DNA of 64,000 nt, taken from Bacteroides sp. Lineage in GTDB: Bacteria > Bacteroidota > Bacteroidia > Bacteroidales > Bacteroidaceae. The notes under the pieces were generated by a model, which was not told the origin of the DNA, ran no database searches, and saw nothing but the letters and a program-made list of their open reading frames with translations. Position 1 is the first letter of the stretch, and each line of letters starts with the position of its first letter. The translations under genes and the position numbers were made by a program. Below are positions 1 through 64,000 of this stretch, one piece after another. The stretch is from positions 1-64,000 of the forward strand of contig JALCME010000015.1 of assembly GCA_022648295.1 (NCBI GenBank). The letters are read 5' to 3'.

Positions 1-300
1 AGATTACAATATTGGTAGTAATCAAAATAAGAAATGAATAAAAAAACGATTTAAAAAGATAATAAATGTAACTAATTACAAAACTAAATAGTTAATTATT
101 AAGCAATGCAGAATACAAGAAGAGAATAATTACTAGCTTTCTCATAAATCTTAAATATATATACTGCCAACGCTACTTATAATACTAATTAAAGAAATGC
201 AAGTATAAAAAAGATTATTGAGAAGAGAGAAGCTGTAATTCATTGTTGCGTAAAAGACAGCACTCAAAATGCAACACTAATCCTATTTTAATTTCTATTT

Positions 301-3300
301 TTGAGGTATAACACGAGTATATACAACACTCTTAAGTTCTACCCTTATTCAATGAGAATCATTTTTTCCGTATTACAGTCAAGCTGCATGCAGATTGTAT
401 TAAGTTCCCAAAGTACTCAGCAAGCAAGGAAAATCACAGGTAAGGTAGTAGACACACATGGCGAACCTGTAATCGGAGCAAACGTATTAGTAAAAGGCAG
501 CAAAAGTAATGGTACAATTACTAACGCAAACGGAGAATTTACTCTTACTGTACCATCAAACGGCAAATTAAGCGTATCTTTTATAGGGTATAAAAGTACC
601 ACAGTAGATGTGGGACAACAACATACAGTGACAATTACACTGGAAGAAGATGCCAATATGTTGGGAGAAGTGGAGATTACAGCAGAATTTGGTATGAAAC
701 GTGTTGCCCGTTCTGTTGGATCCTCCGTACAAAATGTAAAAGCAGCAGACATCCTTGACTCTGGACGTGATAATTTTATATCGGCTTTACAGGGACGTGT
801 ATCGGGTATGAACGTCGTATCCAGTGGTGGAGCCCCGGGAGCTTCAACCACTGTTACCTTAAGAAGTATAACTTCTATTTCGGGAAATAACCAGCCCTTA
901 TATGTAGTGGATGGAATTCCAATGAATAACTCTACATTCGACCCCGCATCATTTGCCGATGCAGGATCTAATTTTTCCAGTCGCAACCTTGACTTTGCAT
1001 CACGCGGTAACGATTTCAACCCGGAAGATATTGAATCTATGACCGTATTAAAAGGTGCAGCAGCGGCTGCATTGTATGGTTCAGATGCTTCAAACGGAGC
1101 AATTATTATAACAACCAAAAAAGGAACGGCAGGCAAAGGGCGCGTCACTTATAGCAATACATTCCGCTGGGACAATGCCTATGGATATCCTGATATGCAA
1201 ACTAAATATGCGCAAGGAGCTTATGGTACGACGAACTACTACTACACAAGTCGTTACGGAGGTCTCTATCCGGAAGGTACAAAACTATACGACAATATTG
1301 ACGCCGTATTACAAACTGGATTTACCAGCAAGCATAACGTGTCGGTAGAAGCAGGAACAGACAAAGCTACAATTAGGGCAGCGGCATCTTTCCTGGAACA
1401 AACCGGAGTCATCAAAACAACCGATTATAGTCGTACTAACTTAACGCTCTCAGGCAAAGCTGATATTACAAAATGGCTGAAATTTGAAGCATCCATGCAA
1501 TACACATCAACGACTAACACTAAAGCACTACGGGGAACATCGGGACCACTTTACCTGGCAATGCGTTGGCCAATGGTAGACGACATGAGTAATTATCTCG
1601 ACGGTGATGGTTCTCATATGCGTATGCCTGACTATTATACAGACACAGACCTTTTAAATCCTCTATTCGGACTTCATAAAAATAAATACTATGATGAGTC
1701 AGATCGTATTATATCTAATGCCGCACTTACACTAACTCCGGTCAAACATACTTTCCTACGCGCACAAATAGGTTGGGACGTAGGTATGCAAACATTTGAA
1801 ACATCCAATCACCCCTATTATGCAGATAACAATGCAGGTTCTGGATTTTATAACCTGGCAAAATCTAATTTCTCCGACCCTACATTAAATATACTGGCAG
1901 GATACAATAATGACTTTTTCAATAAAAAGCTAACTTTCTCCGGTCAGATAGGTTATCACCAAATAGAGGACGGCATAACCAGATTGTCCACATACGGATC
2001 TAAATATGCCGTACCGGATTTCCAATCCATTAACAACTGTGATGCCACAACTATTAGCGCACAAAAACGTACCACAAAGCGTAGAGTACAAGCAATTTCC
2101 GCACAAGCTGAATTTGGTTACAACAATATGGCTTTTGTGACCTTAAGAGCACGCAACGACTGGTCTTCCACGCTTCCAAAAGACAATAATTCTTATTTTT
2201 ATCCGGCAGCAGAGTTAGCGTTTGTAGCAACAGAGCTACCTTTCCTGAAGGGGAACAAAGTTATTAACTACTTAAAGCTTCGCGGATCCATTGCACAAGT
2301 CGGTAAAGATGCCGGTCCCTTGGAAATAGACCCAGAACTTGAGCCAACCGGATTATACGGAGGGGGGTATAAATATGGATATACCGGTCCAAATAAAGAG
2401 CTGAAACCTGAAATGACAACATCATGGGAAGCTGGATTTGAGGGACGTTTTCTTAACGACCGCATCGTAACCGATTTTACTTATTTCCATACACATTGTG
2501 CAGACCAGATTGTAAAAGGATTCCGTTTGAGTTATGCAACAGGTTTTGTGCTTAATAATATGAACGTCGGTACATTCAATACATGGGGATGGGAAGCACA
2601 TATTGATGGAGACATCATTAATCAAAATGGCTTACGATGGAATGTAGGCCTGAACTTATCGCAAACAGACTCAAAAGTAGTATACCTTCCGAAAAACGTA
2701 ACAGAATACTATAATGCCTATACCTGGAATTCCGGTAATATCCGTAATGGTATCATGGTAGGGCATCCGGTAACCACTTTAACAGGACGTGCTTATAGTC
2801 GTAACGACAAAGGACAGATATTAATCAGTCCAACAACCGGACTTCCGATAGTAGATGAAACATGGAGTGTAATTGGTAATCGCGAACCAAAACTAAGATA
2901 TGGCATTACTACCGCATTAACATGGAAAGGTGTTCGTCTTTCCGCCATGTTCTCCGGCCGATATAAAGCTACAGTTGTAAACGGAACCAAACGTTCCATG
3001 ATGTCAACAGGTACAAGTTGGGAATCAGTAAAATTACGTGAAGGTGGACCTGTTGTCTTCACCGGAGTATTGAAAGACGGAAACGAAAATAGTGATAATC
3101 CAACTAAAAATACAATCGCAGTAGACTACAAGACTTATGGCAGTTCCATCTATGCAGGTGGAGACGAAGACTGGCTTGAAAAGGATGTAAATTACCTCCG
3201 TTTACAAGAATTACGTCTCTCTTATACCGTTCCCAGAAAATTCTTAAAACAATCTTTTAACGGATTAATCAGCAATGCCAATATCTATGTTTGTGGCAAC

Positions 3301-3453
3301 GACTTGTGTACATGGACCAATTATTCGGGTATTGATGCTGTAGGAAACACCGTATCAGCAGCAGCTGGTGGTACAGGAGGCGAAGGCTATGACGTATGGT
3401 CATTGCCAAATCCACGTAGCATTTCATTCGGTATCAGCCTTACGTTCAATTAA
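301..3453 (+). CDS. SusC/RagA-like TonB-dependent outer membrane transporter (no STN domain seen)
   Basis: Carboxypeptidase-D-like domain (ITGKVVDTHGEPVIGANVLVKG), plug motif (PLYVVDGIPMNN, DIESMTVLKGAAAAALYGSDASNGAIIITTKKG), C-terminal beta-barrel ending in ISFGISLTFN. The start is uncertain: TTG at 301 or ATG at 352. Confidence 0.93.
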   Translation: MRYNTSIYNTLKFYPYSMRIIFSVLQSSCMQIVLSSQSTQQARKITGKVVDTHGEPVIGANVLVKGSKSNGTITNANGEFTLTVPSNGKLSVSFIGYKSTTVDVGQQHTVTITLEEDANMLGEVEITAEFGMKRVARSVGSSVQNVKAADILDSGRDNFISALQGRVSGMNVVSSGGAPGASTTVTLRSITSISGNNQPLYVVDGIPMNNSTFDPASFADAGSNFSSRNLDFASRGNDFNPEDIESMTVLKGAAAAALYGSDASNGAIIITTKKGTAGKGRVTYSNTFRWDNAYGYPDMQTKYAQGAYGTTNYYYTSRYGGLYPEGTKLYDNIDAVLQTGFTSKHNVSVEAGTDKATIRAAASFLEQTGVIKTTDYSRTNLTLSGKADITKWLKFEASMQYTSTTNTKALRGTSGPLYLAMRWPMVDDMSNYLDGDGSHMRMPDYYTDTDLLNPLFGLHKNKYYDESDRIISNAALTLTPVKHTFLRAQIGWDVGMQTFETSNHPYYADNNAGSGFYNLAKSNFSDPTLNILAGYNNDFFNKKLTFSGQIGYHQIEDGITRLSTYGSKYAVPDFQSINNCDATTISAQKRTTKRRVQAISAQAEFGYNNMAFVTLRARNDWSSTLPKDNNSYFYPAAELAFVATELPFLKGNKVINYLKLRGSIAQVGKDAGPLEIDPELEPTGLYGGGYKYGYTGPNKELKPEMTTSWEAGFEGRFLNDRIVTDFTYFHTHCADQIVKGFRLSYATGFVLNNMNVGTFNTWGWEAHIDGDIINQNGLRWNVGLNLSQTDSKVVYLPKNVTEYYNAYTWNSGNIRNGIMVGHPVTTLTGRAYSRNDKGQILISPTTGLPIVDETWSVIGNREPKLRYGITTALTWKGVRLSAMFSGRYKATVVNGTKRSMMSTGTSWESVKLREGGPVVFTGVLKDGNENSDNPTKNTIAVDYKTYGSSIYAGGDEDWLEKDVNYLRLQELRLSYTVPRKFLKQSFNGLISNANIYVCGNDLCTWTNYSGIDAVGNTVSAAAGGTGGEGYDVWSLPNPRSISFGISLTFN

Positions 3454-3486
3454 AGCATTTGAATATAAAAACTAAAAAGATAGATT

Positions 3487-5364
3487 ATGAAGAAATTTTC
3501 AATCATAGCCATACTGGCAACTTTATTATCGTTCAACACTAGTTGTGACGATTATCTGGATGTCAACGAAAATGTGGATGCTCCAGACTACATAGAGGGA
3601 TACCTATATCTATCCGGCATTATCCAGCAATATCAAAGTTTATACTACGATATTCGGGCTACCGGACCATTGACCCAAATGATAGGAACAAGTTCTTATA
3701 CCACATTTGCTACTCACTACTATAGTACCGGATCTGATGCGGGAGGTGAAATATGGAGAATGGTTTACTGGACTCAAGGTATGAATCTGGAAAACATGAT
3801 TAACCAATCCGTCAAAGCAGAAGAATGGACATTGGCCGGCATTGGACTTGCCATTAAAGCATATAGCTGGGACCAATTAACCAAGTATCATGGTGAACTA
3901 CCAATGAAAGAGGCATTTGTAGAAGGACTATTATCACACGATTATGATTATCAAGATGCCATTTACGATCAGATTAGAGAGTGGGCGCATACGGCAATAG
4001 AATATCTCCAAAAAGATGATGTGCACAACTACGGAGCGAAAATCAGCGGTAATGACTGGATTTATAAAGGAGATAAAGAGAAATGGATTAAATTTGCTTA
4101 CTCTGTAATTGTGCGCAATCTGGCTTCACTTTCCAATAAAACCGATTTCGTCAGCAAATATGCACCAGAATTAGTGGAATGTGCAGGAAAAGCATTCCAA
4201 ACAAGTGATGATGATGCAACAGTTACCGTAGAAGGTAAGGGAGAAAGTTCAGCTGAATCAGCCTATAACAATTTCTGGGGAACTTACAGGGGGAATCTAT
4301 CCCGCTCATACTTCCAACACGAATATGCCGTACAGGTAATGACGGGTAGTGTGCCTAAATATGATGAAACCACCGGAGAAAAGTATCGGGTAGAGAATAA
4401 TGATTACTATCCTTATGAATTAGCTGATGAACAGATTATCTGTGATACATTGAAAGACGTAGCCGGACACTATGACCCACGTATGGCTGTCAAACTAGGA
4501 ACAACCGACGACCCAACTTATGACAATATAGATAATGCAGACAGTGTAAAGGCATACCATTATTATGGTGGATCCTTTACCAGCACCAGTGGACCTATCG
4601 GTACAGCGCCTTCATTTTACGGCCGCAATGCTTCATCACAATATAAAGGTGACATCAATGACGGCAAAGGACGCTGGATTTATCGCGATGATGCACCATA
4701 CATTTTAATGACCTGTGCTGAAATAAAGTTCTGTCTGGCAGAGGCTTACTTCAAAATGGGAGATAAAGACGGTGCACTACAAGCATTTAAAGACGGAGTT
4801 AAGGCAGATATTGATTTTACGGGAACATACATTTATCCGGGCACGAAAGGACAGGCAGCCGGAGGTGATAAAATCAGCAAGGAAGTTTTCACTCAATTGG
4901 CTACGGAATATGAAGCGGGCCCATATGTAGGTGGCTTAACCAAAGACCAGTTAACCTTATCGCATATTATGATGCAGAAGTGGATAGCCCTGTATCCATG
5001 GGGAGCACAAGAAGCGTGGGTTGATATGCGTAAATATCATTATGACATCCAATACACAGGTGATTATCCTACATTGAATAATGGATGGTCAGAAACAATG
5101 ATTGACCAGAAATGGGATACAGACCCCACTAAAGTTTATAAAGGATTATATCTGGCTCCTGCTCAAGTACAAAGCAGAAAAGGTTCATACAACACACGTA
5201 ACCATGGCTCTCCATGTTATCGCGTACGTCCACGTTACAATTCTGAATACATGTGGAATGTACCTTCGCTTGAATCTCTTAAACCGATTAGTGGTACTGC
5301 AGAGAACTACCAATGCTCCATCCCGTGGTTTGCATATCCGGGAGACATTCCAACCAGTTTATAA
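3487..5364 (+). CDS. SusD/RagB-family starch-binding-like outer membrane lipoprotein
   Basis: Lipoprotein signal (LLSFNTSCDDYLDVNEN), directly downstream of susC-like gene, SusD-like features (ILMTCAEIKFCLAEAYFKMGD; W..QKWIALYPWGAQEAWVDMRKY). Confidence 0.92.
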   Translation: MKKFSIIAILATLLSFNTSCDDYLDVNENVDAPDYIEGYLYLSGIIQQYQSLYYDIRATGPLTQMIGTSSYTTFATHYYSTGSDAGGEIWRMVYWTQGMNLENMINQSVKAEEWTLAGIGLAIKAYSWDQLTKYHGELPMKEAFVEGLLSHDYDYQDAIYDQIREWAHTAIEYLQKDDVHNYGAKISGNDWIYKGDKEKWIKFAYSVIVRNLASLSNKTDFVSKYAPELVECAGKAFQTSDDDATVTVEGKGESSAESAYNNFWGTYRGNLSRSYFQHEYAVQVMTGSVPKYDETTGEKYRVENNDYYPYELADEQIICDTLKDVAGHYDPRMAVKLGTTDDPTYDNIDNADSVKAYHYYGGSFTSTSGPIGTAPSFYGRNASSQYKGDINDGKGRWIYRDDAPYILMTCAEIKFCLAEAYFKMGDKDGALQAFKDGVKADIDFTGTYIYPGTKGQAAGGDKISKEVFTQLATEYEAGPYVGGLTKDQLTLSHIMMQKWIALYPWGAQEAWVDMRKYHYDIQYTGDYPTLNNGWSETMIDQKWDTDPTKVYKGLYLAPAQVQSRKGSYNTRNHGSPCYRVRPRYNSEYMWNVPSLESLKPISGTAENYQCSIPWFAYPGDIPTSL

Positions 5365-5403
5365 ATGTACTGCTCTGAATTAGAATTCTAAAAAAATACA
5401 ATT

Positions 5404-6258
5404 ATGAAAATTACGAAATATATCAGTTTATTATTAATAGCACTCTCTGTAGTTTCATGTGACAAACATGAAATAGAGTATATGAGTACTCCGGTAGACG
5501 ATAGTATGGCGCAAATTCAGCTACACTATTTTGTACCTCTAACGGCTGTAGCCACTAATAACATCTATAAAGTAGACATCAATGATCAGTCGTATGTAAA
5601 CAATGGAGCGGCTGTAGTATCTACATATAATGCTGTTCCAGCTGGTAGTGTGGGCCGATTTTATACGGTACAATCAGGAACAGCCCATATTAAGTTATAT
5701 AAAGGCAGTGACTTGGAACTTGTTTATGATAAAGATGTTACTTTAACAGCAGGAAAAAAACAGAATGTCTTCGTGTATGACTTCAATAAGGAACCTATCG
5801 TCTTTGATAATGAATTTCCTTACGACACCAATGTTACAATGAATACAGACAGCGTTTGCTGGGTTAAGTTTTATGACTTTATGTACGAACAAGAGGGAGA
5901 ATATTGCGCTTTGAAACTACAATATCAATATCAGTATACAAAAGCGGATGGTACCAAAAGCGAATGGACGAATGTGGGCTCACCTATCGGTTTTGGAGAA
6001 ACAACCGGCTGGCAACCTATCCGTGTAATTAAAAGCGTATTCAACTCCAGTGGTTATGCACGTATTGATTACAAAATTAAAGTACAAGATGAAAATGGAG
6101 AATACACGCAGGACTTACAATTATGGAATTCCAGAGGAAACTATGTATCGTATTCCGATTATTGGAATGGATACATTGGCCGACGCTATCATCACATCCT
6201 AAAAGGAATGCGATCGGCAAAACCAATTGCATCGGTAAGTCAATTTACTGCACTCTAA
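5404..6258 (+). CDS. Surface/outer-membrane lipoprotein accompanying SusCD (SusE-position protein, function unknown)
   Basis: Lipobox (LSVVSCDKHE), third gene of an apparent susCD operon. Confidence 0.7.
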   Translation: MKITKYISLLLIALSVVSCDKHEIEYMSTPVDDSMAQIQLHYFVPLTAVATNNIYKVDINDQSYVNNGAAVVSTYNAVPAGSVGRFYTVQSGTAHIKLYKGSDLELVYDKDVTLTAGKKQNVFVYDFNKEPIVFDNEFPYDTNVTMNTDSVCWVKFYDFMYEQEGEYCALKLQYQYQYTKADGTKSEWTNVGSPIGFGETTGWQPIRVIKSVFNSSGYARIDYKIKVQDENGEYTQDLQLWNSRGNYVSYSDYWNGYIGRRYHHILKGMRSAKPIASVSQFTAL

Positions 6259-6298
6259 TAAATGAAGTTAGACTAACTTCATTCATAGATGGATGATT

Positions 6299-6334
6299 AA
6301 AACAGCCGGATCGTGAGATTCGACTGTTTTTATT
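6299..6334. terminator. Probable bidirectional terminator between convergent genes
   Basis: AAACAGcCGgATC...GATtCgaCTGTTTTTA hairpin between convergent stops at 6258 and 6330. Confidence 0.6.
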
Positions 6335-7532
6335 TCCCAATAGGTTGGATATTTCGTCTTACCTCTTTTGATATTTCAAGAAACATATAGTTTAGCTTCC
6401 CTGAATGAATGCCCTTTTCATTCTGATTATACTTATTATTAGCATATTCTTTAGACTTCTCAAAAGTTATGCGTGACATTTGGTTTTGAGATTTACCAAC
6501 CATCGTAGAGTCAAGCTTTTCATCAGGGAAGAAATCATCCAAGTCAACATCACCGATCATTGTTGTTTCAAGAAAATTCATCTTCTTATGAACTTTGTCG
6601 ATATAATACCCCACAAACATATGACCGGGAGTCCGTACCAATATTGGCTCGATATTAATGGCACGTAATAAAGAAGCAAAGAGCACACTGCCGTCCACAC
6701 AATTAATCTGGGAAGATTCCAGCGCATCATCAAATGTGCGAACGCGTTGCGAATAGACAACATTGCTGGATAAGCTTGTGTTTGAGACAGAACTGTAACG
6801 GAATTTACGCTTTTGCAACACATTCCATAATGCATATACCTGCTTATCTACAATATCCGGTTTCCCTGACTGGTATCCCAAAAATCTATTCACAATACGG
6901 GTGTTAAGAGCTTCACGCAAGAGTTTATCAATCATAGGATTGTCTTCATTGACGTATGCCGCAAAAAAGATACCGGTATCGTGAAAAGTTGTCCCGGTAG
7001 TAACATACCCCAACAGGCATTCATTAATACTACGGACGGAAAAAGTCCTGACTCTCTGCCCCAGATCTTTACCATTTAATTCCGTATTCACTGCAACGCT
7101 GATTGGTTCAGCCTGACTATTGTTCTTCAGAGCTTCATAATTCCAGATAATATCAGGATAAATAGTGTACTCCGTCCGTGGTTTTACTAATACAAACTCC
7201 GATACCGAGCGTGAGAAAAAAGGAGTTTCACCAACTTCTATACGCACCCGGCTATAGGCTTTTCCCGAACGCATCTTAATAGCAATACACGATTTCGGAT
7301 TACCTAAATAGAGTGAATCAACCGGCACTATAACTTGTGCATCCGTAGTAGCGACAGACAAAATACAAGAAGGGAAAATATTACCACCCAATTCATCAGT
7401 AATCTCAAAATCAGTCCGAAAGGGAACGATATTAAACCAAAAAGAGCATATAATTATAATTAAAGTAACAGCAAAAATTACAGCTATGCGCCAACGAGAT
7501 GATTTAGTATCTACATTCATAAAATACCCCAT
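6330..7532 (-). CDS. Membrane-anchored transglutaminase-like superfamily protein
   Basis: N-terminal TM segment; Cys/His motif context (SQINCVDGSVLFASLLRAINIEPILVRTPGHMFVGYYID). Confidence 0.6.
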   Translation of the reverse strand: MGYFMNVDTKSSRWRIAVIFAVTLIIIICSFWFNIVPFRTDFEITDELGGNIFPSCILSVATTDAQVIVPVDSLYLGNPKSCIAIKMRSGKAYSRVRIEVGETPFFSRSVSEFVLVKPRTEYTIYPDIIWNYEALKNNSQAEPISVAVNTELNGKDLGQRVRTFSVRSINECLLGYVTTGTTFHDTGIFFAAYVNEDNPMIDKLLREALNTRIVNRFLGYQSGKPDIVDKQVYALWNVLQKRKFRYSSVSNTSLSSNVVYSQRVRTFDDALESSQINCVDGSVLFASLLRAINIEPILVRTPGHMFVGYYIDKVHKKMNFLETTMIGDVDLDDFFPDEKLDSTMVGKSQNQMSRITFEKSKEYANNKYNQNEKGIHSGKLNYMFLEISKEVRRNIQPIGK

Positions 7533-7688
7533 ATTACTTTCCCCCTCTTTTAATTAACCCCGACAAAGATAATGCTTTTATCACCAACAAGAACAAGAAA
7601 TCAAACAAACGAATCTATCAGCCACTAATCTTTATTTTAATATAAATGTAACATGTGTTTCACTTTCTCGTAACAAATATATCTCACT

Positions 7689-7721
7689 TTTGCAAAAGAA
7701 AAGAAATAAAGTTTAACTTTG
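7689..7721 (+). promoter_or_regulatory. Bacteroides sigma-ABfr-type promoter for the two-component operon
   Basis: TTTG (7689-7692), 21-bp spacer, TAACTTTG (7714-7721), matching TTTG-N19..21-TAnnTTTG. Confidence 0.6.
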
Positions 7722-7764
7722 TGTGTAATAAGAGAACTTATTTTAATCATTCTATATTTAATAA

Positions 7765-8460
7765 ATGATGATGAAAAATTACCGTATTTTAGTTGTAGAT
7801 GATGAAGAGGATCTCTGTGAGATTCTAAAATTCAATCTCGAAAATGAGGGTTATGAAGTGGAAACTGCAAATTCAGCAGAAGAAGCACTGAAAATGGACT
7901 TAAATGGCTATGATTTACTCCTACTGGATGTCATGATGGGCGAAGTTTCCGGTTTCAAAATGGCAAGCCTGCTCAAAAAAGATAAGAAAACAGCCAATAT
8001 TCCTATTATATTTATCACCGCTAAGGACACGGAAAACGATACTGTAACCGGCTTTAACCTCGGCGCAGACGATTATATATCCAAACCGTTTTCATTAAGG
8101 GAAGTCATAGCCCGTGTTAAGGCTGTACTACGACGCACACAACAAGACGAAGCAGAACGGGCTCCCGAACAGATTGTATATAAAACCTTAGTAGTAGACA
8201 TTGTTAAAAAGAAAGTAAATATAGACGGAGAAGAGACCCCACTTACTAAAAAGGAATTTGAGATTCTGTTCTTATTGGTTCAAAATAAAGGGCGGGTATT
8301 TTCAAGAGAAGATATCTTGGACCGGATATGGAGTGACGAGGTTTATGTACTCGATCGTACCATAGATGTCAATATTACACGTCTCCGCAAAAAAATAGGA
8401 ATATATGGTAAATGTATTGTAACCCGCTTAGGATATGGATACTGTTTCGAAGCTAAATAA
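7765..8460 (+). CDS. OmpR/PhoB-family response regulator
   Basis: Receiver domain (ILVVDDEEDL...LLLLDVMMGE...PIIFITAKD...GADDYISKPF) and winged-helix C-terminus (LTKKEFEILFLLVQNKGRVFSREDILDRIW). Confidence 0.95.
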   Translation: MMMKNYRILVVDDEEDLCEILKFNLENEGYEVETANSAEEALKMDLNGYDLLLLDVMMGEVSGFKMASLLKKDKKTANIPIIFITAKDTENDTVTGFNLGADDYISKPFSLREVIARVKAVLRRTQQDEAERAPEQIVYKTLVVDIVKKKVNIDGEETPLTKKEFEILFLLVQNKGRVFSREDILDRIWSDEVYVLDRTIDVNITRLRKKIGIYGKCIVTRLGYGYCFEAK

Positions 8461-10237
8461 AAACCCGCATTTCCTGTCGTTCAGCCGAAAACTATTCCTG
8501 TCCATCATTGCCATATATTTGGCTTTTGCAGGATGCTTCTTAGCTTATCAGTACCAACGCGAAAAAGAATACAAGATCGATTCGATGGACTTGCAACTGC
8601 AAGGTTACAACAAAGAGTTGTATCAAATGCTGCACAATCTCCCTGATAGTATTCATTGGACACAAGCAATAAATGAATATATAAAAAGAAGTACAATAAA
8701 AGATTTACGGGTCACTATCATAAATCCACAAGGGAATGTTCTTTATGACAGCTACGAAAATCATAAACTAGCCAACCATATCGGTCGGCCGGAAGTGCAA
8801 ATGGCTATAAAGGAAGGCAAAGGGTATGATGTCCGTCGTACGTCCGAAACAACGGGAATAACCTATTTTTATTCTGCAACGTCATATAAGGAATACTTCA
8901 TTCGTTCCGCCCTTCCCTACAGTGTTAGCTTAACCAAACACCTTAAAGCAGATCAACACTATCTGTGGTTTACCGGGGTAATTTCCTTATTACTCATCTT
9001 CATATTCTATAAATATACCTCCAAGTTGGGAGAAACAATCAGCCAACTACGCGAATTTGCAAAACGTGCAGACAAGAACGAACCGGTAGAGATGGAATCT
9101 TTATCCTCCTTCCCTCACAATGAATTAGGAGAGATATCCCAGCACATCATTCAGATATATAAAAGGCTTCGGGAAACCAAAGAAGCCTTATATATTGAAC
9201 GTGAAAAATTAATCACCCACTTACAAACATCACGGGAAGGACTGGGTGTATTCAATAAAGATAAAAAAGAAATTCTGGTAAATAACCTCTTTATCCAATA
9301 CAGTAACCTCATATCAGATACCAATCTGCAAATAACAGAAGAAATTTTCCAGATCTCTGATTTTCAGAAGATCACAGACTTTATAAATAAAGTACAATCC
9401 CGCACCGCGACGAGAAACTACGAAGAAAAAAGGATGTCGATCAACATTGAAAAGAATGGGCGGATATTCTTTATAGAATGTATCATATTTCAGGATTTAA
9501 GCTTTGAAATATCTATTAATAACATCACTCAGGAAGAAGAACAAGTACGACTCAAACGGCAGCTGACTCAAAACATTGCGCATGAATTGAAAACTCCGGT
9601 AAGCAGCATACAAGGTTATCTTGAAACAATAGTAAGCAATGAAAATCTTCCTGAAGACAAGATGAAAACATTTCTGGAACGTTGCTATGCACAAAGTAAC
9701 AGATTAAGCCGGCTGCTTCGGGATATTTCTGTATTGACCCGCATGGATGAAGCTTCCAACATGATGGAAATGGAAAAAGTTGACATAACCTACATCGTCA
9801 CAAATATCATTAAAGAAGTATCACTGGAATTGGAAGAAAGACACATCACTGTGATGAATTCATTAAAATCACAAATCGTATTAAAAGGAAATTACTCCCT
9901 GCTATACTCTATCTTCCGTAATTTAATGGATAATGCCATAGCTTACGCAGGAACTGATATACAAATTCACATCTGCTGTTTCCGGGAGGATGAGAATTTC
10001 TATTACTTCAGCTTCTCCGATACAGGAGTAGGTGTAGCCCCGGAACATCTGAACCGATTGTTTGAACGCTTTTATAGAGTAGACAAAGGGAGATCCCGAA
10101 AGTTAGGTGGTACGGGACTAGGTTTAGCAATCGTCAAAAATGCCGTAATCATACACGGAGGAAGTATTTCCGCTAAAAATAATCCAAGCGGAGGATTGGA
10201 ATTTTTATTCACCCTTGCGAAAGAAAAAGGTAACTAA
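8435..10237 (+). CDS. PhoR-like sensor histidine kinase
   Basis: Two TM segments, H-box (NIAHELKTPVSSIQGYLET), N/G boxes (NLMDNAIAYA; DTGVGVAPEHL; GGTGLGLAIVKNAV). Overlaps the response regulator by 26 bp. Confidence 0.95.
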   Translation: MDTVSKLNKNPHFLSFSRKLFLSIIAIYLAFAGCFLAYQYQREKEYKIDSMDLQLQGYNKELYQMLHNLPDSIHWTQAINEYIKRSTIKDLRVTIINPQGNVLYDSYENHKLANHIGRPEVQMAIKEGKGYDVRRTSETTGITYFYSATSYKEYFIRSALPYSVSLTKHLKADQHYLWFTGVISLLLIFIFYKYTSKLGETISQLREFAKRADKNEPVEMESLSSFPHNELGEISQHIIQIYKRLRETKEALYIEREKLITHLQTSREGLGVFNKDKKEILVNNLFIQYSNLISDTNLQITEEIFQISDFQKITDFINKVQSRTATRNYEEKRMSINIEKNGRIFFIECIIFQDLSFEISINNITQEEEQVRLKRQLTQNIAHELKTPVSSIQGYLETIVSNENLPEDKMKTFLERCYAQSNRLSRLLRDISVLTRMDEASNMMEMEKVDITYIVTNIIKEVSLELEERHITVMNSLKSQIVLKGNYSLLYSIFRNLMDNAIAYAGTDIQIHICCFREDENFYYFSFSDTGVGVAPEHLNRLFERFYRVDKGRSRKLGGTGLGLAIVKNAVIIHGGSISAKNNPSGGLEFLFTLAKEKGN

Positions 10238-10302
10238 CTTTGCTACAGTTACAAGAGTAAAAAGAGCATTATATGTACTCCAAATATATTTTAATCACGG
10301 CA

Positions 10303-10332
10303 TTGTATTTCCCATGATCTTTTCTATCTTTG
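10303..10332 (+). promoter_or_regulatory. Promoter upstream of cobalamin riboswitch
   Basis: (A)TTG, 19-bp spacer, TATCTTTG (10325-10332). Confidence 0.6.
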
Positions 10333-10339
10333 CAGAGCA

Positions 10340-10512
10340 TAGGTTTACCGTTTCTCTTCAGAAACGGTAATTAAAAGGGAATTAGGTGAGAATCCTAAAC
10401 AGTCCCGCTGCTGTAAGTTCCATACGTAAGTTAACAAACAATACTAACAGCCACTGGAAAAATTTCTGGGAAGGCATTTGTTAACAGGAATAAGTCAGAA
10501 GACCTGCCGGTG
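10340..10512 (+). ncRNA. Cobalamin (B12) riboswitch
   Basis: Conserved core elements in order: AGGTTTACCG ... AAAAGGGAATTAGGTGAGAATCCTAAACAGTCCCGCTGCTGTAA ... AGCCACTG ... GGGAAGGC ... AAGTCAGAAGACCTGCC. Confidence 0.93.
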
Positions 10513-10642
10513 CATTGTTTTACCATTGCTTTCGCGGAAAAAGCGGTGAGTCTAATGAAACGGGACAAATCGTCCTCATCATTTCATTCATCATTCTGTT
10601 TCAAGAAAGTAAAGAATAAACTCTGCCAAGTTTATTTAAATG

Positions 10643-10679
10643 AATGTCCGGTCGATGAGATTTCGCCCGGACATTTTCA
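10643..10679 (+). terminator. Possible terminator downstream of the riboswitch
   Basis: AATGTCCGG (10643-10651) / CCGGACATT (10667-10675) hairpin followed by TTCAT; weak T-tract. Confidence 0.4.
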
Positions 10680-10834
10680 TTCCAATATACAAAACAAAGC
10701 CCCAGAATAAATAACCATCCTCTTGATATATTGATTTTAGAGGTCAATATGACTTAGGTGAGAATTTAATATTCAACCTTTCGCTTAAAAAAGTATTTCC
10801 AATCCTTTCTTAGAATATATGTTTTGCCAAGACT

Positions 10835-11248
10835 TCATTCCGGTGACGTTCTCCATAATAAGAAATGTCCGCATGCCTGATACATTTCATGCTTTCCAAC
10901 AAAGAAATAATCGGCTTCCATCTTTTTCGAACTAGTGAATTTCCCTTCGAATTTTACGAAATACGGCTCAGTCACATCTTCTTGAGTAATTTGCTTACCG
11001 TATGGATTTAGAATGGTAACTACACCATCTTTGAACGTATATCGAGCCAATCCTGATTCATTGAAATCAGGGTCCAGACAGATGAAACTGACAAACTTCG
11101 TATTCTCAAACCTGATAGATAATGATGAGTCTTCGAAAACAGCCCCAACCGGAGGGGCTTGCATAACATAAGGAACGTCTTTGTCGTCATTATCACAGGA
11201 ACTCGCCAGCGATAAAAGCAGACATAAAATGAAATAATATTTTTTCAT
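10835..11248 (-). CDS. Small hypothetical lipoprotein
   Basis: MKKYYFILCLLLSLASSCDNDDKD lipoprotein signal; AT-rich codon usage like the host. Confidence 0.65.
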   Translation of the reverse strand: MKKYYFILCLLLSLASSCDNDDKDVPYVMQAPPVGAVFEDSSLSIRFENTKFVSFICLDPDFNESGLARYTFKDGVVTILNPYGKQITQEDVTEPYFVKFEGKFTSSKKMEADYFFVGKHEMYQACGHFLLWRTSPE

Positions 11249-11420
11249 AAGGTATCTTATAATAATAAATTGACCTAGTAAAGAAATCAGGTATAAACGT
11301 TACAGCATCATGGTAACAAAAATCACCATCCTATTTTCTACTGTCAAGCAATCAACCTGTTTGCGGGATACAAAAGTAATCATTTTTAATATAACACGAG
11401 ACTTTTTGTTGTTTTCTTTT

Positions 11421-11618
11421 TTGGGATATCAGATTGAGAAGGAACCCTATTATCTGGTGATGAACAACGTAGCCAATAAATGACTTCGAATCCTCTACAA
11501 CTTAACTCATAAAGAAAAACTATATGACAGGGGCTACATACAGATTGCCCCGGAAGTAATCAAGGAGTCAGAAAAGAAGAAAAAGCTAAGTGGGCTTCAT
11601 AACGTAAGTCATAGCTAA
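11421..11618 (+). pseudogene. Possible remnant of an IS110-type transposase C-terminus
   Basis: Conceptual translation LGYQIEKEPYYLVMNNVANK*LRILYNLTHKEKLYDRGYIQIAPEVIKESEKKKK with an in-frame stop. The 'ANK.LRI.Y.L......YD..Y' pattern resembles IS110 transposase C-termini. Confidence 0.35.
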
Positions 11619-11685
11619 GAAAAGAAGCAACAAGAGGAGAAAATATAAATAGTTGCATATCAGACAGTTGGCCAATGAGATAGAA

Positions 11686-11768
11686 TCTCGTAGAGCAAGA
11701 CCTCGTCGCTCTACGAGGAAAGCATGCTTGCTCTACGAGGAACAAGTCTTTCCCCGTAGAGCAAGCAT
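11686..11768. repeat. Cluster of short direct/inverted repeats based on CTCGTAGAGC / GCTCTACGAG
   Basis: ctcgtagagcaagacctcgtcgctctacgaggaaagcatgcttgctctacgaggaacaagtctttccccgtagagcaagcat: four copies of the core in both orientations. Confidence 0.75.
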
Positions 11769-11832
11769 ACCTTGTGCCGGTAAATTGACAACCAGATCAC
11801 AAAACCAGAAGAGATTTAAGGTGCAAGCTATC

Positions 11833-11862
11833 AAAAAAAGTCCCCGAACTCTTCCGGGGACT
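11833..11862 (-). terminator. Rho-independent terminator of the fimbrial operon
   Basis: On the minus strand: AGTCCCCGGAAGAGTTCGGGGACTTTTTTT, 46 bp downstream of the last stop codon. Confidence 0.9.
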
Positions 11863-11907
11863 ACAAACAAACAAATATAATCGTGATTCACATCATGGAT
11901 TTTTCTT

Positions 11908-13875
11908 CTATTCTTTTATGCAACGGATATTGAACCCGTATGCGCGGTTACTGTAATTGGCCGGATAGAGGTTTACCCTGGAAAAGGTGAGGCAGTTGGA
12001 ATAGCTCACCCCGTAGGCTGTTGAACTCCAGTAATAGCCCCCTTCCCCCGTACTTCCCAACTCCCCGTCACTGCGGTTGCGGAAGCCCGAGGCGGGATAA
12101 TAATCCCCCGCCTGCACGAAAGTCCTTCCGTAGTCTGCATTTATCCATCCGAAGTTCTCCGTTGAAAACGTCATCGGGGTGTACCAGGCTCCCGTTGCTC
12201 CGCCCGGAGGCACTTTCCAACCGTAGGGACAGGGGTCGTAAACCGTTTTAGTCTCCCCCCAGAGGGTACTCTTGCCCATGCCTCCGGTATTCGTGTACCA
12301 GTCATAAGGCAGGCCGGCTGAGAAGTAGAAGGTCAGTGGAAATCGGATGGAATAGCGCAGGTTATCACTCCTTCCCACCTGTTCCCTAGTGATCCGCGTC
12401 ATGCCGGTCTGGGAGTATAGATAGGGCTCCGCCGATTTCTCCAGGGTCACCGAAGCGGGAAAGGGATCCTTGCGGCCCCACTGGTAGAACAACCCGTAGG
12501 AGGCAGCCCCCACAGAGTCACTCAACGCCCCCAGGTTGCGGTCCATCCAGGTATGGTTATTCAGGGAGAGGTTCCCGGTGTCGGGGTCATAGCCGGTGAT
12601 CCAGATATGCCAGCTCCAGAGCAGGTTTCCCGAAGCATCCCGTATGCCTACCACGGCGTTCCCTTCCCCTCCCCGGGAACGTACGGTGAACAGCCCTCCG
12701 TTCCGGTCGTAGGCGGAAGCTTCCACTCCTAGGAGATTACCTGCGGACTGCCATACCACCACCGGGGTCCATCCCGATGCGGTCACCTGGGCAAGCTGTG
12801 TGCCGAGTGCACTCTGGTTGGCACGTCCCACGGGGATGGAGACCGTTCCTCCGGGGGCAAGCAGGTAGCTGTTGCTCCGCCGATCCTCCATAGAGACCCG
12901 TCCGTCGGAAGCATAAGAGGCATCTATCTTACATGAAAGGGCGTAATACGTATTTTCCTTCAGGTTATAGTCATTATAATCGTTATCCCCGGGATAGAGG
13001 CGGAGCACCACGTTTTTGCCCGCTTCCCCCGCTGTGGTGAGGAATCCCCGTATGGCCAGGTAAGTGGCCTGCTCCAGCCCGGTTTTAAGGGTGGGCTGCG
13101 TGGTGACATTGCCGCCTGTGCCCCGTCTGTTTGCAGGCAGGTAAAAGGTCCATGTTCCGCCCGCATTGGTCGCCTCCAGAGGATCCGCATCAAAGAAGTC
13201 CGTCTTTGCCGGTGAAAGCGGGAACGGCTCACTCTGCGAAGGGTGTAACGGTAGTGTCCGCAAGACGTTGCAGGCCTGTATTTCCCGTATCTGGACCCCG
13301 CTGAGTCCTTCGGAGGTATAGGCCGCATCCACGCGGGCCAACAGGCGTGTCAGGGGCAGGACGTATTGTTTCAATGAATCACCGGCCCTGAGGTCCACCT
13401 GCTCCAGTTGCCCGGACATGGGGATATAACGGAGAGCGGTGGGTGCGGAAAACAGGGCGGAACCTTCCACCTGAAGGGTCATGTCCTTAAAGCTCTCTTC
13501 ATCCGGGTGCAAGGCGGTGAAGGTGCTTTCGGGGACATTCGCCACGGCGTACAGGTTGACCCTTCCCGAGAGGAGTGAAACCTCCACCGTGTTGTTACCC
13601 GAAGTCTCCGTGAAGTAGCTTCCGATGAATTTACCATCCCTGAATTCCAGGATCCGGAGGTTGAACACACTGTTCTCGTCCACCCCCGAAGGAGCGTTTC
13701 CTGGGTCGGATTCCCCCTGCATGGGGGAAACCTCCCAGCCGATCCGCACCTTTACCGGAAGGTCTTCTTCCCCGGAAAAGGAGTTCTCTTCACTCTCCGA
13801 ACAGGAACAGAACCCCCATGAGAATAAAAACAGGGTCAATAACGGAATCCATACCGTCGCTTTCGTTTTTTTCAT
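11908..13875 (-). CDS. Fimbrial protein, DUF4906-like N-terminal region plus FISUMP-like C-terminal domain
   Basis: Start trimmed to MKKTKATVWIPLL (lipoprotein signal, FCSCSES). Paralogous to the 13939, 16059, 17219 and 19311 genes. C-terminus: YGLFYQWGRKDPFP...YDPCPYGWKVPP...YYWSSTAYG...RCIKE. Confidence 0.8.
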   Translation of the reverse strand: MKKTKATVWIPLLTLFLFSWGFCSCSESEENSFSGEEDLPVKVRIGWEVSPMQGESDPGNAPSGVDENSVFNLRILEFRDGKFIGSYFTETSGNNTVEVSLLSGRVNLYAVANVPESTFTALHPDEESFKDMTLQVEGSALFSAPTALRYIPMSGQLEQVDLRAGDSLKQYVLPLTRLLARVDAAYTSEGLSGVQIREIQACNVLRTLPLHPSQSEPFPLSPAKTDFFDADPLEATNAGGTWTFYLPANRRGTGGNVTTQPTLKTGLEQATYLAIRGFLTTAGEAGKNVVLRLYPGDNDYNDYNLKENTYYALSCKIDASYASDGRVSMEDRRSNSYLLAPGGTVSIPVGRANQSALGTQLAQVTASGWTPVVVWQSAGNLLGVEASAYDRNGGLFTVRSRGGEGNAVVGIRDASGNLLWSWHIWITGYDPDTGNLSLNNHTWMDRNLGALSDSVGAASYGLFYQWGRKDPFPASVTLEKSAEPYLYSQTGMTRITREQVGRSDNLRYSIRFPLTFYFSAGLPYDWYTNTGGMGKSTLWGETKTVYDPCPYGWKVPPGGATGAWYTPMTFSTENFGWINADYGRTFVQAGDYYPASGFRNRSDGELGSTGEGGYYWSSTAYGVSYSNCLTFSRVNLYPANYSNRAYGFNIRCIKE

Positions 13876-13938
13876 ATCAATTGATTTTATACTGCTTTTT
13901 CTAGTTGTCATGCTGTTTTATTATTTCTTCCGTACGTT

Positions 13939-16035
13939 TTAGTCTTTCACACACCGCACCGCATTGCCTGAGGCATTATAATCCTGCGTCCAATAATTGG
14001 ACATCGAACCATAGTTAAAAAAGACGGAACGGGCTATTCCGGTACTATATGAGGTCCAGTAATGTCCGGTGACATCCCCGGACATTCGGTGACCGTCCTC
14101 TGATGATAAATATCCGGTAGTCTGGAAAACAAGACCGGGGGCATTATTCACCTGATAACGGTTCGGCTTCCAATTCCAGGTGAAATAAGAGAGATAGGAA
14201 AAGAGTCCGATGGTGGGCATCACGCGCCAGCCCGCCGGGCAAGGACCGTAAACAGCTCCGGAGGATCGGGAAAAGCCCGAATAAGAAGCTCCCGTAGTGG
14301 AATACCAGTCAGGGGATATTTCGGAATCGCAATAGAAGGTGGTCGGATTCCGGACGGAATTCTCATAATTGAGTTCCGCCGTGATCTGCACCACCGGAAA
14401 TCCTACTGCGCCGCCTTGCGCATCCACCGGAGCGGCCTGGCTCACGGACGACATGATCCGGCTGGGCGGGAACGGCTCTTTGCGTCCCCACTGGTACAGG
14501 CATCCGCAGGTCCAGCTGTCGGGGCTTTCCACGGAGGAGGTCTGCCCCAGGTTGTATTTCATCCACTGGTAACCGTAATAGGTGACGTAGTCACGGTCCG
14601 GGTCATAATCCGTGATCCAGATATGCCAGCTCCACAGGATATTCCCCCCGGCATCCTTCACCCCGACCAGGGCATTGCCTTTTGTGGCGTTACGGGCCAC
14701 CACCTTGAACTGTCCGTAACGGCGGCCGTAGGCAGGCACTTCCACCTCCACCAGGTCCGGACTGCTTTGCCAGATCAGCACCGGGGTCCAGCTATCCGAG
14801 TACACATCGGTGATCTGTGTACCGAGTTCACTCCTGTTGGCCTGTGCCACGGGGATGAACACGCTGTCCCCGGGGGATACGCGGTAGCAGTTGGCCAGCA
14901 CCGTGTCCCGTTGCAGCCGGGCATCGCTCAGGGATAAGCCGCTAATGCGGGTGGTCATCCGGTAAAAGGTGTTCCGCTTCAGGTTGTAATCGTTATAGGC
15001 ATCCCCTCCCGGATAAAGGCGGAAGGTGCAGGCATAACCGGCCGATCCCCTGAGAATGCCCCGTCCGGTGAGTTCCACATAGGTGGCATACTCCACTCCC
15101 GTTTTGTAACGTTCGTCCGTGGTCCCGTTCGTTCCGGCGCCCCGCAGGTTTTCCGGGACATAAAAGGTGAGGGTCCCCTGCGACGAGGCCGGATATTCGT
15201 AAGAGGTGGAGAAGAAATCCCCCGAAACGGGGGAAGCCGGATACAGGCCCGAAGGGGGATCATAGCGCATCCCCTTCACGAGGTTGCACAACCGTAGCGT
15301 ATGAAGCTCAACGGCATTGTTTGCATCCCCCTGTACGGTATAGTCCAGATCAATCCGGGCAAGCATACGGGTGAGCTCCACCCGCTGCGTATCCGGGTAA
15401 CCGGTTTCAGCGAGCAGGATGTTTTTCAGGGAAGCGCTCATGGGGATGCATTGGAGCCCTTCCCCGGGGGGGTAGAGCGCCGCCTGTTCCGAAGTAGCGC
15501 CCAGGACATCATTCAAGAACGTGGTTTCGTCCGCCGGAGCGGCATCAAAGGTATCGGAAGGTACATTGGCCACGAAATAGAGGTTGGCCGTGCCGGGAGT
15601 CAGTTTCACTTCGAAGACCGTATCGCTCAACTGGTCCACATACGCCCGGTCCGTGAGCAGACCGTTCTGGTATTCCAGGATATGAAGACAGGCCACCCGG
15701 TTCTCGTCCACCGTACCTGCTCCCGTGGAGCGGGTGGATACTCCCTTCCCGCCCATGGAAGCCGCCGAGACCGAAAAACGGAACGAAACGCCTTGTTCCC
15801 CCCGGTTGACCGGGGACAGCTCGTCCGAGCAACGACAGAATAATAGCAACAGGAGTCCGGACAGGAGCCTAAGGAAAGCGTAAAAGCCCCTTCGGGGAAC
15901 AAATGCGCCCTGCGGCGGCTTTGATACCGCTCCGGAGGAAGAAGTCACTTTCCTTTTTCCTCTCCTGCTCTCCCGGCGGGGAAATCCCGGACCGGGGAGC
16001 AGCTTTCTGGCTGAGGCTTTTCCTTTTGGTTTCAT
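13939..16035 (-). CDS. Fimbrial protein, DUF4906-like N-terminal region plus FISUMP-like C-terminal domain
   Basis: GVSTRSTGAGTVDENRVACLHILEYQNG...; C-terminus CLYQWGRKEPFP...YGPCPAGWRVMP...GHYWTSYSTG...VRCVKD. Confidence 0.8.
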   Translation of the reverse strand: MKPKGKASARKLLPGPGFPRRESRRGKRKVTSSSGAVSKPPQGAFVPRRGFYAFLRLLSGLLLLLFCRCSDELSPVNRGEQGVSFRFSVSAASMGGKGVSTRSTGAGTVDENRVACLHILEYQNGLLTDRAYVDQLSDTVFEVKLTPGTANLYFVANVPSDTFDAAPADETTFLNDVLGATSEQAALYPPGEGLQCIPMSASLKNILLAETGYPDTQRVELTRMLARIDLDYTVQGDANNAVELHTLRLCNLVKGMRYDPPSGLYPASPVSGDFFSTSYEYPASSQGTLTFYVPENLRGAGTNGTTDERYKTGVEYATYVELTGRGILRGSAGYACTFRLYPGGDAYNDYNLKRNTFYRMTTRISGLSLSDARLQRDTVLANCYRVSPGDSVFIPVAQANRSELGTQITDVYSDSWTPVLIWQSSPDLVEVEVPAYGRRYGQFKVVARNATKGNALVGVKDAGGNILWSWHIWITDYDPDRDYVTYYGYQWMKYNLGQTSSVESPDSWTCGCLYQWGRKEPFPPSRIMSSVSQAAPVDAQGGAVGFPVVQITAELNYENSVRNPTTFYCDSEISPDWYSTTGASYSGFSRSSGAVYGPCPAGWRVMPTIGLFSYLSYFTWNWKPNRYQVNNAPGLVFQTTGYLSSEDGHRMSGDVTGHYWTSYSTGIARSVFFNYGSMSNYWTQDYNASGNAVRCVKD

Positions 16036-16058
16036 ACCGTTTTCTTCATTCCATATGA

Positions 16059-17057
16059 TTAAGGTGCGGATAAACTGATGCGCGCATCCGATTTTGAGAT
16101 TCCGGCCACCGTGAGATTCATCCGGTAGACCGTATTCCGTTTCAGGTTGTAATCGTTATAGGCGTCCGCACCCGGATAAATCCGGTAGGTGAACCCCCAC
16201 CCGGAGGCGGTGACGCCTGAGAGTTCCACATAGGTGGCATACTCCACTCCCGTTTTATAGCGTTCGTCCGTGGTTTCATTCGTCCCGACGCCCCGTAGGT
16301 TCTCCGGGAGGTAAAAAGTAAAGCTTCCCCCGTTGTTATCCACCGCTTCATAGGCGGTGGATAAGAATTCCGCTCCGGTGGGGCTCACCGGATAGTTTCC
16401 CGTGGGGGAAGTATAGGAGAGACGGTTTGGAACGTTGCAAACCCGCAGTTGTTGAAGGCTCAGGGTGTCCCGGGCGCTTTCCACCAGGGAACAGTTGAGC
16501 TCGATCCGTGCGGCCATGCGGGTGAGCACCACCTGCTGGGTATCGGGGTACCCGGTATCCCCCAGCGTCACTCCCGTGAGCATCCCGGACATGGGCAGGC
16601 ACTGGAGCCCGGTCGCAGGGATATAGAGCACCCCGCTCTCCGAAGAGATGTTCCGTACGGCGGAAAGGAAGGCGGTTTCGTCCGCCGGAGCGGCATCGAA
16701 GGCACCGGACGGGACATTGGCCACAAAATAGAGGTTGGCCGTGCCCCGGGTGAGGCGTACATCGAACACTGTATCGCTGAGCTGATCCACAAAGGCCTGA
16801 TCCGTCAGAATCCCTTCCTGGTATTCGAGGATATGGAGGCAGGCCACCCGGTCCTCACCCACCGTGCCCGCTCCGGTGGAACGGGTGGCTTCCCCGTTCA
16901 TTGCCACGGGGGACAGCGAGAAGCGTGCCAAGCCCTTTTCGTCCTGCGGACTCCCCGTGGGGAGGCTATCCGAGCAGGAGAACAGGAGGGAAAGCCCCAG
17001 GGCAAGCAGCCCGGGAACTATCAAAGGGAAGGCGGTTCTTTTTCTTCTTTTCTTCAT
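16059..17057 (-). CDS. Short-form fimbrial protein (DUF4906-like region only, no C-terminal domain)
   Basis: Highly similar to the N-terminal half of the 13939-16035 product; ends at ...GISKSDARISLSAP*. Confidence 0.8.
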   Translation of the reverse strand: MKKRRKRTAFPLIVPGLLALGLSLLFSCSDSLPTGSPQDEKGLARFSLSPVAMNGEATRSTGAGTVGEDRVACLHILEYQEGILTDQAFVDQLSDTVFDVRLTRGTANLYFVANVPSGAFDAAPADETAFLSAVRNISSESGVLYIPATGLQCLPMSGMLTGVTLGDTGYPDTQQVVLTRMAARIELNCSLVESARDTLSLQQLRVCNVPNRLSYTSPTGNYPVSPTGAEFLSTAYEAVDNNGGSFTFYLPENLRGVGTNETTDERYKTGVEYATYVELSGVTASGWGFTYRIYPGADAYNDYNLKRNTVYRMNLTVAGISKSDARISLSAP

Positions 17058-17183
17058 TTAATGTTGTATCAGGTAACCGTATGCAACCAATCCCAACAGC
17101 AACGCCAGCAGGCAACAGGCCAGCCCACGCATCAAAGGGTTGAACCACGGACAATCGTAAAAATAAATCAGTCGTTTTTTCAT
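17058..17183 (-). CDS. Candidate 41-aa single-TM small protein, absent from the ORF track
   Basis: Translation MKKRLIYFYDCPWFNPLMRGLACCLLALLLGLVAYGYLIQH*. The stop codon directly abuts the ATG of the next gene (..CATTAAATG..). Confidence 0.55.
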   Translation of the reverse strand: MKKRLIYFYDCPWFNPLMRGLACCLLALLLGLVAYGYLIQH

Positions 17184-17218
17184 AAAGAGTCGGTTTTTAA
17201 GGGTTATATGATGTCCGT

Positions 17219-19309
17219 CTATTTTTCTTTTACACAACGGATAGGAAGTGCATTGGCTGTGCCAAAAGAATTCACAAAAGAGTATGAACCACTACTGGAC
17301 ATTTCAGCCCTATAAGCCTGCTCATTAGTGTTCCCTGTATAGGGTGAACATGTCCATAAACGTATATAGCTAGGAGATGTAGCCATACTATTAGACCATG
17401 AACCAGTATAGCTTCTATAAGCTGTAGGCAGGAATCTAAAAACATTGGGATTAACCCCTCTCCCATACATATAAGAATTAGAGGACCATGTCCAATCAGC
17501 TGATGAGAATCCCTGATAGGCTTCTATCGGAGGTACTCTCCATCCCTCCGGACAAGGATCGTAAAGCGTTTTGGAGGTTTCGCTCCAATATTGCCGGGTA
17601 TATTCATTCTCCGAACCGGAAAGCCAGTGATTAGATAAGTTATTAGTACGAACAAAGGTCGTCGGGTTACGTATCGAATATTCCAGATCAAAAGTTGATG
17701 TAGCGTTATTTACTAAAGTTTCTGCCAGTGGACTATAAGGAGGAGTATGAGTAGTCGTACTAGAAGCGCTAGATGGTGGATTAAACGGATCTTTACGTCC
17801 CCACTGGTAAACCAGACCATTGGTATAAGTACCCGGACTCGTACTCGGGAAAGATGTTTGCCCGATATTCGCCCCCATCCAGGTATATCCATTGTAATCA
17901 AAAATATAATTCTGTAGATTGGGAGCTACCCAAACCAGCCAGCTCCACAGAATATTCCCCTCGGCATCCTGAATTCCCACACAAGCATTGTAATTACCAT
18001 TAAGTTTAAGCCCGAACTTTCCATAGGCCCGCAGCGCAGGGGTGTCAATTAAAATAGAATTGGCTAAAGTAGTCCATGCCCATAGCACCACGGGAGTCCA
18101 GGCCGTGGAGGAGGTGACATCGGGAATCTGGATACCCAGTTCGCTGCGGTTGGCCTGCTGCACATTGATATATGCCGTGTCCGCATTCGAGTAAAGCACA
18201 TAGGTATTGGCCACATGTTCATAAGTCCTTGTCACCCTCGAATCGGATATGGAAAGCCCGGTTAGGTTCGAGGTGAGGGTGTAGTAATGGTTGCGGCGGA
18301 TGTTGTAATCGTTGTAATTGTCTCCGCCCGGATAAATGCGGTAGCTGTAGCGGTAACCGGCGTTGGACATATCGTGATTCAATCCCTGCAACTCAATGTA
18401 GGTGGCATAGTCCACCCCTCCCTTGTATTTGGGCTGCGTGGTGGCGTTATCACCCGTCCCTCTGAGGTTCTCCGGCACATAAAAGGTCAGGGTTCCCCCA
18501 TCATTGCCCGCCGGTTCATACGCTGTGTCGAACACGCTCGAGGTGTCCGGCTGCGCCGGATAAACGCCCTGCGGGGGATAGTACTGGCAACTGTCCCGCA
18601 CATTGCACAGGCGGATCCGGTCCACGGCAAACTGCTGCTTAAGCGTACTACTCAGCGTATAGGTGAAGTCAATGCGCGCCAGCAGGCGGGTCATCTCAAT
18701 GGTCTGGCTGTCCAGGTAGCCGGTGACGGGAACCGTTATCCCGGTGAGCTGTGCAAACATGGGGATGCATTTGATGTTCGCATCCGTGAGAAAAAACATT
18801 CCTTCCTCCGAGGTCGCCGAGGTGGCGGTGGTGAAGAAGGTGGCTTCATCCTGTGGCGGAGAGGCGAAAAGCGTGGAAGAAACATTGGCCACGAAATAAA
18901 GGTTGCTCAGCCCGGGTGCAAGTTCCACCTCAAAATCCACCGTGCTCAGATCGCCGATGAAATACTTGGTCACAAAGCTTCCCCCCTGGTATTGTAACAG
19001 CCAGATGTTCTGAATCAGGTTTTCATCAATGTCCGCCGGCGTGGTGGAACGGGTCTTCGTTTGCCCCTGCATGGGGGCCACCCCGAGCGAAAAGCGTGCC
19101 CGGACCAGGTCGTCCCGTTTTCCCGGAGTGTTTTTCACCGAATACTCGTCCGTGCAGGAGAACAGGGCCGTCAGCACTAGAAGCGCTAAAAGCATGAACT
19201 CTTTCCTTTTCATGATACTTCTGTTTTTATTGTTAGTTTTCTTTTCCATATCTTTTTCTTTCCAATCCTTTTTCGTTTCTCTTTCCTCTTTTTTTTCTTT
19301 ATCCCTCAT
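17219..19309 (-). CDS. Fimbrial protein, DUF4906-like N-terminal region plus FISUMP-like C-terminal domain
   Basis: KTRSTTPADIDENLIQNIWLLQYQGG...; C-terminus GLVYQWGRKDPFNP...YDPCPEGWRVPP...IRCVKEK. The true start is probably at the internal MKRKEFMLLALLVLTALFSC. Confidence 0.8.
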   Translation of the reverse strand: MRDKEKKEERETKKDWKEKDMEKKTNNKNRSIMKRKEFMLLALLVLTALFSCTDEYSVKNTPGKRDDLVRARFSLGVAPMQGQTKTRSTTPADIDENLIQNIWLLQYQGGSFVTKYFIGDLSTVDFEVELAPGLSNLYFVANVSSTLFASPPQDEATFFTTATSATSEEGMFFLTDANIKCIPMFAQLTGITVPVTGYLDSQTIEMTRLLARIDFTYTLSSTLKQQFAVDRIRLCNVRDSCQYYPPQGVYPAQPDTSSVFDTAYEPAGNDGGTLTFYVPENLRGTGDNATTQPKYKGGVDYATYIELQGLNHDMSNAGYRYSYRIYPGGDNYNDYNIRRNHYYTLTSNLTGLSISDSRVTRTYEHVANTYVLYSNADTAYINVQQANRSELGIQIPDVTSSTAWTPVVLWAWTTLANSILIDTPALRAYGKFGLKLNGNYNACVGIQDAEGNILWSWLVWVAPNLQNYIFDYNGYTWMGANIGQTSFPSTSPGTYTNGLVYQWGRKDPFNPPSSASSTTTHTPPYSPLAETLVNNATSTFDLEYSIRNPTTFVRTNNLSNHWLSGSENEYTRQYWSETSKTLYDPCPEGWRVPPIEAYQGFSSADWTWSSNSYMYGRGVNPNVFRFLPTAYRSYTGSWSNSMATSPSYIRLWTCSPYTGNTNEQAYRAEMSSSGSYSFVNSFGTANALPIRCVKEK

Positions 19310-19310
19310 T

Positions 19311-20411
19311 TCAGGGCTCCGGTGGCAGGATGCTCAGCCGTGCATCACTCTGATACAGCCCCCTCAGGTTGTAATCCAGCGAATAGCTGTTGTTGCGCAC
19401 CAGGTTATAATCGTTATAATCGTTCCCTCCGGGATAAATACGGAACACCGCCCGGTATCCCGCATATTCCCCCCCGGTAACCGTACCGGAGAGTTCCACG
19501 CAGGTGGCATAGTCCACCCCGGTTTTTCCCTTGGGCTGGAGGGTGGTGTTCCCTCCCTGTCCGCGCCGGTTCTCCGGCAGGTAGAAGAGCAGGGAACCTC
19601 CCCCGTTATCCGCGGCCTCCGGGGAGGTGGAAAACACCTCCCCCGGGGAGAGCTCCGCCGGATAGTTTCCCGAAGCGGGAGGAATGTAGGCCATCCAGAC
19701 GGGGATGTTGAGCAGGCGTATGCTCTGCAGGGTGTAGATCGAAGCCAGGGAGGCATCCACGGAATAGTTCAGTTTAAGACGGACCACGCTCCGCATAAGG
19801 GTGAGGGTATCTTCCAGGGTCTCCCCAGAGGTCTTGATTTCGAACCCGGACAGCTCCCCCCACATGGGAAGGTAGTGCACCCCCTGGGCGGAGGTGTAAA
19901 GCAGGCTCCCTTCATCCGGGACCTCCATCCGGGAGGAAAGAAAGGAGGTTTCCCCCTCATCAAAGCCCGAGAGGGACTCCTCACCCACATTCGCCACGAA
20001 ATAGAGGTTGCTCACCCCCGGATACAGGGGGACGTAAAAGCCGGTGGTATCGGGTGATTCCAAAAATTCTTTACGTTTAAACGTCCCGTCCTGGAATTGC
20101 AGCAACCACAGGGAAGCGATCCCGTTCTCGTTCACCGTTCCGGGGGAGGTGCTCCGCGTGGAAGCCCCGTTTTCCGGGGCCGGTGATCGCAGCGTAAAAC
20201 GGACCTTGATCAAAGGATCGGCCACGGGGGTGGGTTCATCCCCGGAAGGTGTACAGGAGAGCAGAAGCAGCAGGCATCCCAACAGAACGCTTAACCGTGT
20301 GCCGGATGGTTTTCCCTTTCCGGCTCTCTTTTCCTTCTCTTCCCGCAGTCCTTTATTTTTTTTCATCTGTCTATTCATCTCTCTGTTATTGTCCCATTGT
20401 CGTACTTCCAT
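19311..20411 (-). CDS. Short-form fimbrial protein (DUF4906-like region only)
   Basis: GASTRSTSPGTVNENGIASLWLLQFQDG...; ends ...LRGLYQSDARLSILPPEP*. Confidence 0.75.
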   Translation of the reverse strand: MEVRQWDNNREMNRQMKKNKGLREEKEKRAGKGKPSGTRLSVLLGCLLLLLSCTPSGDEPTPVADPLIKVRFTLRSPAPENGASTRSTSPGTVNENGIASLWLLQFQDGTFKRKEFLESPDTTGFYVPLYPGVSNLYFVANVGEESLSGFDEGETSFLSSRMEVPDEGSLLYTSAQGVHYLPMWGELSGFEIKTSGETLEDTLTLMRSVVRLKLNYSVDASLASIYTLQSIRLLNIPVWMAYIPPASGNYPAELSPGEVFSTSPEAADNGGGSLLFYLPENRRGQGGNTTLQPKGKTGVDYATCVELSGTVTGGEYAGYRAVFRIYPGGNDYNDYNLVRNNSYSLDYNLRGLYQSDARLSILPPEP

Positions 20412-21585
20412 TGTTCACGGGCACCCAGTCTCCGTCCGCCGGATCCAGAGGGGAGGATACGCCCATATTTCCCTGCGGGTTGGCATTCATGCTCCAGGGA
20501 TAGGCTTCGAGCAGGAGCTTATTGGGAACGCCGACCTCGTCGGAGAAAGTTGCGCTGGCATCCCAGCTTTCGGGGACGATCTCCACCACCTGGGGCTGTC
20601 CCAGTTCATGATCGGTGGCTTTCAGGTCCCACTGGCCCACGCTGATCACTCCCCATGCCCCCCCTGCATCCACCGTGGAGGAATTCTCGTTCCACGGAAC
20701 GATACGGAGCAACAGGTTGACTTTGGAGTCGGTGAAGCTAATGGTAAAAAGGTATCTCACCCCGGGCACAAAAGCCATCGGGGGGATGACGGCCGTAGCC
20801 GTACTGGATATATCGTTAATCAGAATATGCATGGTTAAGGTGAAGCCCGAGGCTTCTTCACGGGGTAAGACCACCGTATGTGCGGTGTGGGTCTGGCCCC
20901 CTTCATCTGTAAAACCGGAACCGCTGATCTGTGCGCTTCCGTCATTGGCTCCGCTCCCGGAGGTAAACCCGCTTCCCAGGACGTAGTCGCGCGGGGAATG
21001 TGGCAGTCCTTGCAGGGTCAGTCCCTGGCTGCCGGGGGATAAGGAAGTCACCACCTGGTTGGATGGATCGATTTGAAGGGTGAATTGTAAATCGGAACAC
21101 TGGTGTTCCAAAGCCGGGAAAGTCACCGTTGTCGTGATCCCCGAGACATAAGTTGAACCGGAATAATTGAAAATGAAATCCGCACCCTGGTCAATGGTGA
21201 CCGTACGGATCCCATTCCCTATTGAGAGTGAAGGTGAAAATGCATAAAAGGCGTAAGACCGCCTGTTTCTTAACAGCATGGGGTTACCGTCCCCAGCCGA
21301 AAGGCCCCCCTGTTCATCCGTCACGGTATAAGACTTGAGCTGCGTATAAGCGGTCTGCTCCTCCGCTCCCTCCACGCCGTAGGCCGCCACACTCAGGCTC
21401 TTCCCCTGGGGAAGATAGCCCGTGCTCCGGGTTCCGGAGGGCGGATTCGATGCGGTGAGTGAAGAGAAGTAGACGGAAGAAACCTCCTCCATATCCGGGG
21501 AAGGGGAACCGTCCTCCTGACTGCAGGAAGCAGCCAGAAGGAGGAGGCATCCCGCTCCAAGGAATCTGTTTATGATCTTTTGCAT
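20386..21585 (-). CDS. Fimbrillin family (Mfa-like) protein
   Basis: Lipoprotein signal (LLLLAASCSQEDG), GTRSTGYLPQGKSLSVAAYG, C-terminal MLRNRRSYAFYAFSPS / SFTDSKVNLLLRIVPW. Overlaps the next gene's start by 26 bp. Confidence 0.75.
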   Translation of the reverse strand: MQKIINRFLGAGCLLLLAASCSQEDGSPSPDMEEVSSVYFSSLTASNPPSGTRSTGYLPQGKSLSVAAYGVEGAEEQTAYTQLKSYTVTDEQGGLSAGDGNPMLLRNRRSYAFYAFSPSLSIGNGIRTVTIDQGADFIFNYSGSTYVSGITTTVTFPALEHQCSDLQFTLQIDPSNQVVTSLSPGSQGLTLQGLPHSPRDYVLGSGFTSGSGANDGSAQISGSGFTDEGGQTHTAHTVVLPREEASGFTLTMHILINDISSTATAVIPPMAFVPGVRYLFTISFTDSKVNLLLRIVPWNENSSTVDAGGAWGVISVGQWDLKATDHELGQPQVVEIVPESWDASATFSDEVGVPNKLLLEAYPWSMNANPQGNMGVSSPLDPADGDWVPVNNGSTTMGQ

Positions 21586-21644
21586 AATTAATGTCTGTTA
21601 TACCGTAACGAATGAAAAAAGGACCCCTTCAGGTCAAACCTGCC

Positions 21645-22649
21645 TTAGTTGGCGCTGGCTGTCGGTTCCAAATCACCGGAAGCCTGATCCACCCAGTCTA
21701 CCACCGTTACACTAGTGATTTGAAGGGCGGTACCTTTGCTGAGCAATACATTAAACTGGTAGTTCGTACCGGCGGTTAATGAGGTAAAGGTATCGAAAGG
21801 AGTAGCTCCCGGAGTAACCGAAGCCGTATAATCATTACCGTCAATGGTAAAGGTCACCGTGATCGGAGCTGCCGTGAGCGCATCAACCGGAACCATCAGG
21901 AAGCTCTGTTCCACTGGAGTGGCGGTGGAAGCATCCACATCGGCTTGAAGCGGCATGGTCAGGCTCAATCCCGAAGCGGCAACCGGAGAACCACTTACCT
22001 GGGAGGAATAAACCCCATCGGGAACGGCACTAGCCGCACCTGAGATGGACAGACTGGCAGTATTGTTCAACTCCGCACCCGAAAGGGCGATCTGGCTAAT
22101 CACACCCGGATCGGTGGGAGTATTGTCCGTCCCGTAGGTTTCATCCTTGGTGATGCTGAACGTGATCTTGGAATAGGCATGTTCCATATCAGCAAATGTG
22201 GCCGTGGCAGTGGTCTTGTTCACCGTGGAAACCACACCGGAATAAACCAGGTCTTTGTCCGCAGCATCCGCCTGAGAGGTCAGGACGATAGCCGAAGGAT
22301 CCGTAACGGAAGCCGTATAGGGAGACACCGCACATACACTGGCGTTACTGTTGTTCAGGTAAATGTAGTCGCTTACTCCGTTGGTATAATTCCATACACT
22401 ATTTGTACCATCGTACGTAAAGGAAACAGGTCCTACGGCGGCATAAGTGTTCACCGCCAACCGGTAAACACCGATGGTGGAAGCGTCCGCATTGAGTTCG
22501 GTGGAAGCACGCGTAATAATGGTGGAGACCGAAGCGGTCTTTACCCCCAGGGCTGTGCCGGAGGAATCGGGAGAAGAAACTTCTTCATTGTTTGAGCAAG
22601 ATGCCAACAGTCCGCCGGCAAACAGTGCTAATACTAAACTTTTTTTCAT
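21645..22649 (-). CDS. Fimbrillin family protein, candidate major structural subunit
   Basis: MKKSLVLALFAGGLLASCSNNEE; IITRASTELNADASTIGVYRLAV; FTSLTAGTNYQFNVLLSKGTALQITSVTVVDWVDQ, typical fimbrillin layout. Confidence 0.82.
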   Translation of the reverse strand: MKKSLVLALFAGGLLASCSNNEEVSSPDSSGTALGVKTASVSTIITRASTELNADASTIGVYRLAVNTYAAVGPVSFTYDGTNSVWNYTNGVSDYIYLNNSNASVCAVSPYTASVTDPSAIVLTSQADAADKDLVYSGVVSTVNKTTATATFADMEHAYSKITFSITKDETYGTDNTPTDPGVISQIALSGAELNNTASLSISGAASAVPDGVYSSQVSGSPVAASGLSLTMPLQADVDASTATPVEQSFLMVPVDALTAAPITVTFTIDGNDYTASVTPGATPFDTFTSLTAGTNYQFNVLLSKGTALQITSVTVVDWVDQASGDLEPTASAN

Positions 22650-22704
22650 TTGTCTTTTTTTTTAATGAATATTAAACTAATTATTGAGAAATAAAACCTG
22701 ATAT

Positions 22705-23757
22705 TCAATCGGGAAGAGGCTCGAAGCCGGTAATTACCTCGTGGTCTTCCCAATCGGTTACGGTTACGTTATTGATCGTTAACTCCGCTCCCTGCGCAAT
22801 GATGATACTGAACTTATAGTTCGTACCGGCGGTGAGCGAGGTGAAATTTGCAAACGGATTCACTCCCGGAGTGATCCGGCTTTCATAGCGGACCCCGTCT
22901 ATGGTGAAGGAGACCGTAATGGGACTATCCAGCGGAGTGACGGGGATGAGCAGAAAACTCCGGCTGACGCCTTCGGCCGTGGCGGTGAGCGCCAGATCGG
23001 AGGCCGTAAACCCGCGTTCCGTCTCCGGGTAATGGTAAAGCACCGGGGCGGGCACCACCGTCAGGTTGGCGGATGGATACACCTGCTCCCCTTCAAATCC
23101 GATGGAGCTGACCACACCATCCCCAGGATAAGAGGGATCTTTGAGCAGGGAAAAAGTGATCTGGGAGTAGGCCCGGGAGAGATCGGCGAAATCCACTCCG
23201 GGGGAGTCTTTGTCCACTCCCTCCACAATGCCGGAATAGCACAGGTCAGCTGATTGCGTATACTCCCCCGCCTGAAGCGGCAGAGCGGAAAGATCCGTGA
23301 ACGCCGCATCGTAGGGCGAGAGTGCGCAAACCTGTGCCTGGGCATCCGTGAGGTAGATGGGCGTTTCCCCAGCCCGGTAGTCCCATTGCCCGTTCACCGC
23401 ATCGTACTCGAAAGCCACCGGGCCCTGGAAGTCGTATCCTCCCGCGGCAAGGCGATACACCCCGAGCGTGGCGCCGTTCTGTGTCAGCGGTGTGCTCGTA
23501 CGGGTCAGGACCATGGAGAGCGAAACCGAATGCACACCCAGGGCGACTTCGGAGGGAGCCGGAGCCGGAGCGGGAAGCTCCAGACGGGTGAACTCCGTAC
23601 AGGAGCACAGCAGGGAGACGGCCAGCAGGAAGAATCCCCTGTTCCCCCTCATCAGGGATATTCCCCGTCGTTTGCCAATGCTTTTAGGACTACTTTCGTT
23701 CATGCTTTTGTTTCTATTTTCGTTCATATTTTCTTTTGATGCTTTCGTTAATTTCAT
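22705..23757 (-). CDS. Fimbrillin family protein
   Basis: VLTRTSTPLTQNGATLGVYRLAAGG; FTSLTAGTNYKFSIIIAQGAELTINNVTVTDWEDH, paralogous to the 21645-22649 product. Confidence 0.82.
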   Translation of the reverse strand: MKLTKASKENMNENRNKSMNESSPKSIGKRRGISLMRGNRGFFLLAVSLLCSCTEFTRLELPAPAPAPSEVALGVHSVSLSMVLTRTSTPLTQNGATLGVYRLAAGGYDFQGPVAFEYDAVNGQWDYRAGETPIYLTDAQAQVCALSPYDAAFTDLSALPLQAGEYTQSADLCYSGIVEGVDKDSPGVDFADLSRAYSQITFSLLKDPSYPGDGVVSSIGFEGEQVYPSANLTVVPAPVLYHYPETERGFTASDLALTATAEGVSRSFLLIPVTPLDSPITVSFTIDGVRYESRITPGVNPFANFTSLTAGTNYKFSIIIAQGAELTINNVTVTDWEDHEVITGFEPLPD

Positions 23758-23758
23758 A

Positions 23759-24727
23759 CTACCGGATCACCGCCGTTCCGCTATCCACCTGTTCCCAGTC
23801 GGTCAGGCCGCCCGTCAGGCCCAGGGGAGTATCCTCCCCGCCCACTTTGACCGTATACCGATAGGATACTCCGGGTGAAAACACCCGGGAAAGACTGCCC
23901 GTATATTCCCCGTTTCCGGTGATGATCTTCACCTCCAGCTCCATGACCGAAGAAGAGGGGAAAAAACAGGTGGCCGGAATACGAAGGACGGGAAGCCCCT
24001 GATCCACTGCCATTGTAGAAGATAGCGTATCGGAAGCCGTAGCGGGCAGCGTGAGCAGACCCGTCTGCACATCCAGACGGCCCTCCTTGTAAAAGCCGGA
24101 CACCTGTAGCGTGGAAGCGGTAAAGTCAAACGGGAGCCCCGGGGCAACCTCCACCTCGAAACTGAGCTGGCTCACACAATGGCGGAAAGAGAGCGTGCCC
24201 GTGCGGTTCGTCTCGGAGACTTCCACGATCGCCGATTTTGAGGCACAAAGCACATCCGTACCACCCGGGAATACAATGGATGCGGGATCGGAAGCCTCCT
24301 GGCTGTAAGGAGCGTAAGCATACAGGGCGTAGCTGTAACCGATGCTCAGATCCACCGGAGTGGAGGAAGACAACGCTCCTTCCGCCAGGGAGACATAAGA
24401 GAGATTGGTGTAATAAGCCGTAGCGGGAGGATTTTCCGGGGAGGTGACATAAACACCCACCGAAGTACCTTCGGGAAGGGATTCTTCCGAAGCCCGCGTG
24501 TCCAGTGACCAGGAACTTCCGCGAAGTTGCAGCCGGACCGTGGGGGGGGGGGCTGCGATGTCCTCTCCGGTTCCGCTATTCCCCGAACAGCTGCAAAGCA
24601 GGCACAAGCCCAGGAATACCGTTCCTAAGAACGGAAACAGGAACGGGAGTGCGGATACCACCGGACCCTTCCCACGGGAAGGAATCCCGGATGCTCTTTT
24701 TCGCGCTATTTTTGTTTTTATTCTCAT
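23759..24727 (-). CDS. Fimbrillin family protein containing a homopolymeric C tract
   Basis: Lipoprotein signal (LCLLCSCSGNSG), LDTRASEESLPEGTSVGVYVTSP, SPGVSYRYTVKVGGE...LTDWEQ. Confidence 0.78.
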   Translation of the reverse strand: MRIKTKIARKRASGIPSRGKGPVVSALPFLFPFLGTVFLGLCLLCSCSGNSGTGEDIAAPPPTVRLQLRGSSWSLDTRASEESLPEGTSVGVYVTSPENPPATAYYTNLSYVSLAEGALSSSTPVDLSIGYSYALYAYAPYSQEASDPASIVFPGGTDVLCASKSAIVEVSETNRTGTLSFRHCVSQLSFEVEVAPGLPFDFTASTLQVSGFYKEGRLDVQTGLLTLPATASDTLSSTMAVDQGLPVLRIPATCFFPSSSVMELEVKIITGNGEYTGSLSRVFSPGVSYRYTVKVGGEDTPLGLTGGLTDWEQVDSGTAVIR

Positions 24728-24808
24728 CTGATCTGTTCTCTTTTTATGCTCTTTTTATTTCTTCTTTATTTCCTTGTATGCTGTCTTCTTTATTCTGTGG
24801 GGTGGATT

Positions 24809-25687
24809 TTATTTCACCTCAACACTCCCCTGCTCATAGCTCCAGTCGGTCAGCGTAGCCGTGAAGATCCCGCCCGTGGTTCCTTCCACCTCAATGGTGG
24901 CATCTACTACCACCGGGATCACCGTTACGTTCACCGTAGCCATTGCATCCGTGATATCCACTTGCAATTCCTGATGACCTCCCGAATGGAAACCCAAAGA
25001 AATCCCCAGGATATTACCCGCCTGTTCGGATTTACCCAGGAAGGTGATGACTGAAACCAGTCCGTCCGAACGGATCTCCGGGCTGAAGAAGATCACGCCG
25101 TCTTCCTGCTGAAGCTCTCCCGTGGAGAGATTCACCGAACGGGAGATGCCGCTCAGGGTGCAATCACAGGAACCCACCGCAGTGGACTCGCCCCTCAGGT
25201 GGATATTCACTTCGCATCGACGGATAAAATTATCGGGAGTCAGTTCAGCCGTCCCACCCGAAGGGGTCACCGTAAAACTTCCCAAACCGATACCGTAGGC
25301 ATGGCTTGGTTGGGACAGGTAATCCGCACGGCTGACCGGACTGGCATGCATCGAAGCCAATTCGTAACTGTCCAGGTTGCTGTAGGAAACCCCCACCGCA
25401 TCCGTGTTATAGGCCAACACCCGGTATTCACCCGGGGGAAGGGACCCCGTAAAGGATTCATTCCCTTTACCCGTTTCCCGGATCAGGCTGCCGTCGGAAC
25501 CGTAAAAAAGAAGAGCCATCTCTGCGGGGATGCTATCACCCGTCCCCAGACTATCCCAGTTAAAACGGATGGAAACGGAAGCCGATGAAGGACGTGCGGA
25601 GAGTTCCTGGCGCGTACAACTTCCCAACAAGGGAAGAAAGATGCTTCCCCATAACAGCAGGCCATATGTTCGTTTGCGGATATTCAT
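24809..25687 (-). CDS. FimB/Mfa2-type (DUF5119-like) fimbrial anchor/accessory lipoprotein
   Basis: LLGSCTRQELSARPSSASVSIRFNWDSLGTGDSIPAEMALLFYGSDG...LPPGEYRVLAYNTDAVGVSYSNLDSY. Confidence 0.65.
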   Translation of the reverse strand: MNIRKRTYGLLLWGSIFLPLLGSCTRQELSARPSSASVSIRFNWDSLGTGDSIPAEMALLFYGSDGSLIRETGKGNESFTGSLPPGEYRVLAYNTDAVGVSYSNLDSYELASMHASPVSRADYLSQPSHAYGIGLGSFTVTPSGGTAELTPDNFIRRCEVNIHLRGESTAVGSCDCTLSGISRSVNLSTGELQQEDGVIFFSPEIRSDGLVSVITFLGKSEQAGNILGISLGFHSGGHQELQVDITDAMATVNVTVIPVVVDATIEVEGTTGGIFTATLTDWSYEQGSVEVK

Positions 25688-27139
25688 TTATTTTCTTAGC
25701 TGTTTAGTTGTTCCAAAACGGTATGTGAGCAACAAACGGATTCCGGTCAGGCGGAAGCCGCCCTTACGATACGAGGAATCGTAATAGTACGAAGGACGGT
25801 CGTAGTAGTAACGGTCCCCGCAAACCTGGCGGTAACCATACTGCATGCCAACCTCCATGCCGAGCCTGCCGGAAAGAGGAAGGTAATACCCCAGGGAAAG
25901 CCCGCTCTCCATGTATTTGCCCGTTTTGCCGTATTCACTCGACGAGGGCTTCAGGTTATACTCCCCGAACAGGCTGTAAACGCCCCCGTAAAAACCGGTG
26001 TAAGAACCGGACGGGTCCGGCCAGAAACGGGATTCCACCGACACGAAAGAGGGGGCCCAGATCCGTTCGCCCTTATGGCTGGAATACGCCCAGCCCAGAT
26101 TCAGGGACCAACGCGGAAGGGCGTACCACTCCAACTCCAGATTAGGAGTCGGGAACTCCCATTCGAAACCCGGGGTCAGCCCCGCCCAGTAAAACAGGTT
26201 TGTTTTCAACGCCACCATCAACCGCCGCTTAGCAGAAGAAGGCGGAGAGTCCATGCCGGGAACGGACAGCGAATCGTCGCAAAGAGGTTCCCCTGCGCTA
26301 ACTAAAGGTTCCATGGAAGGAATAGTCGTTTTGACCCGGATACAGGAGTCGGGAGAACCGGAATACGGCAACCCGCCCGAGGAAACATAAACCGTATCCG
26401 AAGAGGATGGTAACTCTTCCGTAACAAAAGCGGAGGTATTTTTGGAAGACGGCCGGAACACAGGCAGGCTCCACTTACCCCCGCAAAGCGGGAAGGGAAC
26501 GTAACGGGATACGGCAAATTCCACCATACCCGCATCCGCCGTGGATAACGTATAGCTGATCAACCGGTTGGAATCAGGGGAAACGGCGGAGGGAATATAA
26601 CTCACTTCAATGGTATTGCGCCTCCCCCCGACCGTATCAAAACAGAAGATGAAAATGTTATCGGAAAAATGATGCCGGAGCTTGATATAAGCACGCACCA
26701 TACTCGCCTGGCGAGAAGCTTCATTGATCCGGTAATAGTCGGATAAATCCCCGCTCCTGAGGAAGGCTTTGATCAACAGATGCGAATGCTCCCCGAAGAG
26801 TGCCGTGCGATGGGACTCCAGCAAGAGATTCATCGCCTGCAGGGACGAAGAGTTCCCCTTATGATCCTTCAAAAAGTAGGGATACCCCTCTATAAAACGG
26901 AAAAGGAAGAAAGCCTGGCTGTCCGGTGCCGGGGTCGCAACGGGATTTCCCCCCGGCGGGCAAGATACCGGTTGTTCAAGGACCGCCGGAGTAACCGGAG
27001 GAAAGAAATGCTCATACAGCTTATGGGCAAAAAGCAGGGCTATAGCCAGGAGTACAATAAGGCTTGCCAATAAAAACAGCAAGGTCAGCTCCCGCCTTCT
27101 CTCCTTTCCGGTTGTTCGATGTTCCTTATCCAAGTTCAT
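25688..27139 (-). CDS. DUF3575-like outer membrane protein, first gene of the fimbrial operon
   Basis: N-terminal TM; C-terminal VALKTNLFYWAGLTPGFEWEFPTPNLELEWYALPRWSLNLGWAYSSHKGERIW...GMEVGMQYGYRQVCGDRYYYDRPSYYY...RLLLTYRFG. Confidence 0.7.
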   Translation of the reverse strand: MNLDKEHRTTGKERRRELTLLFLLASLIVLLAIALLFAHKLYEHFFPPVTPAVLEQPVSCPPGGNPVATPAPDSQAFFLFRFIEGYPYFLKDHKGNSSSLQAMNLLLESHRTALFGEHSHLLIKAFLRSGDLSDYYRINEASRQASMVRAYIKLRHHFSDNIFIFCFDTVGGRRNTIEVSYIPSAVSPDSNRLISYTLSTADAGMVEFAVSRYVPFPLCGGKWSLPVFRPSSKNTSAFVTEELPSSSDTVYVSSGGLPYSGSPDSCIRVKTTIPSMEPLVSAGEPLCDDSLSVPGMDSPPSSAKRRLMVALKTNLFYWAGLTPGFEWEFPTPNLELEWYALPRWSLNLGWAYSSHKGERIWAPSFVSVESRFWPDPSGSYTGFYGGVYSLFGEYNLKPSSSEYGKTGKYMESGLSLGYYLPLSGRLGMEVGMQYGYRQVCGDRYYYDRPSYYYDSSYRKGGFRLTGIRLLLTYRFGTTKQLRK

Positions 27140-27217
27140 TTCCCTATTTTGATGGTTTAAGCATATTTTTCAACGTGTATGGGCCGGGTGGAAGAACCTC
27201 TCCGAACCCCATTTACA

Positions 27218-27247
27218 CTTTCCGTTACTTCACAGGTAACGGAAAGG
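27218..27247. repeat. Left inverted repeat of an invertible promoter segment (tyrosine recombinase site)
   Basis: ctttccgttac-ttcacag-gtaacggaaag-g: dyad arms around a 7-bp spacer; reverse complement of the 27631-27658 copy. Confidence 0.9.
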
Positions 27248-27587
27248 AAAGATTTACGAAATAAAAGACACACAGGTGGGCAATTGCATCCTTTACTTAA
27301 ATAGTTAAGTATTTTTTATGGATATTCCGGAGAATACAACGGGGAAAGGGGAGATGTATCCGACAGGGACAAATAAGATCGGGATTTTTTCAGATGTACT
27401 ATAATAAGTTAAAGATCACAAAAAGGGAAAAACGCGGGGAAAGGATTTTGTCTATAATTAGAAAACATAGGAATACTTATATAAATATACACGTATATAT
27501 ATACTATGGAAAGAGGGTCCCAAAAGAAGAACAATCCAAAAGAATAGGCCTGTCATTGGTAAAATAAATAAGATTTTTTAGTTTTTA

Positions 27588-27618
27588 TTTGGTGTTTCGG
27601 AAAAAGTATATATCTTTG
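27588..27618 (+). promoter_or_regulatory. Promoter inside the invertible segment, currently pointing away from the fimbrial operon
   Basis: TTTG (27588-27591), 19-bp spacer, TATCTTTG (27611-27618), an exact match to the Bacteroides consensus. Confidence 0.8.
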
Positions 27619-27630
27619 CATCCGGAATCT

Positions 27631-27658
27631 CCTTTCCGTTACCTGTGAAGTAACGGAA
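27631..27658. repeat. Right inverted repeat of the invertible promoter segment
   Basis: cctttccgttac-ctgtgaa-gtaacggaa, 28-bp perfect inverted match to 27220-27247. Confidence 0.9.
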
Positions 27659-27709
27659 CAAGGGGATTTTTTCTTAAAGCCCCTTTGCCATCAGGGCTTA
27701 TTCCATTCT

Positions 27710-28708
27710 TCAAATCTTCAGAGCTAGCGTTTTTTCCTTTCGTCTAACAGCTAAAGGGTCATAAGGATTCAGAATCAGCCGGATAACCTTACGATTGGCC
27801 AGCTTGAGTCTACCGGTATTAAAACAGGACAGATAGGCATAAGTCATCTTCTCCGAGGCATGCCCCAGAGATTCGCTGATCAGGGAGACCGGAATGCCCT
27901 GGTGATAAGCCGCCGTGGCCCACGAGTGACGGGCGACATAAGAAGTCAGACGCACCTTCAGTCCTAAAAGAGCGGAAAGCTTCTGCAGGTGGAGATTATA
28001 CAGGCGAAGCGCACTCTGATACTGACGATAACCCGCAACACCCTTCTTGCTCACGAAGGAAAGCAGGTAAGGGGAATCATTCTTCAAAGAGGCGTATTTT
28101 TGAAGAATGGCCAATGCGCAAGGTTCCAGCGGAACACTCAGGAAACGGCCCGTCTTACTGCGGCGGTAACGAAGCGTTTTTCCGACAATGTCACTGCGGC
28201 GGATATGGATCAGGTCTACAAAGGGAATGCCACGCAGGTAGAAAGAAAGTAGAAACAGATCACGGGGAAGAGCCAGGGGGGAATCCTCAGGAAGCGAAAG
28301 CTCCCTCAGGCGACGGATCACCGAAGGGGAAACCGCCCGTTTGGCTGCCGGAGCGCTACCGGTAAATACCGATTTGAACAATCCCGGGGGAATATCCGGA
28401 ATACCGCTTGCCGAAGCGCGGTTGCATAACGCACGAAGCATGCGCATATAAAGGGATACCGTGTTGCGGCGGCAATTCTGACCATACAGGTACTGCTCGA
28501 AATCCTTGAGCATTAGCGGGGTTAACTCCGAAAAACGCAGGTCATCCCTACCTGAAAAACGGAGCAGGCGTCTTAACGAACACGAATAGGAGTGGGCCGC
28601 ACCATGATGCCCGCTCCCAATCAAATCCCCGATCAGGGAATCCGTAAAGGTCTTTAATGAAGTCAATGCATTTGCTTGTTTGTCGCTTCTTTCCTTAAAC
28701 CATCTCAT
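27710..28708 (-). CDS. Tyrosine recombinase / site-specific integrase, candidate invertase
   Basis: Core-binding N-terminus; catalytic motifs LRGIPFVDLIHIRRSDI, VARHSWATAAYHQGIPVSLISESLGHASEKMTYAYL. Confidence 0.92.
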   Translation of the reverse strand: MRWFKERSDKQANALTSLKTFTDSLIGDLIGSGHHGAAHSYSCSLRRLLRFSGRDDLRFSELTPLMLKDFEQYLYGQNCRRNTVSLYMRMLRALCNRASASGIPDIPPGLFKSVFTGSAPAAKRAVSPSVIRRLRELSLPEDSPLALPRDLFLLSFYLRGIPFVDLIHIRRSDIVGKTLRYRRSKTGRFLSVPLEPCALAILQKYASLKNDSPYLLSFVSKKGVAGYRQYQSALRLYNLHLQKLSALLGLKVRLTSYVARHSWATAAYHQGIPVSLISESLGHASEKMTYAYLSCFNTGRLKLANRKVIRLILNPYDPLAVRRKEKTLALKI

Positions 28709-29235
28709 TTACAATCTTTTTTTGTTTTTCGACCGCAATATTAATGAACTACGCTTGCGGTAAAAAACGAACGGTAAATGCCGGAAGAAAGAAAAAAACT
28801 GAGTTAATAATAATCTTTATTGACGTATTTGTAAATAACTATGCATTACAGATACTGTGATCAAAAGTAATATAATAAAAATAAGGAAAAACTCTTCTAA
28901 AGAATGAAACAAAAAACAAATCAGGTAAGAATTTTACCCGGTTAGTAAGTATAAACAGACCTGTTTGGATAGGTTTTATCAATTAAAACGAAATGTATTG
29001 AAACAATATTGAAGTAATTACAGATTAGAACCTATTTAAATTATGTCATTATAATAGCAAGCGAATACATATATAAATATAGACAAATCAAAAAAAGGGA
29101 ATATCCTATCTAACGAAAAGCCCCGCTTGACATTCCAGCTTAACAGGTTTGCCACAAAATAGAAATAGTAATCGCCTTTCTTTGCCCCCGACAATAAACA
29201 ACAGTACTAACTTAGAATTAAAAACCTCCGTAAAA

Positions 29236-30630
29236 ATGAAAAGACGCATTTATTATCAGCTCTTAGCTGTATGCTTTCTAACCGTTTTCTCTCTTACAGG
29301 ATGTGAACAGAATGAAGAAATCGAAGCAAAGTCCGGTGATTATTCCAAACCAAGTCTTACAACAGGAATCTTGAACATGAATTCCACGGCAGATTCCCTT
29401 GCTACACCGCTAGCGAATAAATTTGTAGAAGAGTGGACTTCGGATAACAAAGACACCACTACCGTTACAGGTACAACAAAAGTGATCAGAACCTGTGTGC
29501 TATATGCTAAAGAGAGCTTAAACAGTTTAACACGGAGTTCCGTGGATGATATTAAGAGTGAAATTTCGCTGATGATTAAACAAGACTCCACACTTTCTCC
29601 AACGTACAGGGACTTGCTGGATTCTTATGCTGGTGGGATCTTTGATTACATTTACAGGTATGAGGGTAAAACCGTTGACGCAGAGTTTTACACCGGATTG
29701 GGAGACTTAAAAGAAACTCTGTACACTAAAATTATAATGGAATATAATGAAAAGGAAAGTATTAGTTATTCCGAATATTCCGATTTATGCTTGTATGTGG
29801 GATATATGTGTGATGTTTCCAGACAAATGTTAGAAATGAAGGATAACACGACTTCCACCACCAGAGGTTTCCTCAGCCTTTTTAATCCTGTAACATGGTT
29901 CAAAGGAGCAATAAAAGCCGGCACTTCGCTATTTAAGGGAGATCCCGTTCCGATCTTTCTGCAACTGGGCTCGTCCAGCGGAAAAGGATTCTTTTATTCC
30001 ACGCTCATTTATGTAATGGACGAAACATTTGATTATGACAACCCATATTATTCCAGCCGGACAAAATCCATGTTTTCAGGGTCTATCATCGGCTCTGCAC
30101 TTAAACTAGGCAGGTGGTATGATGCATTACAATCAGGAAATGTAATCAAAATGACTAAAAGCGTTTATAACGTATTGAAATGCGCTGTACCCGCTGATAA
30201 AGATGAAAACAAGGAGAGTAGCGAGTATATACATTCCTCATTCGGCTTTAAAAACGTGGCTTACCGCGGACAGGGCATTGCATCTTCCAATAAGAAAAAT
30301 GTATTATGGCTTACACCTAACGGAGATGTTGTACTGGAAAAGTTGGATAGTAAATTAAAGGTGGAAGAAACCATCTATTGGTATAGGAACATCAGCTTTA
30401 CACTCTCCGGCAAAACATATGGCAGCCCGGCAACCAAGATTCATTTTTATAAGGGGAATTATAAGAATGAGGGCTATAAGGAAGGCTTGTTAATGCAATA
30501 TCTTGATTATACCGGTAATAAAAAGAATATGTTTCTGCTCACAAGCGAACAGGTGGGAGGTTTCTTCAATACTCTTTATATTAATGATAAAGGGGAAGTC
30601 AGACCAATCAATGTTTCTACTAAGATATAA
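29236..30630 (+). CDS. Hypothetical lipoprotein
   Basis: Start at MKRRIYYQLLAVCFLTVFSLTGCEQNEE (lipobox); no family recognised. Confidence 0.7.
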   Translation: MKRRIYYQLLAVCFLTVFSLTGCEQNEEIEAKSGDYSKPSLTTGILNMNSTADSLATPLANKFVEEWTSDNKDTTTVTGTTKVIRTCVLYAKESLNSLTRSSVDDIKSEISLMIKQDSTLSPTYRDLLDSYAGGIFDYIYRYEGKTVDAEFYTGLGDLKETLYTKIIMEYNEKESISYSEYSDLCLYVGYMCDVSRQMLEMKDNTTSTTRGFLSLFNPVTWFKGAIKAGTSLFKGDPVPIFLQLGSSSGKGFFYSTLIYVMDETFDYDNPYYSSRTKSMFSGSIIGSALKLGRWYDALQSGNVIKMTKSVYNVLKCAVPADKDENKESSEYIHSSFGFKNVAYRGQGIASSNKKNVLWLTPNGDVVLEKLDSKLKVEETIYWYRNISFTLSGKTYGSPATKIHFYKGNYKNEGYKEGLLMQYLDYTGNKKNMFLLTSEQVGGFFNTLYINDKGEVRPINVSTKI

Positions 30631-30659
30631 AGGATTGAACATTAATACTTAAAAAACAA

Positions 30660-30700
30660 AAAGGCAATTATCCCACAGTAGGATAGTTGCCTTAGCTTTT
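30660..30700 (+). terminator. Rho-independent terminator
   Basis: AAGGCAAtTATCC-cacagta-GGATAgTTGCCTTagctttt. Confidence 0.75.
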
Positions 30701-30789
30701 ATTATTTACAAATTCCAAAAACGTAGGATCTTGTATATCAGTCTATTTAATAAACAACCGAAATGTATACAAGAATTCACCTTTCAATT

Positions 30790-31152
30790 CTACTTTAAAG
30801 TATTCGATTCAAATGATATGCGGTTTTTCTCAATTTGAGTCATATTGGCTTTAGCCCAATAAATAAGGTGCCGGATATTAGGCAAAAGATCTTTTCCCAT
30901 CTCCGTTAAACTGTATTCTACTCGTGGAGGAATTTCATTATACATCTTCCTTGACAAGATACCATCGGACTCCAACAGATGAAGGGTAAGCGTAAGCATC
31001 TTCTGCGAGATATCCCCCAGTGCCTTTCCTATTTCACTAAAGCGCATTTTCTCTGCATCTCCTAAAAGATCTATAATCAAAATAGACCATTTATTGGCTA
31101 CTCCATCTAAAACTGACCGAACCGGACATGCTGACTTGCTCCTGCTTCTCAC
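30790..31152 (-). CDS. HxlR-family transcriptional regulator
   Basis: ACPVRSVLDGVANKWSILIIDLLGDAEKMRFSEIGKALGDISQKMLTLTLHLLESDGILSRKMYNEIPPRVEYSLTEMG. Confidence 0.92.
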   Translation of the reverse strand: MRSRSKSACPVRSVLDGVANKWSILIIDLLGDAEKMRFSEIGKALGDISQKMLTLTLHLLESDGILSRKMYNEIPPRVEYSLTEMGKDLLPNIRHLIYWAKANMTQIEKNRISFESNTLK

Positions 31153-31194
31153 TTTTATCTCTCCTTAATTTATAATCAAATTACATCTTAAAAA

Positions 31195-31713
31195 CTATTT
31201 CGTTACAAAACCAAGATAGTTATCAATATCCTTCGCTAAACGCTCATCGACATCAGGAGCAAAAGCCCCGTGGAACACATGATGCGACAAATATTTCGCT
31301 CCAACAAATTTAGCAGTCGATTCAATGGGACGTAACAAATCTCCGATAGTCCCGTAAACGCTATCATTATATACATCTTCCACTCCTGCAGTAGACACGG
31401 CAACTCCAATCTCTTTGCCGGCAAGCTTATCACCACCTTCGCCGTAGCACCATCCATAAGCAAAGACATCATCCAACCACTTCTTTAACAATGGAGGCAT
31501 ATTATACCACTGAAAAGGAAACTCCAAAATAACTCTATCCGCTTGTTCCAACAAAGTTTGTTCCGCCTGAACGTCTATATTCCAGTTAGGATATAAAGCA
31601 TATATATCATGAATATGTACTTCAGGATGAGCCTGGGACAGCGCCCCTGTCCAGACTTTATTAATATGTGAATTGGCTATATTCGGATGAGCCAAAATTA
31701 CAACTGTTTTCAT
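31195..31713 (-). CDS. NAD(P)H-dependent oxidoreductase (flavodoxin-like / KefF-MdaB type)
   Basis: VVILAHPNIANSHINKVW...ILEFPFQWYNMPPLLKKWLDDVFAYGWCYG. Confidence 0.92.
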   Translation of the reverse strand: MKTVVILAHPNIANSHINKVWTGALSQAHPEVHIHDIYALYPNWNIDVQAEQTLLEQADRVILEFPFQWYNMPPLLKKWLDDVFAYGWCYGEGGDKLAGKEIGVAVSTAGVEDVYNDSVYGTIGDLLRPIESTAKFVGAKYLSHHVFHGAFAPDVDERLAKDIDNYLGFVTK

Positions 31714-31764
31714 ACTTTCTTATAGTATTTATTTTATTATTTTAATATCGAAATCAACTTTGTT

Positions 31765-32175
31765 TCAATCCCATATATGCTTATTGCTGAGAGCATACTT
31801 CCCGCCGCCTGTAAATACCAAAGCCAAAGCACCCAAACAGTAAAGTCCAAGTAATTCAACTGCCCATCCACCTTGTTCATTCAGAGTAAACATCATTGGC
31901 AGATGTACCAACATTGATGCAACAAAACAATTAAATGCAAAAACCAAGGCAGCTACTCTTGTACCATATCCCAATATAACAAAAATAGGAGCTATTACTT
32001 CACCGATATAAACCCCATAAGTGACAAATGAAGGCAAACCATTCTGAAGGACCACTTGTTCAATAAAACCAACTCCATGAGTCAGTTTAAAAATACCATG
32101 TAATAACATTAATACTCCAACACTCAAACGCATGATGAGTAAGCCTAAATCGATGTTCTTTTCTAAATACTTCAT
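31765..32175 (-). CDS. DoxX family membrane protein
   Basis: DLGLLIMRLSVGVLMLLHGIFKLTHGVGFIEQ..., four TM segments. Confidence 0.88.
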   Translation of the reverse strand: MKYLEKNIDLGLLIMRLSVGVLMLLHGIFKLTHGVGFIEQVVLQNGLPSFVTYGVYIGEVIAPIFVILGYGTRVAALVFAFNCFVASMLVHLPMMFTLNEQGGWAVELLGLYCLGALALVFTGGGKYALSNKHIWD

Positions 32176-32395
32176 AACTTTAGTCTATTTAATTAATTTA
32201 TATTATATATCTACTCTCTTATTGGGAGCAAATATATAATAAGCACTTTATTCCTACAAGAACGTACCATACCGTTTGTTACTTACCAAAATGTAACCAT
32301 TACATATTTACAAGCATTTAAGGCTATAAGAGAAAATCGTTATTTAATATTAATTAACAGATAGTTATCAGATATAATCTATTCAGAGCCTAGAT

Positions 32396-32444
32396 AAAAA
32401 ATCAGGGTTAAGTGCGTGTCAAAAGCCGACTTACACTTAACCCT
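32396..32444 (-). terminator. Terminator of the PUL operon
   Basis: Minus strand AGGGTTAAGTG...CACTTAACCCTgaTTTTTT, directly after the last PUL gene. Confidence 0.8.
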
Positions 32445-32472
32445 ATCAGATATACCACGTATCCTGAAAATA

Positions 32473-35136
32473 CTAATATACCTTAACTATTACCGATTGT
32501 TTCTTCACGTTCCATCCTAAAAGTGTAGCCCCTAACTTTTGGCTTGCATCCGCATTATATTCCACCATAACAGTTTTGGATGCTCCGGGAAGAACTGAAA
32601 TATAATTATCATCATAGAAAGCAGGAAGGACTCTTTTACCGGTCTTCTGATCAATCAAAGCTACTCTATTAAAGAATGCCACCGGATTTCCCTCAGGATT
32701 GGTAATGATCAATTCCACTTTTCCTGCAGCAACCTGACGGGCACTAAACGAAACATTCGCCTGCTTCATTTCCTTTAATCCCGAATAGATTCCACTTCCA
32801 TCGGGGAACCAATAAAAGTTATCACTAACCAGCTCTTTCCGGTCATTCAGCAATTGTAAATAAAGGAAACCACCTTTATCTTTCAACAACTGGTCTATAC
32901 CTAATTTCATAGAGGCGATCTTCTTCACGGAAGATGCACCGATATAAGAAAGAACCTGAGTCAGATTCGTTGCTTTCCCTGTCATATCATAATACGTCAC
33001 AACCAACATTAAATCATTCAACGGTTCAAACAAGTTGTTGACTATCATAATATCCTTATTATCCGGACTACACATCACATGCACCGGTTCACTACCCTTA
33101 CGCAAGCCAAACAGACAGGCATTAGGATCCAGATAGTAATCATACATCTGCCCACGCATGGAAGTCCATGGATTTTGTGTTTTCCAAATAATAGCGCCGG
33201 TGTACCACTCCCACATGTGGGAACTGAAACCTTCCATCAAAGCGCGATACTGGTCATAATTAACCAATTGGGCCTTCATTGCAAAATCGTGAATATCCTG
33301 CGGTGCACCATAAGGGACTAACGCACCCTCATAACCCACACCTGTATAAGTATGATAGGTCCACACCGAGTCCGCCTCCTCATTGAACTTCACATTAGGA
33401 TTATAAACCGGCGGAATTTGATTCTTTTCGGGTATAAAACGATTAATAGATTCATAGTCCCCTACTCCTACAGAACCAACTTCCGAGTTAAATGGCCAAG
33501 TCCTTTTTTCCCAAAACGAATTAATGGGTTGGATAGTATATGGTCCGTCACCATTCCCCCCTAAAAAGTTATACGACCATTCATCAGAGTTGGAATATTC
33601 TACAAACCAGCGTGTACCATCCAAACGAGGCAAAAGATCATCACGCAAAGGTTTTAAAATATCAGCCGGAGGCATAATTTCATTTCCTCCGCACCAGATA
33701 GCCAACGACGGATGATTACGAATCATTTTAATCATATCTTCAGCCGATTCCAATGCCAGTTTATGATCGTCAGGGTATTTGCGCCGGGTCCATTGATCTT
33801 CCGCTTTCATAGGATCCACCCAACGGCCATTACAATCGCCGGAGAACCAAAAATCCTGCAATACTAACATTCCGTATTTATCACACGCATTGTAAAACTC
33901 AGGGCGTTCTGTCAACGCTCCGCCCCAAATACGAATAAGGTTCAAATGCATATCCCGGTGATAACGGATCTCTGCATCATAGCGCGCATCCGAAAAACGA
34001 AGCATGGCATCGGAGATGATCCAATTTCCACCTTTAATGAATATCTTCTGCCCATTCACACTAATCTGCTTGCTACGAGTAACCTCGTTCCAGTTTGTTT
34101 GTATCTCCCGTACACCGAATTTTAGCTTTTCGGTATCCGATGGTTCCTCCTTATCTTTCTCCACAAATTGCATTTGAAGAGCATACAAATTCTGCGGGCC
34201 ATATCCGGCAGGCCACCACAATTTAGGATTATGAAGCGTAAAATCCGGCAACTTCACTTCTTTAGACTCACCGGCTCTCAGAGTGACTTCCTGTGAAACA
34301 GTCTCTCCATCAAGAGTATAGCGTAGAACCCCGGCCACAATATGCCCAGATGCATTCTGAACTTCCGCACTCGTCTTCAGCAAAGCATCAGCTTGCTTTC
34401 CCTCCGGCATGCGTACCCCGGGGAGCAAAGTCACAATATGCGGATTCTTAATATTCACCGCACCGGTACGCTCAATATATACTTTATCCCAAATTCCGGT
34501 ATTTCTATCACGGATAGGTTGAATCCAGTCCCAGCCAGCCACATACTGATGCGACACATTACGGGCAATCGTGCCATCTCCTCCTTGTCCACCGTTAGGC
34601 CTCCCTACGGGGTCCGGTGGGTAAACAATCACGGCCAGCCTGTTCTTTCCACCAGGTAGAAGCAACTTGCTGACATTAAAAGTTTTCCGTAGATACATCC
34701 CTTCATAAGGCTCTTTGTTTACCTTATGTCCGTTCAGATAAATTTCACAACTATAATTAATCCCCCTGAATGTAAGCCATACCTGCTCATCTCCAGTAGG
34801 TTTATGTTCTTCGAAGTCCTTTACAAACCAATAGGTATAATAGTCACGTCCGATGTTATAGATATCCGGAATCTTATTATTGTTCATTCCGTAAAAAGGG
34901 TCCGGTATCTCACCGTTAGCCAACTGCGTAGTCAATACCGTTCCCGGAACCACTGCCTGTTCCCATTTTTTCAGACTGTACGAAGACTGCGAAATAGCAT
35001 TTCCGTTATCTTTTACCTTTAGAGAAGGCATGCATTTCCATCCACTATTCAATTCGTATTGCATTTGAGCATGCGCTACACCAAACGTCCATAACAACAA
35101 TAATAAAAAAGCCAGCTTATTCTTCCTCATAAACAT
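32473..35136 (-). CDS. GH2 family protein, beta-mannosidase / mannosylglycoprotein endo-beta-mannosidase-like
   Basis: Signal peptide; GWDWIQPIRDRNTGIWDKVYIE, ENPWRGG-type IRIWGGALTERPEFYNACDKYGMLVLQDFW, AIWCGGNEIMPP. Confidence 0.8.
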   Translation of the reverse strand: MFMRKNKLAFLLLLLWTFGVAHAQMQYELNSGWKCMPSLKVKDNGNAISQSSYSLKKWEQAVVPGTVLTTQLANGEIPDPFYGMNNNKIPDIYNIGRDYYTYWFVKDFEEHKPTGDEQVWLTFRGINYSCEIYLNGHKVNKEPYEGMYLRKTFNVSKLLLPGGKNRLAVIVYPPDPVGRPNGGQGGDGTIARNVSHQYVAGWDWIQPIRDRNTGIWDKVYIERTGAVNIKNPHIVTLLPGVRMPEGKQADALLKTSAEVQNASGHIVAGVLRYTLDGETVSQEVTLRAGESKEVKLPDFTLHNPKLWWPAGYGPQNLYALQMQFVEKDKEEPSDTEKLKFGVREIQTNWNEVTRSKQISVNGQKIFIKGGNWIISDAMLRFSDARYDAEIRYHRDMHLNLIRIWGGALTERPEFYNACDKYGMLVLQDFWFSGDCNGRWVDPMKAEDQWTRRKYPDDHKLALESAEDMIKMIRNHPSLAIWCGGNEIMPPADILKPLRDDLLPRLDGTRWFVEYSNSDEWSYNFLGGNGDGPYTIQPINSFWEKRTWPFNSEVGSVGVGDYESINRFIPEKNQIPPVYNPNVKFNEEADSVWTYHTYTGVGYEGALVPYGAPQDIHDFAMKAQLVNYDQYRALMEGFSSHMWEWYTGAIIWKTQNPWTSMRGQMYDYYLDPNACLFGLRKGSEPVHVMCSPDNKDIMIVNNLFEPLNDLMLVVTYYDMTGKATNLTQVLSYIGASSVKKIASMKLGIDQLLKDKGGFLYLQLLNDRKELVSDNFYWFPDGSGIYSGLKEMKQANVSFSARQVAAGKVELIITNPEGNPVAFFNRVALIDQKTGKRVLPAFYDDNYISVLPGASKTVMVEYNADASQKLGATLLGWNVKKQSVIVKVY

Positions 35137-35144
35137 GCATACAT

Positions 35145-36620
35145 TTACTTAATACTATTCAATAAGTCCAATTTCCCGTTATTAACCAAATGGACAATCA
35201 ACTCACCAAACAATGTGTTTTGCCATGCAAACCAGGGACGGGTAAAATGAGTTGCATCATCCTGATCAAAAGATTCATGCATAAATCCCGTGCCTGCATC
35301 CGTATCCATCAACATCTTGACACATAGCTTTATCTCTTCATCATTTTGCGACGTAAAAGCCTTCATCATAATACTCATAGGCCAAATCATGTGTAAGCCG
35401 TAAGCTGAGACATGTGGACCGCCAATACCTTCACCAGCCTTACCCTTAAAAAAATATGGATTATGATTACTCCATACAAAACGACGGGTATTCTGGTAAA
35501 CAGGATCATCAACATTCACATCACCGAGATAAGGCATAGCCAGCAAGCTCGGCACATTGGCATCATCCATGAAGAGTTGATTACCATACCCATCCACTTC
35601 ATACGCATAAACAGTCCCGAAATCAGGCTTATCCGCAGTAGCATATTTCTTTAAAGCACCTTCCACTTCATTAGCCAGATCCGTACATTCCTTGGCCAAA
35701 GCAGTATCACCCTTCACCTTAACAGCAATCTCAGCCACCTTATGTAAAGAAGATACAGCAAAGAAATTAGACGGAATTAAGAATTGATAGATGGTAGCAT
35801 CATCAGAGGGACGAAACAGAGAAGCAATCAATCCAACTGGCTTTATGGGATTACCCCATCCATCATTCATCACCGTATCAGACGCTTTTTCTGTTGCACG
35901 CTGGAATTTATAAGGGCCATTAGATGTCTTTCGTTGTTGTTCCTTAAAAGTACGTATCACCCTATACATCGCTTTTACCCAGTCTGCATCGAATACACTG
36001 GCATCTCCCGTCACTTTCCAGTATTCATAGGCCAACCGGATAGGATAACAAAGAGAATCAATCTCCCATTTACGTTCATGAAGTTCAGGAATCATATCAG
36101 TCAGATCACTCATCCACTCACTACCTGTAGGACCGTCATTAAAAGCATTGGCATACGGATCTATATTGATGCACATAGTCTGTCTGCGAATAACCCCGGC
36201 CAACATCCTACGTAACTTTTCATCCTTATTAGCAAACTGGACATAAGGCCATACCTGAGCCCCGGAATCACGCAACCACATCGCATGAATATCTCCGGTA
36301 TAAACAAATGTATCATCTTTGCCATTCAACACTCTGTAATGCACCGTAGTATCCAACGTATTTGGAAAACAATTTTCAAACATCCATGCCAATTTTGCAT
36401 TAGTGAGTAATTGTTTAATACGTTGTATTTGCCCCTCAATAACCGGGGAAGTAAACAATCGTTTTTCTTTAACCGGGCGTTTCGATTCATATTTTTCAGT
36501 TATACCTGATTCAATACGCGTATTATCACTCGGCAGGCTATAATCCCAGGCATACAAACAGCCTGTGCTCCATAAGCTACAGATCATTAGACAGCCACAC
36601 ATTTTAGTAATTCTTCTCAT
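35145..36620 (-). CDS. GH125 exo-alpha-1,6-mannosidase-like protein
   Basis: YTGDIHAMWLRDSGAQVWPYVQFA...RRQTMCINIDPYANAFNDGPTGSEWMSDLTDM. Confidence 0.9.
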   Translation of the reverse strand: MRRITKMCGCLMICSLWSTGCLYAWDYSLPSDNTRIESGITEKYESKRPVKEKRLFTSPVIEGQIQRIKQLLTNAKLAWMFENCFPNTLDTTVHYRVLNGKDDTFVYTGDIHAMWLRDSGAQVWPYVQFANKDEKLRRMLAGVIRRQTMCINIDPYANAFNDGPTGSEWMSDLTDMIPELHERKWEIDSLCYPIRLAYEYWKVTGDASVFDADWVKAMYRVIRTFKEQQRKTSNGPYKFQRATEKASDTVMNDGWGNPIKPVGLIASLFRPSDDATIYQFLIPSNFFAVSSLHKVAEIAVKVKGDTALAKECTDLANEVEGALKKYATADKPDFGTVYAYEVDGYGNQLFMDDANVPSLLAMPYLGDVNVDDPVYQNTRRFVWSNHNPYFFKGKAGEGIGGPHVSAYGLHMIWPMSIMMKAFTSQNDEEIKLCVKMLMDTDAGTGFMHESFDQDDATHFTRPWFAWQNTLFGELIVHLVNNGKLDLLNSIK

Positions 36621-36712
36621 TATGTTTTTCAGTTATAAATTGCTAATATATATCTGTTTGATCCAAACAGGCACCTACTTCATTCGCAAAAGCAGCGTTA
36701 TTTTTTCCTGAG

Positions 36713-38902
36713 CTAAGGCCTGTCAGTAGCCAAAGCACCGAAAGATGATACTTGACCTCCCATTTCAAATTCAAGAGTTCCTCCATCCACAATATCTTTA
36801 AAAGTGATATAAGACTTTGTATAAGGCTTACCATTTAATTTTGCAGACTGGATATACATATTGTCCTTACTATTATTATGGGCTATAATTTTAAAAGTTC
36901 TATCATGTCCAACATTCAAAGTAGCTTCTTTTACAATCGGACTACCGAAAACAAAGATTCCACCAGCCGGATCAACCTGATAAAGTCCAAGTGCGGACAT
37001 TACGTACCAAGCCGACATCTGGCCAACATCTTCATTGCCACATAACCCATCAGGGTCAGCTTTATATAAGGTAGACATTACTTCACGCAAACGCGGAGCA
37101 GCTTTATAAGGCATTCCTGCATAATCATACAGATAAATGATGTGATGACTGGGTTCATTGCCATGGGCATATTGACCTATTAGCCCCGACACATCAGGAG
37201 CCGCATCTTTACCCAAATCACCCTGTACTATAAATAAAGAATCAAGTTTAGACACAAATGCTTTTTCGCCACCAAAGAGTTTGATTAAACCATGCACATC
37301 ATGAGGAACAAGCCAGGCGTATTGCCAGGCATTTCCTTCAGTATAATCTCCTTTACCCGGGGCGGTAAAGAACGGATCGAACGGTTCACTAAACTTACCC
37401 GTGGAAGAAAGCCCGCGCATAAAGTGAGTCTTGGAATCCCAATAATAACGGTATGACTCACTCCGGTGATGGAAATAATTATAATCAGAAGTCTTACCTA
37501 AAAATTGGGCCACTTTCGCAACACAAGCATCAGCCAGCGCATACTCCAATCCTTTGGATGTTGTCTCATTGGAAGGCTCTTTATCGTAAGGAATATACCC
37601 ATACTGTTTCAACAAATTCATGGAACGTTCATTCAACATGGCAGAGGTCTTCATTGCCTTAAATACTTCTTCCTGGTCCGCCTTATCCGGCAAGAATCCC
37701 TTTAATACCAAATCGGCCAGAACCGGAATGCCCGGATTGCCTACCATACAATCAGTTTCATTTCCCATTAAGTGCCACACCGGCAACTTACCTTGCTGCT
37801 TAAAAATATGCATAAAGGTTTCCGCATAGTCTTTCATGCGATCAGAATGAACCAATGTCGCTAACGGATGGGCCGCACGATAAGTATCCCACAAAGAGAA
37901 TGTCGTATAATTAACAAAATCTTCGTTTTGATACACTTTTCCGTCACTACCTCGGTAATCCCCATTCACATCACAGAAGACAGAGGGAGCAATCATCGTA
38001 TGATAGAATGCAGTATAAAATATCTCGGTGGCAGTTTCATCAAGCATATCAACTTTTATTCTGCCCAACTCATTATTCCAAAGAGCTAAAGCCTTATCAG
38101 CAACAAGATCAAAAGATTGCGAACCGATTTCTGTCTTTAGATTCAGCTTGGCATTATCCACACTGACAGCAGAGAGCCCTACCTTTACAGATAAAGGATC
38201 TGACTCACCCTCATTTTTGAAAGTCATACTTCCAATAGAATCACCTGTTATCATACAACGCTGAATAGTCTTCGAAAAGACCGCAGTAAAATAAACTTGT
38301 TGATGCTTGGCCCATCCTGTTGAAATACGATAACCGGAGATAGTACTATCATTATCCTGCACCAACTTACTATCCACCCATTGATCCCAGCCAATACCAT
38401 TATGCAAATCAATGATAACAGAAGCATCTCCTTTCTTTGGAAAGACATAACGGTGAAAACCTGCACGAGCAGTAGCTGTCAACTCCACACGAATATTGGA
38501 TGGTCTCATCACCACAGAGTAATATCCGGGAACCACCTTTTCATCAGCATGACTAAAAGTTGCAGTGCTTGATCCGTCCTGAACCGGGAAAAACAGCACA
38601 TCTCCCAAATCACCTATTCCCGTTCCACTCAAATGGGTATGGCTAAAACCTACCAGCACAGAATCACTGTAATGATAGCCCGAACACCAGTCCCATCCCC
38701 GCACCGGCTCCGTTGGGCCAAGTTGAACAAAGCCAAATGGCACACTTGCTCCGACAAACACATGACCGTGTCCACCGGAACCTATCATTGGATTAACATA
38801 TTCTACCGGAGACTTTATACTTTTAGCATACTTGCTCCGGCTACAGGATACTGCACTCAATAAAATCAGTATCCCAAGTCCTGCCAATTTAAAACTCTTC
38901 AT
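36713..38902 (-). CDS. GH92 alpha-mannosidase
   Basis: VEYVNPMIGSGGHGHVFVGASVPFGFVQLGPTEPVRGWDWCSGYHYSDS..., GNEPSHHIIYLYDYAG, CGNEDVGQMSAWYVMSALGLYQVDP. Confidence 0.95.
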   Translation of the reverse strand: MKSFKLAGLGILILLSAVSCSRSKYAKSIKSPVEYVNPMIGSGGHGHVFVGASVPFGFVQLGPTEPVRGWDWCSGYHYSDSVLVGFSHTHLSGTGIGDLGDVLFFPVQDGSSTATFSHADEKVVPGYYSVVMRPSNIRVELTATARAGFHRYVFPKKGDASVIIDLHNGIGWDQWVDSKLVQDNDSTISGYRISTGWAKHQQVYFTAVFSKTIQRCMITGDSIGSMTFKNEGESDPLSVKVGLSAVSVDNAKLNLKTEIGSQSFDLVADKALALWNNELGRIKVDMLDETATEIFYTAFYHTMIAPSVFCDVNGDYRGSDGKVYQNEDFVNYTTFSLWDTYRAAHPLATLVHSDRMKDYAETFMHIFKQQGKLPVWHLMGNETDCMVGNPGIPVLADLVLKGFLPDKADQEEVFKAMKTSAMLNERSMNLLKQYGYIPYDKEPSNETTSKGLEYALADACVAKVAQFLGKTSDYNYFHHRSESYRYYWDSKTHFMRGLSSTGKFSEPFDPFFTAPGKGDYTEGNAWQYAWLVPHDVHGLIKLFGGEKAFVSKLDSLFIVQGDLGKDAAPDVSGLIGQYAHGNEPSHHIIYLYDYAGMPYKAAPRLREVMSTLYKADPDGLCGNEDVGQMSAWYVMSALGLYQVDPAGGIFVFGSPIVKEATLNVGHDRTFKIIAHNNSKDNMYIQSAKLNGKPYTKSYITFKDIVDGGTLEFEMGGQVSSFGALATDRP

Positions 38903-41274
38903 GGTATTTCTATATAATCAGTTAAACGTATATCATCGGAAGAAGCACCTACCTGAAGCAAGAATTTTCCCGACTCCACTACGCGCTCCATTGCTTCATT
39001 GACCAAAGCAAAATCATCTTTTGCCAGTTCAAAGATAATAGTTTTTTCCTCTCCTTTTCTTAAAAACACACGACAGTAATGTTTTAGTTGCTTGACGGGC
39101 TGAACCACCGATGCTACCATATCACGTAAATAAAGTTGAGGAATTTCATCTCCATCATAATTACCCGCATTCTTTACCGAGAAAGAAACTTCAAAAGAAT
39201 TATTGCCTTTAGGGCTCACTTTCAAACCAGAATATTCGAAACGAGAATAACTCAATCCGTATCCAAAAGCATAAAGCGGTTTAGCTGTTTCTTCCACATA
39301 ATCATGAGCCACGGGATTTCTTTTATTATAATATACAGGAAGCTGTCCCACACTTCTGGGCACGGAAACGGGCAAACGACCTGCCGGATTATAATCTCCA
39401 AAGAGGACATCGGCGATGGCATTACCTCCTTCCTGACCGGGATACCAAGCTGTTAACAAAGCATCTGCATGTTCTGCCGCCCAATTTTTATTTAGAGGCC
39501 TCCCTTCTATATAAACCACTACCAAAGGCTTTCCGGTTGCGTTCAATGCTTTCAGCAGTTCCATTTGACGCCCCAAAAGAGTAAGCGTAGCCCGGTCAAA
39601 GCCCTCTCCACATTCCATATCACTAACCACAGAAGCATCCGTCACAGCTGCCCCGGTTTCTTTATAACTTGTTTTAAAATCACGTGCACTGGAGCCACCA
39701 ACAACAGCTATTACCACATCTGAACTTTCAGCTACTTTCACAGCTTCCTGAATGCCATTGTACGTAGTATCGCGTATAGCACATCCTTTTACGTATTGCA
39801 CCCGCGAGGCACCGACCTTACGAATAACGCCATCGAGTACAGTTACTACATATCCGGCAGCTTGTGGAGCAGTATAGTCTCCCAACATATTATAAGTATT
39901 ATCTGCATTAGGACCAATAACAGCCACCTTACCAATCGACCGTGAAAGAGGTAATAGATTGTCCCCATTCTTCAGCAGGGTAATCAGATTTTGGGCACAC
40001 TCACGTGCCAACGCGACATGAGTTGCAGAGCGAACTTCTCTTTCAGCTTTCGCCGGATCAACATAAGGATGCTCAAACAAACCCATCTCAAATTTCAAAC
40101 GTAAAATACGGCAAACCGCAGTATCGACAAGAGCCTCATCCACTTTATGCTCACGAACAGATTTAATCAAGGTGAAGAAAGCATCCCCGCCAAGATCAGC
40201 ATCCAAACCAGCCTCCAGTGACCGGACGGCTCCTTCGGCCGAAGAAGAAGCCACGCAATGACTGCTTTGTAAACCTTCAATAGCATATAAATCGGACACT
40301 GAAAAACCACGGAACTTCCATTTCTTACGTAATACATCCGTTAGCAAATAGCGATTAACGGTACATGGAATTCCGTCCAATGAATTATAAGAAGTCATCA
40401 CCGACAAAGCTCCCGCTTTCAATGCTTGATGAAAGGGAGGTAAATAATCACTATTTATTTCTCTCATACCAACATAAGAGGGGCCTCCATTTTGTCCACC
40501 TTGAGGAATACCATAGGCTATGAAATGCTTTAAAGTTACAACCGTAGCATCAGGACGTTCCAAATCACCGCCCCCGAAACCTTTGATCATAGCAGCTGCC
40601 AAATCCCCTGATAAAACAGGATCTTCCCCAAAAGTCTCTTCCACACGCGACCAACGTGGGTCTCTGGATAAATCAAGCACCGGCCCGTAACTGATATGTC
40701 CGCCTTGTAAACGGATTTCTTCTGCAATAGCATGTCCTTCTTTCTCCAGCAAATCCGGGTTCCAAGTAGAAGCCATCCCAATGCCAGTAGGAAAGACAGT
40801 AGTTCCAATGGCCATATGACCATGTGGAGCTTCCTCGGCCAAAAAGAGAGGAATACCCAAACGGGTATGCTCAATGACATATTTCTGTAATGCATTACCT
40901 GCCTCAGCTGCCAACTTCGGATTCAAACCATTCTCTAATGTTTTCTTTGTCCACGGATCGGCACGGAAGGTGCCCCAAAGCATTCCCACCTGCCGTTCTT
41001 GAGTCATCTTTTTGAATTGCTCCGAAGCATGTACCTTCTTTCCATCAATTTGATACATATTCCATCCCAAAGGACACAGTAATTGACCTACTTTTTCTTC
41101 GAGCGTCATCCGTGAGAGTAAATCCTGTGTACGAACTTCTACCGGAAGCTTCGAATCACGATAAGGAAATACATTTTGTTGTGCCTGTAATGGAGATAAT
41201 CCAAACAATAACAATAAACTTCCGATTATTTTCTTTCGTTGCTGCATTACTATTGATTTAAAGTTTCTTTTCAA
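38899..41274 (-). CDS. GH3 family glycoside hydrolase (beta-glucosidase/beta-xylosidase type)
   Basis: LSRMTLEEKVGQL, GPVLDLSRDPRWSRVEETFGEDP, VTLKHFIAYG, GFSVSDLYAIEGL, C-terminal fibronectin III-like domain. Likely start is the internal MQQRKK. Confidence 0.93.
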   Translation of the reverse strand: MKRNFKSIVMQQRKKIIGSLLLLFGLSPLQAQQNVFPYRDSKLPVEVRTQDLLSRMTLEEKVGQLLCPLGWNMYQIDGKKVHASEQFKKMTQERQVGMLWGTFRADPWTKKTLENGLNPKLAAEAGNALQKYVIEHTRLGIPLFLAEEAPHGHMAIGTTVFPTGIGMASTWNPDLLEKEGHAIAEEIRLQGGHISYGPVLDLSRDPRWSRVEETFGEDPVLSGDLAAAMIKGFGGGDLERPDATVVTLKHFIAYGIPQGGQNGGPSYVGMREINSDYLPPFHQALKAGALSVMTSYNSLDGIPCTVNRYLLTDVLRKKWKFRGFSVSDLYAIEGLQSSHCVASSSAEGAVRSLEAGLDADLGGDAFFTLIKSVREHKVDEALVDTAVCRILRLKFEMGLFEHPYVDPAKAEREVRSATHVALARECAQNLITLLKNGDNLLPLSRSIGKVAVIGPNADNTYNMLGDYTAPQAAGYVVTVLDGVIRKVGASRVQYVKGCAIRDTTYNGIQEAVKVAESSDVVIAVVGGSSARDFKTSYKETGAAVTDASVVSDMECGEGFDRATLTLLGRQMELLKALNATGKPLVVVYIEGRPLNKNWAAEHADALLTAWYPGQEGGNAIADVLFGDYNPAGRLPVSVPRSVGQLPVYYNKRNPVAHDYVEETAKPLYAFGYGLSYSRFEYSGLKVSPKGNNSFEVSFSVKNAGNYDGDEIPQLYLRDMVASVVQPVKQLKHYCRVFLRKGEEKTIIFELAKDDFALVNEAMERVVESGKFLLQVGASSDDIRLTDYIEIP

Positions 41275-41368
41275 AGTCTCCTTCCTATCCTGACAAAGGA
41301 GGAATAATGAAAGGATGAAAGAAGACTTGTGTGTAAAGTTAATAAAACATATATAACTGGTTCAATTT

Positions 41369-43255
41369 TTATTCTATTCTTATTTCAGCCATACCCGGAT
41401 TTTCATTTTCACGAATCATACGGGTAGCTTTTAGAACAACATATCGTGCATATACCGGAGCAAAGAAAACCGACTGCCAGACAGGATGATTACGAATATT
41501 GGAGAATTCGCCTTTTGTCACCACCTGATCGATCTTGTCTGGTGACAAACCAACAGACAATTCATAATTTGCAATCAACCCTTTGTGATAAGAATGCTGA
41601 TCGGGTAAATAATAAAAAGAACGAATCAAACGTTTTTGCCCCAAGTCAATCAACACCTCATTCCCCTTTACAAAGCAAGTTGTGGTATCATTCCGGTCCA
41701 TGCACTTCTCCATCTCCTCAGCGTCAACGTTCGGAAGGGTAAACGAGTACCCTTTTACCTCAATTTCTTTAGAAGTAACTTGTGGAAGACGATCATCACC
41801 GGAATAGAATGCCTCTACATTATTAATACATAAACAGGCACGAGAATCAAGGAACCGCACCCGTATACGATTGGTCACGACCGTAGGAAAACGAAGAATC
41901 CGTTTGTAACCAATAGTCGTGGTTTCCTCTCCGGGTTTCACAGGCAACCACTGTTTATTACAATAATACTCTACAACAAATGATTTCACACGCTGTCCCA
42001 ATGGAATGTATTCCTGCAATAAGAAGCGATTTATCTTCTTTTTTTGCGGTAATTCAAACTCAAGGGTAGCCTGCTTTACTCCATCCGCAGTGGCCCAATA
42101 GGTATCATATTTTCCATCTGTCACTGCCTTTGCTGTAAATCCATCACCGCGCTCATTAGAAACATGTGGTTGTAATCCTGCCAATAAATTATGGGCTAAC
42201 TCATGCTGGACACGGAGATGAGCATTTACAGCATTGGCTGAATCCACCGGATGAATTAAGCCGTCACGGGTTATAGGGAAATTTAACAGCAGATTGGCAT
42301 TATGGCCTACACTACGATAGTAAAGATCTACCAACTGATCCACAGACTTCACCCGTGTATCTTCACCGGGATGGTAAAACCAACCCGGTCTGATGGATAC
42401 ATCACATTCACCGGGTACCCATTTATCCCCATCGGCATGACCATATTGCAATTCCTCATATTTCTCATAACCGGGATAAACATCTTTGGAGCGCAAAAGT
42501 GACCAATTAGTCGCCCCGGCAAAACCATTCTCATTTCCAATCCACCGGCATCCTGGACCTCCATCTGAGAAAATAATTGCCTCAGGCTGAAGTTCATCAA
42601 TCATTTTATATGCCCGTTCAAACTGATAATAAGTTTTCCGGTCTATTTTACGTACCTCTTTCGTTCCGCCGTACCAGCCGTCACCTCCATTGGCACCATC
42701 AAACCAGATTTCGGATATAGTACCATAATTAGTCAACAGCTCTTTCAAAGCCTTATAGAAGTAATCTACATATTCCGGTGTACCATAATTAGCCTGATGC
42801 CTGTCCCAGGGGGAGAGATATACTCCGAATTTCAAATTGTATTTTTTACATGCGGCAGCTAATTCACCGACAATATCACCTTTACCATTTTTATAAGGAG
42901 AGTTCCGGATGCAATACTCTGTAAGATGAGTGGGCCAAAGGCAGAATCCATCATGGTGTTTAGCTGTAACAATCGCCTCTTTAATACCAGTCTTTACACA
43001 CGTCTTCACCCACTGTTCACAATCCAGTTTTTTAGGATTGAATATCTCAGGAGAGACATCTCCATATCCCCACTCCTTATCATCAAATGTATTTAACCCA
43101 AAATGAACAAAAGCCAGCGTCTCCATTTGCTGCCACTTTATCTGTTTGGACAAAGGAAGTGGAGGTAACGGTTTCGGAGCATTCCGTAAAAGCGTTTCCC
43201 CACTGACTTGTAGGGCCAACAGCAACGAACAAACGAACAATATTCTTTTTCTCAT
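41369..43255 (-). CDS. GH29 alpha-L-fucosidase with F5/8 type C-like module
   Basis: FVHFGLNTFDDKEWGYGDVSPEIFNPKKLDCEQW...AKHHDGFCLWPT...EIWFDGANGGDGW. Confidence 0.92.
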   Translation of the reverse strand: MRKRILFVCSLLLALQVSGETLLRNAPKPLPPLPLSKQIKWQQMETLAFVHFGLNTFDDKEWGYGDVSPEIFNPKKLDCEQWVKTCVKTGIKEAIVTAKHHDGFCLWPTHLTEYCIRNSPYKNGKGDIVGELAAACKKYNLKFGVYLSPWDRHQANYGTPEYVDYFYKALKELLTNYGTISEIWFDGANGGDGWYGGTKEVRKIDRKTYYQFERAYKMIDELQPEAIIFSDGGPGCRWIGNENGFAGATNWSLLRSKDVYPGYEKYEELQYGHADGDKWVPGECDVSIRPGWFYHPGEDTRVKSVDQLVDLYYRSVGHNANLLLNFPITRDGLIHPVDSANAVNAHLRVQHELAHNLLAGLQPHVSNERGDGFTAKAVTDGKYDTYWATADGVKQATLEFELPQKKKINRFLLQEYIPLGQRVKSFVVEYYCNKQWLPVKPGEETTTIGYKRILRFPTVVTNRIRVRFLDSRACLCINNVEAFYSGDDRLPQVTSKEIEVKGYSFTLPNVDAEEMEKCMDRNDTTTCFVKGNEVLIDLGQKRLIRSFYYLPDQHSYHKGLIANYELSVGLSPDKIDQVVTKGEFSNIRNHPVWQSVFFAPVYARYVVLKATRMIRENENPGMAEIRIE

Positions 43256-43366
43256 AAGTCTTTTATTTTTCCATTTCTAAAAAATAAAGCACCGTTAAAC
43301 AAACCTTTATAATATTACACCCAATCAGGTCACTGAACTAAAGAGAGATCGTATTAATAGTTTATT

Positions 43367-45697
43367 TTAACGTTTATACTCCATAGTAGTATATAGCATT
43401 TCCATTTGATGTATAAACCAACTCTCTGGAATATCCTTAGCTATACTCCCGTTAAAACTATATTTCAACTTGAGGGTAAATCCTCCACCTCCTTCAATAA
43501 AATCAAGAGTAAAAGGATGTATCCCCATAGACAATGCAGCCTGCCCACTTTTCTCTATAGCAGAATGCAAGCCGTCATTATCTACAATCACACGATTATC
43601 AAGGTATAACTTTCCACCGTCATCGCAAGTCAGGTAAAAAGTATAAATTCCGGTATACGGTACTTTAATATACCCCTTATATTTAAGAGCAAACGCCGCG
43701 GTAACAAAATCATTCGGAACACTTATTTCATCAACAATCTGCTCCTTATCACTTTTTTCCTTAATAGCCGATGTACTCTTAAATAGGCCATCGTAGAACG
43801 AACAGGATAAACCCTTTGAATAATGACCTATACGGAGCGGTTTAGCCCAAGGAACCTGATGATAATTAACCGTATAAATATCGCCACGTGCTCCATTTGG
43901 ATTAAATAAAGCAAATTTAATTTGTAAAGGTTGAGCCACTTTCAACGGTACAGCGAGTACTTCCGACTGAATAGTAGGAATAGAACCGTCCGTCGTATAA
44001 TGAACCGACATGGTAGCAAGTGGATTCTCTATTTTGAAAGTCGTTTCTTTCACAAATACACTCTCTTGGGCAAATCCTGATAAATCAGGCAACCGATAAT
44101 GTACTTGCATGGCATCCAACCGGGGAAAAGTAGCCAACAAACGTTCCGAGTAACTTTTAAACAAATCCTGATGAGTCCACAGGCGTTCAGCTAAAGCAGT
44201 CAAACGAGGAAATAGCATAAAATCCGCCCGTTGCTCGGAAGGGATTTTTTCCGTCCACATATTGGCTTGTGCCCCTTTTATCAGCTGTACCTTATCAACA
44301 GGAAAATCATTACCGGCAACATTCATATGATAGACTGCTTCCAAAGAGCTTCTATCCGGAGGATAATCAAAATATAACGGATTAGTAGGCGACATAATCA
44401 CAGGATTACCATTGCGCGCAGCTTTAGGCAGGGAAGTATGCACCCACCCTCTCCAATACATCACATTAACCGAGGGATCAAGATCTCCATCAATTGCATC
44501 GTCCCAAGTAATGACCTGACGTCCTTTCGATTTAATAAAATCAGTAACCCGGTGTACAAAATAGGTCTGCAACTCATTAAAATCTTTCATACCGGAATCC
44601 TTCATGAACTTTTTGCAGAGTTCGGAATGCGACCATACCGTTTTATCTACCTCATCCGCTCCGATATGAATGTACTTTGAAGGAAACAAATCCATCACCT
44701 CTGACAAGACATTATTCACGAATGTATAAACATCCTCCTTGCATGGACAAAGCGGAGTCGTGAACGTTTCTCCCCAACCTGTTTTTTCAACACCAGCCAA
44801 ATAGGGATACTCCGCAATGGCAGCCAACATATGCCCCGGCATATCTATTTCAGGAATAAGATCTATGTGGCGGACGGTGGCATAACGCACCAAATCCCTG
44901 ATTTGCTCTTGCGTATAATAACCCCCGTAAAGTTGCTTTCCGTCCTTATTAATGATATAACGCTGATCTATTTTAAAATCAGGGTTTTCCTTTACCATCT
45001 TCATGCAAAGAGAGTCTTGATTGTTAAATGTCCGCCAAGCCCCTTGCATAGTAAGCTCCGGGTATTTCTTTATTTCAATACGCCATCCTTGGTCATCGGT
45101 CAGATGCAAATGCAACTTATTCATTTTGAACAAAGCCATCCGGTCAATCTGCTTCTTCAAATAATCAATAGAAAAGAAATGTCTGGAGACATCGACCATA
45201 CAACCGCGCCATGAAAAAGCCGGTTGATCGGAAATGCGTAGTGCCGGCAAAGAAATAGCAGATTCCACTTTAGTTCCCTTTTCGACCTCTACAGGTAATA
45301 ATTGCCTGATGGTTTGTATAGCATAAAAGGCTCCGGCACTACCGGAAGCTTCAACGGTTATCTTTTCCGGAGTAATGGAAAGGCGATAAGCTTCAGGTTC
45401 CTTCAACTCGGCACTATAATCAAACTCTATTGAATTAGCTCCCTTCTCAAAACTAAGTCCCCGCCCAAGCAACGGACTCACCAACGATTGAAAATAAGCC
45501 ACCTCCTTCACAAAACGTCCTTCATCTTTGACAACAAGACGCGTTGCAGATGATAACACGAAATTTCCTTTCTGCATTTCCAGCTGTTGAGGAAAAGGTA
45601 TGAGAGACGGTTCCACAACACCATCTTTGGCATCCGCAGAGCATACAGAGAAGATTAAACAAACCAACAATAAGAATCTAACAGATATTTTTTTCAT
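43367..45697 (-). CDS. GH20 beta-N-acetylhexosaminidase with C-terminal PA14-like domain
   Basis: FSWRGCMVDVSRHFFSIDYLKKQIDRMALFKMNKLHLHLTDDQGWRIEIKKYP...YIHIGADEVDK...; C-terminal TGIYTFYLTCDDGGKLYLDNRVIVDNDG. Confidence 0.95.
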   Translation of the reverse strand: MKKISVRFLLLVCLIFSVCSADAKDGVVEPSLIPFPQQLEMQKGNFVLSSATRLVVKDEGRFVKEVAYFQSLVSPLLGRGLSFEKGANSIEFDYSAELKEPEAYRLSITPEKITVEASGSAGAFYAIQTIRQLLPVEVEKGTKVESAISLPALRISDQPAFSWRGCMVDVSRHFFSIDYLKKQIDRMALFKMNKLHLHLTDDQGWRIEIKKYPELTMQGAWRTFNNQDSLCMKMVKENPDFKIDQRYIINKDGKQLYGGYYTQEQIRDLVRYATVRHIDLIPEIDMPGHMLAAIAEYPYLAGVEKTGWGETFTTPLCPCKEDVYTFVNNVLSEVMDLFPSKYIHIGADEVDKTVWSHSELCKKFMKDSGMKDFNELQTYFVHRVTDFIKSKGRQVITWDDAIDGDLDPSVNVMYWRGWVHTSLPKAARNGNPVIMSPTNPLYFDYPPDRSSLEAVYHMNVAGNDFPVDKVQLIKGAQANMWTEKIPSEQRADFMLFPRLTALAERLWTHQDLFKSYSERLLATFPRLDAMQVHYRLPDLSGFAQESVFVKETTFKIENPLATMSVHYTTDGSIPTIQSEVLAVPLKVAQPLQIKFALFNPNGARGDIYTVNYHQVPWAKPLRIGHYSKGLSCSFYDGLFKSTSAIKEKSDKEQIVDEISVPNDFVTAAFALKYKGYIKVPYTGIYTFYLTCDDGGKLYLDNRVIVDNDGLHSAIEKSGQAALSMGIHPFTLDFIEGGGGFTLKLKYSFNGSIAKDIPESWFIHQMEMLYTTMEYKR

Positions 45698-45716
45698 GGT
45701 AAACCGAGTATGTCTT

Positions 45717-47624
45717 TTAATTCATTTTCAACTGATTTAAAATAGGAGCCTTCAACATATGCACTTCTGATTGAGATTGGTCATTAAGCTGCTCAAAGAT
45801 TTCTATTCTATTTGCTCCTTTTGTCAACCAAACACCAGGTATATAAAGGGTTTGTTGGGGACCAATGTTCCAATAACGGCCAATATTATGCCCATTAATA
45901 AATATAATTCCTTTACCCCATGCACTCATATCAATAAACGTATCACCAACCTTGTCCAGATTAAAGGTACCTTCATAAACCACAGGACGTCCTTTCAAGG
46001 AAGTAGTTGCACGTGACTGATTAGAGTAGACATCTGGCGACGGAAGTTTTGAGAAGTCAGGTTCCTTATCCATTGGTAATTTGTACATTCCCCAGTCTCC
46101 ATCCATCTCCATATCATTAATCTTCACCGGTGAAATAATACCTTTATTGTTATGCACTATTTCAGAGCCATAGTTAATCCGGCCCATATTTTCTACCAAG
46201 ATTTGAAGTGTCGAATTAAAAGGAATATCAATATCCAATGAATACTTCTTAAAACAACGATTCAATTCCCCTACTTTTTCTCCATTAACATAAACCACCG
46301 CATAATCACGTAACCCGGGAACCTCCAATGTGCCGTTGATAGGTTGGTTAAAATGCCTGGTATAAAGTACATAACCATAGCCTTGCCCAAGTTGCTCAAA
46401 AGTCATTGGAGTTTCACCCTCCACTTTAACAGATTCTTTCTCAATATATCCCAAAACATCTGCGACACGTTGCAGCTTGATGGAAGGTATTCCGATAACG
46501 GGTATGCGTGCAGGTACGGAAGGGAGTTTGTGTTTGACATATTTCCCAATCACGGCCCGCAAAGAGTCATATTTAGGCGTTGCCCAACCAGCTTCACTAA
46601 TCGGTGCATCATAGTCATAGCTAGTCAAATCCGGTTGAATATCATGCTTATTATCATAGTTGGCTCCACTGGTAAAACCAAAGTTCGTTCCTCCGTGAAC
46701 CATGTACAAGTTAAAAGACACACCATTCTTTAAATAGTCATCTGCTTTACGAGCTACCGTAGAAGCATCTACGGACGGAAAAGGTTCGGCCCAATGATGC
46801 AACCATCCTGTATAGAACTCAGCAACCATGTATGGTCCCACTCCACCATGAAACTTATCCACCGCTTTCTTTAAATTAGCTATATTATTTTCGCCGTTTG
46901 CAGTAGGTAATACTCCATCCAATGCACCTCCTTGAAATAGCCAAGTCCCATCTGAAGTGAACAATTCCGTATTGAAGCCGGCACCAACCAATTGCTCTTT
47001 AATCTTCTCGTTATAACGTCGGTGCTCTTCCAATGGAATATCTTTGCGTTGTGAAGCATAAGAACCAAATTCATTCTCCACCTGTACCATGATAATCGGA
47101 CCTCCATTGGTAACAAGCAAATCTTTCACCTCTTGATAAAGACGTTTGATATACAAATTAGTATATTTAAGGAAAAGAGGATTATCGCGACGTAGCTCCA
47201 AGCCTTTAATATTTTGTAACCACCATGGATAACCACCAAATTCCCATTCTGCACAAGCATAAGGACCTACCCGGAGTATGACGTGTAATCCCTCCTCCTG
47301 TGCAATCTTTATAAATTCCTTTATATTTTTATCACCACTAAAATCCCACTTCCCCGGTTCCGGCTCATGCTGATTCCAAAAAACATAAGTAGCCACAGTA
47401 TTTAGCCCCATTGCTTTAAGCATTTGCATCCGATGCCGCCAATATTCATGGGGTATCCTATTATAATGCATTTCACCGGAAAGTATTTGAATGGGACACC
47501 CGTCAAAAACGAACTGCCCGTTCTTTATTTCAAAGGTTTGTATGCGATGTGCTTTAGCAACAACCGAAAATATAAAAAGAAACAGCAAAAAACTTAGTTT
47601 TCTCATTCTTATGTACATTTGCAT
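45717..47624 (-). CDS. GH35 beta-galactosidase
   Basis: FEIKNGQFVFDGCPIQILSGEMHYNRIPHEYWRHRMQMLKAMGLNTVATYVFWNQHEPEPG...IIMVQVENEFGSY...MVAEFYTGWLHHW. Confidence 0.96.
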   Translation of the reverse strand: MQMYIRMRKLSFLLFLFIFSVVAKAHRIQTFEIKNGQFVFDGCPIQILSGEMHYNRIPHEYWRHRMQMLKAMGLNTVATYVFWNQHEPEPGKWDFSGDKNIKEFIKIAQEEGLHVILRVGPYACAEWEFGGYPWWLQNIKGLELRRDNPLFLKYTNLYIKRLYQEVKDLLVTNGGPIIMVQVENEFGSYASQRKDIPLEEHRRYNEKIKEQLVGAGFNTELFTSDGTWLFQGGALDGVLPTANGENNIANLKKAVDKFHGGVGPYMVAEFYTGWLHHWAEPFPSVDASTVARKADDYLKNGVSFNLYMVHGGTNFGFTSGANYDNKHDIQPDLTSYDYDAPISEAGWATPKYDSLRAVIGKYVKHKLPSVPARIPVIGIPSIKLQRVADVLGYIEKESVKVEGETPMTFEQLGQGYGYVLYTRHFNQPINGTLEVPGLRDYAVVYVNGEKVGELNRCFKKYSLDIDIPFNSTLQILVENMGRINYGSEIVHNNKGIISPVKINDMEMDGDWGMYKLPMDKEPDFSKLPSPDVYSNQSRATTSLKGRPVVYEGTFNLDKVGDTFIDMSAWGKGIIFINGHNIGRYWNIGPQQTLYIPGVWLTKGANRIEIFEQLNDQSQSEVHMLKAPILNQLKMN

Positions 47625-47642
47625 GAATAAAACGATTAAAAG

Positions 47643-47676
47643 AAAGCCAGTTCTCTTTAAGGGGGATACTGGCTTT
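47643..47676 (-). terminator. Intra-operon stem-loop/attenuator between susD and the enzyme genes
   Basis: Minus strand AAAGCCAGT...ACTGGCTTTcTTTT in the 75-bp gap. Confidence 0.6.
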
Positions 47677-47699
47677 CTCTATTTCATCTCTTTTCCCTA

Positions 47700-49280
47700 T
47701 TACCAACCAGGATTGTTAGGTAATAAATTACTATTTAGTCCAACTTCATTTAAAGGCACAGGCCATAAATAGTCACGTTGTGAATTGAAGCTTCTATCTT
47801 CAACTTTAACATAACTACCATAATCTCCTCTACTATTATCAAAGTTGTTTAGAATTCCATAAGCAGTACCATTCATAACCTCTTCTCCAATATGCCATCT
47901 TCTTATATCAAATAAGCGGATACCTTCCATAGGAAATTCCACATGACGCTCACGACGGATAATCTTGCGTAATGCATCTCTATCTGTGGTAGTCACAATA
48001 GGCATACCCACTCCTTTACGTTCTCTTACGGCATTGATTGCATTTAAGACGGAAGCATCGATTGGATTCCCAGATTCTACGACAGCCTCGGCATACGTTA
48101 GTAAGACCTCCGGGTAACGCAGCAAAACAATGTCGTTATAGGAATTAGTATCCCAGCTACCTTCTATATCAGCAGGAATATATTTACGATAATAATATCC
48201 ACTGAAGGAAGCGTTACTTGCCCCCAAACGGTCAGCCGAGCTTGACTTGGTGATATCAATCGTCACTCCATTTACAGAAGAACCAGGTAAAACCACCGTT
48301 AAAGCTAAACGTGGATCACGATTTGCCGTCGGATGATTAGGATCATATAATGGGGATTCATCAATCGTTTTGCCATCCACACACTCATAAGCATCAATCA
48401 AACCTTTCAAAGGAACTACCTGTCCCCACCCAGTAAGTGAAGGAGCTCCAACCCAAGTTGCCATCGGATTGGTATATGTACCTTTAATATACTGAGCGGC
48501 AAGCATTATCTCCTTGCTCGTTTTATTCGTCCCGTTAAATAGACTAAGATAATTATCATCAATGGCATAGTTATACTCACTCGAAGTAATGATTTGCTTT
48601 GAAGCATCTATAGCAACTTGCCATCTACCATCAAACAACGCAGCTCTTGCCAACAAGCCCAATGCAGCCCCTTTGGTAACACGCCCATAGTCCGATTCAG
48701 GATAACTAACGGGCAAATAATCGTTGTCCGTCACATCCTTCAACTCTGCAACCACAAAATCAATAATAGCTGCTTTCGATGTACGTGAAGCCTTAAATTC
48801 ATCAATACTCTGGATGTGATCAATCAAAGGAACATCGCCAAAGAAGCCTGTCAACTGAATATAAGCATAAGCACGTAAAACACGTACTTCAGCACTATAC
48901 CTGTTATGCATCTCAGTGCTCAAGCTGGTCACCTTATCAATATTGTCCAGTACATTATTACAAGCCGCAATCATCTTGTAATAATGATCCCATGTATTTA
49001 AGAATACTCCTGTAGATGTAGTGGCACTACCGTTACCTGCATATTGAATATCCGACGGCCAGTTAGACCAAGAATAGCTATCATCTGTAGCACATGATAT
49101 AAAAGCCTGTAAATCGGTGTTTCCCAAACGTCTATAAGCATAGTTTACAGCTTTCTGTACATCATCCTGAGATTTCCAATAAGTCGTATCCACCGTACTA
49201 TCCAACGGTTGAAAATCTAGATCGCAAGAATTCAATCCCAGTAATAATGATAACAATATATATATACTATATCTTTTCAT
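47700..49280 (-). CDS. SusD/RagB-family lipoprotein
   Basis: LLGLNSCDLDFQPLDSTVDTTYWKSQDDVQKAVNYAYRRL...; C-terminal RDYLWPVPLNEVGLNSNLLPNNPGW. Confidence 0.95.
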   Translation of the reverse strand: MKRYSIYILLSLLLGLNSCDLDFQPLDSTVDTTYWKSQDDVQKAVNYAYRRLGNTDLQAFISCATDDSYSWSNWPSDIQYAGNGSATTSTGVFLNTWDHYYKMIAACNNVLDNIDKVTSLSTEMHNRYSAEVRVLRAYAYIQLTGFFGDVPLIDHIQSIDEFKASRTSKAAIIDFVVAELKDVTDNDYLPVSYPESDYGRVTKGAALGLLARAALFDGRWQVAIDASKQIITSSEYNYAIDDNYLSLFNGTNKTSKEIMLAAQYIKGTYTNPMATWVGAPSLTGWGQVVPLKGLIDAYECVDGKTIDESPLYDPNHPTANRDPRLALTVVLPGSSVNGVTIDITKSSSADRLGASNASFSGYYYRKYIPADIEGSWDTNSYNDIVLLRYPEVLLTYAEAVVESGNPIDASVLNAINAVRERKGVGMPIVTTTDRDALRKIIRRERHVEFPMEGIRLFDIRRWHIGEEVMNGTAYGILNNFDNSRGDYGSYVKVEDRSFNSQRDYLWPVPLNEVGLNSNLLPNNPGW

Positions 49281-49291
49281 AATTCATCTTT

Positions 49292-52200
49292 TTAAAATTC
49301 TAAATTCATACCGAATGTATAGGTTTTCACCTGTGGATAATATCTGCTCTCGTTAGGAGCTTCCGGATCTATATCGTCGGGAAGTCCCGTAAATGTAAAG
49401 AGGTTGGATCCACTGACATATAGTCTGCATTTAGAAATAAATGTTTTACTAAGCAAAGATTTGGGGAGAGTATAACCTAACTGTATATTCTTCACCCGCA
49501 AATAAGAACCGCTCTTAACCCAGAATGATGAAGATTGATAATTCTGCCACCCCGTACTCAAGCGAGGGAAGGATGCATCTGTATTTTCAGGTGTCCAACT
49601 ATCAAAATGTATTTTCTTAAAATTGCCATCTGTATTTACCGGCGCACGTTGCATAACCACGGTATTAATGCTCACTTTACCAACTCCCTGTAAGAAAGTT
49701 GAGAAATCAAAGCCTTTATAAGATGTAGCCAAATTTATTCCATAAGTGTAGCGAGGTATATTGCTCCCTAAATAAGACATATCATCAAAACCAAAGGCTC
49801 CATTAACTTTCTTGTTATAGATTAAGTCTCCCAAAGTCACATTATCTGAGAATTTCTGATATTTATTCAAGTCCTCAGGAGTCTGATACATACCCAGTAC
49901 CTGATATCCATAGAATGAATTGATAGGCTTTCCAACAACCAGCCCTGTCACAACATTGTTATTATCAGATGTCAAACGATCAGTCCCCTTCAAGTCAACA
50001 ACCTTATTCTTCACATCTGCAATATTAAAGCCTACCGAATAATTGAAGTCTTTTCCTATTTTATCCCGATAATTTATAGCAAATTCCCAGCCATTGTTCT
50101 TTACAGAAGCGGCATTCTGTACAGGAGCAGATAAACCTACTGAATAAGGGATCGGTAAACGAAGAAGAATATCATCTGTCTTTTTGATATAATAATCAAA
50201 CGTAACGTCTAATTTGCCGGAGAGAACAGTCGCATCAAATCCAAAATCAGTCATTTCGGTTGTCTCCCATGTCAGATTATTATTAGGATAAATTTCCAAA
50301 CCGGCAGCAGAGTTCAATATTCCACCAAACGGGTAGCTATAAGAAGAATATTGCGTTTGATAAGGATAATAAATTAAAGAGCCATAGGAATCTATTGTCT
50401 GGTCATTTCCTAACTGCCCCCATGAAGCACGGATCTTTAAATTATCAAAGATATTGTACTTTTTCAAGAAATTCTCTTCAGATATTCTCCATCCTACAGA
50501 GAATGAAGGAAATACGCCCCATCTTTGATCTTTTGAGAAGCGTGATGAGCCATCCCGTCTTACATTGGCTTCAAATAAGTATTTACCTTGATAAGAATAA
50601 TTCAAGCGTCCGAAATAAGACATCAAGCCATATTGCCATGCCGTCCCACCATTTGTCTGGGAACTCTCAGCCCCGGCATTAATCTGGTCCAAACCATTAG
50701 GAATGCCATATCTATAAGCCTCCAGATCGTCTTCGCGCTCACGTAAATAGCTTATACCACCTAATATCGTAAATTCATGTTCCCCAAAGCTCTTTTTATA
50801 ATTAACCAGTCCCTGATAATTACCTTGGAAATATTTATTAGATTGCTTTGTCAACTGATTCCGGCCAAACGTAACAGTCTCCCCATTAGATGGGTACTCC
50901 GTATTATAAGTTAATGCAAAATCTTGAATGCTGTTATTCATGTATTCCATCTTAACTCCTACGCTACCGGTTATAGTCAAGCCCTTTATAGGAGTATAAA
51001 CACCCCTGAAATTACCGGTAAACAAGTCACTCTTATACGCGTGGTCACCTCCTTCTTCAGCGATTCTTAACGGATTGCTCGAGCCTCGGATGATAGCCCA
51101 ACTCCCGTCGGTATACCGACTTGCATTAAGGGGATTTGCAACAGCAAGATTATTAGTCAGGTTCCATGCCGTAGTCGGTTCAGTACGCTTCTGTAAGCGC
51201 GCAGAAATATCAGCACTCAGATGAAAGTTATTAGTCACTTCAGCATCTGTATTCAAACGAACGCTTAAACGCTGAAATCCCATATTCTCAATCAATCCGT
51301 CTTGATCAAAATAATTTGCTGATAAAGCATATTTTATTTTTTCTCCACCACCCGTAAAGCCAACGCTGTGTTCTTGTTGAAATCCACTGCCGGTTTTCAT
51401 TAAATCGCCTAACAAATAAGAGTCCGGATATCTGTTAACATCCCTATTAGGATCATCATAAGCATTAATCTGACTTTGACTATAAATATCCGTACCATAG
51501 GTTCTATTCATCAACTTCATAAAATCCTGTGCTCCAACATATTTGGCAACACCCATAGCATCTTGCCAACCAAAATAGTTAGAGTAAGTAATTTTAGAAT
51601 GGTTTTCCTTTCCCCGCCTTGTAGTAATCAGGATAACTCCATTTGCCGCCCGTATGCCATAAATGGAAGATGCCGCTGCATCTTTCAGAATAGACATGGA
51701 AGTTATATCATTAGCATCTACATCGTCAATATCACCTTCTACACCGTCAATTAAGACCAAGGGAGCATTATTATTCAATGTACCGACACCTCTAATTCTG
51801 ATTGTACCCTTATTCAATCCCGGCTGTCCCGTAGAGCTCGTAATAGTTACTCCAGGAGCCATACCTTGCAATGTTGCAGACAATTGCCCGGAAGGCTTAC
51901 TAACTAATTCATCACTATTCAAGGCAGATATGGAACCGGTCAAATTCACTTTTTTCTGTGTACCATAAGCAACTACCACTACTTCATTAAGCGTTTTGAC
52001 ATCATCAGCCAATACAATATTATAGCTTGAAGCCCCGGCTTTGATAGCAACTTCCTTTGTCTTCATGCCCACATAAGAGATGATAAGTGTTGTAGCATTA
52101 GCAGGAATAGACAGTGAGAATTTACCATCAATATCGGTAATCGTACCCATAGTAGTTCCTTTTACAGCAACGGAAGCCCCTATAATAGGGTCTCCATCAG

Positions 52201-52621
52201 CATATTTCACGTATCCGGTGATATTCTTTTCCTGCTGTGGAGAATTGGTTTCCGCCACTTTCTTAAGAATGATGTTCGAACCCTCGGTCGTATAGACGAT
52301 ATTGGTTCCTTTAAATAATTCAGTAAGAGCCTCTTTTAGATTCTTACGGTTAACACGAATGGAGACCCTTTGTGAAGTTTCCACGTTTTTATCATAGACA
52401 AACAAATAATCCGTTTGCCTTTCAATTTCATTCAGTACGTTACTCAAGCTAACATTTTGCTTGTTAAGAGTAACCTGTGTGTTCTGGCTATTTACATTTG
52501 CTGCATTCAAGCAGAAACATAAAAAGAATAAAAAGAAAGAAGTTATTTTCATAACTCTTAAAATGTGTTTACCTGAACTCTTTTTATGCAAAAAAGCCCC
52601 GGATAAATAATTATTATTCAT
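49292..52621 (-). CDS. SusC/RagA-like TonB-dependent transporter with STN (secretin/TonB N-terminal) signalling domain
   Basis: VTLNKQNVSLSNVLNEIERQTDYLFVYDKNVETSQRVSIRVNRKNLKEALTELFKGTNIVYTTEGSNIILKK (STN), CarboxypepD_reg, plug (ITSMSILKDAAASSIYGIRAANGVILITTRRGK). Confidence 0.97.
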   Translation of the reverse strand: MNNNYLSGAFLHKKSSGKHILRVMKITSFFLFFLCFCLNAANVNSQNTQVTLNKQNVSLSNVLNEIERQTDYLFVYDKNVETSQRVSIRVNRKNLKEALTELFKGTNIVYTTEGSNIILKKVAETNSPQQEKNITGYVKYADGDPIIGASVAVKGTTMGTITDIDGKFSLSIPANATTLIISYVGMKTKEVAIKAGASSYNIVLADDVKTLNEVVVVAYGTQKKVNLTGSISALNSDELVSKPSGQLSATLQGMAPGVTITSSTGQPGLNKGTIRIRGVGTLNNNAPLVLIDGVEGDIDDVDANDITSMSILKDAAASSIYGIRAANGVILITTRRGKENHSKITYSNYFGWQDAMGVAKYVGAQDFMKLMNRTYGTDIYSQSQINAYDDPNRDVNRYPDSYLLGDLMKTGSGFQQEHSVGFTGGGEKIKYALSANYFDQDGLIENMGFQRLSVRLNTDAEVTNNFHLSADISARLQKRTEPTTAWNLTNNLAVANPLNASRYTDGSWAIIRGSSNPLRIAEEGGDHAYKSDLFTGNFRGVYTPIKGLTITGSVGVKMEYMNNSIQDFALTYNTEYPSNGETVTFGRNQLTKQSNKYFQGNYQGLVNYKKSFGEHEFTILGGISYLREREDDLEAYRYGIPNGLDQINAGAESSQTNGGTAWQYGLMSYFGRLNYSYQGKYLFEANVRRDGSSRFSKDQRWGVFPSFSVGWRISEENFLKKYNIFDNLKIRASWGQLGNDQTIDSYGSLIYYPYQTQYSSYSYPFGGILNSAAGLEIYPNNNLTWETTEMTDFGFDATVLSGKLDVTFDYYIKKTDDILLRLPIPYSVGLSAPVQNAASVKNNGWEFAINYRDKIGKDFNYSVGFNIADVKNKVVDLKGTDRLTSDNNNVVTGLVVGKPINSFYGYQVLGMYQTPEDLNKYQKFSDNVTLGDLIYNKKVNGAFGFDDMSYLGSNIPRYTYGINLATSYKGFDFSTFLQGVGKVSINTVVMQRAPVNTDGNFKKIHFDSWTPENTDASFPRLSTGWQNYQSSSFWVKSGSYLRVKNIQLGYTLPKSLLSKTFISKCRLYVSGSNLFTFTGLPDDIDPEAPNESRYYPQVKTYTFGMNLEF

Positions 52622-52677
52622 ACTTTTACTTCGATTAAGGGTTTAATTGAAATTACATTTAGATTGAATTCTTTCCG

Positions 52678-52712
52678 GCCTGTCAATGCTGCAACATTGA
52701 TAGGCTTTTTTT
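52678..52712 (+). terminator. Intrinsic terminator on the strand opposite susC; candidate 3' end of an antisense sRNA
   Basis: GCCTGTCAATG-CTGCAA-CATTGATAGGC-TTTTTTT: 11-bp stem (one GT pair), 6-nt loop, 7 T. The T-run is on the plus strand only. Confidence 0.75.
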
Positions 52713-52828
52713 AATTTTAGACTTAGCGGTTCTTCTCAATTTGTTTTTCATCATAGGCTTTTACTTTTTGTTAATAATATTGTTGAATATAAAGGCCAAC
52801 ATTAAGCTTTGTAAGTTAACATTCCTTC

Positions 52829-53776
52829 TTATCGTATATAAATCACGTTGTCACTCTCATCATTACGTCTATATTCAAAAGAAATATTTTTCTGCAACAC
52901 TCGCAATGCATGATCAATGCCCTCGTTAATCCTCAGCTTTCCACTCAAGACATGGGACAAGATATCAGGCTTATTCACAACAAAATGTACATCATAATAT
53001 TTTTCAAAATCCTTTATCAACTTAGCAACGGTCATATTCCTGAAGCACAATAATCCCTCTCTCCACCTCAAACGATCAGGGTCTTCAATACGGCTAATCT
53101 TAAAATCTGTTCCGGTAAAAATACTTTCCTGATTCGGATTCAAGAATACTCGATTAGCAGGGTTATATCGATCAGTGATCCTTACTCTCCCCGATAAAAG
53201 GGCGGTAGAAGTCTCACCCGAGTTAGGATAGGCCGTCACGTTAAAAACCGTGCCTAAAGCTTCCACATCGCACAACTCTGTTTCAACAATAAAAGGTTTT
53301 TTCTTATTATGGGCTACTTCAAAAAACGCTTCTCCCTTTAGCTTAATTCTTCGCTGCCCTTCTGCAAAAACAGCCGGATATGTAAGCTCAGAACAAGCAT
53401 TTACACAAACTTTTGTCCCATCCGGCAATACCAAGTCAACCCGTTGCCCTGAAGGAACTTTCACCGTATTCATTGCCAAGGACATTTTCTCTTCTTTCGC
53501 TGAATAATAAGAATGCATAGCAAACAACAAAGCTATCATCGCTGCAATCTTAAGACCTTCTCTTGCCCATCGCGGAAAGACCGTTTTTTGTCTCTTAAGA
53601 TTAGTAGCATAATCCTCAGCATGAAGCAACGTCATATTATACATATTACGTTCCTTTAAAAATTCTTGCTGATTAGCTTTTGATCCTTCTACCCAATCAA
53701 GAATTTCTTCTTCCTCTTCAAGAGTCGAATTTCTTGAGAAGAATCTATATAGTTTATTTTTATCCATAATTTGCAT
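52829..53776 (-). CDS. FecR-family anti-sigma factor
   Basis: Central TM; VPSGQRVDLVLPDGTKVCVNACSELTYPAVFAEGQRRIKLKGEAFFEVAHNKKKPFIVET. Confidence 0.96.
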   Translation of the reverse strand: MQIMDKNKLYRFFSRNSTLEEEEEILDWVEGSKANQQEFLKERNMYNMTLLHAEDYATNLKRQKTVFPRWAREGLKIAAMIALLFAMHSYYSAKEEKMSLAMNTVKVPSGQRVDLVLPDGTKVCVNACSELTYPAVFAEGQRRIKLKGEAFFEVAHNKKKPFIVETELCDVEALGTVFNVTAYPNSGETSTALLSGRVRITDRYNPANRVFLNPNQESIFTGTDFKISRIEDPDRLRWREGLLCFRNMTVAKLIKDFEKYYDVHFVVNKPDILSHVLSGKLRINEGIDHALRVLQKNISFEYRRNDESDNVIYIR

Positions 53777-53868
53777 TCTATAATAGATAGCACATCACGA
53801 AGGAAGTTTCCCGCGACGAAATAATTCATTTAACAATTAATAACAATTTATTTAATTAGAAGAAGAGA

Positions 53869-54441
53869 TCAAAGACCAAAAGAAAGCCAAATTAATAAGC
53901 CCGGCAAATAATCCTTCAGAGCTAATCTTAGAACTTTCAAAGCCTTACTAATATGAGATTCTACCGCTCTTTCACTCATATTTAATTGCAATGCAATTTC
54001 CCTATAGCTCTGATTCTCAAACCGGCTTTTAATAAAGACCTCTTTTGTCAGTTTAGGTAAAGCATTCAATGCTTCCCTTACAATGCGTTCAGCCTCAGAA
54101 GAAAAGAGTTCTTGAGGATCACAAGCTTCTAATGAGATTAAATTGGCCTGTAACACTCTGTCATGATGTAAACGAATATGATCTTCAGCCTTAGCATGAA
54201 TAGCCTGGGAACGCAAATAATTAAGACTTTTATTTTTAATCACGGTAAGAATATAAGCAGGAAGATTAGTTTCTTGAGCGATAGAAGCTCGGTTCTCCCA
54301 ATAGTATAAGAAGCTTTCCATTACAATATCCTCGGCAGCAGACATATCACACACATAACTCACGGCAAAGTGAATAAATCGTCTTTGATACTTTGAAAAC
54401 AAGGCATTAAACAACTGAATATCTGTACTTAGACTTTGCAT
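53869..54441 (-). CDS. ECF-type RNA polymerase sigma factor (sigma-70 family)
   Basis: FNALFSKYQRRFIHFAVSYVCDMSAAEDIVMESFLYYW...ALNALPKLTKEVFIKSRFENQSYREIALQLNMSERAVESHISKALKVLR. Confidence 0.96.
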   Translation of the reverse strand: MQSLSTDIQLFNALFSKYQRRFIHFAVSYVCDMSAAEDIVMESFLYYWENRASIAQETNLPAYILTVIKNKSLNYLRSQAIHAKAEDHIRLHHDRVLQANLISLEACDPQELFSSEAERIVREALNALPKLTKEVFIKSRFENQSYREIALQLNMSERAVESHISKALKVLRLALKDYLPGLLIWLSFGL

Positions 54442-54746
54442 TAATTTCCCATTAATATTTGGTTAACGCCACAAATATACATGAATTACGACTTTATAAT
54501 CAGCTATTACACAAATCTTTTGCATTTCCCCCAAACAATAACAATTAAGAAACAGCAAAACAAAAGCCTGAACAAAAAGGACAAAATGTCCTTTAAAAGG
54601 CAAATATACTATCATAAAACCAACGAAACTGCATTTTAGCGAAAAATATTCGTTAAAATGCAAACATCTGAAGAATTAAGTTTTTTGCAAAGTCTACGTA
54701 TCAAGCTGTTATTTTCCATACCTTTGCAGCAACAAAAAGGTATCAA

Positions 54747-55901
54747 ATGAAAAGTTCTTTTTCAACGGAGCAACGTAGAGTATATAATTTTTTGATGATT
54801 CTTGTTATTGCTTCAACAATTTGTTTGCAAGGATGGCGTACGCTTTTCAATAATTTTGCTGTAGATAATGCAGGTATTAATGGTTTTCAGATGGGAGTAA
54901 TCCAATCAGTACGCGAAATCCCGGGATTCTTGACGTTCTTAGTGATCTACTTACTGTTAATTTTCAAAGAGCATCGTTTATCTATCTATTCAGTAATATT
55001 AGCAGCCATAGGTGTTATATTTACCGGTTTCTTCGATTCCTTTTTAGGATGTATTCTTACCACTTTTATTTTCTCTACCGGTTTCCACTATTATGAAACA
55101 ACAAATAAATCACAAACCCTTCAGTATTTCAACGTACAACAGGCACCATTAGTATTCGGCAAACAACAAAGTTTGAAAGCCATCACCAATATATGTATCG
55201 GTGGTATTCTATTGCTCAGTGCTCATTTTATGACTTTAAAGTGGAATTTTGTAATAATTGGAGTTGTTGTCTTACTGCTTGTAATTCCTCTCCTCCGGTT
55301 CAAGCCGAATAAAGAAGAAGAAGGACGCCAGAACACTAAGATGATTTTAAAGAAGAAATATACCTTATTTTATATTCTAAATTTCTTAAGCGGTGCACGT
55401 AGACAAATCTTTGTAGTATTTGCCGTTTTCATGTTAGTAGAACAATATCATTTCAGCGTTATACAAGTCACTGTACTTTTCATTCTGAATAATATTATCA
55501 CCTATTTTACTGCTCCACTGATTGGTAAAGGCATCAATAGATTCGGTGAACGTACCATCCTTTCGTTAGAATACAGCTTTATGATCTTTGTATTTTTAGG
55601 ATACGGATTCATACAGAACGGGTGGATTATCGCACTACTCTATGTCATAGACAATCTATTTTTCAGTTGTTCGATCGCTATCAATACTTTCTTCCAAAAG
55701 GTTGGAGAGAAAGCAGATGTTGCATCTTCCATGGCTGTAGGATTTGCCATAAATCACATATCAGCTGTAGTTATCCCTGTTATAGGAGGCTACTTGTGGA
55801 TGTTGGATTATAGTATTCCCTATATCGTCGGTGCTGTGTTAGCAGGTGCTTCTCTCATCTTTGCACAGTTTATACCAAAAGCGATAAAGAAAGCGCAGTA
55901 A
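54747..55901 (+). CDS. MFS transporter
   Basis: About 12 hydrophobic segments; MFS-like layout with LRFKPNKEEEGRQ central loop. Confidence 0.8.
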   Translation: MKSSFSTEQRRVYNFLMILVIASTICLQGWRTLFNNFAVDNAGINGFQMGVIQSVREIPGFLTFLVIYLLLIFKEHRLSIYSVILAAIGVIFTGFFDSFLGCILTTFIFSTGFHYYETTNKSQTLQYFNVQQAPLVFGKQQSLKAITNICIGGILLLSAHFMTLKWNFVIIGVVVLLLVIPLLRFKPNKEEEGRQNTKMILKKKYTLFYILNFLSGARRQIFVVFAVFMLVEQYHFSVIQVTVLFILNNIITYFTAPLIGKGINRFGERTILSLEYSFMIFVFLGYGFIQNGWIIALLYVIDNLFFSCSIAINTFFQKVGEKADVASSMAVGFAINHISAVVIPVIGGYLWMLDYSIPYIVGAVLAGASLIFAQFIPKAIKKAQ

Positions 55902-56014
55902 AGTCCATTAATAACAATCATTACTACAACCATTAAAAGAAAGAATATCACAACTATTTTTTTATTGGTCGTTGCATTTATTCTATATAAACAGAATATT
56001 CTTAATTCTTACTT

Positions 56015-56212
56015 TCAGTATACTCTTTCAGTATACTTGTTAAAGCTATATTTCTTGCGAAGTTCAGTTTGCTCTTCCAAAGAGAGAGAAGTAAAATAAG
56101 CCTTCCACCCCGGACAGAAGTTAATGTGCCAACGCCAAAACCTTCCAATAAATGACTTGGAATTTTTATCAAATTTTGCCCGCATAGAGCATTCACTACA
56201 CTTTGATTCCAT
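56015..56212 (-). CDS. Small (65 aa) conserved-looking Cys-containing hypothetical protein
   Basis: MESKCSECSMRAKFDKNSKSFIGRFWRWHINFCPGWKAYFTSLSLEEQTELRKKYSF; CxxC plus a distal Cys; reads like a real protein. Confidence 0.65.
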   Translation of the reverse strand: MESKCSECSMRAKFDKNSKSFIGRFWRWHINFCPGWKAYFTSLSLEEQTELRKKYSFNKYTERVY

Positions 56213-56442
56213 AGAAACTACAAATTAATATTTAACATAAATTCTATATAAGCAGATAAATAGAAATGAAGGACACATTTATTTGAGAACCTTTGTCTCA
56301 TGATACTTAGCAGATTATCAAGGCCAAAGATAAGACAAAAAGCTCCTTATGCTTCGTCCTTCTTCCATGCATAGAACCATCACCTCAAGCAGAAAGTGAA
56401 GCACTGCATACACATAGTTAAGCTTGATTTTATGCTCATCTA

Positions 56443-56473
56443 CAAATATAAGGCTTTTAATACTCATTAACAA
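56443..56473 (-). promoter_or_regulatory. Promoter for the small protein gene or its leader RNA
   Basis: Minus strand (A)TTG, 20-bp spacer, TATATTTG. Confidence 0.45.
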
Positions 56474-56520
56474 TATAACCTTGTTACAATACCTTCAGTA
56501 ACATAAGTTCGATATAAAAA

Positions 56521-59286
56521 TTACTCCTTATCCTTGGTAGGAAGTTTGCCAAAGAACTCTTTATAACACTTAGTGAAGTATGATTGCGAAGTAAAACCTA
56601 CCTCGTAAGCTACCTGAACAACAGTTATTCCAGGCATATGCAGTAATGTCTCTGCCTTTTTCATGCGACCTTCTCGAATCAAATTACTTGGAGTTGTTCC
56701 AAGCAATGCTTTTACTTTACGGTAAAGTTGTACACGACTCATTGTCAATTGCTCTCCTAACCAATCGATAGATAAGTTTGAATCACACAGATGTTCCTCA
56801 AGTAACTTTTTAAATTTTCGTACGAAAACCTCATCCAAATCTTTTATATCATTTGTTTGAACTTTTAAAGAAAGAGTATTTGGTTTGAAACACTTGCGAT
56901 TTTCTATTAAATTGCGCACTCTGGATAGTAATAGTTCAGCAGTGAAAGGTTTTGATATATATGCATCAGCCCCAGATTCATACCCCATCACACGCTGTTC
57001 GTCTAGTGAACATGCTGTAAGTAAGAGTACCGGAATATGACTTGTATAAAGATTATCTTTCACACGACGACAAAAATCTAAGCCATCCATTACAGGCATC
57101 ATTACGTCGCAAATAATAACATCAGGGATAAATTTCTGGGCTGCTTCCAATCCCAACTGACCATCCTGTGAACGAATAACTTTATATTTATCACCCAACA
57201 AATAATTCAGATATTCTCGAATATCTGAATTATCATCAATCACGAGTACCATTTCTTTGGAACCTTCATCTAGTGGAGCAACTTCTGAATCATTATCATT
57301 ATTGCGTATTTCCAGTTCCAATTCATTGATAAGTGAAGCGTCAGCATCAGATACCGCTACAGTTTCAAGATGAATATTTGTTTGCAATGTATTAGCGCTT
57401 AGATTCATTGGTAATGAAACTATAAATGAAGTACCGTGTTGCAGTTCACTCTCAACTTGAATATTTCCTCCATGTAGTTCAATAAATGCTTTTGCAAGAT
57501 TAAGCCCTATACCCGAACCTGTATCATGAGAGTCGACTTTATAAAAACGATCGAATATATTATGAATCTGAGCAGCGGACATCCCTACACCTGTATCACA
57601 CACTTTCAATTGCACTTGTGCCATATCATTTACATTTACTACATCAAGTGCTACATTTATACTTCCACCGCTTGGGGTAAACTTAAACGCATTATATACT
57701 AAATTATAGAATACTCGTTCAACCTTTTCTTCGTCCAAATTCATAGTCAAAGAACTATCTGAATTAATAGAAAGTTGAAATGAAATATGCTTTTCCTCGG
57801 CAAGTGCATAGAATGCCTGACTCCATCCTTGAAGCAAATCGGCAAGATTGTGTTTTGTCAATGAAAGAGACATCTTACCATTCTCATACTTACGAAAATC
57901 AATAATTTGATTTACAAGTCGCATAAGTATACCTACATTCTTCTGAATAATATCATATAGACGAAGTTGTGCACCATCCCAATGTGAATATTCTTTTAAT
58001 TGTGACAAAGGACCAGTTATTAGAGTAAGAGGGGTACGAAAATCATGCGATATATTTGTAAAGAAAACCAACTTAGCCTGAGTAGCCTCTTCGAGTTGCT
58101 GCGTTAGTTCCAGTAATCTATCGCGCTGTTCACGCATTTCATTTTTTTGACTGCTAATCAACTTATTCTGGCGTAAGAGTTGCTCATTAAACTTGTTTCT
58201 AAGCCAATATGCACGATATAGTACAAAGACAAGAATAGATAGCAGAAAAACGATAAACGCTACACCTGCCAAGTATAGTTTACCCCGCGCCACTTGATCA
58301 AAATATTTATCTGCCTGTCTATGCAAACGACCAATCTTCTTGTTTTGATCCATCACTAAGTTCTGCTGCAAACGAGAGCTACGTGCATTATATTGATCTA
58401 TGACATAAGATGAAAGCTCTGTTTCACGTTTAAATGGCTTATGCTGAAGAATGTCCATTGCCACCTGTATGATTCGGTCACCTCCCGACGGATAGACAAA
58501 TGTTGCTGTTTGCTGATGATTTAATACCCGGTCTAATCCCATATCAGAGAAAGGCATACCATCAATACCGACAGTGAGAACTTGTTTTTCTAACCCATAT
58601 AATTTCAGTGCTTCATATGTTGGGCGAAGTCCCAAATCTATTTCAGCAAAAACAGCCTGCATAGGAACTCTATTATTCACAAGTGAATCCACAATATGCT
58701 GAGTATGTTGATCTGTATAGCCTACAAGTACAGAATAAACTCTAATATCTGGATACTTCTTTATTGCCTTTAAAAAGCCTTCGTGACGTTCACGAAAAGG
58801 AGCTGAATTCTGATTATATAGTAACTCTACCACATTACCATGTCCTTCCAACTTACCAGCTAAATAAGTTGCAGCCAATTCACCAATATGCCGATTATTG
58901 GCTCCAACAAAAGCAGTATAACAGTCAGCTTCTATTCTACGATCGAATAACAGTACGGGTATACCTGCATCATAAGCTTTTTTGATAATTGGTACAAGTG
59001 CGTGTAGTGTGTTTGGCGAAATAATAAGCATATCAACTTTCTGATCAATGAAATGCTGTATATCACTTATCTGAACAGAATCATTATCCTTTGCATTGCG
59101 GAATTCCAACTTCACACCATCATAGAATGTCGACTCTACCAGCATCTCTTCATTTTGCATTGAACGCCATTCACCACCTGCACACTGCGAAATTCCTATA
59201 CGAAAAGTGAGCTTATCATCTCGACAAGATGATAGTAACATCACTCCACATAGGAGCATAGTCAAAAAACAAAGCTTATTTTTCAT
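56521..59286 (-). CDS. Hybrid two-component system regulator with LacI/RbsB-type periplasmic sugar-binding domain, histidine kinase, receiver and AraC domains
   Basis: FRIGISQCAGGEWRSMQNEEMLVES...VDMLIISPN...GIPVLLFDRR (periplasmic binding protein); FTNISHDFRTPLTLITGP (HK); LVIDDNSDIREYL...VIICDVMMPVMDG (REC); QVAYEVGFTSQSYFTKCYKEFFGKLP (AraC). Confidence 0.96.
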   Translation of the reverse strand: MKNKLCFLTMLLCGVMLLSSCRDDKLTFRIGISQCAGGEWRSMQNEEMLVESTFYDGVKLEFRNAKDNDSVQISDIQHFIDQKVDMLIISPNTLHALVPIIKKAYDAGIPVLLFDRRIEADCYTAFVGANNRHIGELAATYLAGKLEGHGNVVELLYNQNSAPFRERHEGFLKAIKKYPDIRVYSVLVGYTDQHTQHIVDSLVNNRVPMQAVFAEIDLGLRPTYEALKLYGLEKQVLTVGIDGMPFSDMGLDRVLNHQQTATFVYPSGGDRIIQVAMDILQHKPFKRETELSSYVIDQYNARSSRLQQNLVMDQNKKIGRLHRQADKYFDQVARGKLYLAGVAFIVFLLSILVFVLYRAYWLRNKFNEQLLRQNKLISSQKNEMREQRDRLLELTQQLEEATQAKLVFFTNISHDFRTPLTLITGPLSQLKEYSHWDGAQLRLYDIIQKNVGILMRLVNQIIDFRKYENGKMSLSLTKHNLADLLQGWSQAFYALAEEKHISFQLSINSDSSLTMNLDEEKVERVFYNLVYNAFKFTPSGGSINVALDVVNVNDMAQVQLKVCDTGVGMSAAQIHNIFDRFYKVDSHDTGSGIGLNLAKAFIELHGGNIQVESELQHGTSFIVSLPMNLSANTLQTNIHLETVAVSDADASLINELELEIRNNDNDSEVAPLDEGSKEMVLVIDDNSDIREYLNYLLGDKYKVIRSQDGQLGLEAAQKFIPDVIICDVMMPVMDGLDFCRRVKDNLYTSHIPVLLLTACSLDEQRVMGYESGADAYISKPFTAELLLSRVRNLIENRKCFKPNTLSLKVQTNDIKDLDEVFVRKFKKLLEEHLCDSNLSIDWLGEQLTMSRVQLYRKVKALLGTTPSNLIREGRMKKAETLLHMPGITVVQVAYEVGFTSQSYFTKCYKEFFGKLPTKDKE

Positions 59287-59334
59287 ATTGCGGTAAAGAT
59301 AATATTATATTTGGAAAAAAGTTATAATCCATAA

Positions 59335-59378
59335 AAAGAAAGGAAAGCATGACACGCACACTTTCCTTTCCGTCATCC
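59335..59378 (-). terminator. Terminator of the fructokinase-containing operon
   Basis: Minus strand AAAGGAAAG...CTTTCCTTTCTTTTT. Confidence 0.75.
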
Positions 59379-59427
59379 TATTCTTTTCTTTAAAATCTTT
59401 CTAATACCGAATATCTATAACATCAAC

Positions 59428-60315
59428 TTAATCAAGTTCCTTTAGTAAATAGGCAGGAAGCAATGGCATGGCTCCGTTTTGTGTGCAAACATAAGCCGAG
59501 ACTCTAACTGCCAACTGATGAGCCTGACGAACACTTTTCCCTTTTAGTATAGAGGCTACGAAAGTAGCAGTGAATGAATCACCTGCCCCTACTGTATCTG
59601 CAACCTCAACACAAGGTGTCTCTACAAATGAAATCTCACCTGGCGTAAATACATAGCTTCCGTTAACTCCACAAGTAAGGATAAGCATTTTCAGGTTATA
59701 CTTACCAAGCAAAATCCAACATTTATCCTTAAGGTCTATACCTGGATATCCAAACATACGGCTCACCGTAATAAGCTCTTCATCGTTTATCTTTAAGATA
59801 TTGCACTTACACATAGAATTGTCAAGCAACTCCTGATTATAAAATCCCTGGCGTAAGTTAACATCGAATATCTTGCATTGGTTATCTCCATCGGGCATTG
59901 CATCCAAAAAGCGGTTGATAGTTTCACGACTAACTACACTACGTTGTGCCAATGAACCAAAGCATACTGAACGTGTGTTCCTTGCCAACTCCTCTAATGC
60001 TGAAGTGAAAGGTATATTATCCCAAGCCACATTCTCCTTGATATCGTAACATGGTACACCAACTTGATCCAAAGTTACCTGTACTGTACCTGTTGGATAA
60101 GGCACTGTCTCTATCATTGTCTGCAACTCCTTTTCTTGAAAATTAGTATGTATTTCCTGACCTAACTTATCATCGCCAACGGCACTAACAACACAACTTT
60201 CTAACCCAAACTGACTAACATGGTATGCAAAATTTGCAGGAGCACCACCTATTTTTTTCCCTTCGGGCAACACATCCCAAAGTGCCTCGCCCATACCCAC
60301 CACAATATTTTTCAT
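59428..60315 (-). CDS. PfkB-family fructokinase
   Basis: GMGEALWDVLPEGKKIGGAPANFAYHVSQFG...; DTVGAGDSFTATFVASILKG. Confidence 0.93.
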   Translation of the reverse strand: MKNIVVGMGEALWDVLPEGKKIGGAPANFAYHVSQFGLESCVVSAVGDDKLGQEIHTNFQEKELQTMIETVPYPTGTVQVTLDQVGVPCYDIKENVAWDNIPFTSALEELARNTRSVCFGSLAQRSVVSRETINRFLDAMPDGDNQCKIFDVNLRQGFYNQELLDNSMCKCNILKINDEELITVSRMFGYPGIDLKDKCWILLGKYNLKMLILTCGVNGSYVFTPGEISFVETPCVEVADTVGAGDSFTATFVASILKGKSVRQAHQLAVRVSAYVCTQNGAMPLLPAYLLKELD

Positions 60316-61475
60316 GATTTTTTAATTTTAAGAGTATAAAACAAGAGATAAGCTACACCAATGGTCATAACTACCACAGCACCATTCTGTCCAATGGCAT
60401 CACTTGCCACGCCCATAGCCAAAGGGAAGACTGTACCACCGAATAATCCCATAATCATAAGTCCAGAAACCTCATTCTTCTTGTATGGCTGTGAACCAAG
60501 CGCTTGTGCAAAAATAATAGAAAACACATTACTGTTACCAAATCCTATCATTCCTATACATATATATATTATGGTCTGTGATGCAGATGAAAGAAGACCA
60601 ACCATAGCTAACAACATTACTACTACACTGAATGCAAAAAAAACACGAGATGAAATGCGACGCAATATGAAAGCACCCATAAAACAACCTGCTGTACGAA
60701 ATATAAAATACAAACTTGTGGCAAAACCTGCCTCATTGAGTGTCATGCCCAAACGCTCCATCAAAATCTTTGGAGCAGTAGTGTTGGCACCAACATCAAT
60801 ACCTACATGGCACATAATACCAAGAAAACAAAGCAGGATGAAAGGATTCCCCAGTAAGCGGATACAATCCATAAAACCAGATGACTTATCGGCTTTCTCC
60901 TCCTTTATAGGTGTTAAAGCTAACCATACCACTGCCAACATTCCTATAATGAAATACATAGGGAACAGAATTCTCCAACCCAAGCCAAAGTTTGGCAACA
61001 TATTAGTAGCTCCCCACATTGCAATATATGGTGCCAGAAATGAAGCAATAGCCTTCACAAACTGACCAAAGGTAAGCGCACTTGCCATCTGATTGCCCAG
61101 TATGACATTGCTTAATAATGGATTAAGGGATGTCTGCATCAGTGCATTACCAATACCCAACAGAGAGAATGATACCAACATTGGCAAATAGCCATCAGCA
61201 AAAATAGGAATGAATAACGATACAAGGGTAACAATCAAACTTAATATTACTGTATTTTTCCGTCCTATTCTATTCATTAGCATACCTGTTGGCACCGAGA
61301 AAATGAGGAACCAGAAGAAAACCAAAGACGGAAATAAGTTGGCTTGTGCATCAGTGAGATAAAGATCTGACTTCACATAATTGGATGCAATACCGACCAA
61401 ATCCACAAATCCCATGGAAAAAAAGCAGAACATCACGGGAATGAGTCGCATTACAAAAGAACCTTGTTTACTCAT
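60312..61475 (-). CDS. MFS sugar transporter (FucP-like, probable fructose permease)
   Basis: 12-TM layout; GFVDLVGIASNYVKSDLYLTDAQANLFPSLVFFWFLIFSVPTGMLMNRIGRKNT; overlaps the fructokinase by 4 bp. Confidence 0.88.
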   Translation of the reverse strand: MSKQGSFVMRLIPVMFCFFSMGFVDLVGIASNYVKSDLYLTDAQANLFPSLVFFWFLIFSVPTGMLMNRIGRKNTVILSLIVTLVSLFIPIFADGYLPMLVSFSLLGIGNALMQTSLNPLLSNVILGNQMASALTFGQFVKAIASFLAPYIAMWGATNMLPNFGLGWRILFPMYFIIGMLAVVWLALTPIKEEKADKSSGFMDCIRLLGNPFILLCFLGIMCHVGIDVGANTTAPKILMERLGMTLNEAGFATSLYFIFRTAGCFMGAFILRRISSRVFFAFSVVVMLLAMVGLLSSASQTIIYICIGMIGFGNSNVFSIIFAQALGSQPYKKNEVSGLMIMGLFGGTVFPLAMGVASDAIGQNGAVVVMTIGVAYLLFYTLKIKKS

Positions 61476-61481
61476 AGTAGT

Positions 61482-63173
61482 TTATTTTTCCTTTATTGAT
61501 ATTTTATTATACTTCGATTTAGGAAATACCTGGCTGGTGATACAAACTTCACCATCATTGCCAAACACCTCTACACTCGAGTTGTCTATAAAGATGCGCA
61601 AAGAAGTCAGTTTTTTATGTACAGGAGCTATAACAGGAACTGCAAAATCCTCTGAGAATTCCACCTCTCCACTTTTTGAACGGTCGATGGACAATATCAT
61701 ATTTTTTTCATCATAATTAATACCAAATTTCTCACCCTCAATATTTTTAAGTATTATTTCACAAGAGCCTTTAACTGCGATTTTTTTGTCTAATCCTTTT
61801 CCTGAATACTCTGGAGATGGACGGCTTCCTAAATAAAGAGATGAACTCTTCTTCCCCTTCACTTTATCACCTTCAAAGAGAAATGGTTCACGACAAATTG
61901 TGTTTGCTGCACGATATTGCATTGTTGGCACATTATTGGCATATTGCCAATTAGACATCCATGCTATCATAGTATGACGGTTATCTGGAGCATTCGAGAA
62001 ACTAACAGCTGCATAATGATCTTTCCCGTAATCTTGCCACAAAGATTCACTCTTCAAGATTTTATCATCCAACGGAGTAAATATATGTCCATCAAAATTG
62101 CCAACAAAATATTGAGTGGCACTACCACCTGCAGGACCACCGGGATTGATGTTGCATACCAATACCCAATATTCCTTTCCTTTCCTTGAACCATTTTCAA
62201 CTTTCAGTTTCATCAGGTCCGGACACTCCCAAACACCATCGTGACTGCCATAACCAAGACCAAAACGTGATTCTTCCGACCACTCTTTCAAATCAGCAGA
62301 CGAATAAATACGCATCTCCTGCCCAGCTGATATGATAAGAATCCAACGATGGGTTGGCTCATACCAAAACATATTAGGATCGCGGAAATCAGGTATGTTG
62401 GCTGTAAGAACAGGATTACCATCATACTTTGTAAATGTCATGCCATCATCCAATGAGTAAGCTAAACTTTGTGTCTGATTATCACCAGCCGAAGTATACA
62501 TTGCTATTATAGCATTCTTTCCAAAGCCGGCTGTGTTATCCTTATCAACAACACATGATCCTGAAAAAATTGTACCAAGTGCATCAGGTGTTATTGCAAG
62601 TCCTTTGTTCTCCCATTTAATAAGATCAGTAGAGGTAGCATGCCCCCAATTCATATTTTCCCAATATGAACCATAAGGATTCCATTGAAAATAGAGATGC
62701 CACACGCCATCTTTGTAGAACATACCATTTGGATCATTCATCCATCCATACGATGGAGTATGATGAAATTCTGGACGATATTTTTCACGATTTACGGTAT
62801 TGAAACTATTGGCTTGTTTCATCTCGCTCCAGCAAGACAATTTACCCAACTCGTCAACAGAGTAGTTCTTATTCCAGAAATCAACATCAATAAGAAATTC
62901 CGAACCATCAAGCACAGATAAATCTACCGGCACCACGTAATCCACTTTTTTTACAGCTAGTCTTGCATTAAGATTCTTTACTTCCTTGTTTTTACATAGT
63001 AAACGTATATGGCATTCTTGAGCCTGTTCCTCAATAGGAAGAAGCAGAAACTTACCTGATTTAACCATATGCATAATAACATGATGATCTCCTAAAACCG
63101 AAGGCTCTTGTGCGTTGGCTGTGCACAAGCATACAACCAACGACAATAAAACATATCTAATTCCCCTATTCAT
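61482..63173 (-). CDS. GH32 family fructan hydrolase (levanase/inulinase/sucrase type)
   Basis: RPEFHHTPSYGWMNDPNGMFYKDGVWHLYFQWNP; FRDPNMFW; WECPDL. Confidence 0.97.
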   Translation of the reverse strand: MNRGIRYVLLSLVVCLCTANAQEPSVLGDHHVIMHMVKSGKFLLLPIEEQAQECHIRLLCKNKEVKNLNARLAVKKVDYVVPVDLSVLDGSEFLIDVDFWNKNYSVDELGKLSCWSEMKQANSFNTVNREKYRPEFHHTPSYGWMNDPNGMFYKDGVWHLYFQWNPYGSYWENMNWGHATSTDLIKWENKGLAITPDALGTIFSGSCVVDKDNTAGFGKNAIIAMYTSAGDNQTQSLAYSLDDGMTFTKYDGNPVLTANIPDFRDPNMFWYEPTHRWILIISAGQEMRIYSSADLKEWSEESRFGLGYGSHDGVWECPDLMKLKVENGSRKGKEYWVLVCNINPGGPAGGSATQYFVGNFDGHIFTPLDDKILKSESLWQDYGKDHYAAVSFSNAPDNRHTMIAWMSNWQYANNVPTMQYRAANTICREPFLFEGDKVKGKKSSSLYLGSRPSPEYSGKGLDKKIAVKGSCEIILKNIEGEKFGINYDEKNMILSIDRSKSGEVEFSEDFAVPVIAPVHKKLTSLRIFIDNSSVEVFGNDGEVCITSQVFPKSKYNKISIKEK

Positions 63174-63210
63174 AATATTGAAGCCATCTATTAGTCAAAA
63201 AACATATAGA

Positions 63211-64000
63211 TTAATATTCCTGTACATTGATCTGGCTAACAGTTACATTACCCCCATAGCTATTGATACTCCAGCAGTTTTTCTGGATACCATAGATACG
63301 GTTTGTATAGCAAACATTTCCATTCACATACATCACCATTACTGAATTGTCTGTATAAATATTAATTTTATATGTATTATCAGAAGGACGCGCAAATGGA
63401 TAACCATCTATCCCCTCAACGAACCCCTTACCATCTTCACCTTGTTCTTCAAAGTTAATTTTGCGAGTTGAGTCATTCTCAGGATTAACGACCATACTGT
63501 AATACTTTTTACTATCAGTACCACGTACCAATGAAACACCAAATTTGTCCGTATAGCCCTTAGTAGTCACAGTAAAGGAAATATGACTATGAGTACCCAA
63601 ACGATTATAAAGAATATAAGCATTTTCACCAGTAAGAGTACCACCATCAGCCGTTAGCGAAGCACCATTTGACTCCATCACTTTCAATTCATGAAGTTGA
63701 GTATATTTCTCTTTAATAGCTGGCACTTCACCACAAGAAAGCGTACCATCGGCATGCTGGATGAGCTTGTGACAAACTAAAGCACCCGACCAATTAGGTT
63801 CACCTCCTGCACCTACATTAATATTCTTATCATAAATTGTAGAACCAGTACGATAAGGACACCAACCCCAAATGTAGCGATCGGTACCGTTTGATGCTGT
63901 TTTACCGGCATAGAAAGCACGGGTATCCAACACTCCTTCACGACCATCATTCGGCCATTTAGGTCCTTCATTGAAACACTTCTTCAATTCCTCAAGAGAT
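63211..64000 (-). CDS. GH32-family-related protein, truncated by the window's right edge
   Basis: TRAFYAGKTASNGTDRYIWGWCPYRTG...NWSGALVCHKLIQHADGTLSCGEVP...; C-terminal GH32-like beta-sandwich (KINIYTDNSVMVMYVNGNVCYTNRIYG). Confidence 0.75.
   Translation of the reverse strand, partial: SLEELKKCFNEGPKWPNDGREGVLDTRAFYAGKTASNGTDRYIWGWCPYRTGSTIYDKNINVGAGGEPNWSGALVCHKLIQHADGTLSCGEVPAIKEKYTQLHELKVMESNGASLTADGGTLTGENAYILYNRLGTHSHISFTVTTKGYTDKFGVSLVRGTDSKKYYSMVVNPENDSTRKINFEEQGEDGKGFVEGIDGYPFARPSDNTYKINIYTDNSVMVMYVNGNVCYTNRIYGIQKNCWSINSYGGNVTVSQINVQEY

Follow-up and report, generated by a model that had tools for sequence, protein, structure and literature searches.

A putative fimbrial phase switch, captured OFF, in a Bacteroides genome

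The DNA considered here is a stretch of 64,000 nucleotides from a gut Bacteroides genome (referred to below as the window, and lying on the contig that we call C15). It contains a fimbrial operon, a tyrosine recombinase gene and, between them, a short segment bounded by inverted repeats. The question raised by this locus is whether the segment is an invertible promoter that turns the operon on and off, and if so, which enzyme turns it over and why it was captured pointing away from the operon. From the sequence evidence described below, we consider it highly probable that the locus is a fimbrial phase switch with its own local recombinase, captured in the OFF state.

The candidate invertible segment

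The left repeat (27220-27248, + strand) and the right repeat (27630-27658, - strand) are perfect inverted copies of each other over 29 bp, and no other inverted repeat in the 64-kb window comes near them in strength when arms within 2 kb of each other are compared. Simple arithmetic gives about 2e-10 such pairs expected by chance, and a chance origin was rejected on this basis. The initial annotation gave the repeats as 28 bp long and the interval between them as about 383 bp; they are indeed perfect, but the lengths are corrected here to 29 bp and 381 bp. It was right in describing each copy as a dyad with arms of 11 or 9 bp around a 7-bp spacer, as direct reading of both copies confirms. The left dyad (27218-27246) reads CTTTCCGTTAC-TTCACAG-GTAACGGAAAG, with 11-bp arms and the spacer at 27229-27235, and the right dyad (27634-27658) reads TTCCGTTAC-CTGTGAA-GTAACGGAA, with 9-bp arms and the spacer at 27643-27649. 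Both repeats have a GTTAC-N7-GTAAC dyad core, and their asymmetric spacers lie in opposed orientation, which is what inversion requires. The candidate invertible segment is therefore the repeat-bounded 381 bp at 27249-27629, to which no strand is assigned; related segments are seen both ways round elsewhere.

The segment carries an exact match to the Bacteroides-type promoter, TTTG-N19-TATCTTTG, at 27588-27618 on the + strand (TTTG at 27588-27591, TATCTTTG at 27611-27618), with its end 11 bp short of the right repeat. In 2000 Markov-1 simulations of the segment, no equally good match arose on a single strand, which bears out the promoter proposed earlier. The best leftward match lies in the middle of the segment and has one mismatch, a score reached in about 5% of simulations. 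Dyad-core inverted repeats of 29 bp thus flank a segment with a TTTG-N19-TATCTTTG promoter, which is the organisation of an inverton, and we infer that the promoter is active. Because it faces the 3' end of the recombinase gene and away from the eight-gene operon, the locus is called OFF, as it was initially. Flipping the segment would bring the end of the -7 element to 27260. The earlier prediction that the flipped promoter would lie upstream of the operon is thus upheld, but its distance from the start codon at 27139 is about 120 bp rather than about 100 bp. The interval 27140-27219, inspected by eye, contains no good leftward promoter.

The right repeat also forms part of a predicted intrinsic terminator on the + strand (27626-27672, AATCTCC...GGGGATTTTTTC), in which AATCTCC/GGGGATT lengthens the dyad of the right site and a T run comes directly after it. 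The predicted energy is -19.7 kcal/mol for this hairpin next to its T run and -22.1 kcal/mol (z -3.3) for the region 27618-27680, the start of the OFF transcript being assumed to lie near 27626. Since inversion carries AATCTCC along, the complete stem is present in the OFF orientation only; in the ON-state transcript the dyad folds, but with no T run after it. The terminator is thus predicted to keep transcription from the OFF-state promoter out of the recombinase gene. The 27626-27672 element was missed by a scan for consensus terminators, presumably on account of a bulge in the stem. A terminator on the recombinase side was rejected as a feature of the family: among 78 loci, at a cut-off of -10 kcal/mol or below, one was found on the recombinase side in five and on the operon side in eight.

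The recombinase and the fimbrial operon

The gene at 27710-28708 (- strand), proposed from the start as a tyrosine recombinase lying alongside the segment, is confirmed as such by its Phage_int_SAM_5 and Phage_integrase domains. It encodes 332 residues and is the presumed cognate invertase, which probably acts on the two repeats and inverts 27249-27629. The reading frame is intact and so are the presumed catalytic residues, which were located by aligning the protein with a XerC-like recombinase of solved structure: K185, R260, H283 and the presumed nucleophile Y292 do not vary among the eight paralogues of the genome from which the window comes (the home genome). Catalytic arginine I is replaced by Pro162. 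In two of the paralogues (C3 and C5) the residue there is Cys, and the nearby Arg159 is also missing. With Pro or Cys at this position, the canonical first arginine seems to be absent from this large recombinase family. The CTnDOT integrase is likewise reported to lack the first catalytic arginine.

An inverton of the Mpi type was rejected, since such switches are served by a serine recombinase and the enzyme next to this segment is of the tyrosine class. Past the recombinase, at 29215-30630 on the + strand, there is a putative lipoprotein of 471 residues with no Pfam match.

On the other side of the segment, eight minus-strand genes run from 27139 down to 17219 with intergenic gaps of at most 81 bp and intact reading frames. 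They constitute a type V pilus (fimbria) operon, in that they include genes for fimbrillin-family lipoproteins with Mfa_like_1 and Mfa_like_2 Pfam matches above cut-off. A lipobox-like cysteine occurs in seven of the eight proteins, in keeping with type V pilins. The first gene (25688-27139) encodes 483 residues with an N-terminal hydrophobic stretch and a C-terminal DUF3575 domain; a relative at the locus L161, discussed below, is 40% identical over the C-terminal domain. It is followed by a DUF5119 lipoprotein (24809-25687, lipobox LGSC), which is a putative fimbrial component, two Mfa_like_1 fimbrillin lipoproteins (23759-24727, E 2.1e-22, with a lipobox; and 22705-23757, E 3e-16), a pilin-like lipoprotein with no Pfam match that resembles pilins of the loci L075 and L161 (21645-22649), and a Mfa_like_2 fimbrillin lipoprotein (20386-21585, E 6.4e-22). 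The last two genes encode proteins with DUF4906 Pfam domains, the first (19311-20411) a possible tip pilin and the second (17219-19309), which has a long C-terminal region, a possible tip adhesin. A PDB search with the single sequence of one pilin gave no match. On this gene content, fimbriae would be the product of the ON state.

Related switches and the evidence for inversion

The home genome contains seven further modules in which a recombinase paralogue is followed by an inverted-repeat pair and then an operon, on contigs C13, C8, C16, C1, C3, C5 and C21. The recombinase paralogues are 36-62% identical, and both the position and the direction of the promoter are the same: in all eight it faces the recombinase, so that all eight are OFF. 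In six of the seven sister modules the operon has DUF3575 or Mfa_like genes near the segment, the fimbrial call for C8 and C16 being based on close similarity to C13 and on DUF4906 similarity; the C21 module heads a polysaccharide (exopolysaccharide) operon. The GTTAC-N7-GTAAC core of the window repeats recurs at other recombinase-linked sites of the home genome. The spacer is TTCACAG in C15, C13 and C8, TTTACAG in C16 and C1, and TTTGCAG in C3 and C5, and the site core of C21 differs from those of the other modules. An identical 17-bp core, GTTACTTCACAGGTAAC, occurs at C15 27220-27658, C13 8080-8591 (L033) and C8 7659-8169 (L034). Cross-inversion or crossover between these three loci is therefore possible if one recombinase binds them all.

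Evidence that switches of this family turn over comes from sister genomes. The loci L170 and L172 have collinear flanks that are 95.9% and 92.8% identical, while the 466-bp segment between them is 87% identical but reversed, with breakpoints at the repeats. The same combination of collinear flanks and reversed segment is seen for L179 versus L180 and for L181/L184 versus L185. Between sister genomes, orthologous segments thus differ in orientation, with the repeats as the end points of the flip, and the family does invert. The switch of L170/L172, which is ON in genome G052 and OFF in G145, precedes a gene for 124 residues with no Pfam match, rather than fimbrial or polysaccharide genes. A DNA search with the window segment against 160 genomes of the genus gave short matches, mostly to the promoter region, and no flipped copy. 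A counterpart in gene order is L161, in another species (genome G148), which is syntenic and has a 60%-identical recombinase, a 33-bp repeat and DUF3575-DUF5119-Mfa genes.

A switch of this kind has a well-known parallel in E. coli, in which the invertible promoter fimS and the tyrosine recombinases FimB and FimE turn type 1 fimbriae on and off. The window switch would work in the same way, but fimS differs in serving unrelated fimbriae, of the chaperone-usher rather than the type V kind, and in its promoter class, its two recombinases and its sites.

Within Bacteroides, one of the closest described systems is BF2766/Tsr19 of B. fragilis, a recombinase whose deletion abolishes inversion of the adjacent promoter and which has two target promoters, a local one and a distant one (PMC4747536). 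The window recombinase belongs to the same subfamily, and its locus resembles the local target, IVp-I, in that the segment is directly 3' of the recombinase, the promoter is near the recombinase-side repeat, the operon lies beyond and OFF predominates (PMC4747536). The target of IVp-I is extracellular polysaccharide (EPS; PMC4747536), whereas that of the window locus is fimbriae; the repeat core is of the CTTAC/GTAA type at BF2766/Tsr19 and GTTAC/GTAAC here; and Tsr19 has in addition its distant promoter target and a gene that is head-to-head with that of a serine resolvase (Mpi). The window locus does not fit the BF2766/Tsr19 type: the gene upstream of its recombinase (29149-30630, +) lacks a resolvase domain, and its target is a fimbrial operon. 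In B. fragilis Q1F2, a relative of the window recombinase (L086/L177), 51% identical, does have a resolvase gene head-to-head with it and a sugar-transferase (polysaccharide) operon downstream, and on its sequence fits the published BF2766/Tsr19 description. Together with the seven paralogous modules and the flipped orthologues, this Tsr19-like relative supports the invertible-promoter mechanism put forward in the initial annotation.

The capsule switches of B. xylanisolvens have the repeat GTTACTTCTTAGGTAACGGA, an invertible segment of about 290 bp and an adjacent tyrosine-type invertase (PMC12118408). They share with the window locus the site architecture GTTAC-N7-GTAACGGA, but their spacer is TTCTTAG and their targets are capsule operons, compared with TTCACAG and fimbriae here (PMC12118408). 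Tsr loci of B. fragilis govern fimbria-like surface proteins according to Weinacht et al. (2004), as they are cited in PMC12632263. As in the window, Bacteroides tyrosine recombinases there flip promoters of fimbria-related surface proteins (PMC12632263). In hCom2, fimbrillin family genes are enriched beside invertons, and adjacent tyrosine invertases are oriented such that the inverton promoter cannot drive them (PMC11892184); these inverton groups come from a survey of defined-community strains. Given these prior reports of fimbrillin-linked invertons, GTTAC...GTAAC repeats and fimbria-like loci, the kind of switch is already known.

Orientation across the genus and the choice between explanations

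Two sets of loci were surveyed in the genus: 80 loci from about 50 genomes, picked by recombinase homology, and a further 40, picked by site pattern alone, from genomes that are complete or nearly so (20 scanned). In all but a few of these roughly 120 loci the segment is directly 3' of the recombinase, and in nearly all of them the genes beyond it read the same way as the recombinase. The recombinase adjoins the segment in all 40 loci picked by site pattern, so that a comparison of linked with unlinked switches is impossible.

Orientation was called from the promoter motif, and the assembly gives the majority state only. The first set together with the eight home loci gave 67 OFF, 3 ON and 8 ambiguous under a relaxed rule, and 57 OFF, 2 ON and 22 ambiguous under a strict one; the second set, counted by eye from the table, gave 37 OFF and 3 ON (L240, L251 and L263). 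The combined ratio is 104 OFF to 6 ON in 110 callable loci, or about 95% OFF (binomial p ~3e-24 against 1:1, a figure to be read in the light of the fact that loci from the same genome and near-duplicates such as L157-L160 are not independent). OFF is the usual captured state across this family of recombinase-linked switches. At all OFF loci of the survey, promoter and recombinase gene are convergent, the promoter facing the gene's 3' end.

It is worth adding that L263 (genome G003), L240 (G041) and L251 (G008) are each the one ON switch in a genome with several, the other sampled switches being OFF; this is consistent with one locus being expressed at a time, on an incomplete sampling of switches. 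The loci L157, L158, L159 and L160 are four near-identical recombinase-inverton modules, all in genome G148, which suggests recent duplication or gene conversion of entire switches.

We hypothesise that the recombinase encoded at 27710-28708 turns 27249-27629 over by breaking and rejoining the DNA within the two GTTAC-TTCACAG-GTAAC sites. In the present orientation the promoter would fire toward the recombinase, with a transcript that probably ends at the right-site terminator, and the eight-gene type V pilus operon would be silent; in the flipped orientation the promoter would drive fimbria synthesis. A clonal population would then be a mix of fimbriate and non-fimbriate cells, mostly non-fimbriate.

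The segment might instead be flipped in trans, wholly or partly, by one or more of the C13 and C8 paralogues, which would make the three loci a small fimbrial-switch regulon. The identical GTTACTTCACAGGTAAC core at their sites is what such a regulon would have, and BF2766/Tsr19 provides a precedent in serving both a local and a distant promoter in B. fragilis (PMC4747536). We nevertheless regard this as possible but improbable: identity between the C15 recombinase and those of C13 and C8 is only about 61%, the site flanks differ, and the adjacency of recombinase and segment in nearly all surveyed loci, including all those picked by site pattern, fits local action. Far less probable still is that the segment is a locked relic that no longer flips, with an operon that is permanently silent or served by another promoter. 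The promoter does face away from the operon in the sole genome available for this locus, and every switch in the home genome is OFF; but repeats that are perfect over 29 bp, a recombinase with its frame and presumed catalytic residues intact and undamaged operon frames are hard to reconcile with decay, the OFF state is the norm in relatives known from both orientations, and the 27140-27219 interval offers no good leftward promoter in its place.

The remaining explanation concerns the reason for the OFF state. Given the fixed convergent arrangement, the recombinase could be subject to feedback in cis: the OFF-state promoter could have a job of its own, namely antisense repression of the recombinase, which would stabilise OFF. 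The orientation control of FimE is an analogue in outcome. Both the convergence seen in every OFF locus and the OFF calls in 104 of 110 callable loci are in line with this, as is the loss of the local OFF excess in B. fragilis when BF2766 is plasmid-borne, for which the authors suggest suppressed expression or other control (PMC4747536). At the window locus, however, the strong predicted terminator at the repeat, ahead of the recombinase gene, would block antisense transcription, and selection in culture against costly surface structures could equally give the bias. We therefore think such a role rather unlikely. A broader version, in which the geometry of the family biases its switches to OFF through orientation-dependent expression of the recombinase, while single loci tune or disable the feedback (as the window terminator may do), seems to us equally doubtful. 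If it were true, the 104:6 OFF excess seen in the genus would be the mark that it has left.

On the preferred reading, of a local switch captured OFF, one more Bacteroides genome has a clear fimbrial phase switch, and its mechanism is testable. With eight modules in one genome, seven of them on fimbrial operons, adhesion in this organism may diversify largely by on/off switching. The OFF excess and the convergent layout turn the remark made for B. fragilis into a general question for the family: is the bias produced by cis feedback or by selection?
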